Positions 1 to 64,000 of a stretch of 64,000 nt of DNA are shown here, in pieces; position 1 is the stretch's first letter; the number at the start of each line of letters is the position of its first letter. The DNA comes from Sacculina carcini. Taxonomy: Eukaryota; Arthropoda; Thecostraca; Sacculinidae. Both the position numbers and the translations under genes were made by a program. The DNA is taken from assembly GCA_916048095.2 (NCBI GenBank), contig OU696579.1:8937663-9001662 (forward strand), written 5' to 3'. Under the pieces are notes generated by a model. The model saw only the letters and a list, made by a program, of their open reading frames with translations, searched no databases and was not told the origin of the DNA.

Positions 1-50
1 CGCACACACACTGTCACACAGACACACACTGTCACACACACACACGGTGT

Positions 51-85
<35 letters not shown>

Positions 86-170
86 TCACGCACACACACT
101 GTCACGCACACACACGGTGTCACGCACACACACACACACACACACACGGTGTCACACACACAGACGACAG
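1..170. repeat. CA-rich minisatellite
   Basis: The window opens inside a CA-rich tract in which runs of CACACA alternate with CTGTCACG and CGGTGTCACG units. It is cut by the window edge, so the full length is unknown. Confidence 0.9.
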
Positions 171-389
171 CACGGTGTGTTGGTCAGTAGCGGTGTGAAG
201 CGACTGACTGACTGAGTCGACCGACGCAGGCAGTGGTCAAGTGTGCCGCACCGATGAAGCTGATGTGCAGCCGAACTTGGTTCTACCAGCATTTGTCCAG
301 CTGTCACTGTGTGAATCACGACACCGCAACGCCTGCCGGGAACCTTAATTGCTGAACTTGCAATGACCTAACTCAGCTGCTCTTAATCT

Positions 390-640
390 TATTTTGGGTT
401 GGCATCTTTTTCAAATCAGCAGTCGGTTCTCGCGCCTCTTCGATTCTTGTTTGGTATAAGAAAAAGATAACAAAACGGGCGGCGTAATAACAAAACTTTT
501 CATTCAATAATCATTGATACAGCTTAAAGTTACTTCATAAGAATTGAGCAAAACGTGTTTCCAGTAAAAAACATCGCACCTCCAGGAACTAATCATCGCA
601 CCTCCAGGAACCAGGTTTGCGAACACCCTCATGCAAACAA
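390..640. mobile_element. Decayed hAT-type MITE fragment
   Basis: This stretch matches the 3' part of the MITE at 9031-9448. The shared order is a TCTCGC(G/A)CC motif, then AATAACAAAA followed by CTTTTTCATTCAAT, then ATACAGCTTAAAG, then repeated CGCACCTCC. No clean terminal inverted repeat remains. Confidence 0.5.
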
Positions 641-1617
641 CATCTGTCCTATCTGAATAGTCCTATACAAATGTGATTGGTAGCAAATGAATGTAGATGT
701 GTAATAAATTATAAACTTACGATTACGATTCGTTCCCAAGTACAATAGAAGTACGACATGCGAAGTCCACAAACGCATAGCACGTGCCTCAGTATTCTTT
801 GTTTGGACATCAGCCCAATCAATCAACAGCATCAATCAACTGATTTCATCAGTTGTTTGGACACCTGCCCAGGGCGTAGATATGATGTCATTTCACTTAC
901 AATCCAAAATTCAATACCAATATTGAGTAGGAAGCCACTATATTTGAAAGCAACAAGTATTGCTTATAACCTGTGAGTATTATGTGATTCTATTAATATG
1001 CATTACTTGACAAATATATATTGTTAGATAGTATTTAGTTTTCTTGTATGATTGTGACTCGGGGGACTCAGATATATAAGAAGTTATGTGGCTTCATGAG
1101 TCTCCAAGTCGTGTGTGTATATTGAATATTGTATATTTTTGTATATAAATTCAGTGTGATTTGTGGCTAAATATATGACGACAATGGTGACTCATATATT
1201 GTGTGTGTTTGATGTATCGATGAGGCACACAAATGAGATTTTATAAAAATCAGGACAAACTGCACGTGCAGGAAACAATTGAAAGCTATCTGAACAAGCT
1301 GTTTAGACAGCTGTGTTTAATAGCAGTGTAATGGCAGTGCTGGAAAAGATTATGTAAATTGTTGAATACCACGAGTCACTGTGTGTGTATATATATGAGA
1401 TGAGCTGAGCGACATCGTTTGAGCTGAGCGACATCGTATGAGCTGAGCGACATCGTTTGAGCTGGCGATCACTGTGGCTGTGCGGGAACGCCACAAACAC
1501 ACTTCTCTATGACCTCTCTGTGTGAGAGCGGTCGCTCTTGTCGACCTGTTCAAAGGTCGCATGTCAACTGTTCAAGCCATTGTGTTCACTTCACTAGTGG
1601 TTAAATGAAGCGTGTGT

Positions 1618-1655
<38 letters not shown>

Positions 1656-2400
1656 TCGTGTGTGCTTGCGTGTTTGTGCGTGTTTGTGCGGTCTTGTGGT
1701 GACCGGTCTTCTGGACCGGTGTTGTCTGGTGTACAGGTGGGCTAGCTTGTATCTTTCGTATTAATAATCACAATATAGTAATCTTGTTAATTATCATCTT
1801 CAGTTGTATTTTCACGCGTCATCACTTGTATCAGTGCAGAGTACAGTAATACTGTAATATGCAAATATCTGCGAGTGTAGTTGAATCGTATTTTAGGGCT
1901 GTTGAATATTGTGTGAAAAATATTGTGTGAACAATGTGTTTGAATGGGGAGGATCTCTCCGGGCTGTATGGTGTTTGTTATACCGACAAACCTTGTAGCG
2001 TTTGTGTTGTTTCGTGTGCGTTGTATGTACCTAGAATTGTACTCAGTGAATGTGACCGTTGGCATGGCTACGGTGCGGTTGTGTCGTAGCGTCTCTGCTA
2101 TGCTGATTGCGATTGTATTGCGTGTTCAGTGTCTGTATGTACAGACGTTTGATATTTCATTACTGATCAGCAGTCCACAGAGCAAGTACAATCGGCCTGG
2201 CTGTTCGTTTGATGAGCTTGTGTTGCTCGCCAGAGCCGTATCAACCGCCACCCGTACCCCCCGGCCGGGGGGGCCCCCGAGGTTGAGGGGCCCCGTTGCC
2301 TCACGTATGACATTAAAATTTATCATATTATGTATAGCCTTTACCTTTTTGCTCAGATGTTTTCACCTGAGCTTGTATTATGTGATTATGTCTAATAAAT
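641..2400. other. Gene-poor AT-rich stretch
   Basis: I see no supported gene here. It holds three tandem copies of a 21-bp unit (GAGCTGAGCGACATCGTTT-like) at about 1397-1460 and a GT dinucleotide run at 1617-1655. It ends in a G/C-homopolymer patch near 2255-2300 (a C-run next to a long G-run and its complement). Open frames across it are short and show no family resemblance. Confidence 0.6.
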
Positions 2401-2424
2401 AAATTCATTATTTGATGGTTTATT

Positions 2425-2660
2425 CATAATGGGGGCCCCAAGTGTTGCCTTCGGGGGGGGGGGGGGGGGGCTCATAAGTCCTCGCAACGGCTCTGTTGCT
2501 CGCTCTGTGGCAAGATTGAGTTGACCAATATACTTGTGTTGTGGAACCAGTGGCGGTGCCAGGATTTTTCCGGTGGGGGGGGGGGGGGGGGCTGAGGAAA
2601 ATGTTGAGGGGGCTTGACGAAGCATGAAGAACTACACTCGAACGCTGACTACATATTATA
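2425..2660. mobile_element. G-run dispersed repeat and adjacent hAT-like MITE end
   Basis: A GGGGGCCCCAAGTGTTGCCT motif followed by a poly-G run and then CCTCGCAACGGCTCTG is repeated almost exactly at 53031-53090, so it is a dispersed element. Just downstream, CAGTGGCGGTGCCAGGATTT (about 2550) followed by another G-run resembles the terminal repeat of hAT-type MITEs. Boundaries are uncertain. Confidence 0.55.
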
Positions 2661-4055
2661 ATAAGGGACTGGGGCACACTGATTGAGTCCTCGAACTTGA
2701 ATCATAATGAATCTACAAGTCAAAGTCGGCTAAATGTAACCTCTACCCTGCCAACTCTTGCGACAGCGAACCAGCAAGTCATTCATCCACATCTGCAGCA
2801 CGCCCGAGCTACGATTTGATGTCATTTACTGTGTGTTACTGTGTCACACTGTGGTTCCACTGAATTTTCACACAGAGCTGACCAAATAGATGACACTACG
2901 TTCCAGTCCTATCATGTTTCTTTGTCTTTGTACATTGTACATTGTGCGTTGATCAACTTCTCTCATGATAAAGTATAGATGGCCGATATTCTGTCTGTTA
3001 GGCCAATACACGCAGTAGCAGTATTCAGCACTGTTGAACGGCTGTCTGTTACACTGTTACACTGTTACATTTGCAGCATTGTAAGAGCTGTAAGGTTGAG
3101 GGGTGTCAAAACTAAATTGCAAATGGGTATGAAGGCAGCGTGCTTGTGTAGATGGCGTGAAGCTGCGTGTACATGTGTGTCTGTGCTCTGTTGCGGCAAG
3201 AATTATGCGAGATTGCAAATGTTGGTGTTCAGTGTCTGCATCGCATGTGTATGCAATTGTGTCCTTGTTTTGTGCTCGGAGTTTGTTGGAAAGTGGCGTG
3301 TCGGGTGTGGTTGTTGGGTGGTGGTGGTGTATTATTATGGCGCGCGTGGAACAGCAGCTCCCTGTCCCTTAATACACAGGCTCGACTGATTTGCAAGTCG
3401 TTTTTGCACTATGTGAAGAATCGGATGTGCAAGCAAAACTTCAAACGAGCAATTAGGCAAATTTATATTTTGTTATTGATGTAAAAAGCTATGTACCTCG
3501 TGATTTTCTTTGTATTAAACATCTCCGGAACACTTGATTATTGTATAATTTCGCAATGAAACACTTCCGACTGATATTCATTCATAAACATTGAGATTGT
3601 TCAATAAAACACTGTTTCATTGGGTTTTAGTTTTTAAGTAATAATACACAACAAGTGGCTGATACAAACCTGAATACACATTGTATTTTGAAAGCATACT
3701 AACGCACGAATGTTAATGTGTATATTCAGAATTATGCGAGTTAATATATGCACGATCTGAAGAAATTATTATTTGGTTTGATGAAGCTATCTCTTCAATC
3801 ATCGTATCTGTTTTTCTCAGTTTTCTGTTTATGCAGGCTTCAAATTATGTAGCATGTAATTTTCATGCGAGGTTGAACTTTCAGGAGACGTCTTTCGGTC
3901 TTATAGTTTCTGGTGAAATACAGTTATGACGCACACAAATCGCTAATGCCGATATAATTCATCGTTCACATAGTGAAGTATAGTGACACTATTAGTATGT
4001 GGTCAGCATGGAACCCAGCAATGATGTAAGTGTCACGCTTGAGTCAATATCACCC
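2661..4055. other. Intergenic, nothing recognised
   Basis: AT-rich sequence with no supported coding region. A plus-strand open frame at 2979-3389 has skewed composition (C, V and W rich) produced by GT-rich DNA and resembles no family. Confidence 0.5.
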
Positions 4056-4482
4056 GGCTCACAGCCGGATTTAGACATGCGGATGTCACTGGGCAATCTA
4101 TGTGTGGAGGCCTACCCTGCTTGAAAAATTATCTAGAAATATGTTAAATATGTGTAACTACAAAACGTCCCTTCTGATTTTTATCAACCAACAATGCATT
4201 CAAAAATAGATAGGAGGTAATTGTAGGGGTAACTGTAAACATAGCCTACATTTCTAATAATATCACGATTTGTACTTTGGGCTTACTGTAGTTTTCCGTG
4301 AAGAAAAATAAATCATAAATATCCATAATTCTGTTTTATTCCGGACTAAAAAACGTTTATTCCTTATATATTTACTGAAATTATTCAAGCATGGGTCCAT
4401 TTTTTGAAGTCCCCTAAAATGTGGAGGCCCCTGGGCAGGTGCCCTCTTTGCCCCCCGCCTAAGTCCGGTTCTGCACCGGCTA
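4056..4482. mobile_element. Putative hAT-type MITE
   Basis: The left end reads CAGCCGGATTTAGAC and the right end reads CCTAAGTCCGGTTCTG. These are imperfect inverted repeats of the kind that bound hAT MITEs. The interior is non-coding and AT-rich, with GTGGAGGCC repeated near both ends. I did not find a clean 8-bp target duplication. Confidence 0.45.
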
Positions 4483-4840
4483 CTACCAGGCTAGATGCTA
4501 GCAGTGTCACTAACTCATCCAAGTGCACAGTGGATAAGCATTAAGCATTTGTGATTTTTGTTTCTACAACTGTACTTCTCCAGAAAACGGTACGGGACTG
4601 AATAACGTCCATAGGTAAAATTTCAGTACAAACTGCATAAACCGAAGCTGGTCCTGCAAAAACAAATTACAACGCCAAGGAGGGAAGACTCGCAGAAATC
4701 GTGCACACTGAAAGTTTACTACTTCTGTCCTCAAAATGACAGAAAATATTCATATTACCTGCGAAATGTATCTGCTATATTACAACTTGTCATCGAAAGT
4801 AAATGCCTCAAATAGCATAATTTATTGAATTTGTTTGGTT

Positions 4841-5284
4841 TTAGTGTTGTGATGTCCAGCGGTCGAGTAGCTTGAATCCCGGATGACTGGAATGGTGAGC
4901 AGCGTCAGCCACTAATTCGGCTTGTTCTCGACTGTGATGCTGGCTGTTGCAATCAATGATTATCTTTGTATTGTCTGTGTTCTGGTGAAATGAATGATCA
5001 CAGTCAGTTTTTCCTCTCGATTCCCACACTTCTTTCTCAATGAATTCTTTCAGTGAGCACGCACGGACATCAGTGCGCTCCAGGCCTGTTGAAGTGGTGT
5101 CGATGTCATTGAATCTTGGAGTGCTGTTGTCAACAGACTGACATCGCCTGGGAAGCTGGCTGGTCTCGGTGAGACGAAGTTCTCCAGTCCATCGCAGCCA
5201 CCTCTGGCGGGAACATGACATACCCTCTCTTCCTGGCTCTCCGACGATACTTTCAACGTTTATCGGTGAGCCCAGTGTTGACAT
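4841..5284 (-). CDS. Hypothetical protein, 147 aa
   Basis: An ATG-initiated minus-strand frame of 147 aa. It is hydrophilic, rich in S, T, H, R and E, with no membrane segment, signal peptide or recognisable motif. Its composition is balanced rather than repeat-driven, which is why I keep it. It lies about 670 bp downstream, on the same strand, of the membrane-protein frame at 5951-6343. The two could be parts of one transcript, but the upstream frame ends in its own stop and I see no convincing donor/acceptor pair joining them. An AAAG lies just before the ATG and could be an acceptor, which would make this an internal or 3' exon. Function unknown. Confidence 0.3.
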   Translation of the reverse strand: MSTLGSPINVESIVGEPGREGMSCSRQRWLRWTGELRLTETSQLPRRCQSVDNSTPRFNDIDTTSTGLERTDVRACSLKEFIEKEVWESRGKTDCDHSFHQNTDNTKIIIDCNSQHHSREQAELVADAAHHSSHPGFKLLDRWTSQH

Positions 5285-5950
5285 AGCTTTGCGGGATATC
5301 TGTGAACACCGAGTTAATCACGAATGAGAGCATTTCTGTGTACTGATCGTTCAATACAACAAACGGCAGTTAGCGGTTACGCATACGCAACTCGCTCCAA
5401 GCGACAATCATAATAAAATATTGACCATGTTGTTATCATCAATATTTCATGCATATCTCACCAAAGCGAGGTTGATGATTTTTAGCTGCACCTCTTCATA
5501 ATTATGTATAATCGCATCGATTGTTTGAATTGTTTGAAAAACTATTTTATACTACTCCCATTTTCCAAGATGTTCAAGAAATTTTAAGAAAATACATGCT
5601 AAAATAATTTAATGTTGCAAAAATACAATTACAGCTAATCAGCCGCCGATTCAAAATTATACTTCATTCTATGTATATTATATACTGTAGGCACCACGCG
5701 CCCGGCGCAAGGAATATTATGACCACGCGTGACCTGTGAGGTCAACGGCCTGTAGTTTAGCGCGCGTGCTTGTGTGTGTGTGTGTGTGTAAGCTCAACCA
5801 GTGCCTTCTGTTAGCGCCTCATTCGTGTGTCAAAAGTGGTGGCGATAATACACGGCTAGTGTTCCTGCCGTATTTGCGTTCGCCACAATACTCCCTTGAT
5901 CGTTTCCGGCGTTTGTTTTTTGGGATTTATTTTCATGTTCAATGCTTTAT

Positions 5951-6343
5951 CTAGTGTTTGTTGATATTGCATGGTTGCAACCGTGACAATATTTTGCTTG
6001 TGAAAGAACGTTGATCAGACAGCATTGACAATCTGTCTGCTGATCTTATATTTTCGCTTGACATCGCTTCATCGCCAACACTGGCACCTTCACTACTCAC
6101 ATTGTTGGTGAGAGGTTCCTGGAGTCCACTTTCTGTTGTCTTGAAGGCCGGCATATACGGTTCCAGCATGCGTATCTTGCCCCAGCGATTGATGAACAGC
6201 AGAATGGCACACAACCATAATAACAACACGAACAAGACAAGACCCGCCTCTTCAGCAGACACCCACGCTAAATCCTCTTCTCCTTCAACCTCGTACGATC
6301 CTCCTGGTGCAAGCAAAGCATGTATTAGGCGCGGCGGTTTCAT
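5951..6343 (-). CDS. Small single-pass membrane protein, 130 aa (unrecognised)
   Basis: This minus-strand frame starts at the ATG of MKPPRLIHALL and ends about 130 aa later. An acidic stretch (EVEGEEDL, about residues 20-27) precedes a strong hydrophobic helix (GLVLFVLLLWLCAILLFI, about residues 34-51). A basic motif INRWGKIRML and an S/T/E-rich tail of about 70 aa follow. Acidic outside, basic inside suggests a type I/III topology with the serine-rich tail in the cytosol. A good acceptor (TTTCGTGCAG) lies at 6363, just upstream of the ATG, so this may be the last exon of a spliced gene whose 5' part I could not place. I do not recognise the family. Confidence 0.5.
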   Translation of the reverse strand: MKPPRLIHALLAPGGSYEVEGEEDLAWVSAEEAGLVLFVLLLWLCAILLFINRWGKIRMLEPYMPAFKTTESGLQEPLTNNVSSEGASVGDEAMSSENIRSADRLSMLSDQRSFTSKILSRLQPCNINKH

Positions 6344-6409
6344 GCACCAGCAGGTTTCAGTTCTGCACGAAATGAGATAAGATGGAATATTCGGGGAATG
6401 ATATGGCAA

Positions 6410-7360
6410 AATACCTTCATATCATTATTATTATTATTAATTATAGAGAAATCCAGTAGCATGTATCATTTTTAGCATAGCCGCGTGTAAGTTAAAAAAA
6501 AACAAGGTTCAGAATGAAGACATTCATAACAAGATCTAGTCATCTCTATTCAAACGGATATGAACGGAAATGAGCAATATCCTTTCAATAACATACATTT
6601 CTGTCACCGAATATAGCAACACAAACAAGACCCCTGTGAAAAATCCTCCGCGCACACCACTTAAACATCAGTGAATCTTGTTGAGGAATTTTTCACTCAA
6701 TATTTTATTTATTTCCACTTTTACTCTGAAGAACTCTTGAAAGCTTTAGCACGCTTTAAATGAAAAAAAAATTGAAATGAAAATCTGCAAGACACTGTGA
6801 TCATTGTCCCGTTCCCAATATCTACTTCAGTCAGTGGCAATGCAGTATCGAACCTGGTGTTGTGAGTGTGATGCATGGAGGGCCTGGCCCGACGGTGTAG
6901 TCCTCGTGCACGATATTTCTCTCATTCGTCGAGTATTGGCGGTCGATTTGAACGCGTTCTCTTGATGATTCGATCATGATGACCATTGCTGGCATACCAA
7001 ATTTGCTGTTATATTACTCGGAAAAATTTCGCTTTGTGCTATTTACTGCGTTTGAAGTTGCGTGTTTGGAAATTTTGGCAAAATTGAGTGCAACTGAGTG
7101 ATGTTGATTAGCACTGTTCTTGTGATAAAACTTGTTAAGACATCTTGAAGTTCATAGACTGGGCTTAGTATTTTTAGATACTGTATGTCTGGAAACGTGG
7201 CTTCAAATGGTGATTTCGAGACGAGATTTAATTAAGAATGTAATTCGGAGTAGAAGAAATCACCGTGAACACCGGTGTTGATAGTATCTAGTGGCAGTAA
7301 TGACAGAATCGACACGGCTAAATCGACATTAAGCGAGCTTGTATGTTTTTTGCTATTATG
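6410..7360. other. Intergenic, nothing recognised
   Basis: AT-rich DNA with a short ATT trinucleotide run at 6424-6440. I see no supported gene or repeat boundary. Confidence 0.5.
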
Positions 7361-7363
7361 CTT

Positions 7364-7705
7364 TCGGACTCCGTGGTGCAGTTGTAAGCACACCCGCCTC
7401 ACAAGCGGGAGGTCCGTGGTTCGAAACCCAGAGGAGCAGAATTTCATTGGGCGAATTCTACAATCCCACAGCCCCTGTCCACCCAGCAGTAAATGGTACC
7501 AGATATCAGTCATGTGTTGTGTCATGCATTCTGGGGAGACGGCCCTCTCTAATACGTCCTACGTCCTTGTGGCGTCATAGCGTGGAGAGGGTCGGTTCTG
7601 CGGTGGCAGCGAGCTGCACGGGACACACCTGTTGTGTTCATATGCTTCGGCTTCTTCCCGTGTAGCCGCTTTCACTTAGGCATTTAACCTTTTAACCTTT
7701 ATTAA
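7364..7705 (+). mobile_element. tRNA-derived SINE (copy 1, full length)
   Basis: The 5' end is a tRNA-like head. It has a polymerase III A box (GTGGTGCAGTTG) and an exact B-box consensus (GGTTCGAAACC), and the anticodon-loop position reads CAC. An unrelated body follows (CAGCAGTAAATGGTACC, then GTGGCGTCATAGCGTGGAG, then a CTTCTTCCCGTGTAG motif), ending in a tail of TTAACCTTT units. A second near-complete copy lies at 32312-32645 and 3' fragments at 20847-20985 and 51196-51250. This shows a dispersed family rather than a functional tRNA gene. Confidence 0.88.
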
Positions 7706-9030
7706 AGGAACATATTTTATGAGATTCTCACTCATCAAGCGTGTGAAAAATTGCGCAAAAACTGTGCTTTCGTAATTGCATATTTAAGAAAAATGCACTT
7801 TTAAAAATTTCCGCCCATTTACAACAGCATTAGATATGATATCCCGTTGGGGCAGAATCAAGGCACGTAATCAACTTGAGCATGATTGCTGACATGACAC
7901 GTTGTGAGAAGATGACGTGCGTTTGTGAGAGTCAAATAGCCAGAAATAAGTGGTAGCTATCTGAAGTGCTTGACATACCCTGATAGCCAACAGCGGCAAC
8001 CCATCAAACGAAGCGATTGATAAGCAATATATGTAAACAAATTGCTGAAAGTCAATTAGACTCTAACTGAACATTCTCGTACACAATCAGGGTCGTCTTG
8101 TATGCCATAATTTAGGCTCGTCCTGTCACTGCACCACATATAATATGATAGAATAATGGGTGATAGACATGATATACAAAGTATACATAAAGTAGATATA
8201 ATAAAGTATATATAAAGTAGATATTATAATAACCTCATACATTTACCTTTAAATTTCCCACAATGCAAACTTGGATTTACATTTACACTAAATGCGCATT
8301 TAAAAGATAATTTAGAGTATTAAGTTATTCATTTAATTTGTATTAAAATCAACAGTGTTTGTTTACGCTGGTCACCAAGCTCACCTTTGATGATGACAAT
8401 CTGCAAGGATGCGCGCAATGATTCAGGGAGGCGCTTGAAGGCGGAATATATTGACAATGAATGAGCACGAGATCGTGTGGCAGACCGTTGCAAATGACTG
8501 AGCTAATCATGAAGAAGCACACAGTGAGAGCAGAGGCCAAACAATACTTCAGTCACGCGCCATACCAACTTACCCAACTTAGCCACTGCTCACCTGCACA
8601 CTGCCTCTACCACTCGATCACACACACACACACACACACACATGCGCATGCACAAATGCCAACACACAATGCACACACACAGCAAACACATGGACAGCGC
8701 TGTCAAGGCGCTAGCTTAACTCAATTACCTGTCTGTTATTTTACTCTGCATTCAACCTGTGGCGCTGCTTCCCATCTGAACAAATCAAGCGTAATGAACA
8801 ATCAGCTGGAACCATAGAGGAAAAGCACGTCTGGTTTGCCATTGATTATATCGACCTGTATAGGCGATGTAGCGCACATGCACAAATTGACTGGTAAAGC
8901 CCACATTTGCCGGTAGTGCCCCAGTATTAACTGTAGGTACTGTCACAAATACAAGTTGGAAAAAAACAACACAACACAATGCTCATTTCACAATGCACAA
9001 TGCACAATTCAACAACACAATGCTCTGCAT
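7706..9030. other. Intergenic, microsatellites only
   Basis: AT-rich DNA with a short CA run at 8620-8645 followed by other CA-rich sequence to about 8690. The open frame at 8461-8817 crosses this run and is repeat-driven. Short direct repeats of CACAATGC occur near 8970-9025. No gene is supported. Confidence 0.5.
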
Positions 9031-9448
9031 CAGTGGTTCTTAACCTTTTCAGTGTTCAAATTCAAATTCTAACTCTAAGATGTATTTGATATATATGTAT
9101 ATATGTATATATTTCAAATTGATATATATGTATGATGCAGATATATTTTTATATGTATTATGTCGATGTATTGGCAGCCTTTTCAAATAAGAAATCAGTT
9201 TTCGCACCCCTTGGATTTTTATAGCTATATAAAGTAGATAAAAATACAAACAAGGTAATAACAAAAACTTTTTCATTCAATATTCGTTCATACAGCTTAA
9301 AGATCCTGTGAGAAATATCTGTTTTAGAGAAGTTTATAAAAGCATAGGCGAAAACGTTTTTCTTTGATTTTCAGAGGACTCCTCGCACCCCCTAGAAAAT
9401 TGTCTCGCACCTCCTAGGCATGCGAGCACCCCCGGTTAAGAACCCCTG
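9031..9448. mobile_element. hAT-type MITE (about 418 bp)
   Basis: It begins CAGTGGTTCTTAACC and ends GGTTAAGAACCCCTG, an almost perfect terminal inverted repeat of the hAT kind. The interior is AT-rich and non-coding, with TATATATGTATATATG runs near 9090-9160. The flanks CTCTGCAT and CTCAATAT agree at five of eight positions, consistent with a decayed 8-bp target duplication. Confidence 0.8.
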
Positions 9449-10335
9449 CTCAATATAATGATGTTTATGCGAATTTTTAAGAACTCCACTGTGTAATATA
9501 ATATAAACTGAGAATATATCCTGCCATAGTTTTTAAATTTTTACTAAAACCTGTAAAAATTATGTGTGCAGCATTATGCTGTTGTTTGGCAAATTCATGC
9601 ATATGGAACTAAGAAGAGGAGCGAAGTTTGGTGAACGTCAATTTGTCTCTGTTGTGAGAAATATGCTTAATGTTTGTATGTTTATGTTTAATAAGTCCTT
9701 TATCAGTTGTCTCACTTCTTTCCTCTGTCTTGACCTGAGTGACGCAACTCCTTGCCGGTTGCCGATTGGCTGGTCGGTATGTAATCGCGAGTAGACCAAC
9801 CAATCGTCATTCGGGTCTGACAATTGTATAAACGTCATGTGGCAAGTCAACAGCGGTCGCCTAGTGAACTTGATCGTAAGAGTCTTCGTTTCGTCAGGGG
9901 CGTGCATAGTGCGGTCTTAGAGTGGAATGCGCCGTGCTACCTCGGGCAACTTACCATCGACGTGACTACGAGGTCGAGGACCGCCCCGAAGACAATTTTT
10001 CGGCAAGCTAAAAGGTTAGTCGCTCGGACCAATAATCCATTACATCATCCCGTTTCTCACACTATCTAGTCAAGTTTCTGTCTAGTTGTGAAGCCAGCTT
10101 CACTGGTTGATTTCGGATATAGACCTGTTAGAGGCAGAGTCATTTTGAGGCCTAATTCTCATACTCTCTCTTTGCCGTCCTAGTCCGGAAAGCAGCATAG
10201 GCGCACACAAGTTTAACTAGTGCTGGAGCTAAAATTTGAAATTCGAGAAAAAATCCTACATAGGGCGCTGTATAAATAATATAAATATATAATATAATCT
10301 GTATAAATTGTCAATAAATATGAACATGTTGGTCT
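9449..10335. other. Intergenic, no clear gene
   Basis: A moderately GC-rich patch at about 9840-10020 contains a short open frame (81 codons) with no family resemblance. The rest is AT-rich. Nothing firm can be called. Confidence 0.45.
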
Positions 10336-10339
10336 TGTC

Positions 10340-10434
10340 ACCTAGCCTAACCTAACCTAACCAACCTAAACTAACCTAACCAAACCTAAGCAGCCCACCT
10401 AACCTAACCTAACCAAACCTAACCTACGTTAATC
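10340..10434. repeat. Interstitial telomere-like (CCTAA)n tract
   Basis: About 95 bp made mostly of CCTAA units, some with an extra A or C, interrupted once by AGCAGCCCA. TTAGG is the ancestral arthropod telomere unit. At this length and with these interruptions it is an internal relic, not a chromosome end. Confidence 0.8.
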
Positions 10435-11165
10435 GCGAGGAGCGGCTTATTATCACAGGCTCTGCTTAGCGCATTTCCTGCACTCTCGCTTTTTGTCTCA
10501 AACGGCCAGTTTCAGAGACCTCTAGCGGATTGTCTCAAAGGGACATTTTTAGCTCCGGTATGGTCTTCGCGCGCCTATGGCACGGGTCGAATTATGTAGA
10601 GGTTGAGAGCGGCCGTGAAGTCTGTATCAAAATGCCATTGTCGCTAAGTGGGTAGTCTCCGTTGATTTCGACTGTTCTGTCAATTAAGTTTAACGCCCAT
10701 TCGGTCAATGCGATCTCAATGTTCCGCGACATTCGTTGAGGTACAGTATATTCGCTGAACGCCCAGTGTCGATATTACGAGAGATGGATGTGGCCGCGCC
10801 CTGTGGCTGCATATTCCGGCCACTGCGCAGGCTGGGCGCGCAACAGGCACCGGAAACTCAGCATGAACTGTCGTGTCGTTCGCTACCATTTGTTACAACC
10901 TATGCGCCAAGCCATCCACACATGTTGGTGCCCCAAAAATGAGTGCAGCAGTGCAGGTCAACATAATATCTAATCATACCAAAATTAGCAGCAGGGTTAA
11001 TTTTTTTAAGGAACTGTTGCGCATTTTCTTTGAGAAAAAGATTTTCATGGTAGATGAAGGAAAGAGAAGACAGGAGACAGAAGAGAATGAGAGAAAAATG
11101 AGGCTAGACACGGCAATTTGCAACGATGATTGTCAATTACCATACTGTCAGTGTTTTTTTATAGT
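10435..11165. other. Intergenic, nothing recognised
   Basis: Short open frames only. One at 10873-11181 encodes a lysine/glutamate-rich stretch from purine-rich DNA. No motif or exon structure stands out. Confidence 0.45.
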
Positions 11166-11350
11166 TCGGGTAGAGGGATAGGACAGGAGACAGCTGCATT
11201 AATCCAAGGGGTGCCAACCCTGTTTGATTATCGCTCCCCCCTTGGTGTGGCAGTACAGGGAGGGAAGAAGCACAGGGGTCCGTTTTTAGTCGCCTCTTAC
11301 ACGACACGCAGCGGGTACGACGGCAGCATTCTTATCCCCTGACCGCAGGG
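11166..11350 (+). mobile_element. Dispersed repeat with a TTTTAGTCGCCTCTTAC motif
   Basis: The block contains TTTTAGTCGCCTCTTAC, CGACACGCAGCGGGTAC and ATTCTTATCCCCTGACC in order. I remember this motif order as a widespread interspersed repeat in invertebrate genomes. Only one copy lies in this window, so its boundaries and class cannot be shown here. Confidence 0.4.
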
Positions 11351-12400
11351 TCAATACTGTGTGCAAAATGTGCTCTTTTATAGTAGTATGGACACTTACA
11401 AATTTAAATAAAAACCATTCGAAAAAAGGTGTACTTTCTCGAGGCTCAGCAGCGTAGCGCCGGCCATTATCGTGTTTAATTATGGATAAATTATTAATTA
11501 GTTTTTACTCAATTAATTCGTTTTTATTAATATGCTCTGTTAACGCAATTTCAGTTAACGTATCGTCTCCACGAACGCAGAGCTCAAGATATCAGCTGTA
11601 CTATATTAGGATACGTGGAAGTATCAAAGATTGTGACGGTGCGTTTTTTCATGCTTCTTTTTTGCGAAAAATGACGTCGGATAGTAGAAACATTTACATA
11701 AACATCAGCGTACGCATTAACGTGAGTAATTTCTTGCAAAAATACGCGAAAATCGCTGGTTTTAGCCGGCAATTAGCTCTGAGATGACACAAAACATTTT
11801 TTCGCCTATTGGTTGCTAGACATCTGGTATTATTGTGAGTTAGTGTAGGTTTGATGTGAGGTGAGTTAAATGAATATTACGTGAATAACATTCAATATTG
11901 GGCTTCTAACTGCCAAGGACTACTAAATACAAGACGTGCACTACCGATGTCTGAATCAGCGAGCGGAGGCCAGTACAGTTCGCGATGTAGGCAGATTTAG
12001 TGAGAATTTTGCCGCTCTTCATTGAACAGAGGTGTTGTATCTAGCTCGGCACGTGCAAACGCTCTATGATTGGTCGAGGAAAGCATTGTCAATTGTCAAT
12101 TGTACATACATTTGTCGTATTTATAACGATAATTGTGTATTTTTCATGTTTGTCGAGTATATAACGATGTGTTACAATCAGGGTTTGAAAAAACCGGGTT
12201 TTTCCAAAAAAACAAACACCATATTTTTTTTAGAAAAAAACAAAAAAACCTATGATTTTTTGTTTTTGTTTGTTTTTTACACATTGCACACACAAATCAA
12301 AAAAAGGATTTTACCATGCTATTTAGTATATAGTTCAACATATTTTAGTACCACTTACCAAGAGTTTTGTAAATACCATAAATGCTATATTTATCCGACA
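11351..12400. other. Intergenic, AT-rich
   Basis: No supported gene. Poly-A/T clusters near 12185-12300 make a spurious frame of 207 codons (12032-12655). Confidence 0.45.
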
Positions 12401-12505
12401 GGCTCTAATAATCCGGCAGGCTCTAATAATCCGGCAGGCTCTAATAATCCGGCACCCTCAGGTATGGGTTTAAAAATAATCCGGCTGGCTCAAATAATCC
12501 GGCAT
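12398..12505. repeat. Short tandem repeat, 18-bp unit
   Basis: About three direct copies of CAGGCTCTAATAATCCGG at 12399-12455, then two diverged copies ending near 12505. Confidence 0.75.
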
Positions 12506-14164
12506 TCTTGGAAAGGCTTATTGAAACTGCAACCACGATTCAGTTATAGTTCAGCAACGGTTATATACCGACACTCATTAATCAAAGCAGAAACCATCGT
12601 CTTCACCAGCGACTGCACCAAACTACCTCGTGCCATTTCACTGCCAGCATCGTGAACAGTGTACACGTCAGAACGCCATCGTTGCACGCCATCGTTGCAA
12701 GGCGCCTTGCCGTTTTGACGACACACGCCACGCGCTCGCGCTTGCAGTCAATCCTCCCGCCCTATACGCCGTCACTCCGCTTACAGAACAAACCAGGGTT
12801 GGCGGACTTGAATCAAATTGATTTAAATCATGATTTAAATCAATTTTTTTTAAATCAATTTTAAATTTAATTCATTTTACAAATATGGTGCGGTTTTACT
12901 AAGTGATACCTTACCGGGGGTGGCATATTCAAATCAGGCTGGTCTAAATGGTTTAAATCAACCAATGTTTTGGTTGATTGTTACCAATTTGTTATCAGTG
13001 CCACAAATCAAACAATGTTAGTGGATAGTTCAGAATCTACATTAGTGCTGTTCACCGGATTGTACATGTATGTCAAATCTGAAGAAAAAAAATCCATTTG
13101 CATATTTTTCAAAAGGTACGTAATTCTTTTACACATATCACTTGATGGCTTCACATAATTAATTCATTTAAATGTGTCAGTCAAATTGCAGAAAAGTTTC
13201 CTTCTTGATATAAATTTTAGTATTTATAACATTCGCTAATAGCTTGGTGCAATGCTTAATCGCATTGGTAAAGTAAAAGCTCAACACTAAATTATGCACA
13301 TTTTATTCAAAACATAAAAAAACATCATGACAAATGTGGACAAGACACGTCATTTTGTGTGGAGTTTGCGTATCCTAATTCATATCTCCCACCATGTACG
13401 ATTTTCTGCAAAAATACCAGCCCATATCAGCAGCTATAGAGAGATCCCCATCCCAATGTTAAACAAATTACTTACCAGACAGGATTTTTTCTTGGATAGT
13501 CCAAATAACCATCCATCTAGCATTAGACCTCTACAAATTTGACTTTTTTCATCAAACTTATGCAAACTGATATTATTCCCATTCTCCAAAGTCTAAATGA
13601 ACTAAATATGCCAGTTACATTGATATTGGACCTTGGCTATGCCTGCCTCAAGAGCCATGTAGTTTTGCTGTTGACATTCTTCAAAAATGCTGCAAAATTC
13701 GGGATATCATGTCATTGTTTTCATTGTAGCTTCCCAGAGGTTTATGCTATAGCACTGAAAGTGGTACCAAATGAAAGCAAATACAATTTTCTTGCATATT
13801 GTGTCAAACAAATGAAGACCTGTGTAAATTTTAACTAATTTTAATGCACAAACACATATTTTGTATGTTTGGAAAGGATGACATTATATTATACATAACT
13901 TTATCTCAAAAATGGTACTCTATAGTCTATACAGCTTTAAGATAATTACACAATGTGACTATAAAGATGGTTACACAACGTAATTGCAAGTTATGACAGT
14001 ACAATGATATGCAAATTTATCTCACTACAGGTAAAGACAACTGTGATACATGTGTACAATTATGTCTGTCTTGAGATGGGACACTGTAAAAATCAACGTG
14101 GTAGTATAATAGCACTGCACTGACACAAATGTCGTGTAAGAAACTGCCAGATAGTATGTCACTA
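12506..14164. other. AT-rich region, probably decayed transposon
   Basis: A cluster of ATTTAAATCA/TGATTTAAAT palindromes lies at 12815-12870, and GGTTTAAATCAACCA at 12951-12965. Such tracts often flank old DNA transposons. The region precedes, on the plus-strand map, the transposon-protein relic at 14165-14345 and may be its 3' portion. No intact coding frame. Confidence 0.35.
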
Positions 14165-14345
14165 ATACATGTATTGTGACTTGCTCAATATGGCTTTGTT
14201 GAAACTGCCAAATTTGTTCCTGTTGTACTCCACAACTTGTAGTAGACAGTTTCTCTGCTCTGCATCAGTTGTGATCTGAGTCGCGAAGTCACTCATCAGT
14301 TTCACACCTCTCTCAGCCACATCATTGGTCACTTTCACTCACCTC
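14165..14345 (-). pseudogene. C-terminal relic of a transposon-associated protein
   Basis: On the minus strand one frame reads NDVAERGVKLMSDFATQITT, then DAEQRNCLLQVVEYNR and KFGSFNKAILSK, before a stop. I remember an NDCAERxVKLxxDF...T.DEEQRQ..LQ.VE..R pattern at the C terminus of a multi-copy transposon-linked protein family in invertebrates. Only about 55 residues are present and no start or upstream domain is visible, so this is a fragment. Confidence 0.5.
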
Positions 14346-14507
14346 ACAAACTTATGTGCATTCCTTTAGCTAATGCGTGCGTTGTGATCTGTTGTGTGCG
14401 AGCTGTATGTGTGCTGTTCAGAGCTTCAAGGGCGCTTTGCTGTGCGATTTGTGTGGTGCTTGTGGTTCTTTTTGTCTCTACATCTTCTACATTAACGTAA
14501 ACACTGA

Positions 14508-14746
14508 AACACTGAAGTTTCCAAACACTGAAGTTTCCAAACACTGAAGTTTCCAAACACTGAAGTTTCCAAACACTGAAGTTTCCAAACACTGAAGTTT
14601 CCAAACACTGAAGTTTCCAAACACTGAAGTTTCCAAACACTGCAGTTTCCAAACACTGAAGTTTCCAAACACTGAAGTTTCCAAACACTGAATTTTCCAA
14701 ACACTGAAGTTTCCAAACACTGAAGTTTCCAAACACTGAAGTTTCT
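14508..14746. repeat. 16-bp minisatellite, about 15 copies
   Basis: The unit CCAAACACTGAAGTTT repeats about fifteen times, with two single-base variants (GCAG at about 14642, AATT at about 14691). Sixteen is not a multiple of three and the minus strand has no stop codon in any frame. All three minus frames therefore stay open and encode the same 16-residue cycle in different phase. The resulting frames of 74-130 codons are repeat artefacts unless expression is shown. Confidence 0.9.
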
Positions 14747-15040
14747 TATTATTTTTTAATTAAGTCCTTGATGGTGAGTGGACTTTTTGTATGCATCAAT
14801 GACTGGATAGGAGGATGGAGAGGGACGGGAGAGTCACGCCATGTGTTGAATAGTGCATATTGATGCGGTCGGGCGCAATTGGGAAAGCGAGACTCAGTGT
14901 GTACTTGTGGTTTGTCAGTTGTCATGAATTCCAGTGTTGTGGTGCACAACGGAAATCGCACGTCATGTTTGGTGTGAATCAGCGTAGTAGCTATTGTTCT
15001 ACCCTTTTGATTGTGCTCAGTCAAATGAGGTTCAATTGCT

Positions 15041-16372
15041 TTAAATTTCCCCCCCTACACTAAGATCACTCGAAGTGCCTCCATTCATGTTTCCTCCATC
15101 CACCCAATTAGCCATCCATTCTTCAATGCTGTTGTCGATGCAGTCTTCGATGTCCACATTTTCTATCGTTGACATTTCCGAGCTCATTTCAATGTTTGTG
15201 ATATAATCAGTGTTGAATTTCGCTCCTTTCTTTGCTTCATTTGACTGATCGTTTTTGTGAATGATGTCGACGGTGCTGTTCTGAGCGAAAGCATTGTGGT
15301 TAACACATTTTGTTGGCCTGATGGTCCTTCCACCAGAGATATCCGGCACGTTTACTACAAACACATTGGGCATCCTCGCATCTCCGCCATTATTTTCCAC
15401 TTGAACTTCGTGATGTTCGGAACTGCGTTGACGATGTGTAATTGGCAATTGCTCATTTTCATTGTTCTTCTGGATTTCATCCACCTTATTACCGCATGTA
15501 ATCGCATTAAATATAGCCGAGTATTCATTCCTCAACAATCTATTAGACAAACCGAACACCCATCCATCCAATATATAGAAGACCATGGTCATTTTTAGGC
15601 TCACATGTTTCAGCACTACAGGTACTTGAATGACGAAATGGTCAATTATGATAACAATACAGCTGGGCAGAATGAAGAGCAAGGCTATAATTGTTCCCCG
15701 AATAACCCCACGGTAATTTATCATAGTATTCTTGTTTTCCGATACTCCCATCAACCTTCGCTGCTTGTGGATTTCATTGGAATGTTTGGCTGCCTTGTCA
15801 GACACATTCATATTGAGGACAATCACGTTCATGTTAATGATCAGAATTATACCGTAAGTGAGACTTATAAGCCAGGCGGGAACGAGAACTACTATTAAAC
15901 AGTTTCCGTCGAATTTCTCCCATTCTCCGAAGTTCCATAGAAGAGCGTAGTGTATCAGCCAGTACAGCACGGCTGTTATCCACGGGCTTGCCAGCAGCAT
16001 GAAGTGGTTGAACGACGTCATTACCTGGTAGTATCGCAGACCATGCTGGACCGACACGTATCTCTCAACGTTGAGAGCCAAAAGACACGCACTGGAACAC
16101 ACAGCGAGCGAGAAGACGGAAGTCATAGTCATGGTGCAGGTAATGCGGGTCCCTTGAAAGTCCAGATTGTTGAGAAATATGTTGAATGCAACAACTGCAA
16201 GCAGCAGAGATTCGGCAGTTGCCATGTTGGCCAATGTTTGAAACATGATCTTGCACCGCAGTCGACGTCGAAGCAAAATTAATAGTGCCGGCACAGCCGA
16301 CAGCAAAAGACCTGCCAAACTTAACGGTATGGCTGTATGAAGCTGAACATTGTCTTGATCTTTCTCAGCCAT
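15041..16372 (-). CDS. Orphan rhodopsin-like (class A) G protein-coupled receptor, intronless
   Basis: A single open frame of 443 aa starting at MAEKDQDNVQ; an in-frame ATG 31 codons upstream is possible but would put a hydrophobic stretch first. Seven hydrophobic helices are visible. Helix 3 follows a cysteine (RITCTM) and ends in ERY (about residues 103-105), the class A D/ERY switch. Helix 4 carries a tryptophan (SPWITAVLYW). A cysteine in loop 2 (GNCLIVV) could pair with that of helix 3. Helix 6 has a proline (FILPSC). Helix 7 ends in SNRLLRNEY instead of NPxxY. The long cytoplasmic tail is acidic near its end (DIEDC, EEW). The ligand cannot be told. Similar intronless receptors are often lineage-expanded in invertebrates. 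Confidence 0.78.
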   Translation of the reverse strand: MAEKDQDNVQLHTAIPLSLAGLLLSAVPALLILLRRRLRCKIMFQTLANMATAESLLLAVVAFNIFLNNLDFQGTRITCTMTMTSVFSLAVCSSACLLALNVERYVSVQHGLRYYQVMTSFNHFMLLASPWITAVLYWLIHYALLWNFGEWEKFDGNCLIVVLVPAWLISLTYGIILIINMNVIVLNMNVSDKAAKHSNEIHKQRRLMGVSENKNTMINYRGVIRGTIIALLFILPSCIVIIIDHFVIQVPVVLKHVSLKMTMVFYILDGWVFGLSNRLLRNEYSAIFNAITCGNKVDEIQKNNENEQLPITHRQRSSEHHEVQVENNGGDARMPNVFVVNVPDISGGRTIRPTKCVNHNAFAQNSTVDIIHKNDQSNEAKKGAKFNTDYITNIEMSSEMSTIENVDIEDCIDNSIEEWMANWVDGGNMNGGTSSDLSVGGEI

Positions 16373-16469
16373 TTGAAGTGAATGCAACCGAAGAGGTCGT
16401 TTTTGGGCGACACCACTGTAACACTGTACAACACCACTGTACAACAACACCACACACACAAGCACTTCT

Positions 16470-17058
16470 TAAGACCATATATTCCATATTATCTTATATG
16501 AGTTGGCTTTATAACTTGTAGTTGTTGCGGTTAGGTAGCCACAGAATTACACAAGTTAACAATGTGAGTACTTTGGACCGACTGTGTTTGACACAAGAGG
16601 ACGAAACCAACAGGTTACATGTACAGATAATCAGATTGGGCCGATCGACTTCTGTTAGAAAGACGTGTGCCCTTCCAAATAAACTAACTAACATACAGAC
16701 AAACATACATTGGTCAAACACACACACATGATCCAACAACACACGCAGTCACAGACAAACACGACACACAGACAGACAAACGAAAAAGCGTCCAGCTAGA
16801 GGTGTAATTCCACGTGGTGCTCCACATAGTTGGAGCCTTGTGTGTTCAACAGCTGTGCTCACTATTCAATGAAGAAATAGCATTTGAAATATTCGACATG
16901 TATCAAGTGCGGAATTTTTATTGCAAAGGGGACAATATCATTGTCTATGGATATTTGTGATCAACGTGCGGCAGTAAAACTCAGCTGATCAAGATAGTGA
17001 ATGTGCCATCATGAGTGTTAGAGAAAAATGTCATTATTTGTGTGAGTTCCATTTGAAT
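16470..17058. other. 5' flank of the receptor gene; no gene
   Basis: Nothing coding is supported. It contains CACACA-rich sequence around 16720-16770 and presumably the receptor promoter, though I see no diagnostic element. Confidence 0.4.
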
Positions 17059-17059
17059 T

Positions 17060-18163
17060 ACAACAACAACAATAACAACATGTATTTGATATAGCGCACT
17101 TTCGAGGGCAAAGGCGCGAGCAGGAGCAGGGTAATAAAGTGTAGACACAGAGCGGTATGGGGACAAAAATATGGAGCACAAATCGACAGAAAGTACATGG
17201 GTGCTAGCAAAACTGAATACATACAGACACACAGACACATGCACACGAACACATACACACGCACATACACATACACATGCATACACATATACATATATGA
17301 ATAGTGTAATGTAATAGATAATACAATGGAAATAGAGAAAATATATAATGGGAGTAGAGAAAAGAAAGCAAAGTGAAAATTAAAAATATAATAAAAAGCA
17401 TGGGATATATAAGAATAAAAATAAATACTAGATGGCCGTTGGCTAGCGAGTAGCTCTTCCGCCCTTGGACAGGTTATATTTTTAGTCCTGCTGGGTGTCT
17501 AGCCACCCTCCTCACTGCTGGGAACCAGAGGGGGAGCCGGTTTAGTCGCCGACCACTCGACTATGAGACTGGTTTTACTGGACTACACAGTACCAGTAGC
17601 AGGAACTCTCCTGACCAGACAATTCACCAGACCGAAGTGAGTCAACCAGCCAAACACAGTAATTCACAATGAGGAAAAAGAGTTTGAAGATAACGGAAAC
17701 AGATTACAGGGTAGGTTAGATCAAGCAGATTCAAGTAGGTGTTTGTGCAAGGCGACAGAGAAAGACTTGATAGACGTTTTTTCAAGGATGTATGAGGGAA
17801 GCGAGTTATATATACGAGGAGCATAAAATGTAAAAGATTTGGCCGACCAGGGAGATAAATTGATAGCGGGAGGACTAACTAAAGGCTTACGATGGCGACT
17901 ATCAGAGCGAACGCTGGGTATGAGAAGAGAACGAAGATACTGTAGCGGAGGCGTGTACGGTGACGACAAGCCTGTCACCAGATGGCGCTGGAATAGCGCA
18001 ATGAGTGTGTATATTGTTTTATTGCTTCTAGTCACTCATTTCTTGTCGTAATTGCGTATTGCTGTGATTTTCCGTGTTGCTCATCTATGTCATACATTCA
18101 GTACTGCCCTTTATCTTATCAGCGCCAATGTCTTCGTGTTATTGTTTGTATAACGTGTATTGT
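17060..18163 (-). mobile_element. L2/CR1-like LINE, 3' fragment (family B, copy 1)
   Basis: On the minus strand the end of a reverse-transcriptase ORF (about 104 codons, 17721-18035) reads SPWSAKSFTFYAPRIYNSLP and closes with HKHLLESA. It is homologous to the C terminus of the LINE at 18223-19885. A 3' UTR with TG-rich tracts follows and ends GTGCGCTATATCAAATACAT plus a (TTG)n-type tail at about 17060-17080. A GCGCTATAxAAAT-like terminus is typical of L2-clade LINEs. The copy is 5'-truncated. From 17202 onward it forms the left arm of a large inverted duplication. Confidence 0.8.
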
Positions 18164-18222
18164 CCATTTTAGTGGTTGTGGGCGCTAATTATCCTTTCAG
18201 TGTACAGACTAAAATGGACAAT

Positions 18223-19885
18223 ATTTTTTTTTATTTTTATTTTTTTTTTTTGTTATTTTTTTATTAACGTTTATTTGTATAGCGCACATTAAAACACACG
18301 CGCGAAAAGAGAAATCTTGGTGCAAAAATATAAACAAATATGTAAGACACGCCGCTTAGGGAAAACAAACATGCGGACAATACACACACCCACAAGCACA
18401 CACACTCACACAAACACACACACACACACACACACGCACACAAACATGCTCATGCACACACACCGCCAAATTGAAACATGGCAGTAAGAAAGAGCATAAA
18501 AAACAACAAGAAAACTTCTAGTAAATATATCACGCGAGACGGGTACGGTATGACAGCTCAGAGCGAAGCGTAAGGAGTAAGAGAGTGAGAGTCATGATCA
18601 AAAGATTTATCAAAGAGATGATTGCGCAGAGAAGAGGAAAACGATGATAAGGATGTGGAGGAGATAACATGGGAGGGAAGAGAGTTGTACAACCGTGGAG
18701 CATAGAAAGGGAAGGATTTACTAGACCAGGTAGATTCATTGAGGGCTCGTGGACAAGATAAAGGAAGAGGATGACGGGAAAGAAAGTTATTAGAGAGTGT
18801 AAGAAGCTGCGAGAGGTATGTAGGTTGCCGAGGGTCATGCAAAAGTTTATAAACAAGACAGCAAATTTTAAAGTGGATGCGAGGGATGATCGGAAGCCAT
18901 CGAAGATTGTAGAGATAGGGTGAGGTATGACGAAAGTGGGAAGGAGAAAACACGAAACGACAAGATTTATTAATGACATGTTGCAGGATTTTCAGAGAGG
19001 AGCGAGGTACATGGAAATATAAAGAATTGCAGTAGTTGATTCTTGAAAAGATGAAACAATGAATCAGTTTAATAGCTGAGGGACGGTCGAGAAAAGGGCG
19101 GATAGGATATAGCGAACGTAGAATGAGATGACAAGTGCGAGCAACAGCAGAAATATTTGCAGAAAAAGAAAGTGAGGAATCAAGAATGACTCCGAGATCG
19201 CGAACACTTTGAGATAGGGGTAAAGGGAGCAGCGGAGGTGTTAAGCGAGGAGGATGTAGAATGAAGAATTCTGATTTGGAAGTGTTAAGAAGGAGACTGC
19301 GAGAGGCACACCAGGAAGAAATATCAGAGATAATGTCTGATAAGAACGAAGCATGGGGGAAGGGAAGAGGAATAATTATTTGTATATCGTCTGCGTAGAC
19401 GTGGAACTGGACAGAATAGCGATGGAGAATAGGACATAGAGAAGACATGTACAGATTGAAGAGAAGCGGGGCTAGAATAGAACCTTGTGGCACACCGGAA
19501 AGTAGAGGAGTTTGCTTAGAAGTAGTGGAATTGAATTGCACCGAGTAGGAACGATCAGTGAGATAAGAATGTAGAAGAGAGAGCGCTGAAGAGGACACAC
19601 CAAGAAAGGAGAGATCTCTGATTAAAATTGAATGGTCAACTAAGTCAAAGGCTGCTGACAGATCAAGGAGGATAAGCAGAGCAGATTTACCGAATGAAAA
19701 ATGAGAAAAAACAGTAGTAGTAACGGAGGTTAGGACAGATTCAGTAGAGTGAGCAGACTTGAAACCCGATTGGAAGGGGTCAAGGGATTTGTTGATGAAT
19801 GGCGCAAGTTGAGAATACATAGCAGACTCGAGGAGTTTAGAGGGAAAGTTGAGTAGAGAAATAGGACGGTAACTGCTACATGCCA
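18223..19885 (-). mobile_element. L2/CR1-like LINE, 5'-truncated, reverse transcriptase ORF open (family A)
   Basis: A 442-codon minus-strand frame (18558-19886) covers much of a non-LTR reverse transcriptase. It has the fingers motif SYRPISLLN, the catalytic LSAAFDLVDH block, SGVPQGSILAPLLF and the YADD active site (FHVYADDIQI). The thumb and C-terminal region ends YNSLPSHV. The endonuclease domain and the start of the RT are missing. The 3' end shows GTGCGCTATACAAATAAACG followed by an A-rich tail (minus strand). The frame is open, so the insertion is young, but it is not autonomous. It sits exactly in the loop of the palindrome; CAATA occurs at both ends and could be the target duplication. 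Confidence 0.88.
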
Positions 19886-20844
19886 ATACACGTTATACAA
19901 ACAATAACACGAAGACATTGGCGCTGATAAGATAAAGGGCAGTACTGAATGTATGACATAGATGAGCAACACGGAAAATCACAGCAATACGCAATTACGA
20001 CAAGAAATGAGTGACTAGAAACAATAAAACAATATACACACTCATTGCGCTATTCCAGCGCCATCTGGTGACAGGCTTGTCGTCACCGTACACGCCTCCG
20101 CTACAGTATCTTCGTTCTCTTCTCATACCCAGCGTTGGCTCTGATAGTCGCCATCGTAAGCCTTTAGTTAGTCCTCCCGCTATCAATTTATCTCCCTGGT
20201 CGGCCAAATCTTTTACATTTTATGCTCCTCGTATATATAACTCGCTTCCCTCATACATCCTTGAAAAAACGTCTATCAAGTCTTTCTCTGTCGCCTTGCA
20301 CAAACACCTACTTGAATCTGCTTGATCTAACCTACCCTGTAATCTGTTTCCGTTATCTTCAAACTCTTTTTCCTCATTGTGAATTACTGTGTTTGGCTGG
20401 TTGACTCACTTCGGTCTGGTAAATTGTCTGGTCAGGAGAATTCCTGCTACTGGTACTGTATAGTCCAGTAAAACCAGTCTCATAGTCGAGTGGTCGGCGA
20501 CTAAACCGGCTCCCCCTCTGGTTCCCAGCAGTGAGGAGGGTGGCTAGACACCCAGCAGGACTAAAAATATAACCTGTCCAAGGGCGGAAGAGCTACTCGC
20601 TAGCCAACGGCCATCTAGTATTTATTTTTATTCTTATATATCCCATGCTTTTTATTATATTTTTAATTTTCACTTTGCTTTCTTTTCTCTACTCCCATTA
20701 TATATTTTCTCTATTTCCATTGTATTATCTATTACATTACACTATTCATATATGTATATGTGTATGCATGTGTATGTGTATGTGCGTGTGTATGTGTTCG
20801 TGTGCATGTGTTTGTGTGTCTGTATGTATTCAGTTTTGCTAGCA
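19886..20844 (+). mobile_element. L2/CR1-like LINE, 3' fragment (family B, copy 2)
   Basis: Plus-strand mirror of the copy at 17202-18163. The RT C-terminal frame is at 20011-20325 with the same SPWSAKSFTFYAPRIYNSLP stretch. The 3' UTR stops abruptly at TGCTAGCA and the GCGCTATAT terminus is missing. A 3' fragment of the tRNA-derived SINE follows at once, so the outer breakpoint of the duplication lies here. Confidence 0.82.
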
Positions 20845-20846
20845 GT

Positions 20847-20985
20847 TTTCCGTTCTTGTGGCGCCATAGCGTGGAGAGGGTCGGTTCTGCGGTGGCAGCG
20901 AGCTGCACGGGGCACACCTGTGTGTGTTCATAAGCTACGGCTTCTTCCCGTGTAGCAGCTATCACTTAGGACTATAACCTTTAAC
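20847..20985 (+). mobile_element. SINE 3' fragment
   Basis: It matches the 3' half of the SINE at 7364-7705: GTGGCGCCATAGCGTGGAG, CGGTGGCAGCGAGCTGCAC, CTTCTTCCCGTGTAGCAGC, and an AACCTTTAACC tail. The tRNA-like head is absent. Confidence 0.85.
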
Positions 20986-21017
20986 CGTGTCCAGTGACAG
21001 GTGCTTTCCGTTTTCAA

Positions 21018-21310
21018 CCAGTCTTCTGACTGTAAGGTCATAGTGTGGAGAGCATGGCCAGTGGGATGACTGTAAGATCATAGTGTGGAGAGCATGGCCA
21101 GTGGGATGACTGTAAGATCATAGTGTGGAGAGCATGGCCAGTGGGATGACTGTAAGATCATAGTGTGGAGAGCATGGCCAGTGGGATGACTGTAAGATCA
21201 TAGTGTCGAGAGCATGGCCAGTGGGATGACTGTAAGATCATAGTGTCGAGAGCATGGCCAGTGGGATGACTGTAAGATCATAGTGTGGAGAGCATGGCCA
21301 GTGGGATGAC
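21018..21310. repeat. 40-bp minisatellite, about 7 copies
   Basis: The unit GACTGTAAGATCATAGTGTG plus GAGAGCATGGCCAGTGGGAT repeats about seven times. Two copies carry GTCGAG instead of GTGGAG. Confidence 0.92.
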
Positions 21311-21963
21311 AGATAATTGCACTTGTTATCACTTTTTCTCGCTGAGTTTGCATTTGCCTTCCCTTCTCTTCCTGTCATTTCTGGCTACTACCTGCGACCT
21401 TCAACCCTTCAACACGAAAATGTACAGATTAAATAAAAGCTTCAACACAATTCAAACTCCCAGAAGTTCGCTACTCCTCACACCACAAATTCTACAATCA
21501 AAATTACGCAACAAATACAAAAACAAAGATCAACACAATCAAAAAATGATTGGTGAAATATATTGAGAAAAAAATCAGTTTGCAAATAGTCTAGTGCTGA
21601 AAAGTTTGAGAAATGAGTGATAACGAACAAGACAACATTATCAATAATCACACTGACACGCCGAGACAAACAGCCTCACAATTACACGCACACACACAGA
21701 ACAGCAAACACCACAACAAAGCTACCATTAACATAAACATAGACACTTGAAAATACTCCCGTATATACACACGCACATACACACACACATCCGTATATGC
21801 ACACGGACATACACACACATCGGTACATACACGCACGCACACACACACACACACACGCATCCCTACATGCACACATACACACATATCCGTACATACACAC
21901 AAACACACACACACACACACACATCCGTACACACACACACACACACACACACAACTAGTTGGT
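21311..21963. repeat. 3' flank of BUB3 with CA-rich microsatellite
   Basis: The first part is AT-rich and non-coding. From about 21680 to 21955 it is CA-rich, with ACACATCCGTA(C/T)A units spaced by CA runs, and it abuts the BUB3 stop codon. Open frames across it are repeat-driven (C/V-rich or H/T-rich). Confidence 0.8.
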
Positions 21964-23398
21964 CTACTTGGGCTTGACCTCCTGGTCGGTGACACGACGC
22001 ACGAAGATGTTGTCGTCGGGCAGCGGTTGCGGGTGTTGTTTCTGCTCGAACTGGTAGGAGGCGGCGATGGCGAGCCAGGCGCCGTCGCACGAGAACGCCA
22101 GCGCAGCCACCGAGGTGGGGTAGCGCCGCAGCTGACACAGCCGCTTCTTATTGACGCCGTCCCACACGTTCACGAAGCCGTCCGACCCGCCCGTCGCGAA
22201 CGTGTTGTGTTGTCGGTGAAAGTCGACGGCGTTGACGGGATGCACGAGCTCCATGCCGCCGGCCTCCTTCAGTCGATGACACTTGAACGCGTAGCGTCGC
22301 TTCTGCCACTCTGCCGACGTGTCGAAGTACTCGACTGCCACGCGGCCCTCGATCGAGCCGAGCACGTAGCCCTGCCGGTCAGCGAAGCAGCGCACACAGC
22401 GAGTCTGGTACTTGAGCGACGAGTCCTTGCGCTGCTGCGGCTGTGCCATGTGTCGCAGGTCCCACACGAGCACCTTGCGCCCGGCCGTGGCCACCACCAC
22501 ACGCTGCCCGCCCACACTCAGCGCATACACGCGGTCCGGCTGTGCATGTGTGCCTGCCTGTCTGCGCTGGCGCACGTCCCACACGCACAACTGACAGTCC
22601 CAACCGCCCGAGGCGAGCACGCGACACTCGTCACTCCACTGCACGCAGCGCACCGGAGCACCGTGCTGCCCCAGCACCGTGTCCACGCCCGCGCTCAGGT
22701 CGCACAACTGCACACATACACACACACATGCACATGCACACATGCACAAACATATACATTTTCCCAGCATTGAGGCATCAAAACGCTGCTGCATCTGCCT
22801 CGAAGCAAATGAAGCAATTATCATGACGACGAGCCACTGAAACATTCAATCAACACGACGCTAATTTCACGTACGCCACCAATCCACCACCAGCATTGAG
22901 ACAATTATTTCTACAGAGAAAAACAGTCATGAATGTGGCGATGGCAGATAGCAGAGACAATGATACTTCAGCCATTCTTGTTGCTGTTTCTCCTCACCCC
23001 CGCTCTGCATCTGTTCTGCGTGCTTCCTTATTATACTCAGAAGCCGACATTTGTCCCACTTGTCTCACTCAATCTCATTGTATCATTGCGCCCGCACACA
23101 TATCGCCCTGGCGCTCCTGTCAGCTCACCTTGACGGCGTTGTCCATGCCTCCGCTGCACGCGTGCTCGTCGTCCTGGTAGCACGCGCCGAGCACGGCGGC
23201 CGAGTGTTCGTACTGCGTCACTTGTCGGTTGTCGTGCACGTCGTACACGCGCACGTTGCTGTCCCACGAGCTGGCCAGCAAGTGGCGGCTGCTGCTCGGG
23301 CTGAACTGTACGCTCGTGATGCCGTCGGTCGGCGGCGAGCTGAGCTTGAGCTCGCACGAGCCGCCGCCATCACCACCGACCGCAGCTGCAGAGCTCAT
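21964..23398 (-). CDS. BUB3: Mitotic checkpoint protein BUB3 (WD40 propeller), two exons
   Basis: BUB3 binds the GLEBS motifs of BUB1 and BUBR1/MAD3 and brings them to phosphorylated KNL1 at unattached kinetochores in the spindle assembly checkpoint. Exon 1 is 23129-23398 and exon 2 is 21964-22707, joined in phase 0 by GT-AG (CAAG/gtgagc; gtgtgcag/TTG). The predicted protein is 337 aa; human BUB3 is 328. Recognisable blocks include [90 protein letters not shown] and the C-terminal VRRVTDQE. A longer start five codons upstream (23413) is possible. The intron acceptor is preceded by a TG-rich tract. IFT81 lies divergently 1.7 kb away. Assignment is firm. Confidence 0.97.
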
Positions 23399-25113
23399 GA
23401 TAGAAGAGAACACACGCGCAGTATCAACTGGCCAGTCGAGCTGAATTCAACCTCGTAATCGCTATCTTCTGCAACCGTAGAGTAGAAAAACCTGCACGAG
23501 ACAGAAAAGTGCAGTGTTACTATACGAGGATCAAATCGTCATCTTTCAGACGTACAGAGCACGTAGTACACTTAGTACCGTACCTCCGTAACGTATCACG
23601 TTTTCACAATCGTAATGTACCAGAAATAAAAATTTCGTGCAATCCCCTTACTTTCAGCCAGTAATATTATATGCTTTGGATCAGTACTCAATGTCCCAGC
23701 ATATGAACTCTTATGTTATCAAACATGTTAACATCTGATCGTCCATTGACTGCTAAGCTATGAAATAAATCTTATGAATTTTGTATGGTTAAAATTTAAC
23801 ACAGCGTTAACTATTCTAATTGGCCATTCAACGGAAGGCATATACGCACTTAATTGACATCTATCGGTAAGCAAACTGAAACTAATAAAATATATTAAAA
23901 CGAATCCTTCACACCTCCTAAGCGCGCGCTCAGAATTACCAGAAACGAACATTGCCACCGGATTGACATACCTGCCAGGACCTTACCGGTATTTCAAAAA
24001 TACAGATATTCAAATACATTGAGCAATCAGTCAAGAGGAGAGCAATCATCAGATTTTGCGTAACTGTCTGGGAAAATCCGATCTATATTTTTTTTATTAT
24101 ATATCGACAGTAGACGTTTTTGAGCACTGCGATTCAAACTGATGTAAACAAACAATTTGAACGATTTTCGATAAGAATCGATGAATTTCCGCTCTTTTCT
24201 ACTTTCTCGTTTGTCCTTTGTGTAACTACTCAAGTGTGTATTTCTGGGTGTCTGCTGATTTAGAAAGGTGCGAGTATAAACACGCGTAGATTGGTGAGAT
24301 TAACATATGATTCACTTGTCAATCTGTAGTGTGATCGTGTGCAGTGAGAGAGTGTCTACGTTGACTGAGATTGTGTGTGCGTGAACGTGTTAGTGTGTCT
24401 ATGTGTGATCGTGTACAGTAGAATTGCGTATTGCGTGCGAGAGTGTGTATAGCTGTGTCGCTGTGTGTGTGTGTGTGTGTGTTTGTCAAATGTTGATGCT
24501 CCGCGGCGGCGAGCGAGTGACCGGCTCGCCGCTGATTGGTTTTGGTGGTGCGCGTCAGGTCTATGCGTGTGTTTGTGTGTGTGTTCTCCCGTGTGTCACG
24601 GTGTGAGCTTGGAGTCGTGTTCGTGGTGCGGTTGGAGTGTGCCGTCTTGTAGGCGCGCGTGGGCATCACTGCCCCACGCGCCTGTCTGAATATATCCTAG
24701 ATTTGTTGGTTTATTTTACACAATCGCTTATATTTTTACCTTTATGAGTGGGAGTAATCCGAGTGGTATTCGTTGGCTGGGTGCAACAATTGGTTTTCGA
24801 AGCTGTAGCTTATTTGCTGTTTGGCGGTTCTCGTGTGCGTGCATCACGTATGTTTTGTGATGTCAGTGACCGGGATAATTTGTGTGCGGCTGACTCAACG
24901 ATATATGAGCTTGGACCGTGAGGTTTTGCAGCCGCAAAATTATTCGCGACCATCACTTTCATCACTTCATTATTCGCGGACAACATCTTCACCACTGCTG
25001 CGCTCAAACGCGTTGTTATACTTATTACTATTGCCATTTTTCTATGCACTTTTGCGACTTTTCTGTGTACACTTCCAGTTTTTCCGTTGGAAGAACTTCA
25101 CTGGTACCGCAAA
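23399..25113. promoter_or_regulatory. Divergent BUB3/IFT81 intergenic region
   Basis: About 1.7 kb separates the two ATGs, so both promoters should lie here. I see no clear TATA box. A GC-rich repeat with a strong hairpin lies at about 24490-24690 and a GT run at 24463-24482. No coding region is supported; frames across the GT/CA runs are artefacts. Confidence 0.5.
24490..24690 (+). repeat. GC-rich hairpin repeat family (copy 1)
   Basis: It starts with GCGGCGGCGAGCGAGTGACC and CGGCTCGCCGCTGATTG, runs through GTGTGTCACGGTGTGAGC and CGTGTTCGTGGTGCGG, and ends in a hairpin (TAGGCGCGCGTGGGCA and TGCCCCACGCGCCTG). The same blocks occur in reverse order and orientation at about 49222-49415. The terminal hairpin alone recurs at 26771-26804 and 35049-35083. 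Confidence 0.75.
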
Positions 25114-26407
25114 ATGAACGACACTTTGAAGGTCATTGTCAACGAACTCAACAAGAAACCCTTCGAGAAGAACTTTTCCGTAATCTCGTTTGATTCTCTC
25201 AATGGAGAGCAGCTGCTTCAGGTTGGTTTCAATTGTTAAAATGTCCAGCAAGATATTCTCAATTGGTGCGTCACGTGCTTGTTTGCTGGTCAACAACATA
25301 ATTGTTGTTTGAATTTGTTGTCTGCTTAGTGCAGTAACGCTACGTAACCAAGTGTCAGTATACTGCCATTTCATGTTGCTACATTTTATGTTGCAAAAGC
25401 GTGCTGGTCTGTGCTGCATTTTTCTATTTTATTCGTTATTTTTGTACTGTCATCTCGAGCTATTTGGCGTGATGCACTTGCATTGCTACGCTGCCGGGTT
25501 TCACTGTGTAGCAACTGAGTGACGTTCTGGCCGTGATTGGACAAGCAGCGGGCAGCGATGTTGGCAGCGAGCCAGCTGACGTCACTGTGGCCAGATTATC
25601 GGCGTTTCTGCACATGCTCAAATATCAGCCCACCTCTGACTTGTGAGCTGAATTTCACTCATTCTCTCTTGCGTTTTTATTTGTTCACTTTGAACTGGGA
25701 TGTGTGATGATACACGGACTTCAGTTAGTGCTTATAGTTCCGCGTTGTATCGCAGTTGAAGTTAATGGCGGGTGTTTAACTGAAGACAGTTATCGCAGCA
25801 ATGAGTCGATTTCTAACATGTCAGCCTACACACACATGATAAACACGAGGCTATACATGAGTTGTGTGTCTACTCGAGTTTGTTTGGTACTCACACGTCG
25901 ATTCATCGGCTACTTGTTCTACCTGGTGAATGTATATTTATTTCGCTTTTATTCTGTGAACCTTTCTTTGTGGCTCTGTCACGTCAGCATCCAATTTGCC
26001 CGTTTATAATGATGCGTGTGCTATAATTGGACACTCCGTAATAGGTTTTGCGCTGTTTTTAAATTAATACATAAGTTTTATGATGTGTGTGCGCATTTGT
26101 GTGCATGTGTGTATGCCCCTGTTTGTGTGTGTGTGTGTGTGTGTGTATGCCCCTGTTTGTGTGTGTGTGTGTATGTGTGTGTGTGCAGGAGCATGTTTCG
26201 TCAGGGTCTGGTAACGGGTGACAAGTCAGTTGTGTACCCCGTTCTTCACTGGTGCCTGCTGCGAATTCCCGAGCTGAGCAAGCGCGCCTATCTGGCCCGC
26301 TTTCTCGTCAAGCTTGATCTGCCGGCCGAGTTTTTGGCTGAGCAGGAAATGAGCGTCGTCTTCAGACAGGTGCTTTCTGCTGCACAGCACGCACCAGCTG
26401 CAGTCTA

Positions 26408-26447
<40 letters not shown>

Positions 26448-27094
26448 TGTGTGTGTGTGTGTGTGTGTGCTAACAATTCTGGACTCTCTTTCATGCTTAT
26501 AGCACGCGGTTTCTATTGTGAAATCAACAGTGGCACATGAATTAAGAGCTGCGTAAATGCCGGTATGGAGGCACAATGTGTATTTTTGCGTGATGAGTTG
26601 TCACCAGAGGATGAGCTTTCAGTATTATGACACCATGTAGTGGTGGCATGTGCAGAACTGCATTTGTCACGTCTGCTGTTCAATTGACAAGTTGAGGCAA
26701 TATGCCCGGCAACACATATTATGACTGTAAGCAAATTCTTGTCCGGTTCCAGAATATGTATTCAAAGACAGGCGGGCGTGGGACATCGCTGTCCCACGCC
26801 CGCCTACAAGACCACACCACTCGTAGACACGCCTCAAGACAGACTCTCCATTTCCCCTAGTTACAGTCACCAACAAAGTTCAGCACACACGCACACCAAC
26901 ACACACACAATCACACGCATACACATACACACACGTGCACATCATCTGCCTGTACAACCAGTGCTGCGCATATAGACACGTACGCATTCACAAACAAACA
27001 TATCTACCGCTCGCGCAAGGACCACAACCACACAAACACGCACACACTTTCACTCGCCCTAACATACAGACTTGCATACGCAAACATCATAGCC

Positions 27095-27158
<64 letters not shown>

Positions 27159-30100
27159 TAGCTCAGCAATATACCACAATGACATTTACAACTCCTCTTC
27201 AATGACGGCCATTTGACACTTACTAATTACCACCAAGATAATGTATCATATACATTTACATTTAGATATCGCTTTGTATTTTTTCATCCATTCTGCTTGA
27301 TTGATTGTGTTTATTTGTGTGTGTTTGTGTGTGTGTATTTGTGTTTATTTGTGTGTGTGTGTGTGTATTTGTGTGTTTATTTGTGTGTGTGTGTGTGTGT
27401 TTGTGTGTATTTGTGTGTGTATTTGTGTGTACTGCTGCAGTATGAGGACCTTATTGAGGAGTTCAAGAATGCTCACAAACAGCTGGAACTGCAGAAAAAC
27501 TCGGCCGTTCAGACGACGGAGCTGCGTCGAGACATCGCAGCCATGGAAGAGGAAAAAGAGGTGCTCTCCAAGAAGATCGCTCGGCTCAAAAACAAGGTAT
27601 TTTTGGCTGCTACGGTTGTATTATCGGGCAGATTGGATGAATGAGCCGGTGTTTTTCCTTCTACCAGTTGACTGTGAGCGAGTCGTGCTTGTGCGATGGT
27701 GCAGGCGGGACCGACGGACGGAGAACGACTGCGACTGGCACGGCGGCAGCGGGTCGAGACTCAGCGACGCGACCAACTGGCCTCTCAGCGGCGCGAGCAG
27801 CTGGTGGCACTGTCGCGAGCTGAGCAGCTGCTGCAACGACGTCGCCAGCTGTTGCACGAGGCACGTGCGGCCACCGGCAACACGAGCATGCAAGGTGCAC
27901 CATGTGACGCTGATTAATCATCCAATATATGGTCACTGGCTGACACAGTACTGTCTGTGTTGAAGGACTAGTGGCTCGTTGATGTGTGTGTTGAAGGACT
28001 AGTGACTCGGTGATGTGTGTGTTGAAGGACTAGTGGCTCGGTGATGTGTGTGTTGAAGGACTAGTGGCTCGGTGATGTGTATGTGTTGAAGGACTAGTGG
28101 CTCGGTGATGTGTGTGTGTGTTGAAGGACTAGTGGCTCGGTGATGTATGTGTTGAAGGACTAGTGACTCGGTGATGTATGTGTTGAAGGACTAGTGGCTC
28201 GGTGATGTATGTGTTGAAGGACTAGTGGCTCGGTGATGTGTGTGTGTGTTGAAGGACTAGTGGCTCGGTGATGTATGTGTTGAAGGACTAGTGACTCGGT
28301 GATGTATGTGTTGAAGGACTAGTGGCTCGGTGATGTATGTGTTGAAGGACTAGTGGCTCGGTGATGTGTGTATGTGTTGAAGGACTAGTGGCTCGGTGAT
28401 GTGTGTGTGTGTGTTGAAGGACTAGTGACTCGGTGATGTGTGTGTTGAAGGACTAGTGGCTCGGTGATGTATGTGTTGAAGGACTAGTGACTCGGTGATG
28501 TGTGTGTTGAAGGACTAGTGGCTCGGTGATGTGTGTGTGTTGAAGGACTAGTGGCTCGGTGATGTATGTGTTGAAGGACTAGTGGCTCGGTGATGTATGT
28601 GTTGAAGGACTAGTGGCTCGGTGATGTGTGTGTTGAAGGACTAGTGGCTCGGTGATGTGTGTATGTGTTGAAGGACTAGTGGCTCGGTGATGTGTGTATG
28701 TGTTGAAGGACTAGTGGCTCGGTGATGTGTGTGTGTGTTGAAGGACTAGTGACTCGGTGATGTATGTGTTGAAGGACTGGTGGCTCGGTGATGTGTGTGT
28801 TGAAGGACTAGTGGCTCGGTGATGTATGTGTTGAAGGACTAGTGACTCGGTGATGTGTGTGTGTGTTGAAGGACTAGTGACTCGGTGATGTATGTGTGTT
28901 GAAGGACTAGTGGCTCGGTGATGTGTGTATGTGTTGAAGGACTAGTGGCTCGGTGATGTGTGTGTGTGTTGAAGGACTAGTGGCTCGGTGATGTGTGTGT
29001 GTTGAAGGACTAGTGACTCGGTGATGTGTGTATGTGTGTTGAAGGACTAGTGGCTCGGTGATGTGTGTGTGTTGAAGGACTAGTGGCTCGGTGATGTGTG
29101 TGTGTTGAAGGACTAGTGGCTCGGTGATGTGTGTATGTGTTGAAGGACTAGTGGCTCGGTGATGTGTGTGTGTGTTGAAGGACTAGTGGCTCGGTGATGT
29201 GTGTATGTGTTGAAGGACTAGTGGCTCGGTGATGTATGTGTTGAAGGACTAGTGGCTCGGTGATGTATGTGTTGAAGGACTAGTGGCTCGGTGATGTATG
29301 TGTTGAAGGACTAGTGGATCGGTGATGTATGTGTTGAAGGACTAGTGGCTCGGTGATGTATGTGTTGAAGGACTAGTGACTCGGTGATGTATGTGTTGAA
29401 GGACTAGTGGCTCGGTGATGTGTGTGTGTTGAAGGACTAGTGGCTCGGTGATGTATGTGTTGAAGGACTAGTGGCTCGGTGATGTATGTGTTGAAGGACT
29501 AGTGGCTCGGTGATGTATGTGTTGAAGGACTAGTGGCTCGGTGATGTATGTGTTGAAGGACTAGTGACTCGGTGATGTGTGTGTGTGTTGAAGGACTAGT
29601 GACTCGGTGATGTATGTGTGTTGAAGGACTAGTGGCTCGGTGATGTGTGTATGTGTTGAAGGACTGGTGGCTCGGTGATGTGTGTATGTGTTGAAGGACT
29701 AGTGGCTCGGTGATGTGTGTGTGTGTGTTGAAGGACTAGTGGCTCGGTGATGTATGTGTTGAAGGACTGGTGGCTCGGTGATGTATGTGTTGAAGGACTA
29801 GTGGCTCGGTGATGTATGTGTTGAAGGACTAGTGACTCGGTGATGTGTGTGTGTGTTGAAGGACTAGTGACTCGGTGATGTATGTGTGTTGAAGGACTAG
29901 TGGCTCGGTGATGTGTGTATGTGTTGAAGGACTAGTGGCTCGGTGATGTGTGTGTGTGTTGAAGGACTAGTGGCTCGGTGATGTGTGTGTGTTGAAGGAC
30001 TAGTGACTCGGTGATGTGTGTATGTGTGTTGAAGGACTAGTGGCTCGGTGATGTGTGTGTGTTGAAGGACTAGTGGCTCGGTGATGTGTGTATGTGTTGA

Positions 30101-32837
30101 AGGACTAGTGGCTCGGTGATGTGTGTGTGTGTTGAAGGACTAGTGGCTCGGTGATGTGTTTGTTGAAGGACTAGTGGCTCGGTGATGTGTTTGTTGAAGG
30201 ACTAGTGGCTCGGTGATGTGTTTGTTGAAGGACTAGTGGCTCGGTGATGTGTGTGTGTTGAAGGACTAGTGGATCGGTGATGTGTATGTGTTGAAGGACT
30301 AGTGGCTCGGTGATGTATGTGTTGAAGGACTAGTGGCTCGGTGATGTATGTATGTGTTGAAGGACTAGTGGCTCGGTGATGTGTGTGTGTTGAAGGACTG
30401 GTGGCTCGGTGATGTGTGTGTTGAAGGACTGGTGGCTCGGTGATGTATGTGTTGAAGGACTAGTGGCTCGGTGATGTATGTATGTGTTGAAGGACTAGTG
30501 GCTCGGTGATGTGTGTGTGTATGTGTTGAAGGACTAGTGGCTCGGTGATGTGTGTGTTGAATGACTAGTGGCTCGGTGATGTATGTGTTGAAGGACTAGT
30601 GGCTCGGTGATGTATGTGTTGAAGGACTAGTGGCTCGGTGATGTGTGTGTGTTGAAGGACTGGTGGCTCGGTGATGTGTGTGTTGAAGGACTAGTGGCTC
30701 GGTGATGTGTGTTTTGAAGGACTAGTGGCTCGGTGATGTATGTGTTGAAGGACTAGTGGCTCGGTGATGTATGTGTTGAAGGACTAGTGGCTCGGTGATG
30801 TGTGTGTGTTGAAGGACTAGTGGCTCGGTGATGTATGTGTTGAAGGACTAGTGGCTCGGTGATGTATGTGTTGAAGGACTAGTGGCTCGGTGATGTATGT
30901 GTTGAAGGACTAGTGGCTCGGTGATGTGTGTGTGTTGAAGGACTAGTGGCTCGGTGATGTATGTGTTGAAGGACTAGTGGCTCGGTGATGTATGTGTTGA
31001 AGGACTAGTGACTCGGTGATGTATGTGTTGAAGGACTAGTGGCTCGGTGATGTGTGTGTGTTGAAGGACTAGTGGCTCGGTGATGTATGTGTTGAAGGAC
31101 TAGTGGCTCGGTGATGTATGTGTTGAAGGACTAGTGGCTCGGTGATGTATGTGTTGAAGGACTAGTGGCTCGGTGATGTGTGTATGTGTTGAAGGACTAG
31201 TGGCTCGGTGATGTGTGTGTTGAAGGACTGGTGGCTCGGTGATGTGTGTGTGTATGTGTTGAAGGACTAGTGGCTCGGTGATGTGTGTGTTGAAGGACTA
31301 GTGGCTCGGTGATGTGTGTGTTGAAGGACTGGTGGCTCGGTGATGTGTGTTTTGAAGGACTAGTGGCTCGGTGATGTGTGTGTTGAAGGACTAGTGACTC
31401 GGTGATGTATGTGTTGAAGGACTGGTGGCTCGGTGATGTATGTGTTGAAGGACTAGTGGCTCGGTGATGTGTGTGTGTTGAAGGACTAGTGGCTCGGTGA
31501 TGTGTGTGTGTTGAAGGACTGGTGACTCGGTGATGTGTGTATGTGTTGAAGGACTGGTGGCTCGGTGATGTGTGTGTGTTGAAGGACTGGTGGCTCGGTG
31601 ATGTGTGTATGTGTTGAAGGACTAGTGGCTCGGTGATGTGTGTATGTGTTGAAGGACTAGTGGCTCGGTGATGTGTGTTTTGAAGGACTGGTGGCTCGGT
31701 GATGTATGTGTTGAAGGACTAGTGGCTCGGTGATGTATGTGTTGAAGGACTGGTGGCTCGGTGATGTATGTGTTGAAGGACTAGTGGCTCGGTGATGTGT
31801 GTGTATGTGTTGAAGGACTAGTGGCTCGGTGATGTGTGTGTGTGTTGAAGGACTAGTGGCTCGGTGATGTGTGTGTTGAAGGACTAGTGGCTCGGTGATG
31901 TATGTGTTGAAGGACTGGTGGCTCGGTGATGTATGTGTTGAAGGACTAGTGGCTCGGTGATGTGTGTATGTGTTGAAGGACTAGTGGCTCGGTGATGTGT
32001 GTGTGTATGTGTTGAAGGACTGGTGGCTCGGTGATGTATGTGTTGAAGGACTAGTGGATCGGTGATGTGTGTGTGTATGTGTTGAAGGACTGGTGGCTCG
32101 GTGTCGCGAGGATGTGGAAGTGAGCAGACTGCTAGCCTGTGACAAAATGCCCCAGCAACTGAACAATGTTCGCTGTCAGTGTGACGTCATGCAGAAAGTT
32201 CTCAATGTGCCAGCTCTGTCCTCACACGAACTGCTGCAAATCAAAAACAAGGTGTGTCATTCTCTCATTCTCTCTCATTCTCTCTCATTCTCTCATTCGT
32301 CCTTCTTTTGATGGACTCGTGGTGTAGTTGTTAGCACAGCCGCCTCATAAGCGGGAGGTCCGTGGTTCGAATCCCAGCGGAGCAGAATTTCATTGGGCGA
32401 ATTCTATAATCCAACAGCCCCTGTCCACCCAGCAGTAAATGGTACCAGATATCAGTCATGTGTTGTGTCATGCATTCTGGGGAGGTGGCCCTCTCTAATA
32501 CGTCTTCTGTCTTTGTGGCGCCATAGTGTAGAGAGGGTCGGTTCTGCGGTGGCAGCGAGCTGCACGGGACACAACTGTGTGTGTTCATAAGCTTCGGCTT
32601 CTTCCCGTGTAGCAGCTGCCACTTGATACAATTGGCCTTTTAACATTCCTGCTTTCACAGTCATAATTGAACGTCCTGTATTTCTGCTTGTTTTGTTCTA
32701 GTATTTATAAGTGATGTTGTCTTTATCCTTTACCGTGCCCATTTATTTTGGTCATATTGCTTCTGTTCTTTGTCGGGCATTTTCAATTTATTTTGTTGTT
32801 TTTATTTCGTGATGCTATTCCAACTATTACAGCATCA

Positions 32838-32884
<47 letters not shown>

Positions 32885-33450
32885 TGTGTGTGTGTATGTG
32901 TGTGTGTGTGTGTGTATGTGTGTGAGGTCAGGTATCTTCGCTGCGAGACCAGGTGAACTCGTTGCAGCAGCGCAGAGATGTCATGTACGGCTCGTGCTCG
33001 GACGCTGGTGCTTCATCAAGCTCGGCTGCTGCTGCGCTGGCGGCTGATCAGCTGATCATGTTCAGACGACAGGCTCGTGCACTGGCCGACAACAAGACTG
33101 CGGCGGCTTCCTCGCTCACCGCACTGCAACAACAACTGCACCAACTGCAACCCGCTCTCTCCGTGCGTGCCAGCGTGCCACTATGTGTGTGAACTGCTGT
33201 ACGTGCGTGTGTGTGTGTGTGTCAGTGTGTGTGAGTGCCAGTGTGTGCGGGTGTGTGTCACTTTGTGTCTGTGGCAGTGTTTGTATGTGTGTTTGTGTGT
33301 GTGTCAGTATGCTTGTGTGCGTGCCATTGTATTTGTGTGAGTGTCAGTGTGTTTGTGCGTCAGTGTCAGTGTGTTCGTGCATCAGTGTCAGTGTGTGAGT
33401 GTCAGTGTCAGTGTCAGTGTGTGTGTGTGTGTGTTAGTGTGTGTCAGTAT

Positions 33451-33486
<36 letters not shown>

Positions 33487-36400
33487 GTGTCAGTGTGAGT
33501 GTGTGAGTGTCAGTGTCAGTGTGTGTGTGTGTTAGTGTCAGTATGTTAGTGTCAGTGTTTGTGTGTCAGTGTGTGTGTGTTAGTGTGTCAGTGTCAGTGT
33601 GTGTGTTAGTGTGTCAGTATCAGTGTGTGTGTGTGTGTGTGTGTGTTAGTGTGTCAGTGTCAGTGTGTGTGTGTCAGTATGTCAGTGTCAGTGTGTGTGT
33701 GTGTGTGCTGGTTTTTCAGGAGCGTCGTGATATTGTGCAGTATCCACACGGCGACGATAACACTGCCGATATTGATGATGTCAGCGGTGAGGAATTTCAG
33801 CGCTATGTGCAGCAACTGCGCGATAAATCACTCGTCTATAAAAATCGCCGTCAGCGAGTGGCAGCTCTGCAGTCGCAACTGGCAACTCTGACTGACAAGC
33901 AGCGTGTTGTCACTCAGCAGCTCAATGAGTCGCAACAATGCCCGGTGTGTGTTGTGTTTGTGTTTGTGTTGTGCTTGTGTTGTGTTTGTGTTGTGCTTGT
34001 GTTTGTGTTGTGCTTGTGTTTGTGTTGTGTTTGTGTTGTGTTGTGTTTGTGTTGTGTTTGTGTGTGGGCAGTGTGCAGTTTGACTTGCTCACTGCGTTGA
34101 GAAGGACTCATCTAGTGAGAATATGGCTGGTTTTCTGCCAATTATGACATTGCTATTGGGATCTAGCTGTTAATCTACACGCTACATTTTAACATGCGAA
34201 CATTAACGTGACTTCAATGGCTGATATAATCATGATAATATGGTTGCTCAATATTTTCAATTTCTTCCTGTTTGTTTTTTATTTTATATTTGTTTTTTGT
34301 GTTCTTGTATCTCTTGCTGTTGGTATTTGTGTCTCATATTGTATTTATGCCTGAAATCGTTGCATTTTCAAGCACTTTTATTATTTGATGCCCAACTACT
34401 ATATTGCACATTTGTTTGGTGCTTGAGCTTATCACTGTTTTGTTTCTCTACTGGCCCAGGCTGTTTTAATGTATGGGACACTCGTAGAACGATGTGCGTT
34501 CATGTGTTGTCATGTGTACCAGCTGCACTGGTCAAATATATATTGTTGTTGCGCTGAGCAGGACTGGTCCGTGTCGCAGGCGGGCTCATCGACCTCCACT
34601 GGCCCGACCGATTGGCCTGCATTGTGTGTTGAGCTCAACGAACGCGCCAATCTGTGCAAAACTCGACTCTCTCCGCTCATCAAAGGTGAAACATCAGCAT
34701 GGGCTTGTTTGTGGCTTAGTTGTAACGGCGGAGCGATGTGTACATACTGGTGTAGCTAGTGTATTTGAGTTTGAGTGATTGCAGAGTGTGTGTGAGGTGC
34801 GTACCTGTGTGTGGATGACTTAATTGCGCATGTGCTCTATTGCGGCGAGCATTGTGCAATATTGCATGTGTCGAGATTGTGCAATATAGCAAGTGTCAAG
34901 ATTGTGCAATATTGCAAGTGTCAAGATTGTGCAATATTGCAAGTGTCAAGATTGTGCAATGTTGCAAGTGAGTGTATTCGTGCTTTGTCCTCTGGGTTCG
35001 TTGAGGGAGTAGAATTGGGAGCGTGGTTGCAAGTGGTGTGATCTTCTAGGCGCTCGTGGGACACAGTTGTCCCTCACGCGCCGGTCTTTTACTACACATT
35101 GCGGAACCGGACGGGAATGGTTTTGCAATGTTGCAGTCAAGTCATTATGCACTGGGCGATTTTCAAGAGCAATGGTTGAGTTGATTCTAGTAGGAGCGGT
35201 TTGTGTGTACTTGTCGGTTATATGCCTGACTATGGCTGTTTCATTGATGTTACAGAGAGTAGTTGCTTGATAGTTAATGTATGACGTGTGTTGAGTGGTG
35301 TACCAACACTACACCACTCGTCATTGTGTATGATGTGTGTTGAGTGGTGTACCAACACTACACCACTTGTCACTGTTTATGATGTGTGTTGAGTGGTGTA
35401 CCAACACTACACCACTTGTCACTGTGTATGATGTGTGTTGAGTGGTGTACCAACACTACACCACTTGTCACTGTGTATGACGTGTGTTGAGTGGTGTACC
35501 AACACTACACCACTCGTCACTGTGTATGATGTGTGTTGAGTGGTGTACCAACACTACACCACTTGTCACTGTGTATGATGTGTGTTGAGTGGTGTACCAA
35601 CACTACACCACTCGTCACTGTGTATGATGTGTGTTGAGTGGTGTACCAACACTACACCACTCGTCACTGTGTATGATGTGTGTTGAGTGGTGTACCAACA
35701 CTACACCACTTGTCACTGTGTATGACGTGTGTTGAGTGGTGTACCGACACTACACCACTTGTCACTGTGTATGATGTGTGTTGAGTGGTGTACCGACACT
35801 ACACCACTTGTCACTGTGTATGATGTGTGTTGAGTGGTGTACCAACACTACACCACTCGTCACTGTGTATGATGGCGTAGACCAGTGGTTATTATACCTT
35901 TTTCTCACTGATTCCCCACTTCTTAATGAGCCATCTCTTCATTTTCCACACAACAGCGCTGATAAATTCAATAAATTCAGTTGTTACATCAAAGTAAATG
36001 TCAAGAGGTTATTGGAAACAAAAATATACGAAGTTTGATTGATAAAACACACATAGTTGTCCTGTTCTGTCCGACCTTTATCTTCTCACTTGACAACTCT
36101 TCCATTCCCCACACAGGTTAAGAACCACTGGTTTAGATATTGAATAATTAAAATAGCGATCAGTATTAACCGTGTCATCATCAGCATCCTCGATGATATT
36201 AGTACACTAGGGCTATTATATTGATTCTTCATTCATGCATTTTGTCTTGAATTACGAGAAATATATCGCGTCTGAGTAATTGTTCTGCTTGTGGACAAAT
36301 TCATAAGCGCTGCGGTCTTATGGTGAATTGGTCATTGTTACACCTGCCTACTGCATGTTTATATTGCTCAGTGCGTTTCAAAATGGAAATGTTCCCCTGC

Positions 36401-36966
36401 AAGTTCTGCACAAACCACATGCGAAATAATGTAATTATATTCTCAATGATTTATTTTGCTTTCAGAGTAGTTTTATATCACTGGTTTGTGTATGTGTTTG
36501 TATGTTTGTGTGCAGAGTTGCGTCTCGTGCGTCCGCAGTATCAGCAATTGAGCAGTGAGCACGCGCAGGCCAGTTCAGCTCGAGACTCGCTGGCCGCCGG
36601 ACTGCAAGCCAACACTGCCACACTGCACCACGTATTTCACTCACTCACTCACACTGACACACACACAGAGACGCACATACACACATATATTACTTGTTAC
36701 TTGGTTCTGGTGTGACGAGGCAGTGAGTTTACACGCAGCCACGCCGCATCCAAACTGCAATGCAATTTTTCAACATTGTTGCAGCTTCAATTTCTGCTCT
36801 GAGATCTGTTTTATGCGCGCCAAAGTTGTTCATAGTGTGTGTGTTAAAGCAAACACATGTTGTTGTTGTTGTTGAAATGTTCTCATTATTTGATGCCACC
36901 TTGTGTTTACTTGCACCCTCGATCACTGCTTGAACACGCACTAGGAGACTGCGGTCAATGTTTGTC

Positions 36967-36997
<31 letters not shown>

Positions 36998-39173
36998 GTG
37001 TGTGTGTGGGTGTGTGTTGTACAGGAAGTGAGCGCTGTGTGGCGTCAAACACAGTCGCACGCATCACGAGTGCACGTGCTGGCTATCACGCGCCAACTGC
37101 TGCTCTGTCAGCGTGTGCAGTTGGGACAAACTGCGCCGGCAGATGGCGCCAGCGCTGCAGGATCATTCTCACTGCAACAACAACTACAGGTGAGTTAGCT
37201 GCCATGTCTTCACGTCTCCACATCACAGCATCAGATGTGAATTTTGTCACGTCTCCACATCACAGCATCAGATTTGAATTTTGTGACAGCCCTGTCCTGG
37301 CCGCTCTCAGCTGGCGTATCTCTAATGCACATATACTTCTACACTATCTCTAATGCACACATACTTCTACACTATCTCTAATGCACACATACTTCTACAC
37401 TATCTCTAATTCACACATACTTCTACACTATCTCTAATGCACACATACTTCTACACTATCTCTAATGTCTTCTACACTATCTCTAATGCACATATACTTC
37501 TACACTATCTCTAATTCACACATACTTCTACACTATCTCTAATGCACACATACTTCTACACTATCTCTAATGCACATATACTTCTACACTATCTCTAATG
37601 CACATATACTTCTACACTATCTCTAATTCACACATACTTCTACACTATCTCTAATGCACACATACTTCTACACTATCTCTAATGCACATATACTTTTACA
37701 CTATCTCTAATGCACACATACTTTTACACTATCTCTAATGCACATATACTTCTACACTATCTCTAATGCACATATACTTCTACACTATCTCTAATGCACA
37801 TATACTTCTACACTATCTCTAATGCACATATACTTCTACACTATCTCTAATGCACATATACTTCTACACTATCTCTAATTCACACATACTTCTACACTAT
37901 CTCTAATGCACACATACTTCTACACTATCTCTAATGCACACATACTTCTACACTATCTCTAATGCACACATACTTCTACACTATCTCTAATGCACACATA
38001 CTTCTACACTATCTCTAATTCACACATACTTCTACACTATCTCTAATGCACATATACTTCTACACTATCTCTAATGCACACATACTTCTACACTATCTCT
38101 AATGCACATATACTTCTACACTATCTCTAATGTCTGCTACACTATCTCTAATGCACACATACTTCTACACTATCTCTAATGCACATATACTTCTACACTA
38201 TCTCTAATGCACATATACTTCTACACTATCTCTAATGCACACATACTTCTACACTATCTCTAATGCACATATACTTCTACACTATCTCTAATGTCTGCTA
38301 CACTATCTCTAATGCACACATACTTCTACACTATCTCTAATGCACATATACTTCTACACTATCTCTAATGCACACATACTTCTACACTATCTCTAATTCA
38401 CACATACTTCTACACTATCTCTAATGCACACATACTTCTACACTATCTCTAATGCACACATACTTCTACACTATCTCTAATGCACACATACTTCTACGCT
38501 ATCTCTAATATCTTCTACACTATCTCTAATGCACACATACTTCTACACTATCTCTAATGCACACATGTGTATATGTGGCTGTCTTTGTGTGTCTGTGCAT
38601 TGTGTGTGTTCACATGTATGTATGTGTGTGTTCAAATGTATGTATGTGTGTGTGGTATTTGTAGAAGTTGTTGTCTGTTGCTGACGCACGCGCCAAGCAG
38701 CTGCGAGCTGAGCAGAAACAGCTGACAGACAGCTCAGCCGACTCGGCTCATCAGCTGAACATGTGGTCTTCACTGTTGCGGTAACTGTCGTCCTCACTGT
38801 GTGTGTGTGTGTGTGTCAGTGAATTTCGCTATTTTATTGGCTAGTAGAGCGGTTTTATACGCTGTGTCATTCAGGCTTCTCAAACAGGCACATTGTCAGC
38901 GCTCAACTGCACAGCCAAGATGCACAAACAAACTCCAACACGGCAGATAAGTTATTGACAATGAGAAACGTTTCAATTGAAATCGTCTTTGTTCATTCAG
39001 CTGAACACAATGACCTATTGCTTTGTTGTCACTCTCTCTTCTCCCACACTCTATCCTCTCGCTGCAATGACTTCCATTGTTTCTGGCATTCATGTGTGAA
39101 GGTGCTTGCTTGTGCGTTTGGGTGTCTGTGTGTCTTTTTGTGTCTAGCTGGATATGTGTTTGCATGCTGTTTG

Positions 39174-39245
<72 letters not shown>

Positions 39246-39353
39246 GTGGATAGTTTGATGACGGTCAAGGCGCAGTACATTGCTACGGCCGGCGTCTCTC
39301 ACAATGGAGGCGTGCTGCTGCGCGGGGACACTGGAGAACGACTTGAACTGTGA
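25114..39353 (+). CDS. IFT81: Intraflagellar transport protein 81 (IFT81), complete, 13 exons
   Basis: IFT81 pairs with IFT74 in the IFT-B core; its N-terminal calponin-homology fold binds tubulin cargo and the rest is coiled coil. Exons: 25114-25221, 25512-25642, 26189-26369, 27441-27596, 27705-27894, 32088-32251, 32932-33162, 33720-33944, 34562-34685, 36516-36631, 37025-37189, 38665-38780, 39254-39353. All junctions are GT-AG and phases agree. The sum is 2007 nt, 668 aa plus stop; human IFT81 is 676 aa. Diagnostic blocks: [106 protein letters not shown] at the C terminus. Most acceptors follow GT-repeat tracts. Exon 5's start (AGPTDGE) and exon 7's start (VSSLRD) were chosen by phase. Confidence 0.95.
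26408..26469. repeat. GT microsatellite in IFT81 intron 3
   Basis: A nearly pure GT run 39 nt downstream of the exon 3 donor. Confidence 0.9.
26771..26804. repeat. Perfect 15-bp-stem GC hairpin (hairpin family copy 2)
   Basis: GGCGGGCGTGGGACA and its exact reverse complement flank a 4-nt loop (TCGC). The downstream TACAAGACCACACCACTCG resembles the sequence next to the hairpins at 24.6 and 49.2 kb. It lies in IFT81 intron 3. Confidence 0.8.
27097..27155. repeat. CA microsatellite in IFT81 intron 3
   Basis: A CA run of nearly 60 bp on the plus strand in the same intron as a GT run at 26.4 kb. The two could pair in the pre-mRNA across about 0.6 kb. Confidence 0.9.
27955..32087 (+). repeat. 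About 31-bp minisatellite (roughly 130 copies) filling IFT81 intron 5
   Basis: The consensus unit TTGAAGGACTAGTGGCTCGG plus TGATGTATGTG repeats for 4.1 kb. Length varies through the TG/TATG spacer, and there is an A/G variant at ACTAGTGG/ACTGGTGG and a GGCTC/GACTC variant. The last unit runs into exon 6: GTGTTGAAG/GACTGGTGGCTCGGTG is the real acceptor and first 16 exonic bases. Each unit therefore repeats the 3' splice junction. Only about 60 bp of the intron lies outside the array, next to exon 5. Confidence 0.95.
32312..32645 (+). mobile_element. tRNA-derived SINE (copy 2) in IFT81 intron 6
   Basis: Same family as 7364-7705, here with an A box GTGGTGTAGTTG, an exact B box GGTTCGAATCC and CAT at the anticodon position. 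The body and tail match copy 1 closely. It is inserted after a TCTCATTC repeat tract (about 32262-32298). Confidence 0.88.
33190..33710. repeat. GTGTCA/GT-rich tract filling IFT81 intron 7
   Basis: From just after the exon 7 donor to the exon 8 acceptor the intron is GTGTGT mixed with GTGTCAGT units. A short TTTTTCAG pyrimidine tract remains right at the acceptor. Confidence 0.9.
34854..34972. repeat. 25-bp tandem repeat, 5 copies
   Basis: GTGCAATATTGCAAGTGTCA plus AGATT repeats about five times in IFT81 intron 9. GCAATATTGC within each unit is a perfect palindrome. Confidence 0.9.
35049..35083. repeat. GC hairpin family (copy 3, imperfect)
   Basis: GGCGCTCGTGGGACA and TGTCCCTCACGCGCC form an imperfect hairpin matching those at 24.65, 26.77 and 49.23 kb. 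Confidence 0.65.
35282..35871. repeat. 49-bp minisatellite of hairpin units, 12 copies, IFT81 intron 9
   Basis: Each unit contains GAGTGGTGT, a 9-nt loop ACCAACACT, and ACACCACTC, giving a perfect 9-bp stem. In several copies ACACCACTT makes the lowest pair G-U on RNA. About twelve units follow in direct order and end at an hAT MITE. Confidence 0.92.
35883..36130. mobile_element. hAT-type MITE (248 bp) in IFT81 intron 9
   Basis: It begins CAGTGGTTATTATACC and ends GGTTAAGAACCACTG. The interior (ATTCCCCACTTCTT, AATAAATTCAGTTGTTACAT, CATAGTTGTCCTGTTCTGTC) is nearly the same as at 61844-62085. The flanks GCGTAGAC and GTTTAGAT suggest a decayed 8-bp target duplication. Confidence 0.88.
37316..38568. 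repeat. 28-bp minisatellite, about 44 copies, IFT81 intron 11
   Basis: The unit TATCTCTAATGCACACATAC plus TTCTACAC repeats for 1.25 kb. Variants are CATATA/CACATA, AATTC/AATGC and short units ending TCTTCTACAC or TCTGCTACAC. It fills most of intron 11; a TG-rich tract then leads to the exon 12 acceptor. Confidence 0.95.
39178..39244. repeat. Long GT microsatellite at the IFT81 exon 13 acceptor
   Basis: An almost pure GT run of about 66 bp ends 9 nt before the TAG of the last acceptor, where a pyrimidine tract would normally lie. Confidence 0.95.
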
Positions 39354-40263
39354 CCTCGTGTCACTAATAACACCAGTGACCTCGTGTCACTAGTAACACC
39401 AGTGACCTCGTGTCACTAATATCACCAGTGACCTCGTGTCACTAATATCACCAGTGACCTCGTGTCACTAATAACACCAGTGACCTCGTGTCACTAATAA
39501 CACCAGTGACCTCGTGTCACTAATATCACCAGTGACCTCGTGTCACTAATATCACCAGTGACCTCGTGTCACTAATAACACCAGTGACCTCATGTCACTA
39601 ATATCACCAGTGACCTCGTGTCACTAGTAACACCAGTGACCTCGTGTCACTAATAACACCAGTGACCTCGTGTCACTAATAACACCAGTGACCTCATGTC
39701 ACTAATATCACCAGTGACCTCGTGTCACTAATAACACCAGTGACCTCATGTCACTAATATCACCAGTGACCTCGTGTCACTAGTAACACCAGTGACCTCG
39801 TGTCACTAATAACACCAGTGACCTCGTGTCACTAATAACACCAGTGACCTCATGTCACTAATATCACCAGTGACCTCGTGTCACTAATAACACCAGTGAC
39901 CTCATGTCACTAATATCACCAGTGACCTCGTGTCACTAATAACACCAGTGACCTCGTGTCACTAATAACACCAGTGACCTCATGTCACTAATATCACCAG
40001 TGACCTCGTGTCACTAGTAACACCAGTGACCTCGTGTCACTAATAACACCAGTGACCTCGTGTCACTAATAACACCAGTGACCTCATGTCACTAATATCA
40101 CCAGTGACCTCGTGTCACTAATATCACCAGTGACCTCGTGTCACTAATAACACCAGTGACCTCGTGTCACTAATAACACCAGTGACCTCGTGTCACTAAT
40201 ATCACCAGTGACCTCATGTCACTAATATCACCAGTGACCTCGTGTCACTAATATCACCAGTGC
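39351..40263 (+). repeat. 26-bp minisatellite, 35 copies, starting at the IFT81 stop codon
   Basis: The unit TGACCTCGTGTCACTAATAA plus CACCAG repeats 35 times. The TGA of the first unit is the IFT81 stop, so the array occupies the start of the 3' UTR. Variants are ATC/AAC, CTAGT/CTAAT and CATG/CGTG, alternating in runs. Confidence 0.95.
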
Positions 40264-40943
40264 ATCACTGACAGATAAGTGATTTGACACGTTATTTTAT
40301 GCACTGTCTTATCACACAATACCAAGTTTGTGTATTAGTGTGTGTGTGTGTGTGTGTATATATGTATGTATTTATTTGTACTTGTGTATGTATATGTGTG
40401 TGTACGTATATATGTGTGTGCTTGTGTATTTATGTGTGTATGTGGATGTGTGTGTGTGTATGTGTGTGCTTGTGGGTGGATGTGTTTGTGTATGTGTATA
40501 TGTGTGTGTGTGTGCTTATGTATGTGTGTGTGTGTGTGTCTATTTGTGTATGTGTGTGTATGTGATTGTGTATTTGTGTGTGTGTGTGTTGTATGATCTT
40601 ACAGAGACTGATGCTAGTCTTATTTGTTGCTTTATCTTCTTTTTATGGCCGTGCTAGTATGGGCTGTTGTGATTATTTTATTGTGTTTTTGTTCTGATTG
40701 ATATGTGTGCGGTTAGTTTGCTTTCTCACGGCATCTACTGAATAATAGCGACTTTTTAAGTGCTGTATTTTTCTGTGAATGTATGTGCATATGTTTGTGT
40801 TTGTGTGCATTTCTGTGCTTGTGTATGTGTGTGCGTATGTGTCTGCTTGTGAGCATGTGTGTGCATTCGTGTTTTTGTGTCTATGTTTGTGTTTTGTGTG
40901 TGTATGTTTGTTTATATGTACATGTGTGTGTGTATTCATGTAC

Positions 40944-40992
<49 letters not shown>

Positions 40993-41629
40993 CATGGTGT
41001 GCATGTGAGCTGCCAGTGGGTCCATTTCAAGCTGATTCGTTCAACTTGGTGGTTCGTCACGATCACCAGGTTGTATTTATACATATTTCTACATGCACAT
41101 TGATCGTTGTTCTCGTGCGCCAGCATATGTGTGTAATACGTATTTGTGTATAGCACAGGATTTTTTCTGTAGCGAACTTGAGAAATATATTGTTTGCACT
41201 GCAGTTTGCTGTGTACTTTCGTTCGTTGAGAGTTCGTACATGGTTTTCATGTTTGCCTGACTGGTTCAAGATTGTGTGGTCTCTTATGTTATTTTCGCTA
41301 TGTAATTCAACAACTTGAATTATTGAAGGATATGGCTTGTTTTTGCTGATGTGGGACCCCGTTGTCATAAGCATCTATCTGTGTCGGCTCTTATATCTAC
41401 ACCATGCTGGTTTATGCGTCGCCGGTGTGATGAGGTTCAAGGATGGCAAGACATCGCTGTCACCGGACAACAAGTCTCAGTTTTTCAGCTGATCTTGTCA
41501 TCTTCGATTATGTGTCGTCTCAAATCCACTCAATACCATTCTATAACGTCCAAACACGAGCATGTACATCGAGAGGACCTGGTGAAGAAGTTGAAAACGA
41601 AACACTGACTGCTGGGCAGTACAGGGTGT
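40264..41629. other. IFT81/SANBR convergent intergenic region
   Basis: Mostly TG/TATG-rich sequence (40330-40600, 40770-41000) with a TA run at about 40945-40977. No AATAAA is obvious just after the IFT81 stop, so the 3' UTR end is unclear. No other gene is supported; C/V-rich frames here are microsatellite artefacts. Confidence 0.6.
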
Positions 41630-44600
41630 TCACGATGTTTTGCGAGTCCGGCCACGCTTGATTGTTCTACTGCCCGTGCTGGATTTGTCGCTCTGTCCAC
41701 ACATGATGGATCTTTCCAGCTGCACGAATGAACCTGCACTAAAACTGGTCTGCTTAGTCGTCCCGTGGAGACGCTCTTTTCCGGCTAGAAGTTCAGCTAG
41801 CCGCTGCATCTCGACGCGTTCTCGTCGTCGCTGCCAATCTTGATTTTGACGCGCCGATATTTGCCAGTTCCAGCCTGATTCTGCCGAGCATGCAGTCCTC
41901 ATTGGACTTGAGTATGCCAGTGAGCTCATATTAGTTTCACTTCCACCTCTGACTTCAGTGCTCTCTTCGTCTTCGTCTTCTTCGGTGTCTTCTCCGTGTT
42001 CTACTTTCGCACGATGGCTGTCTCGCTGGGAGGTCGACGCCAGTGTTGTTCTCACTGTCTCACTGCCAGAGTCTCGCGGGCCAGCCGTCCCGTGATGTTT
42101 GTCGGCACAGATTATGTCTCGAAGTGCTTCCGGAACTAGACTTTCTTCACGGTCTTCATTGTCGGTCGGTTTGTCCGACTCATGTTCGCCGTCCTCGTGT
42201 GCTGCTGCATCTACAAGATGACGATAAGTTCCCAACTCATCGGCAATGGCCGCGGAAGTGTCGGTCACACAAGGATCGGCCGTGTGAGCTCGACTGCAGC
42301 AACCGTCCATGTCGAAATGATCGTCTACCGGACACCCTGACACATCACTGATACAATTGAGCACAGGTCGTCCACAGCAGGCGAACTTTCCCTCACCGCC
42401 GCTGCAGTCGTCACCATCCAAGCTTGCCTGCTGAGAATGGTAGCGGCAGTCGGCCCATTGGGCGGCGGCATACCAGCGTCCACAGCGCGTGCAGTGCAGC
42501 CAGTGACTCCACGCCCACAGTCGCCAGTACACCTGCATCACAATAGTGCACATCAAAGTCGTGATCAGTTGTGTCCGTGGTCTTCGGCGGTCGACAAGGA
42601 CTCAGTTTACTACGTAGTGGACGCTTGAGATTTTCCTGTATTTATGAAAACAAGTGTATTTCAATACGTCGTTATAATAATTTATGACTACTTTATGAGA
42701 CACAATGACATCTATACATACGTTCTCGCGGAAAAGCTGTGTTATATGACATGCAATGCAGCTCTCACCATGCGCCAGCTTCCTAACGCAGCTCGCCATC
42801 GGCTCACTGACCGACACAACCGCCATCCTCTCTGGCGTCGGTGCGTGTGGTAGTTGACCGATGCTGTTGAAGTGACGCATGGTACATGTCTGCTGACGGA
42901 CGGCATCAAAAGACGACGGCAGTCGCCGCAGCGGAACAGTCCTGCCGCATTCTGGAAGCGGCCCAGTTGAGGTTGTATCGGAAGCTGACATAGACGATGG
43001 ACGAGTTTGCGGTAGAGCTGGGCCCGAAGTCGGCCGTCGAACGAGCATTCCGCCGCACTGTCACAAGGTTCCAGCTGACCATGCCCTACCATTGACGCCA
43101 AGCGTTCCAGCATGTCGTCGCTGAGGCAGTTGAGGTGGGAAGAAGACGGAGAGTCGACTGGAGGCTGCAACAAGCGGCTCATATTGTCCGCGACCATTTT
43201 CACACACTGCTCCACCAGGGGACGCATACCCAAGAACTCGGCCGCGCTCAGTACAGCAGGCAGGATAGAAAGTGGTGGGTGTGATGCTCCTTCTGTGACA
43301 ACGGCAATAAAGCAATATTTTGCATGCCTCAAAACTTGGACCCATCAACCCGCGACCGTGAAATGAGAAGTGGTCTCTTCGTCAGTGTCTTCGTGTGACG
43401 AATACTTGTTCCTGAACTAACATATTAGTGCTATAGTTACGCATGGATTTATCACATCATTCACCATTTCCTCATGACTATTATAACACTACAACAAGAT
43501 GTTAGGGTGGTTGAGTAAACTCTTATTTTACATAATGAGCAGATTCGGAATATGACAGTTATTGGCAAATGTCGTCTGTAACCTACAAAAAGACATTTGG
43601 ACAAAAAATTTAATACCTAGGTCCTATAAGTCAATTATAACAATTTTGTTGGAGAGTAAGTGCAAGTGTGTGATGTTGCGCTGTTCATTGTTCACCATCA
43701 TGAACACTACAAATTGCGCTATCTTGAGCCAGTCGCTCTTCTAGTCACTATACACTAGTGGACGTAGTGCAGTTTGGCATCGATTTTGACCCATCCCACC
43801 TTTTATCAGCGCGGGTCTTCCGTCGTCATCGTCGTCGATCCAGCGCATCAGCCAGTCGAAGACGGCGATGTCGCAGTGCACGCTGATGTCAACGTACTCG
43901 AGCGCGGTGTCGGCCGCAACTCGGCGAAAGTACGGCATATGAGTGAGCAGCGCGCGCTTGCTGCACACAAACGTGCGGCACTCGGTGTCGACAGCTTGTT
44001 GCACCACTTGGATGCTCACCGTGACTTCTGCGTTGCTGCCGGCAGAGCCTGCAGTGGCTGAGCCGACACCGTGTCGAGCTGATTTCTTAGCCGGGGCTGT
44101 ATTGGCAGGCGCAGCAGTGGAGGCGACCGACGGCACTGTGTCAAGGAGCGTTCTGGTGATTGGCTGCAGGATCGCATCGAGCACTCCTTGATCAATCAGC
44201 TGATGGAGTTGTCTCAGCACTAGCCGCTGCTCTTGGTCTCGTTCAGATGTCGAGCTGTTGACTGGACGAGTGTTGGCTGCAATGTCGGGCGTCTCTGTCA
44301 GGCAGCAGTTCTTCGAACTTTTCAGCTGATAAGCGCGCAGAAGCATTTGGAGAGCGGCGGTGACGCAGCGCTCTTTGGCTCTCAAAGATCGCCTGTTGAT
44401 GCACTCGGAATCTCTGCATGTCACCAAACATTCATTTTCTTCGTCATTACTGCAGCTTGAACTAACAAATACTGAAATTAACATGTTTGTCGAACCAAAT
44501 AAGTGGAGGATATAGGATTCATATAATCTCAACAGGCTGTTACACGTTGGATAATATTAATACTAATATATATTAATTATGTATTGCCACAATTATGTTG

Positions 44601-47600
44601 CAATTTTGAAATGCCAAATGATATTTGGATATAGTAATGGTCGGTATGTCTGAAATACATTACTAGTCACTTTGCGTGGAGAGGAAAGGGAATAAACACA
44701 GGCGGATCTAGAGGGGTGCTCAGGGAGCTGCAGTCCCCCTCCTTCCCCAAATGTTGCCATCAACTCATAACCAAGAGGTTCACAATAAAGAGGCCAAACG
44801 GAATTATATCTGTAGAATTTGTTGATATATGCATTATTGCAAAGAAGTTGCATAATGATGCAAAATTTATCAATTCAGCCCTGCCTCCAAATTTCACTCT
44901 TAATCCGCCACTGGGAATCAAGGAGAACAGCATGGTTATATGGCTCGGTTTAGTGATTCATATGCAACGCGCATATGCATACAATGTCAGCCTGTGTGCA
45001 TTTTGGTTCAATGCATGCATCAATCATGATATCATTGGTTCAATCATGATATTGATTCACCGATAGGCTGCTGAAAGTTGTTTTCGAACCTCTGAACATT
45101 GTCGATGTACTAGCAAAACTCGCCGGTGTATTATACGCTCGCACAAATACGCTGGTGCATGTGAGGACTTGAATTAATATCAAATAAAAACTTGATGCTC
45201 GGCACCGCGTTATCAGTGGCGGATCAAGAGTGCAATTTTGGTGGGGCTGAATTTTTTTCCAATGATACACACATTTACAAACACATTATGCGCGAATATG
45301 CTTGGCCATAATGCTTATGTCAATAAACTCTACAAAAAATATGCTTTTCCTTGACCACTTAGTGAATCTCTTGGTTATGAAGAGCGGATGGAAACATTTG
45401 GGGGGCCTTAGCCCCCTGAGCCCCAAGGTGAGGAATGAAGTGTGAGACAATGAAGGTTGTAGCGGAGTCGTTAGGCGACGCAATGCTGAGATGTTAGGCA
45501 TCGCGCCGCCTCGCTACACCAGTGAAACACAAGTACTTCCGCGGAAGTTTATTTGACGACTGATGAATTGACTGATGAATTACACACAAATACACACACA
45601 CATACAAACACGCCAGATGCCGCAGCCAGTGCCTGTGGCGGCGCCTGGCGGAAACGTCCGCAAACGCTTGAAGCCACGCACAGTGGCGCGATGCTCCTGC
45701 AAGCCAGCAGCGCGTGGGCGCTCTGGAGAGAGCGGAGAGAGTGCAGCCACGTGGTGTGTAGGCAGCGGCGCCTTGCTGATACACCGCGCTACACATCTCC
45801 CCCCCTAGACGGGCGGCCACGGAGAGGACGAACGACGAAGATGTGACGGTGTTGGAATGATGACGAGTGGTGGAAGATGTGTGACGATGAGGTGAACGAT
45901 GCGATTTGAGAAAGGCGAGCGGCGAAATTTTGGAGCCGCAGGAGGCTTTTGCGTTGTGGTGTGCTTGGCTGGGGTGGGAAAACTGAATTAGGCCCAGGCT
46001 GAGGCGCCGCCAGTGAGTCGGCGAGGCGCGCGTATCTGGAGAGCAGACGTCGTTGCCGGGGGCCGTCCAGCTTGGCTGTCACCCGTCGGAGCCGGCCGCT
46101 GTCGCTGCTGTGTCGAGGTGACGCGTCCGTGCGGCGATAGCGGTGATGGTGATGGCCGCGTGCAGCCTCCTGAGCCGGCAGAAAGTTTTGACAAAAATCC
46201 GAAAATGATGAAGATAAAACGCGAGGATGAAGACGATGAAAAGCAAAGCAAACAAAACAGAAGGAAAGAGTGTTCCCACAGGGGTCACCAATGTAGCGGT
46301 CGGCGGCATTGGCGAGCTCATCGAGTTGAGCAGATGTTGGCAGAAGAGAGAGTGCTGCTCGTGTCCCTTGTGGCAGTCGCTGTAGAAACAGCGTGCGCAG
46401 CAAGCCGGTGTCTTCTGGCGTGTCGCCTGCCGCTGCCAGCTCGTTGCGCATGCAGCGCAGTAGAGCCGATGGCCGTTGGTCACCCAGCTGCTGTCGTGAA
46501 AGCAGCGCTTCCAGGCGAGACGTACGCGATTGTGCCAGACGAGACTGCAGGGCGGTACTCAACGCAGCGAACGATCTTGATGTGCGAATGACATCCTTCA
46601 CTTGAGCTGCCACTGTGATGGGAAGATTTGCCACAATCATCTTGAAGCGGGTCTCGTCAGAGGAAATCCCAGCGATGTCGAATGCGCACTCAACCTGAAT
46701 GAGCCACATCTCGGGTTCCTCGGCTGAAAAAGGTGGCAGGCGGAATGTAGCCATCGGGCGTACTTCGGAAGTAGCCGTTTGCGCAGCTGCGTCTGGGGAC
46801 ATGTCACTCTTGAAAGTGTCCGTAAGACGGGAGTCACCACTGTTGGTAGCCATAGCAACCAATAACAAGGAGTCAGAAACTGACTTGTTATCGCGCAAGC
46901 ACAGAAAATGTGGCACGCGTTCACTATGTATTTTTAGCACAGTCCAGTTGTCAAACGAGATTTAGCGTTGATAAAACGCCGTGCGATTAGTGCAGCGCGG
47001 GAGCATTCAGCGGCGAGACTCTTCACGCACCGCTTCTGCTCCCGCGCTGCACTAATCGCACGGCGTTTTATCAACGCTAAATCTCGTTTGACAACTGGAC
47101 TGTGCTAAAAATACATAGTGAACGCGTGCCACATTTTCTGTGCTTGCGCGATAACAAGTCAGTTTCTGACTCCTTGTTATTGGTTGCTATGGCTACCAAC
47201 AAGGTTTCTGGTAGAATGTTTATTTATCATGGAATGTTTATTTATCATTCCGTGTTGCTGAAACGGTGGTTGTTGTCGTTCAGCTATTGTCATCAAATTT
47301 TCAGTTCCTAAACATCGGTTATAAGGAGCATAATAAGGGATGAGGCACAAAGTGTGCTCGCATAACGCTTAATGTCATAGTTCGTTTAGTGTTACAATAA
47401 TTTGGTTGATTTTACACTTACTCAGCTTCCGTATGAGGGCTTTTATGTAAGTTGCATTGCTTATTGACATTCTTGTAGTTTGCTCAAACTTTACTGCATC
47501 TGCTTCAATTCCTGTAGTATTGATAATTTCCTGTTTGTGCATAACTTTTTGCTGCTCTTTGTTATTTTATACAACAACAACAACAAGCGTGTATTTGATA

Positions 47601-48285
47601 TAGCGCACTAATCAACAAAGGCGCGGTAAACATGAGATATAGAGATACAAGATAATTATTACATCAAAACGGGAGCTCAGAAAGAAGAAAACAAGAGCTA
47701 GCAAGGACAAAAATATAACAGTGAAGATATAAACCGGATTATGACAGAGAAACAGTTTTAAAAGCGCAAAAAAATATGCAAAGTGCTGGAGTTGATTATT
47801 GTCATAGTTGGGTTATGTCAGACTTTTTGCCGGCTCGATGTTATGACATATATGGGGTCCAACTGTGAACATTGGCGATGAGGTATAGACGTGTACGACG
47901 GCCAAATTTCAACTGTGAATATCTCACTTGTTTACGATTATTGGCGGTGTACTCATACCACTCTCTCTTTCCAGTTCCACAAAAAATCTGTTTTCTCAGC
48001 TAATACATAAACACACGTTTATTCGAACGCGAGTGTGTGGCTCGGAACTGCTTGTGTCTGAAGCATTAATCAACTCAACTCACCGCTGGCGACGTTGTTC
48101 TCCCGTGCTGTGCGAGGGAAGCGGGTGAGTTTTACTGCCTGACGAATCCATCCTCTTCTGTGACTTGAACACTGAGCGATGTCGCTCGCTAAACTAATGT
48201 CCAACGCACAGTATTGTTTGATCACTCCTCTAGCATGCTGGCGCTCAATAGGCAGAATGCTGGGGCGTGCTAGCCTCGTTGTCAT
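41630..48285 (-). CDS. SANBR: SANBR/KIAA1841-like protein (SANT and BTB domain regulator), four exons
   Basis: Exons on the minus strand: 48084-48285 (predicted first), 43800-44471, 42769-43292, 41630-42532. Donor/acceptor pairs are GT-AG and phases agree; total 2301 nt, 766 aa (human about 718). Exon 2 ends in the BTB core (YVDISVHCDIAVFDWLMRW) that continues into exon 3 (AAEFLGMRPLVEQC). Exon 3 has a zinc-binding-like CGDCRRLL block. Exon 4 opens VYWRLWAWSHWLHCTRCGRW, the most diagnostic vertebrate KIAA1841 block, and ends in an acidic stretch and an RxNQD...R coiled tail. Vertebrate SANBR dimerises through its BTB domain and restrains class switch recombination; in invertebrates the role must be older and is unknown. 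Exon 1 rests only on a good donor (AGCG/gtgagt), matching phase and an ATG, so it is less certain. Confidence 0.88.
44699..44915 (-). mobile_element. hAT-type MITE (copy A) in SANBR intron 1
   Basis: It starts AGGCGGATCTAGAGGGG and ends TTAATCCGCCACTG, an imperfect terminal inverted repeat. The interior matches copy B at 45214 onward in the opposite orientation. Confidence 0.7.
45214..45457 (+). mobile_element. hAT-type MITE (copy B), cut by an LTR element
   Basis: It begins CAGTGGCGGATCAAGAG. Shared blocks with copy A include AATAAACTCTAC, TCTTGGTTATGA and AACATTTGGGG. Its far end is not found; the LTR begins at 45458. Confidence 0.65.
45458..45793 (-). mobile_element. LTR of a Ty3/gypsy-like retrotransposon
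   Basis: Bounded by TGTAGCG and CGCTACA, matching the TG...CA rule with 7-bp inverted ends. Read on the minus strand it is preceded by a purine tract (GGGGGGAGA, the polypurine tract), so it is the 3' LTR. It contains AATAAA within AAATAAACTTCCGC (minus strand), a possible poly(A) signal. No matching 5' LTR is visible. Confidence 0.75.
45789..46853 (-). pseudogene. Gag-like ORF of the LTR retrotransposon, pol deleted
   Basis: The minus-strand frame from MATNSGDSRL carries a retrotransposon Gag core of the Ty3/gypsy kind: FRLPPFSAEEPEMWLIQVE, AGISSDETRFKMIVANLP, RLEALLSRQQLGDQRPSALL and LLRTLFLQRLPQGTR. After about residue 190 (DRYIGDPCGNT) it changes to low-complexity S/R/H/P-rich sequence and runs to the polypurine tract. 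Protease, reverse transcriptase, RNase H and integrase are absent. A large internal deletion is likely, leaving an element that cannot move by itself. Confidence 0.75.
46841..47201. repeat. Perfect 165-bp inverted repeat with 31-bp spacer
   Basis: 46841-47005 and 47037-47201 are exact reverse complements by eye. The left arm contains the beginning of the Gag frame and its 5' leader. The right arm repeats the same start codon region on the plus strand. The 31-bp spacer is unrelated to the arms. Confidence 0.93.
47202..48083. other. SANBR intron 1, remainder; contains a LINE 3' end
   Basis: Mostly AT-rich. A minus-strand LINE terminus (ACAACAACAACAACAAGCG followed by TATTTGATATAGCGCAC) at about 47570-47610 matches those at 17.06 and 62.44 kb; its body is short and diverged. 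Confidence 0.6.
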
Positions 48286-49220
48286 GGTGATCGATGTTTT
48301 GTCGAATGTCCTCACTGTGTGATCCAGCACTGATGTGCAGCTACTTCACCCTCTGCATGCCTCTATCTCATAATTGCTGTGCAGAATGATGGTAAAATAT
48401 GTGACATATTTATATAGTAGACTATGTGAGTCTTCTATGACAAAACGCAATCTTTATATGAGGACGAACTCGTCAAATATTGTATTGCTTCAACGAAGAC
48501 GGATAAATGTATTACAATAGTGTGGGATTTTCACAGTGGAAAGTAAGTGCGATATCCGGAATGAGTGTAGACGTTTCTTTCGATATCTCAACGTTATTGC
48601 AAAAATGTTACAAAAACGCACTTAATTGCTTCTTAGGCCATATGCCGCACACATGCAGGTTATGATTATGCAGGCAAATGATACCTGATTTTCTCAGAAA
48701 ACATATTTGGGCAAGTTTATAGTCATACGTCGATAAATAGGCTGGTTACAGTTTTAATGTAATTAAAATGTTTATAGGTTCGAGACAAATGCTGCATAAT
48801 TAACGCATATATGGCGAACGTGCCTCACTAACAACATTTGTAATCAAGCTTTTCTGATTTGCTCGAAATTCTTTACATTTGAAATTTTTTGGTAGTCTAT
48901 GGTTAAATTATGAATTTTCGAATTCATTGCATACTTCACTTTCTCACGAGAGTTTATCACAGAGTGAACCAGTATAAGAACGAATGATGATTATCTCTGG
49001 TGGGCAGCTCTATTATTGGAGGCGATTAGTTTTGTTGAGTTACTCCATGGCGTGCAAGATGGAGTGATTCACAGCCGCTGAGCGGTTGCTGCACTCTCGC
49101 TTGGTCGATGTGGCCACTGCACCGCGCCTGGGCACCTCGGCGGGGCGATTATCATTGCGAGGCTGGTAGGTACGTCCAACTTGTGAACACTGTAGAACAC
49201 ACAAAATACTAAAACTGCAT
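48286..49220. other. Upstream flank of SANBR; nothing recognised
   Basis: AT-rich. Presumably holds the SANBR promoter if exon 1 is correct. No repeat or coding region is supported. Confidence 0.4.
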
Positions 49221-49221
49221 T

Positions 49222-49415
49222 TACAAGCAGGCGCGCATGAGCATCATTACCCCACGCGCGCCTACAAGGCGTCACACCACGAACACGACTCACACACGAT
49301 ACCTACAGCCTCACCGTGACACACGGGAGCGCACGCACACGCCTCAACCAGCCGCACACAGACAATGCAACAATCAGCGGCGAGCCGGCCACTTGTTCGC
49401 CGCCGCGGGACTTTA
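49222..49415 (-). repeat. GC-rich hairpin repeat family (copy 4)
   Basis: Reverse-orientation partner of 24490-24690: hairpin AGGCGCGCATGAGCATC/ACCCCACGCGCGCCT, then CACCACGAACACGACTC, CACCGTGACACACGGGAG and CAGCGGCGAGCCGG. CA-rich DNA follows to about 49630. Confidence 0.72.
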
Positions 49416-49950
49416 ACATTACAAACACACAGTCGTACATGTTAAATTACAGCCACTCACTTAGGCTGGCCCGCGCCCACACAAACACAACCATGTACTC
49501 TCCAACGCGCTCACACAACCTTTCTCACACGCACTCTCCTACACGCTCACACCACAAACACATCCATGTACACTCAAACGCGCTCACACAACCTTCTCAC
49601 ACGCACTCTCCTACACTCTCACACCACAAACACAAGATAATTAAATATACTTTCAGATAAGTTTTAAATTTCGGTGTTATCTCATGTTATCGCACGTGTT
49701 TTGTGTGTGGTTTTTGCGTAGCAATGCACACTGATAGGAATGTTGGACCGGTTCAAGATTGACTCTGTTCATTGTCTCGATAGCTCTGCTGTTCTATGCA
49801 CTGCAATTTGTGTGCTTCTGTACTTGTGTGTGTATGTGATAAACGGCTGTTTTTTTAGCTGGTATTGTTTTGGCTGTAGAAAGTCGGCGGTTGTTGGCGG
49901 TTGCGAGTGGTTGCAAGTCACGTGACTCGTCGCAATTGCAGCGAGCTGAC

Positions 49951-50000
49951 ATGCTGGATCCGTCACTTGAACATGCACGTGATGTGGCTGGCTCCTCCGG
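49951..50000 (+). CDS. Candidate first exon of an unrecognised gene
   Basis: A short open exon from ATG (MLDPSLEHARDVAGSS) ends at a strong donor, TCCG/gtgagt, in phase 1. No partner exon with a unique phase match could be fixed. It may belong with the candidate exons at 52.2-52.9 kb. This is a weak call. Confidence 0.3.
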
Positions 50001-50657
50001 TGAGTAATTGATCGACTGAGAAACGTTCAATACGCCGGCGTAATGTGGCGCCATTGCGTCCAATAACTCTGCATCAAACAAACTGGCCAGCTGTAACATC
50101 TGCTGTCTCAGCCTGTTTGAACATTTCTGCTTTCAAAATGACATTTCTATGTGATTTATTCTCGGAGAACAAGTACAAGTTGATGCACGACAGTAAAATA
50201 GACATCGCAGTCACTCAGGGTTTGTCGCAGACAATATTGAATACGGTTTTGAACACACAACAACGCTATGGCAATATGCGAAGGGGAAAATGTCATGCGT
50301 GACCTGAAGAAGTGCGATATTAACCATACCATGCCACTAATCACACATTAGCTATCACATATTATTCATGGTGTGAAATATGGTTGGAGTTTTACGTCTG
50401 ATAATGGTATGGCAATAATGGAGTAATGGAGATGGTATGGAGCCTTGTTGAATGTTATATGGTGTCGTTATTGTCACCGTGATGAAGGGGCACACATGAT
50501 TCCTGTGTTTTCATTGCTCGCTTTGTTATTGCTGTGTCGGCTCTTATGCTGGTCACATCAGTGATGTTCACCTTGACAAACACACGCACTATATGCTCGT
50601 GCTTCATTGTTTACGCTTCTCCTAATTAATGACAGGTCTACATTATGAATTGACCCA

Positions 50658-50724
<67 letters not shown>

Positions 50725-50729
50725 TGTAT

Positions 50730-50767
<38 letters not shown>

Positions 50768-52204
50768 CAGCCTATATAAGAGTGTGCGAAGTTGATGTTG
50801 ATTTTGTGGCCCCTGATTTTGACGGCAGTCACTTATATTGGTGTAGTATCTGGTAAATTTATCTATTTTCTCGCTTATTATTCAGGCCTTTCTCGTTTCA
50901 TATTGGTTTCGCTTTTGTTTTCATATCTGCTTGTTATCTTGTGATCTTGGCGTTCGTTCCTGTGTTCTATTGGTGTGGCGTTGTTGAGATGATTGAAACC
51001 TGGTCCTGTTGACACCAGAGTGTTGGTGATTATTGTACTGCTGGATGGAGAATTAGCATTGTTCTGTGCGAGCATGCCCCTCAAGTCAAGCAGCAGCTTA
51101 GTGTTTGTCCATTTCACCGTGTTTCCAACTATGTGCTCGTTTTCGTTCAATTTTTCCGTTTTCGTCAATGCGATAGTTCAAGTGATGGTCGTACCTTCTG
51201 CGGCTTCTTGCCGTGTAGCAGCTGTCACTTAGGCCTTTAACCTTTGATCTGCGGTGTGTCAGCTTGAGTTGTCACATCTTGCACCGTTAATGGTGAAGCT
51301 AGCATGCAGCATAATGGCTCAACTTGAGTACTCGTATACGCCATCATTGTCTCATTTGAGTCTCAGCTGCTTGAACTGGCTGTATTTGCTGCATATATGC
51401 TCAATTGTATGAAGATTGTGAATGAGTGTATACATATGTTATGCTTTGTTATGAGAAACCCTGTGGTTGGCTGAGACATCTTGCAATTATTCATTGCAAC
51501 ATTCAGCGCTGAGACGAGCTTATCAACTTGATCTATGCATCACACTGGTCTATCATATGGCTTCTATTGATCGACGCTGACACGCTCATGAGTTGAAGGA
51601 GTCGAAGCCATACTTTTTGTGCGTGTGTGTGCTCATTGAATGCGCTTGCTTCTTGCTATGCCACATATTCGAGCCTCGGCTAAATGAACGTTCAGCAGCG
51701 AGTGCTAGAAATGGATCGCTTGTCTTCTTCTGCGTAATATACTACAAACACAATGCCTGCTTTGTACTCAATATTGCCCACTGGCTGGTGTTATGTCGGT
51801 CAGTAGCGAATATTTCATTATGTCCTCATAGTTTGGGATTAAAAAACCAATTTTCCAACAAACAGCGGATTTTCTCACTTATGAATTTGTTATGAGTTAT
51901 CTTTTTTTTTCACATTCACCATAAATCCTAAATAGTGGAGTTATTCTAGAATTTTGGGATAAATTTTACACCGCAATTTTTCGAACTAGTTATCTCATTT
52001 TTAGAGTGTGAAAATTCTCCATATTGGATATTCGGGCGTCGCTTGCATCGGACACTCAGATATACTGCACACTGCATTAGGTACATTGTGACGGTGGCAT
52101 GCATGTAGTTCGATGTGGTCGTGTTAAGAATAGTACTGTCAGTATTGCCTCGTCTCTCTCTCTTCTCTCTTTCTCTCTCTTCTGCATTCTGTGGTTGCTT
52201 TCAG
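50001..52204. other. Largely non-coding; GT microsatellite and a SINE tail
   Basis: A GT run lies at 50660-50765. A SINE 3' tail (CGGCTTCTTGCCGTGTAGCA plus GCTGTCACTTAGGCCTTTAAC) lies at about 51200-51250. I see no supported exon between. Confidence 0.5.
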
Positions 52205-52895
52205 AGAACTCATTCACTCTTCCTTAGCGAGCTCAAGTATGTGAGTTTTTCATGTTGGCATGTCTTGGCTCCATATCCGTTCCTCTGTTTTTCAAGTGTT
52301 TCACTAGTGGTCACTCATGTGACTGTGATCACCTCTCAGCCTGCCCTCGTCATCTCAGTATTACAGTGGTTCGCAAACGTTTGTGCTTGCAGGTGAGCTG
52401 TAAGAATTCGCCCAAACCATTCGAAATATCTGCTGAAAAGTGAGTGTGATCTATGCACGCCTACTGTTATTTGCTTTTTGAGCACAATGTTATCGGTTGA
52501 GTATGCAGTTAATATGAATGAGGTCAACTGAGAAGTTGAAGTGGTCCTGTCATTGAAGAGATTGAGTCCTCAAAATCTTCTGATCGTACCATTAACCTGT
52601 TTCTCGTTTTATTTTCTTATATCCAGCACTAATGAAGAGTATATTTTCGGGCCCACTCGGTTCAGAAGCACAATTATATTAGTATCAGCTCAGCGCTAGG
52701 ATCTGACGAGTGATAGAACAACTGAGAGAAATGCTGGAATGTTTGGATCTGCGTTCGTCGCACAACATCGGGCTAGAAGTATTATATCACTTCTCCTGGA
52801 CAATCAACATGCTACGAGGTCGTATATATAGGGCCGAAGCTCTTGCAAACGATCTTGGTATGGTTCAGTATCATCCTCATAAACCGTTTAAATAA
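52205..52895 (+). CDS. Candidate multi-exon gene, 3' part (unrecognised)
   Basis: Three short exons are joined by strong splice signals and matching phase. 52205-52240 (RTHSLFLSELKY) follows a long CT tract and TTTCAG and ends TAT/gtgagt. 52393-52439 (VSCKNSPKPFEISAE) follows TTGCAG and ends AAAA/gtgagt. An exon from 52627 (TNEEYIFGPTRFRS) follows TTTTCTTATATCCAG. A fourth open stretch ending at TAA 52893-52895 encodes about 60 aa (EQLREMLECLDLRSS, LEVLYHFSWTINMLRGR, HPHKPFK). I could not join it in frame to the third exon, so an error, a missed intron or unrelated frames are possible. I do not recognise the protein. The pyrimidine tracts here are ordinary, unlike IFT81. Confidence 0.35.
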
Positions 52896-53791
52896 ATTTA
52901 AATGAGTTGTACCAGCAATTCATTCACTTCAGTGGTTTGCGACCATGTGGTCATGAATATAGCGTGTCACCGATCATTCAGATCATTCCTGCCGCTTTCC
53001 AGTGTATTTTATCGTTTTTAATATTCACAATGGGGGCCCCAAGTGTTGCCTTCGGGGGGGGGGGGGCATAATTCCTCGCAACGGCTCTGAACATGGGACT
53101 ACCTTTATGAGAAAAATAAACTTGTATATTGCGTGCATACTCGCGGACAGGCACAATCACGCACACTCGCATACTACTCACAACAATACTGACTTCTTCC
53201 GCACGATGGAACACAGCGCTTTTATATCTTCGAAGCGTACATGAGTCACGTGACACCGCTTCAAGCACTGGACAATGTCACAACGAACAAGCAAGACGAA
53301 CAACACTAAATCACACTTGCTGGCACATACACTTTGACGCACAGACAAAGACACACAGACATACACACTCACACGCACACATGCACACACACACACACAC
53401 ACATAAACTCCACAGATAAAAAGATGTTTTTTTTCATAACGTTCAGTCTTCTGCAGGTGTTTTGTAGGTGATAATTTTGATGTTTTGCGGGTGTGGGATT
53501 TTTGCTGTGTTCCACAAGACGAAAAGAGTGATTAGATCTGGGAACGACACAGAACAATTTCTGACCGCTGGTTCACGTGAATCCGTGTGTAATTATTTTT
53601 ATATGCGTGTGTGTATTGTTGTATCGGCAGTTTCACTTCTCAATTACAGTAGCATCGATCACATTGACAACAACAGCGATACATCACAGTGCGCCGCTCG
53701 CTTCAGCAGTCTCCCTGCTCGTCCGTCAGAAGTGAACACGAACACGCTGAGTGACACTCATGCGGACATAGCTGGTGCCACTGCTGTCGTG
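52896..53791. other. Upstream flank of the riboflavin transporter; G-run repeat
   Basis: At 53031-53090 it holds a second copy of the G-run repeat seen at 2425 (GGGGGCCCCAAGTGTTGCCT, poly-G, CCTCGCAACGGCTCTG). A CA-rich tract lies at 53360-53402. The open frame of the transporter extends 108 codons upstream of its ATG, but that part has no transporter-like helix and the family start matches 53792. Confidence 0.55.
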
Positions 53792-56700
53792 ATGGCGTCG
53801 CAACCTCGCGTGTGGCTGCTCGACTTTTTGCTGGTCTTGTTCGGCGTCTCGTCGTGGCTCACTGTCAATGGTGTGTGGGCCGAGCTGCCACTGCTGGTAC
53901 GAGCGCTGCCCGAGGGCTGGACACTGCCGTCTCGTTTGGCCGTCATCATTCAGCTGGCCAATGTAGGTCCGCTTCTCTACTGCGCTCTTCGACGTCGCGT
54001 GCTCAAATCGAACGTGCCGTCCGCCGCCTCTCACCCCGCTGCCTCGTCCACCAGTCATCACCCTCTTTCTAGACTGCAGCGTCTGGAGACCGGCACTGTT
54101 TTGGTGATGCTCTCGGTCGAGATTGCAGGCTGTTTATTGGCGGCCTTGTTTTGGCGGCACACAGTGATGATCGCAGGGAGCGCTCACTCGGTTACGCTGA
54201 CAGTGATCGTCTTTTGTATTGCACTGGTAGACTGTACCAGCAGTGTGGTATACGTGCCGTTCACGACTCGCTTTCACAGTATTTATCTGGTCTCGTATAT
54301 GGCTGGCGAGGGATTCAGTGGACTCTTGCCCAGCATAGCCGCTCTTTTTCAAGGTGCCGGTGGCAACGCAGCCTGTGTGAATGTAACGCGTGCAGTGGAC
54401 GCTCCCAGAGGCGGAGTGGCGGCAGGTGTTGCTGAATTAACTTGGGAATTGCGTCCTGCCGAAGCTACACCGTTATACTCCGTATCCACTTACTTCTGTC
54501 TTATGCTTCTGATGACACTGGTCAGTTTCGTGGCCTTTATTTGTCTGTTGAGCTGGAGCGCACTGGACGCGGCTCGCGAGCGTCAAGAACTCGACGCCTC
54601 GCTTACTATCGACGACGATTCACGCGCTAGTTTCTCGGTGAGCGGACCTTCTGTTTGTGAGTCGAAGACGTCTTTACAGCCAGCTGTCGCCAGCACCAAT
54701 CAGTCAGGCTGCTGTTCTACTGCTCAGCTGCACACGCCGCCCACATCCCGCCTCGCTTCTGCCCCTCAAGTGTGGACTGCGACCACTCCAGCGAGCGAGC
54801 ACTGCGACAGCGGCGGCAGGGACGCTGTTACGCTCGACACTCGATGCATGTGGTTGTTGGCCGTGCACTCACTGTTGTGCATGTTGTCGAACGGCATACT
54901 GCCCGGCCTGCAGTCATACTCGGTGCTGCCGTACGGTAATACCGCCTTTCACCTGGTGGCGTCGCTCTCGCTCATGGCCAACCCGGCGGCGTGCGCGCTG
55001 CTGGCCGTGGTGCCATGTCGCAGCGTGCGTCCTCTGCTTGTTGCAACGGTGGCGGCGGTGGCAGTTGCTGTGTGGCTGGTGGTCGTTGCGGCACTCAGTC
55101 CTCATCCGCCACTACAACACAGCTCGTGGGGAGTGATTCTCGTGGTGAGTGAGACTGACATGACTATCAAGCAGCCACTATCACTCGTCCTCCATGCCGC
55201 CCATTCTCCGCCTTCTCATTCTAACCATCTCTTTCTGTGTTCTCAGCCTTGTTCTGTTGTAATGACACGCTGTTTACTTGATGATGCACTCTAGGGATGC
55301 ATCAATTGCAGATGTATTCAATTGAATATAACCAATTATATATATTTCCTCAAGGTCGCTTGGCTCAAGTTTTAGGGATCCGTTGCTTCACGCATGATAT
55401 TGAAATTTATCACAAAGTAGCGCATAAAAGTACTGCAAGTCTCCAGGAGACCGAGTAGCTGCTCTTAAATGCTTTTCCCAAAGTCGTACCTTCCATTATA
55501 ATAGTGCTTTGTTTGTGGTGAAGCGCATACCATCAGCTTCATACCTCCCAGTTTCATACAATCGGCTTCATCAGCTTCATACCTCCCAGTTTCATACCAT
55601 CAGCTTCATCGGCTTCATACCTCCCATTTTCATACCATCAGCTTCATACCTCCAGTTTCTCATATTCGAGCGACACCTGTTAGCGTGCATGTTCTGTATT
55701 TTTGTATTTCGAAACGACACAGTAAACATATACCATAGAAGCAAACAACATATTTTCATGTGTCGGGGGAAGCCATAAATGCCTATATCTCTTGAATAGA
55801 AGAAAAAACAGGAACAAATACAATAAATTAATAAAATTAAAAACATGTATAAACAGTGGCAAGTAATAGACGCGTTGCTTGCTGTACCTTTAATTGATAG
55901 CAAAACATGAGCTCAGTTTCATAATAACTGTAAGAAGATCGGCAATCTCCACCAGGAAATTGAGTCAACATTGGGTCTTGTCACTCACGTGCGTTTCAAG
56001 AGAATGGTGTTGAATAAGCATGTTGTGAATTTTTTAATAGACGTCATGTCATTCAGAATTATTTCTCTATTCTTCACCAATTCATTCCACATCTTCACAC
56101 CATTTATGGTCAAAGTTTGATTTCTGACGTATGTTCTTCTGTGTTGAACTAGAAACAGGTCGGGACGACGAGGATTTGTTTCAAAACAAATCTGTAGATT
56201 TTTGTGCAATTTTATATAAAAAACATTGACATTAATTTACTTGTTTTGAAGTGTATAAGACCTGAAATATTCAATATTTTTCCTCGGGTGAAAAGCGGTT
56301 TTGATGATGTATTTTGTGGTAAATTGTGTATGATTGGAACAATTCGTTTTTGCAACACCTCTTATCTTTTCATGCATGATTTGCATGTGTGGCCCCGTAT
56401 TTCGCAAGCGTATTCAAGATAGGGTCTAACTAGGACATTGTAAAGCATTAAACTTTCTTCTCTTCGTAGTAAGTGTCTCGCCTTTGCAAGAATGAATGCG
56501 GCTTTTGATACCTTTCTTGTCGTGCACTTGATGTGGTCTTTCCAGCATATCTTGCTATCGAGCGTCACGCCAAGGAAATTTATTGTTTCGACTTTGGATA
56601 TGCTGGTATTGTTAATAATATTTTCGCCGTTCGGATTAATATTGAGTCTTGGAGACGAGACATTATATCAACCCAAAAATATCACCTGGACGATGCATTG

Positions 56701-57160
56701 GCATAATAGAGGACATTTTGAATTAATAGATTTTGCTCTTGTTGCGTTCATTGTTCATGTCCTAGTTAAATCTTATAATGTTTGTATAATGTGCGGTTTT
56801 GAATTTGTATTTCTCTGGTTATCGTAGTTATTGCCATATCTGTCATTCTAGCGCATAATTTCCTGCTTTCTTTGCTCGCTTGCTAGAGATAATCATTGTG
56901 ATAATTTTGCGTGCTGTGTGTCGCTTGGTTGTCATGGCAACGATGGTCGCGAATTGCGACGGCAGGTGATTGGTTGGTTGGTGTTTGTGGGCGTGGCAAC
57001 GTACGCCAAGGTGGCGATAGCTGGTCAGTTACGCGCTGGCGGTGAACGATTGTTGTTCTACTACGGCGTTGTCACTCAGCTTGGCTCGCTGCTAGGAGCC
57101 ATCGCCGTCTATGTGGCTGTCAACGTGTGCGGCGCTTTCACTCCATACTCTCCCTGCTGA
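53792..57160 (+). CDS. SLC52-type riboflavin transporter, two exons
   Basis: RFVT (SLC52A) proteins carry riboflavin across the plasma membrane with about 11 helices. Exon 1 is 53792-55144 and exon 2 is 56966-57160, joined in phase 0 (GTG/gtgagt; ggcag/GTG); 515 aa predicted, longer than human members (about 445-469) through the central loop. Start MASQPRVWLL is followed by the family signature GVSSWLTVNGVWAELPLLV and LPEGWTLPS. The second half has TRCMWLLAVHSLLCMLSNG, LPGLQSYSVLPYG, ANPAACALL and, across the intron, VILV/VIGWLVFVGVATYAKV. Exon 2 ends LFYYGVVTQLGSLLGAIAVY plus a short tail. The acceptor lacks a pyrimidine tract (GCGAATTGCGACGGCAG). I give no symbol beyond the family because paralogue identity cannot be told. 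Confidence 0.93.
55530..55660. repeat. Degenerate tandem repeat in the SLC52A intron
   Basis: About five copies of a CATCAGCTTCATACCTCCCA plus GTTTCATACC-type unit, irregularly shortened. Confidence 0.75.
55985..56680 (-). mobile_element. Non-LTR retrotransposon fragment in the SLC52A intron
   Basis: On the minus strand one frame reads the C-terminal part of a LINE reverse transcriptase: SKVETINFLGVTLDSKICWK, DHIKCTTRKVSKAAFILAKA, SLMLYNVLVRPYLEYACEI, then QKRIVPIIHNLPQNT and FTRGKILNISGLIHFKTSK. A further frame reads NQTLTINGVKMWNELVKN. The catalytic FADD region and everything upstream are missing. The FLGVTLD...W.HI pattern differs from the LINEs at 17-20 kb, so this is a different clade. 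It is antisense to the transporter. Confidence 0.8.
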
Positions 57161-58865
57161 TTATCCGTCTCATTCTGTTGCTTCATGTCCTGCATTCAGC
57201 TTTTTCAAACTGTTCAACATTACTTCCAAGGGATCTCTACCTTGCTACACACTCGGTAATTGGTTGTTCTCGATGAATTTGTCAATTGAGCCTGTTGGTC
57301 GAGTTAGGTCGGCTATCATGTATCATGTGATTCCAAACTGCTTGGTGGTAAGTCTAGTAACTCCGCCCTCTTTGAGTCAGTTATGTTGCGTTATGTAGCC
57401 TGATTTTTGCCGTCGTTCGTGCGTGGGGCTCGATGAATGAATATTGGGGATTGCGTTTCGCTGGTATCGGTGCTATTTTTCGCTCATGTGCGCATTTATT
57501 ATGAGAGAGTTTTTAGCAGCATATATGAGAATTTGTGTGATGTCTTGCCTTCACGAGGCTTGCCGTTTTTAGCATCTAATATTAGATTCTGATGTGATGT
57601 AGTTGCACAAACCAGTGCACTCAGCGTCAGTTCAGTATGACTTGAAACTACGATATCATTGTGCTAGAAGTGTGGATGTATTATACTCATGTTTTGTGCA
57701 TTTTATCACTCATTTGTGGGCACATTTGTGGCACATTTCATGACTGTCTGGACATTTAGACATTTCATATTGCATGTATTCTAGCAAGTGAACAGAACAA
57801 CTAGAACATTGTCTTTTTTACTACATTTAGAATTTTGGTTTGATTATTTCCTAATATTTTTTCTGTATATTACATGGCCTGGTATTTTATCATGTTTGGT
57901 GTCGGATTGTTTATGCCTCCAGAATATGACCTTTTAACGCAATAATAAGGGAATACACGTTTTCAAATGATCGGCTCAATTTATTTTCAAGTTTTTGCTT
58001 GTAGGATTATGCTTGATTGAGGTAGAATGTTTTACTGGACTTGTTGTCATTGTTGGCTCACTAGTGATGTTGTAAATTTCATATATCGCTATCATTCACA
58101 CCACAGTATTATGAAAATGGCTAACTAATGTGAATTATCATATAAACTTAATCCTAAATGTGGTTGAGCGAAATCATTTTATCGAGTGCAGTAAATCTAC
58201 TAAATATATTATTTATATGCTAAATTTTGGTATATGTACTGGAAGGCTGTTGAAATAACAAAAACATAATACAATTTTAGAACCATTTTCTCGTTGGAAA
58301 TTTATTTTCAGCACTTATTACCGCTGGTTTGACTGCGAGACAGCACTGCGGTGCATTGCCGCTAGAAGCGAGTGGTGTTCTATATTGTCTGTGTCGTTGG
58401 TGTCAGTTTGGGACATAGCACCACAGAGGCTGGGAGCGAACACGTGTCGTCTTGCAGCCGTCCTGTCAATCAGAGCATGGGCCACCTAGCCTGTGCGTGC
58501 GTATGTGTTTGAGCCGTGCGTTAGTAGGCGTCCGCAGTTGGTGAATAGCGCCGCTCAGGTGTGTGAACGTGCGTGTGGTGTACACCGCTAGGTGTGTGTG
58601 TGCACGTGCGCGCGGACTGCAGTGTCGGCGTGCGTGTCTGGTGTGAGTCAGGTGTTGAACGAGTGAATGGCGCAGGTAGGAGCGTGTGCAGGTTCTTGAA
58701 TTGCCACGTGGTGCCGATGATCGTACTCGTGGTGGATTAGCTGCAATGTCGACCACAGTCTGGTCTGGCTTATTGCGTGATTTCTGTGTTTTTCAACGTC
58801 ACTTGCCCACACTGAATGAGGCTTCTTGGACGGCGAGTGTATAATAATTCATAAGGGAAACACGA
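57161..58865. other. Intergenic; GC-rich patch at 58.3-58.8 kb
   Basis: The first 1.1 kb is AT-rich without a supported gene. At 58320-58760 the DNA becomes GC- and CpG-richer, as at a promoter, just before the candidate first exon at 58868. Confidence 0.4.
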
Positions 58866-58867
58866 AG

Positions 58868-58948
58868 ATGAACCGTGAGCAGAATGGAAGCGGAGTGGAA
58901 CCGACAAGATCAAAATGGAGCTGTGAGCAGAATGGAAGCGTCAACAGG
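58868..58948 (+). CDS. Candidate first exon with internal duplication (weak)
   Basis: From ATG at 58868 the frame reads MNREQNGSGV...CEQNGSVN and ends at a strong donor (AACAG/gtgagc). GTGAGCAGAATGGAAGCG occurs twice inside it. A phase-matched acceptor (GATCGCAG) lies far away at about 63750 followed by RQYIQQRMQILQ and a stop, but nothing ties the two together. It may be a first exon of a gene running out of the window. Confidence 0.25.
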
Positions 58949-59086
58949 TGAGCGAGCGTCTGTTAATTTATTCTCTTAGCTCCACTAATGAGGCAGACTC
59001 GAAAAATGTCCAAAAACAATGGAAGAAGATGATTGATTGCATTAGCTTTTATTGTGAATTCCCCATGATGCGACCCCTCAGGCAGG

Positions 59087-60688
59087 TTACACTGAACAAC
59101 AAAAATGTATTACTGTAGATGTTTAAAGTGATTTAGACTAATTTGGGTACGCTGATTTCAAAAATCATAACCGTTTTGCTGTATCACGTCAGAATTTTCA
59201 GCAGCAGAAATATTCCAATTGCCTGGAAGTCAGGATTTTTATGAAATTTACGAAAATTCATTTGTTCATTTATTTCATCATGAATGCTTCAAAATTATAG
59301 AAATTAAGGATAAACTCCACTAGAATGTAACTAAAATGCTTTAGGCATTTGGCTTTGTTTTTGTGCTGCTCTGTGTCAGCTTCACGATGCAGGAACCAGC
59401 AGAAGTCGCCCATCATGTTCGGGTTGTGCCGCCCCTGGTAACGCGTCTCCTTGAGTGAAATCTCTTGGTGGAATCGCTCGCCGTGCTCGTCCGGGACAGC
59501 TCCCAAGTTGTCAGGGAAGAAGTTCAGGTGATGGTGTAGGAAATGGATTTTCAGGGACATCCTGGAGCCAAGTTTCCTGAAGGACTCCAGCAGCTGTCAT
59601 GCCGAACGCTGAGCCAGTGGGACTGATGGCTTCTCGTAGCCATTGTGGAGCCAAACAGCCTTCAAGATATTCTTCCCAGAGTAGATGAAGAGGCGCCAGT
59701 CTGCAGGATCGTAATCACACCCATGTTCTTTCAACAGACCGTTGATGTCACTGCAGATTGTCATTGTGTCTTTCATCTCAAAGAACTCAGCCATGTCTCT
59801 GTGACGTGCTCTGAACAAGGATATCTTGGTGTTAGGTTCCAGCATATTCCACTACTGCTGTCTTGATCCAAGCAGCTCTGCCTTCGCCTTTGACAGCGAG
59901 ATATCTCTTACAAGATCATATAAGTATCCCTGATTCAGAAGGTGTGGCTCTTGAGTGTCGGGTTCAAAAGGCTCATCATCATCACCATCATCTTCACCAC
60001 TGCTTACAGCTATGTTCTGATCAGCCGGAGGTGTTGGAACGGGGTTCTCGTCATCATGAGGCACAGGTTTACGAGCAGAGTCGCAGTCAGCGTGCTTGAT
60101 GTGGCTTTTATTCTTCTTGTTGAAGCCGGCGATGTTTGTGCAGCAGAAATAACAATCATCATGATGATTCTGCGGTTCACGCCATATCATGGGCACCGCA
60201 AATGGCATGATCGCGAGCTTGCCCACCAACCACTGATTCACAGCTGTGGCAGCTTGCGCAGCAGATGTGTGGTGTCCAGTTCTGTTCTTGGTCCCCCATC
60301 TTACACCCAAAGTAGTGAAAGTAGGCGGCCTTCGTTTTCACTGCAGAAGATATACTTCGCTGTTGATCTGCTTTGGTATACCGACCACAGACATAACAGA
60401 AGTTAGCAGGATGATGGGTACAGGAATGCCTACTCATCTTTATCTGAAGGAAGGAAATATAACACAAGTCAACAACAACTGTACGAAATATACATGCCAA
60501 AAACACATGCAAATTTGATTGAAATCCTGACTTCTAGGCAATGGGAATATTTCTGCTGCTGAAAATTCTGACGTGATACAGCAAAACGGTTATGATTTTT
60601 GAAGTCAGCGCACCCAAATTAGTCTAAACCACTTTCCAGTTTCACGTTTCCAGCAGAACATTTTTTTTAAATTTGTTGTTCAGTGTAA
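59087..60688 (-). mobile_element. Decayed DNA transposon with about 150-bp terminal inverted repeats
   Basis: The left end TTACACTGAACAACAAA and right end TTTGTTGTTCAGTGTAA are inverted copies. The match continues inward, with gaps, through GTATCACGTCAGAATTTTCA and AGCAGCAGAAATATTCC to about 59240 and 60521. Two G-runs or TA steps at the ends could be the target site (TA next to CACTG). Inside, on the minus strand, is a broken protein gene. Confidence 0.85.
59330..60437 (-). pseudogene. Broken transposon-encoded protein (uncharacterised multi-copy family)
   Basis: Read on the minus strand from MSRHSCTHHPANFCYVCGRY, then FGCKMGDQEQNWTPHICCAS, MIWREPQNHHDDCYFC, GYLYDLVRDISLSKAKAELL, LEPNTKISLFRARH, DYDPADWRLFIYSGK, VWLHNGYEKPSVPLA, and finally MSLKIHFLHHHLNFFPDN and GERFHQEISLKETRYQGR. 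I remember this order from a multi-copy, roughly 600-aa protein family in hydrozoan and arthropod genomes, annotated only as uncharacterised. Here a frameshift lies near 60240, an in-frame stop just before 59852, and about 250 central residues are missing between PSVPLA and MSLKIHF. Two CxxC-type zinc motifs near the N terminus are still visible. Confidence 0.75.
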
Positions 60689-61719
60689 TCAATAATTATA
60701 TTATCAACAATAATAATATTCATATTATTATTGTGATTATATAGTTAGGTTCAATGCACCGGCTAGGTGGGTAATTGTAACAATACAAACATGTGTTTGA
60801 TACAGGGAATCAGAGGCGTGTAAAGCAGATAACAATTCATGTTACCAAACAGTAGCTCAGAGCGGGGCAAGTGAATGGGCCGGCAAAAACGAGACCAATG
60901 ACGCATACAAATGAATCAATATGCAAATAACAATTGGAAAACATATCTTACAATTGATAAGGAATCACAAATCACATGATCACAACAAATAAAGAATAGG
61001 AAAATTATGAGAGTTAGTGGCGACGGAAAGGGGCATTAGAAGCGTAGTCAAAAATAACAAGTGTTCATGCAGCCCAGAAGAAAAACAGGACTATGATAGC
61101 CAGCTGCATTCATGCGATTCAGTAGCAGGGCTAACTAGAGGCACAGCGCGGCGACTGCAATTATGATGGTTGCATTGTTGCATAAGATGGCTGCATTGTA
61201 GGCGAGTAACACCACTAATTGTTCGCCACATGAACACGACACTGTATGCTTGTGCGTGTGTGTGTGTGTGTGTGTATGTGTTCACTGAAATTGAGCACCA
61301 ATCGGAACGTAAATATTAATAGGCAGTGTTTGAATGCTTGCTTTGTTTGTCTGTTAGATTAGTCCTCTATTAAGTTCAGTGTTCAGTGCTTTTGAGATCA
61401 TGTTCGTGGTCATTCATTTTCGCTCTTGTGCTTCACTGTGATTAGTGATTACATGGAGCAAGGGAAATAACACACAGACAAACACGCACACACACAAAGA
61501 AGCTGGTGCAACTAGTGTGTTTTTCACGTTTGAGCTGCAAAGTTGTGACTGACCATTGCTTTCATGCTTGCTACACGATGCATTTCTACTGGGAAACACG
61601 TGAATAGTTGTTGTGTGTCGGTGTGTATGTGCCAGGGCGTATGTGTCTATGTGCGTATGTCTTTGTACATGTGAAAGCGTATGCCTGCATGTACGTGAGT
61701 GGGCGTATGTGTTTGCATT

Positions 61720-61780
<61 letters not shown>

Positions 61781-61843
61781 CTTGAATGTGTAACTGAATG
61801 AGACATCTATTTCTGATGGAAATGAAAAACTAATGCATAAGAC
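60689..61843. other. Intergenic; possible LINE 3' relic and GT tracts
   Basis: A decayed ACATGTGTTTGATACAGGG at about 60789 recalls the LINE 3' terminus. GT runs lie at 61255-61275 and 61723-61775. No gene is supported. Confidence 0.45.
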
Positions 61844-62085
61844 CAGTGGTTCTTAACATTTTCCTCTGATTCCCCACTTCTTTATGTGCCATCTCCATAT
61901 TTTCCACAACAGCGTTGATTAACTCAATAAATTCAGTTGTTACATCAAAGTATATGTCAAGAGATCATTAGAAACAAAAATGAACGAAATTGAATTGATC
62001 AAAACACACATAGTTGTCCTGTTCTGTCCGACTTTTAGCTTCTCACTTAGTAACTCTTCCATTCCCCACAGGCTAAGAACCACTG
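61844..62085. mobile_element. hAT-type MITE (242 bp) with 8-bp target duplication
   Basis: It begins CAGTGGTTCTTAACA and ends GGCTAAGAACCACTG. The flanks CATAAGAC (61836-61843) and CATTAGAC (62086-62093) agree at seven of eight bases, the hAT-type target duplication. The interior matches 35883-36130. Confidence 0.92.
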
Positions 62086-62438
62086 CATTAGACGAATGCC
62101 AGGATGGCTGTGAACTCTCGCAAACCCGTTTTTCATCTCAGGTAGAACGTGAAATAGAAGAGGAATGTTATGACGGGCCAATTAGTGGTTTCATGTCGTC
62201 ACTTCATTACTTCGTCACTTCGTCACTTCGTTTCTGCTGAGTCTATCAAAGCCCTCGTTGTTATCTCCTGCTATTGCAGTCAACCGCCAAATCCAGTTGA
62301 TTTTCAGAGAAATATGGAATGCTACACAGCCATTAGAGATAATGTATGATGTTATCCATTCAGTGATTTGACACAATGGCATCGTTGAAAACTGGATGTA
62401 CTGTGTACTGCATTGGTGCAACTGGGTATATATTGTGC

Positions 62439-63002
62439 TTGATACAACAACAACAACAACAACAGCATGTATTTGATATAGCGCACTTTCGAGGGCAAAG
62501 GCGCGAGCAGGAGCAGAGTAATAAAAGTGTAGACACAGAGCGGTATGAAGGCCAAAATAAGGAGCACAAATCGGTAGAAAGTACATGGGTGCTTGCAAAA
62601 TTGAATACATACATACACACAAACACATGAACACGAACACATACACACGCACATATATACACATACCTATATACATATATGAATAATGTAATGTAATAGA
62701 GAATATAATGGTAAGAGAGAAAATATATAATGGGAATAGAGAAAAGAAAGCAAAGTGAAAATTAAAAAGAGAATAAAAAAGCATAAGATATAAAATAATA
62801 AAAATATGCTAGTTGGCCTTTGGCTAGCGAGTAGCTCTTCCGCCCTTGTACATGTTTTATTTTTATTCCTGCTGGGTGTCTAGCCACCCTCCTCAATGGT
62901 GGGAACCAGAGGGGGAGCCGGTTTAGTCGCCGACCACTCGACTATGAGACTGGTTGTACTGGACTACACAGTACCAGTAGCAGGAATTCTCCTGACCAGA
63001 CA
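62439..63002 (-). mobile_element. L2/CR1-like LINE 3' fragment (family B, copy 3)
   Basis: The 3' terminus (CAACAACAACAACAGCATG then TATTTGATATAGCGCAC, plus strand) and the UTR (GAGGGCAAAGGCGCGAGCAG, GCTAGCGAGTAGCTCTTCCG, GGGGGAGCCGGTTTAGTCGC) match copies 1 and 2. It is 5'-truncated within the UTR at GACCAGACAA, where the other copies continue TTCACCAGACCG. Confidence 0.88.
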
Positions 63003-64000
63003 ATGAAATATAACTGGCTGATATAGCGTAAATCACGCAGCTTCGACTCAAACACATCTTGTTTCTCGGATCATGATGCTGGACACAATTTGTAACCACA
63101 CTTTCTGACAAGCTGGTCTGATATCATTGCATCCACGAGACTTTCTTATTGAGCTTGCAGAAAATCGGCCGTGACTTGCAGACACAGACATATTGTGGCC
63201 CAATAACACCTTTGTCTGCAAACAAATAGTATAATATGATTCTTAAAAGCGGGATGGACATCACAACCGTCCATTACAATCAGTGGCCGACTTTGGGGGA
63301 GGGCTAGGTCCCGTATTCTATATTTTATTGGAAATAATAAAAGATGGCAATGCATTGCGATAAGTTTTGAGCTGATAATTAGTATATAGCAAAGAGTCGC
63401 AATCACTTGTACAGTGAGTTATAGCAACACCTATTAACAACGACAGCACGACAAATTCACATCTACCATTGGCACCAAATTTTAAGTGGCCACATTTGAG
63501 AAATTTGCCGCCAAAATTACTCTACGCTAATGTTATTGAATTTTCGAAGCAAACATCCAATCGCCTGTACGTTGTATATGGGAAGTTTGCCTGTTTCAGC
63601 GGATGATGCAGAGTTGTGTAATTGAATTGATGCCGCCGACGATTGATGTGTCATCGCTTTTGTCTCATGCGCGTCTTTGTGTCGGCGTTTTTACTGGTCT
63701 TTTTGTCAGCTCTTCTGTTCGCTTCGCTCTTTCATTTCCTTGTGATCGCAGGCGACAGTACATACAGCAGCGGATGCAGATACTTCAGAATAGACATCAA
63801 AGTTGTATGATCCAGTAATTTTTCAGCGAATTCTCAGTAATCGTTACGAGCCGGCAGCGATATTTCAAATATCAATGATATTTTTAACTTTTTAGAACTA
63901 ACTCTAGCCAGGACATTTAATTTAATATATCAAATTTGATCAATAAATTTATATAGCACATATTCAATTGATCAGAACAAGGAACTATCAGCAACCATTC
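63003..64000. other. Right end of window, no firm gene
   Basis: AT-rich. A frame at 63603-63818 contains a possible acceptor (GATCGCAG) followed by RQYIQQRMQILQ and a stop at 63818, but nothing supports it as an exon beyond phase. Confidence 0.4.

Follow-up and report, generated by a model that had tools for sequence, protein, structure and literature searches.

Tandem near-copies of the exon 6 splice junction in intron 5 of the IFT81 gene of Sacculina carcini

Intron 5 of the IFT81 gene of Sacculina carcini carries a minisatellite (27952..32103) made of 127 units of 31-39 bp, the final unit being the genuine junction with exon 6 and the 126 others near-copies of it, which we call decoys. The array was analysed within a window of 64,000 nucleotides, i.e., the whole stretch of DNA under study; all coordinates are those of the window unless another contig is named, and the features of the gene and of the array lie on the + strand. 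In our view, the array is most likely a passenger that has expanded through tandem duplication. The fuller reading that we favour, and hold to be reasonably probable, is that of a mirage-type minisatellite grown by duplication, in which the last site would be chosen through its UG tract together with exon definition.

The IFT81 Gene and the Exon 5/6 Joint

Thirteen exons joined between 25114 and 39353 give an open frame of 668 codons with a terminal stop. The first-pass annotation had named this gene IFT81, with which our protein comparisons agree: the product contains the Pfam IFT81 CH domain (E 7.4e-42) and matches two solved-IFT81 sequences, 8bd7_F (E 1.9e-39, residues 6-645) and 6ian_C (E 2.4e-28, residues 3-322). 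All 13 genome matches of the IFT81 protein (E 0.001 or better; assembly of 264 Mb in 43 contigs) fall at one locus; a pseudogene was ruled out on the unbroken frame and this single locus.

In the unbroken-frame gene model, exon 5 (27705..27894) ends in phase 1 at the donor AAG/GTGCAC, and exon 6 (32088..32251, 164 nt), placed by frame and homology, is followed at 32252 by the donor AAG/GTGTGT. The start of exon 6 at 32088, which had already been proposed from a family alignment, is well supported by homology, since the 13 residues at the exon 5/6 joint align without a gap with SAGKLLETLNEDV of 8bd7_F; in 6ian_C, IVRRLRDE stands opposite LVARCRED, with a two-residue gap shortly upstream of the joint. 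The acceptor AG (32086..32087) belongs to the sole AAG among the 12 IFT81 acceptors.

Anatomy and History of the Array

TRF delimits the array at 27952-32103 with 126.9 copies, and counting the units by a regular expression on the conserved 22-base core gives 127, i.e., 126 decoys and the genuine junction at 32088, with acceptors from 27966 to 32088. The existence of a large decoy array had been correctly recognized from the sequence, although the number then given, about 130 decoys, was slightly too high, and the feature had been drawn to 32251, which is the end of exon 6 (32088-32251), whereas the array itself ends at 32103. The periods of the units are 31 (68 cases), 35 (28), 33 (21), 37 (5), and 39 (4), always odd. 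In each unit, TTGAAG/GACTRGTGRCTCGGTG is preceded by a UG-rich linker of 9-17 bases, other variants being rare; the exon part corresponds to nt 1-16 of exon 6, and the units stop exactly at position +16 of this exon. The unit is thus, as the first-pass annotation proposed, the genuine acceptor together with 16 bases of exon. A 24-base unit pattern has 119 exact copies in the 264-Mb assembly and 119 in the window; exact unit copies are thus restricted to the IFT81 locus, and the same equality rules out a dispersed repeat that landed by chance at exon 6.

Intron 5 measures 4193 nt. Its 5' part (27895..27951) is unique and lies outside the TRF array, and the first unit, the core of which includes a CTCGTTG absent from all other units, offers the first decoy acceptor AG at 27964..27965, the use of which would leave an intron of 71 nt. 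Intron 5 may once have had these 71 bases, not far from the 108 bases of intron 4.

In a boundary test, we took the 24 bases at 25 IFT81 boundaries (12 donors, 12 acceptors, and the stop codon) and searched the surrounding 6 kb for near-copies, defined as matches at 20/24 positions or more. The exon 6 acceptor, with 126 near-copies, is the only boundary that has any; no array was found under this definition at any of the other 24 boundaries, and the count for the exon 5 donor context is 0. As a control, 372 random window positions off the array were treated likewise: 52 have at least one near-copy and 23 have 30 or more, with a maximum of 178 at a position inside a TG run. High counts are common at these control positions because other arrays and TG runs lie near. 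A high copy count is ordinary for the region; the unusual feature is the identity of the 24 bases repeated here, namely a splice junction.

The duplication of multi-unit blocks is evident from exact repeats within the array, which measure 306, 229, and 172 bp and lie at offsets of 990, 1632, and 252, respectively. The variants of the unit are not evenly spread along the array: an exon-like CTGG form, present in 16 of the 126 decoys, lies toward the exon, at a mean index of 92 with the decoys numbered 0-125 (p 0.0006 by shuffling), and a GTGACTC form, present in 18, lies toward the opposite end (mean index 44; p 0.016), both p values being optimistic because neighbouring units are related by descent.

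Reading Frames Resulting from Decoy Use

The AAG/G of the junction is kept by 125 of the 126 decoys, the single exception reading TTGAAT; such retention implies either that the array is young or that the decoys do little harm. Joined to exon 5, every decoy (126/126) reads Gly-Leu-Val-(Ala/Thr/Asp)-Arg and then a stop, with 105 cases of GLVAR*, 18 of GLVTR*, and 3 of GLVDR*, which sum to 126; as the AG-less decoy is included in that total, 104 or more of the 105 GLVAR* decoys retain the AG. The immediate stop announced by the first-pass annotation is therefore general, arriving after five residues in all 126 decoys; its reading Gly-Leu-Val-Ala-Arg, by contrast, covers the GLVAR class alone.

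We extended the frame test to all 242 AGs between the beginning of intron 5 and about 32140. As many as 239 of these lead to a stop at 257-265 residues, and the full frame is obtained from only three, namely 32088 (668 residues), 32121 (657 residues), and 32136 (652 residues); none of the tested AGs of intron 5 upstream of 32088 gives it. A stop would also come at 262 residues if intron 5 were retained and at 293 residues if exon 6 were skipped.

Acceptor Scores and Local Sequence

Acceptors were scored with a matrix built from the 11 other IFT81 acceptors, which should be taken as a rough guide. The true site at 32088 scores 5.3 and ranks third among the 127 unit sites, the median of which is 0.9; decoys 28420 and 29734 outscore it (8.1 vs. 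5.3), and 9 of the 236 other intron 5 AGs score as high as the true site or higher. Among the downstream AGs, those that are in frame score low (-5.2 for 32121 and -10.5 for 32136), and the one at 32128, at 7.8, is above 32088 but out of frame. We dropped the idea that the true acceptor is weaker than the 11 others of the gene, as these had been scored with a matrix built from themselves; leave-one-out scores of the 12 IFT81 acceptors range from 1.5 to 13.2, which puts 5.3 in mid-range, and the true acceptor is neither weak nor strong.

How many decoys are identical to the true site depends on the interval considered: 70 of the 126 from -14 to +3, 4 from -20 to +3, 1 from -25 to +16, and 0 from -30 to +16. 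The most similar one, with its acceptor at 32018 (AG at 32016..32017), has 1 mismatch in the 46 positions from -30 to +16, and splicing to it would insert 70 nt together with a stop. The linker before the true site is 17 bases long, the longest class, which it has in common with 4 of the 126 linkers before decoys. The local sequence favours the true site over most decoys, without singling it out. We found no support in 31850-32140 for an RNA structure hiding the decoys (z +1.4; folding equally good or better in 181 of 200 shuffles).

At the 12 IFT81 acceptors (25512-39254), the final 30 bases of the intron are 63-97% U+G and 43-60% pyrimidine, with 73% U+G or more at 10 of the 12; a UG tract before an acceptor is therefore ordinary in this gene. 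As for branch points, the unique part of intron 5 contains three YTNAY matches, with the branch A at 27913, 27917, and 27943, the last one being a CTGAC located 22 nt before the AG of the first decoy. The array itself holds 1 YTNAY match and 126 TGAT, which leaves the later copies with no obvious branch points. By simple scanning from the CTGAC at 27943, the first decoy would be chosen; it is presumably passed over despite this prediction, which would point to exon definition.

Origin of the Array and Choice of the Last Copy

The favoured history would begin with the tandem duplication of a stretch of about 31 bp, reaching from about 16 bases of intron to 16 bases of exon 6, after which block duplications would have raised the array to 126 extra copies. 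The coding sequence has stayed untouched because the copies lie upstream of the sole junction that still leads into exon 6. The last copy would be picked partly via its UG tract, which is among the longest, and its score exceeds that of 124 of the 126 decoys; as the only copy with the exon 6 body and the 32252 donor behind it, it would also benefit from exon definition, which would have to override the two better-scoring decoys and the near-identical 32018. Any leakage to decoys would mainly lower the amount of mRNA, through nonsense-mediated decay, since decoys, when used, give a stop within six codons. Several observations speak against this account: decoy 32018, only 70 nt upstream, is near enough for definition with the same donor, 28420 and 29734 outscore the true site, the CTGAC at 27943 would favour the first decoy under simple scanning, and the array has a single YTNAY match.

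The same data can be read in a functional sense. The decoys could compete with the true site in the manner of a rheostat, the number of units setting the fraction of productive IFT81 mRNA and nonsense-mediated decay removing the rest; the AG kept in 125 of 126 decoys, the stop at 257-265 residues after every one of them, and the decoys that equal or beat the score of the true site would all suit such competition, which we nevertheless judge quite unlikely given the median decoy score of 0.9 vs. 5.3 at the true site and given that amphioxus minisatellites of this type are said to leave splicing undisturbed (PMC3087553, PMC3902484). It is just as doubtful that the length of the array works as a heritable and rapidly mutating dial, in which added acceptors shift splicing to stop-containing transcripts and IFT81 dosage varies; were this true, dosage would track unit number between individuals or somatic cells. 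Rather than competing, the decoys could be hidden by a UG-binding protein of the TDP-43/CELF type coating the array, from which exon 6 would escape via its own enhancers. Every unit does have a UG-rich linker; the true site, however, stands behind a similar tract, and UG tracts precede most other IFT81 acceptors, which makes this silencing unlikely.

Two further possibilities were considered. If exon 6 really started downstream, at 32121, the whole array would be intronic and out of in-frame competition. This start keeps the frame (657 residues), but it scores -5.2 against 5.3 for 32088 and loses 11 residues that are aligned gaplessly in 8bd7_F, and we consider it highly improbable. The array could also be an assembly error, its true length being much shorter or longer; exact repeats of up to 306 bp invite misassembly, and one amphioxus mirage has been reported as aberrantly assembled in a draft genome (PMC3087553). 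An error of this kind is nonetheless very unlikely here, with the array lying within a contig of 9.66 Mb and unit variants showing no recurrence at a fixed period.

Comparison with Known Boundary Repeats

Minisatellites that duplicate intron/exon boundaries are described in amphioxus under the name of "mirages", which was coined in cephalochordates; they occur in the globin genes BflGb6 and BflGb9 and in Adh3 (PMC3087553), and further ones in TnC and PGBD5 (PMC3902484). The BflGb6 mirage is described as joining the 3' end of an intron to the 5' part of the exon that follows, many of its copies having AG signals, and as occurring in two haplotypes with 3 or 6 units, each of 150-160 bp; for Adh3, the units are said to measure 10-72 bp (PMC3087553). 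RT-PCR is said to suggest regular splicing (PMC3087553), and the Adh and TnC mirages reportedly yield no aberrant mRNAs (PMC3902484). The layout of the IFT81 array is like that of BflGb6, with 127 units of 31-39 bp instead of 3 or 6 much longer ones. Its tandem unit spans the intron/exon boundary (126 near-copies of the junction), its copies carry splice signals (AAG/G in 125 of 126 decoys), and its interior is homogenized (exact blocks of up to 306 bp) between divergent edges, the first unit having its unique CTCGTTG core and the last one being the exon. The array thus shows the structural features of mirages that we tested, and the intact gene is consistent with regular splicing.

Human genes in segmental duplications are likewise reported to contain variable internal tandem repeats at exon-intron boundaries, with an average unit of 30 bp and an average copy number of 4, and often to give novel introns or alternative transcripts (PMC2812944). 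The human and IFT81 repeats both have a unit length of about 30 bp and both sit at exon-intron boundaries; with about 4 copies, the former often create novel introns, whereas the IFT81 array enlarges an existing one. Intron gain by tandem genomic duplication is reported as another process that copies splice-site sequence (PMC4974935, PMC3443670). In the case of intron 5, however, the duplicated unit does not account for both ends of the intron: the donor and the initial 57 nt are unique, and there is no sign that the array created the intron. Intron gain via the repeat was ruled out on these grounds, the donor context having no near-copies and the first 57 nt lying outside the array.

In view of these amphioxus and human cases (PMC3087553, PMC3902484, PMC2812944), the first-pass annotation overstated the matter in presenting the question as unusual, as if without precedent. 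The array is not new in kind; it is extreme in scale, and one of its decoys agrees with the true site at every position from -25 to +16. Among the matches listed in a search of open-licence PubMed Central papers, we found no mirage on this scale, which does not exclude one.

Other Repeats in the Window and the Assembly

IFT81 contains further minisatellites. One, with 35 copies of 26 bp (39350-40262), begins at the stop codon (39351-39353) and occupies the start of the presumed 3' UTR, its unit overlapping the coding sequence by the stop region only; two others, of 12 copies of 49 bp in intron 9 (35278-35874) and 46 copies of 28 bp in intron 11 (37317-38566), lie off the splice junctions. In a survey of 17 stretches of 10 kb, TRF found arrays at 7 places (200 bp or more, period of 12 or more, 4 or more copies, simple types included). 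At L026:873-1490, on the minus strand, a 24-bp tandem array within an open frame of 205 codons would encode an 8-residue repeat of the NKDHFFKN type.

Elsewhere in the window, two tRNA-like Rfam matches (7367-7438, 33.9 bits; 32318-32379, 31.4 bits) have flanks that look alike by eye, which suggests a tRNA-derived SINE. A reverse-transcriptase frame (18558-19892, minus) lies within 17058-20955 between frames that are nearly alike and of opposite orientation, 17721-18035 minus with 20011-20325 plus and 17058-17498 minus with 20548-20955 plus; this arrangement points to an inverted repeat around the retroelement. Beyond the window, about 180 kb hold eight full-length matches to the kinesin motor on the plus strand (G000:C11:1881371-2062534), apparently a tandem cluster with a motor domain free of introns, each being one open frame.

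Significance

The IFT81 locus amounts to a natural competition experiment, in which a single donor is confronted with 126 near-copies of its acceptor, including one that is identical over 41 nt, and in which the true acceptor is marked mainly by its position and by the sequence downstream of it. Junction counts at the array would gauge the share of exon and donor, as opposed to that of the acceptor itself, in the choice of a 3' splice site, and would show whether mirage-type repeats stay neutral at such a copy number, as the IFT81 array may well be. With 125 retained acceptors before one genuine site, the locus offers an unusually clean test of splice-site choice.
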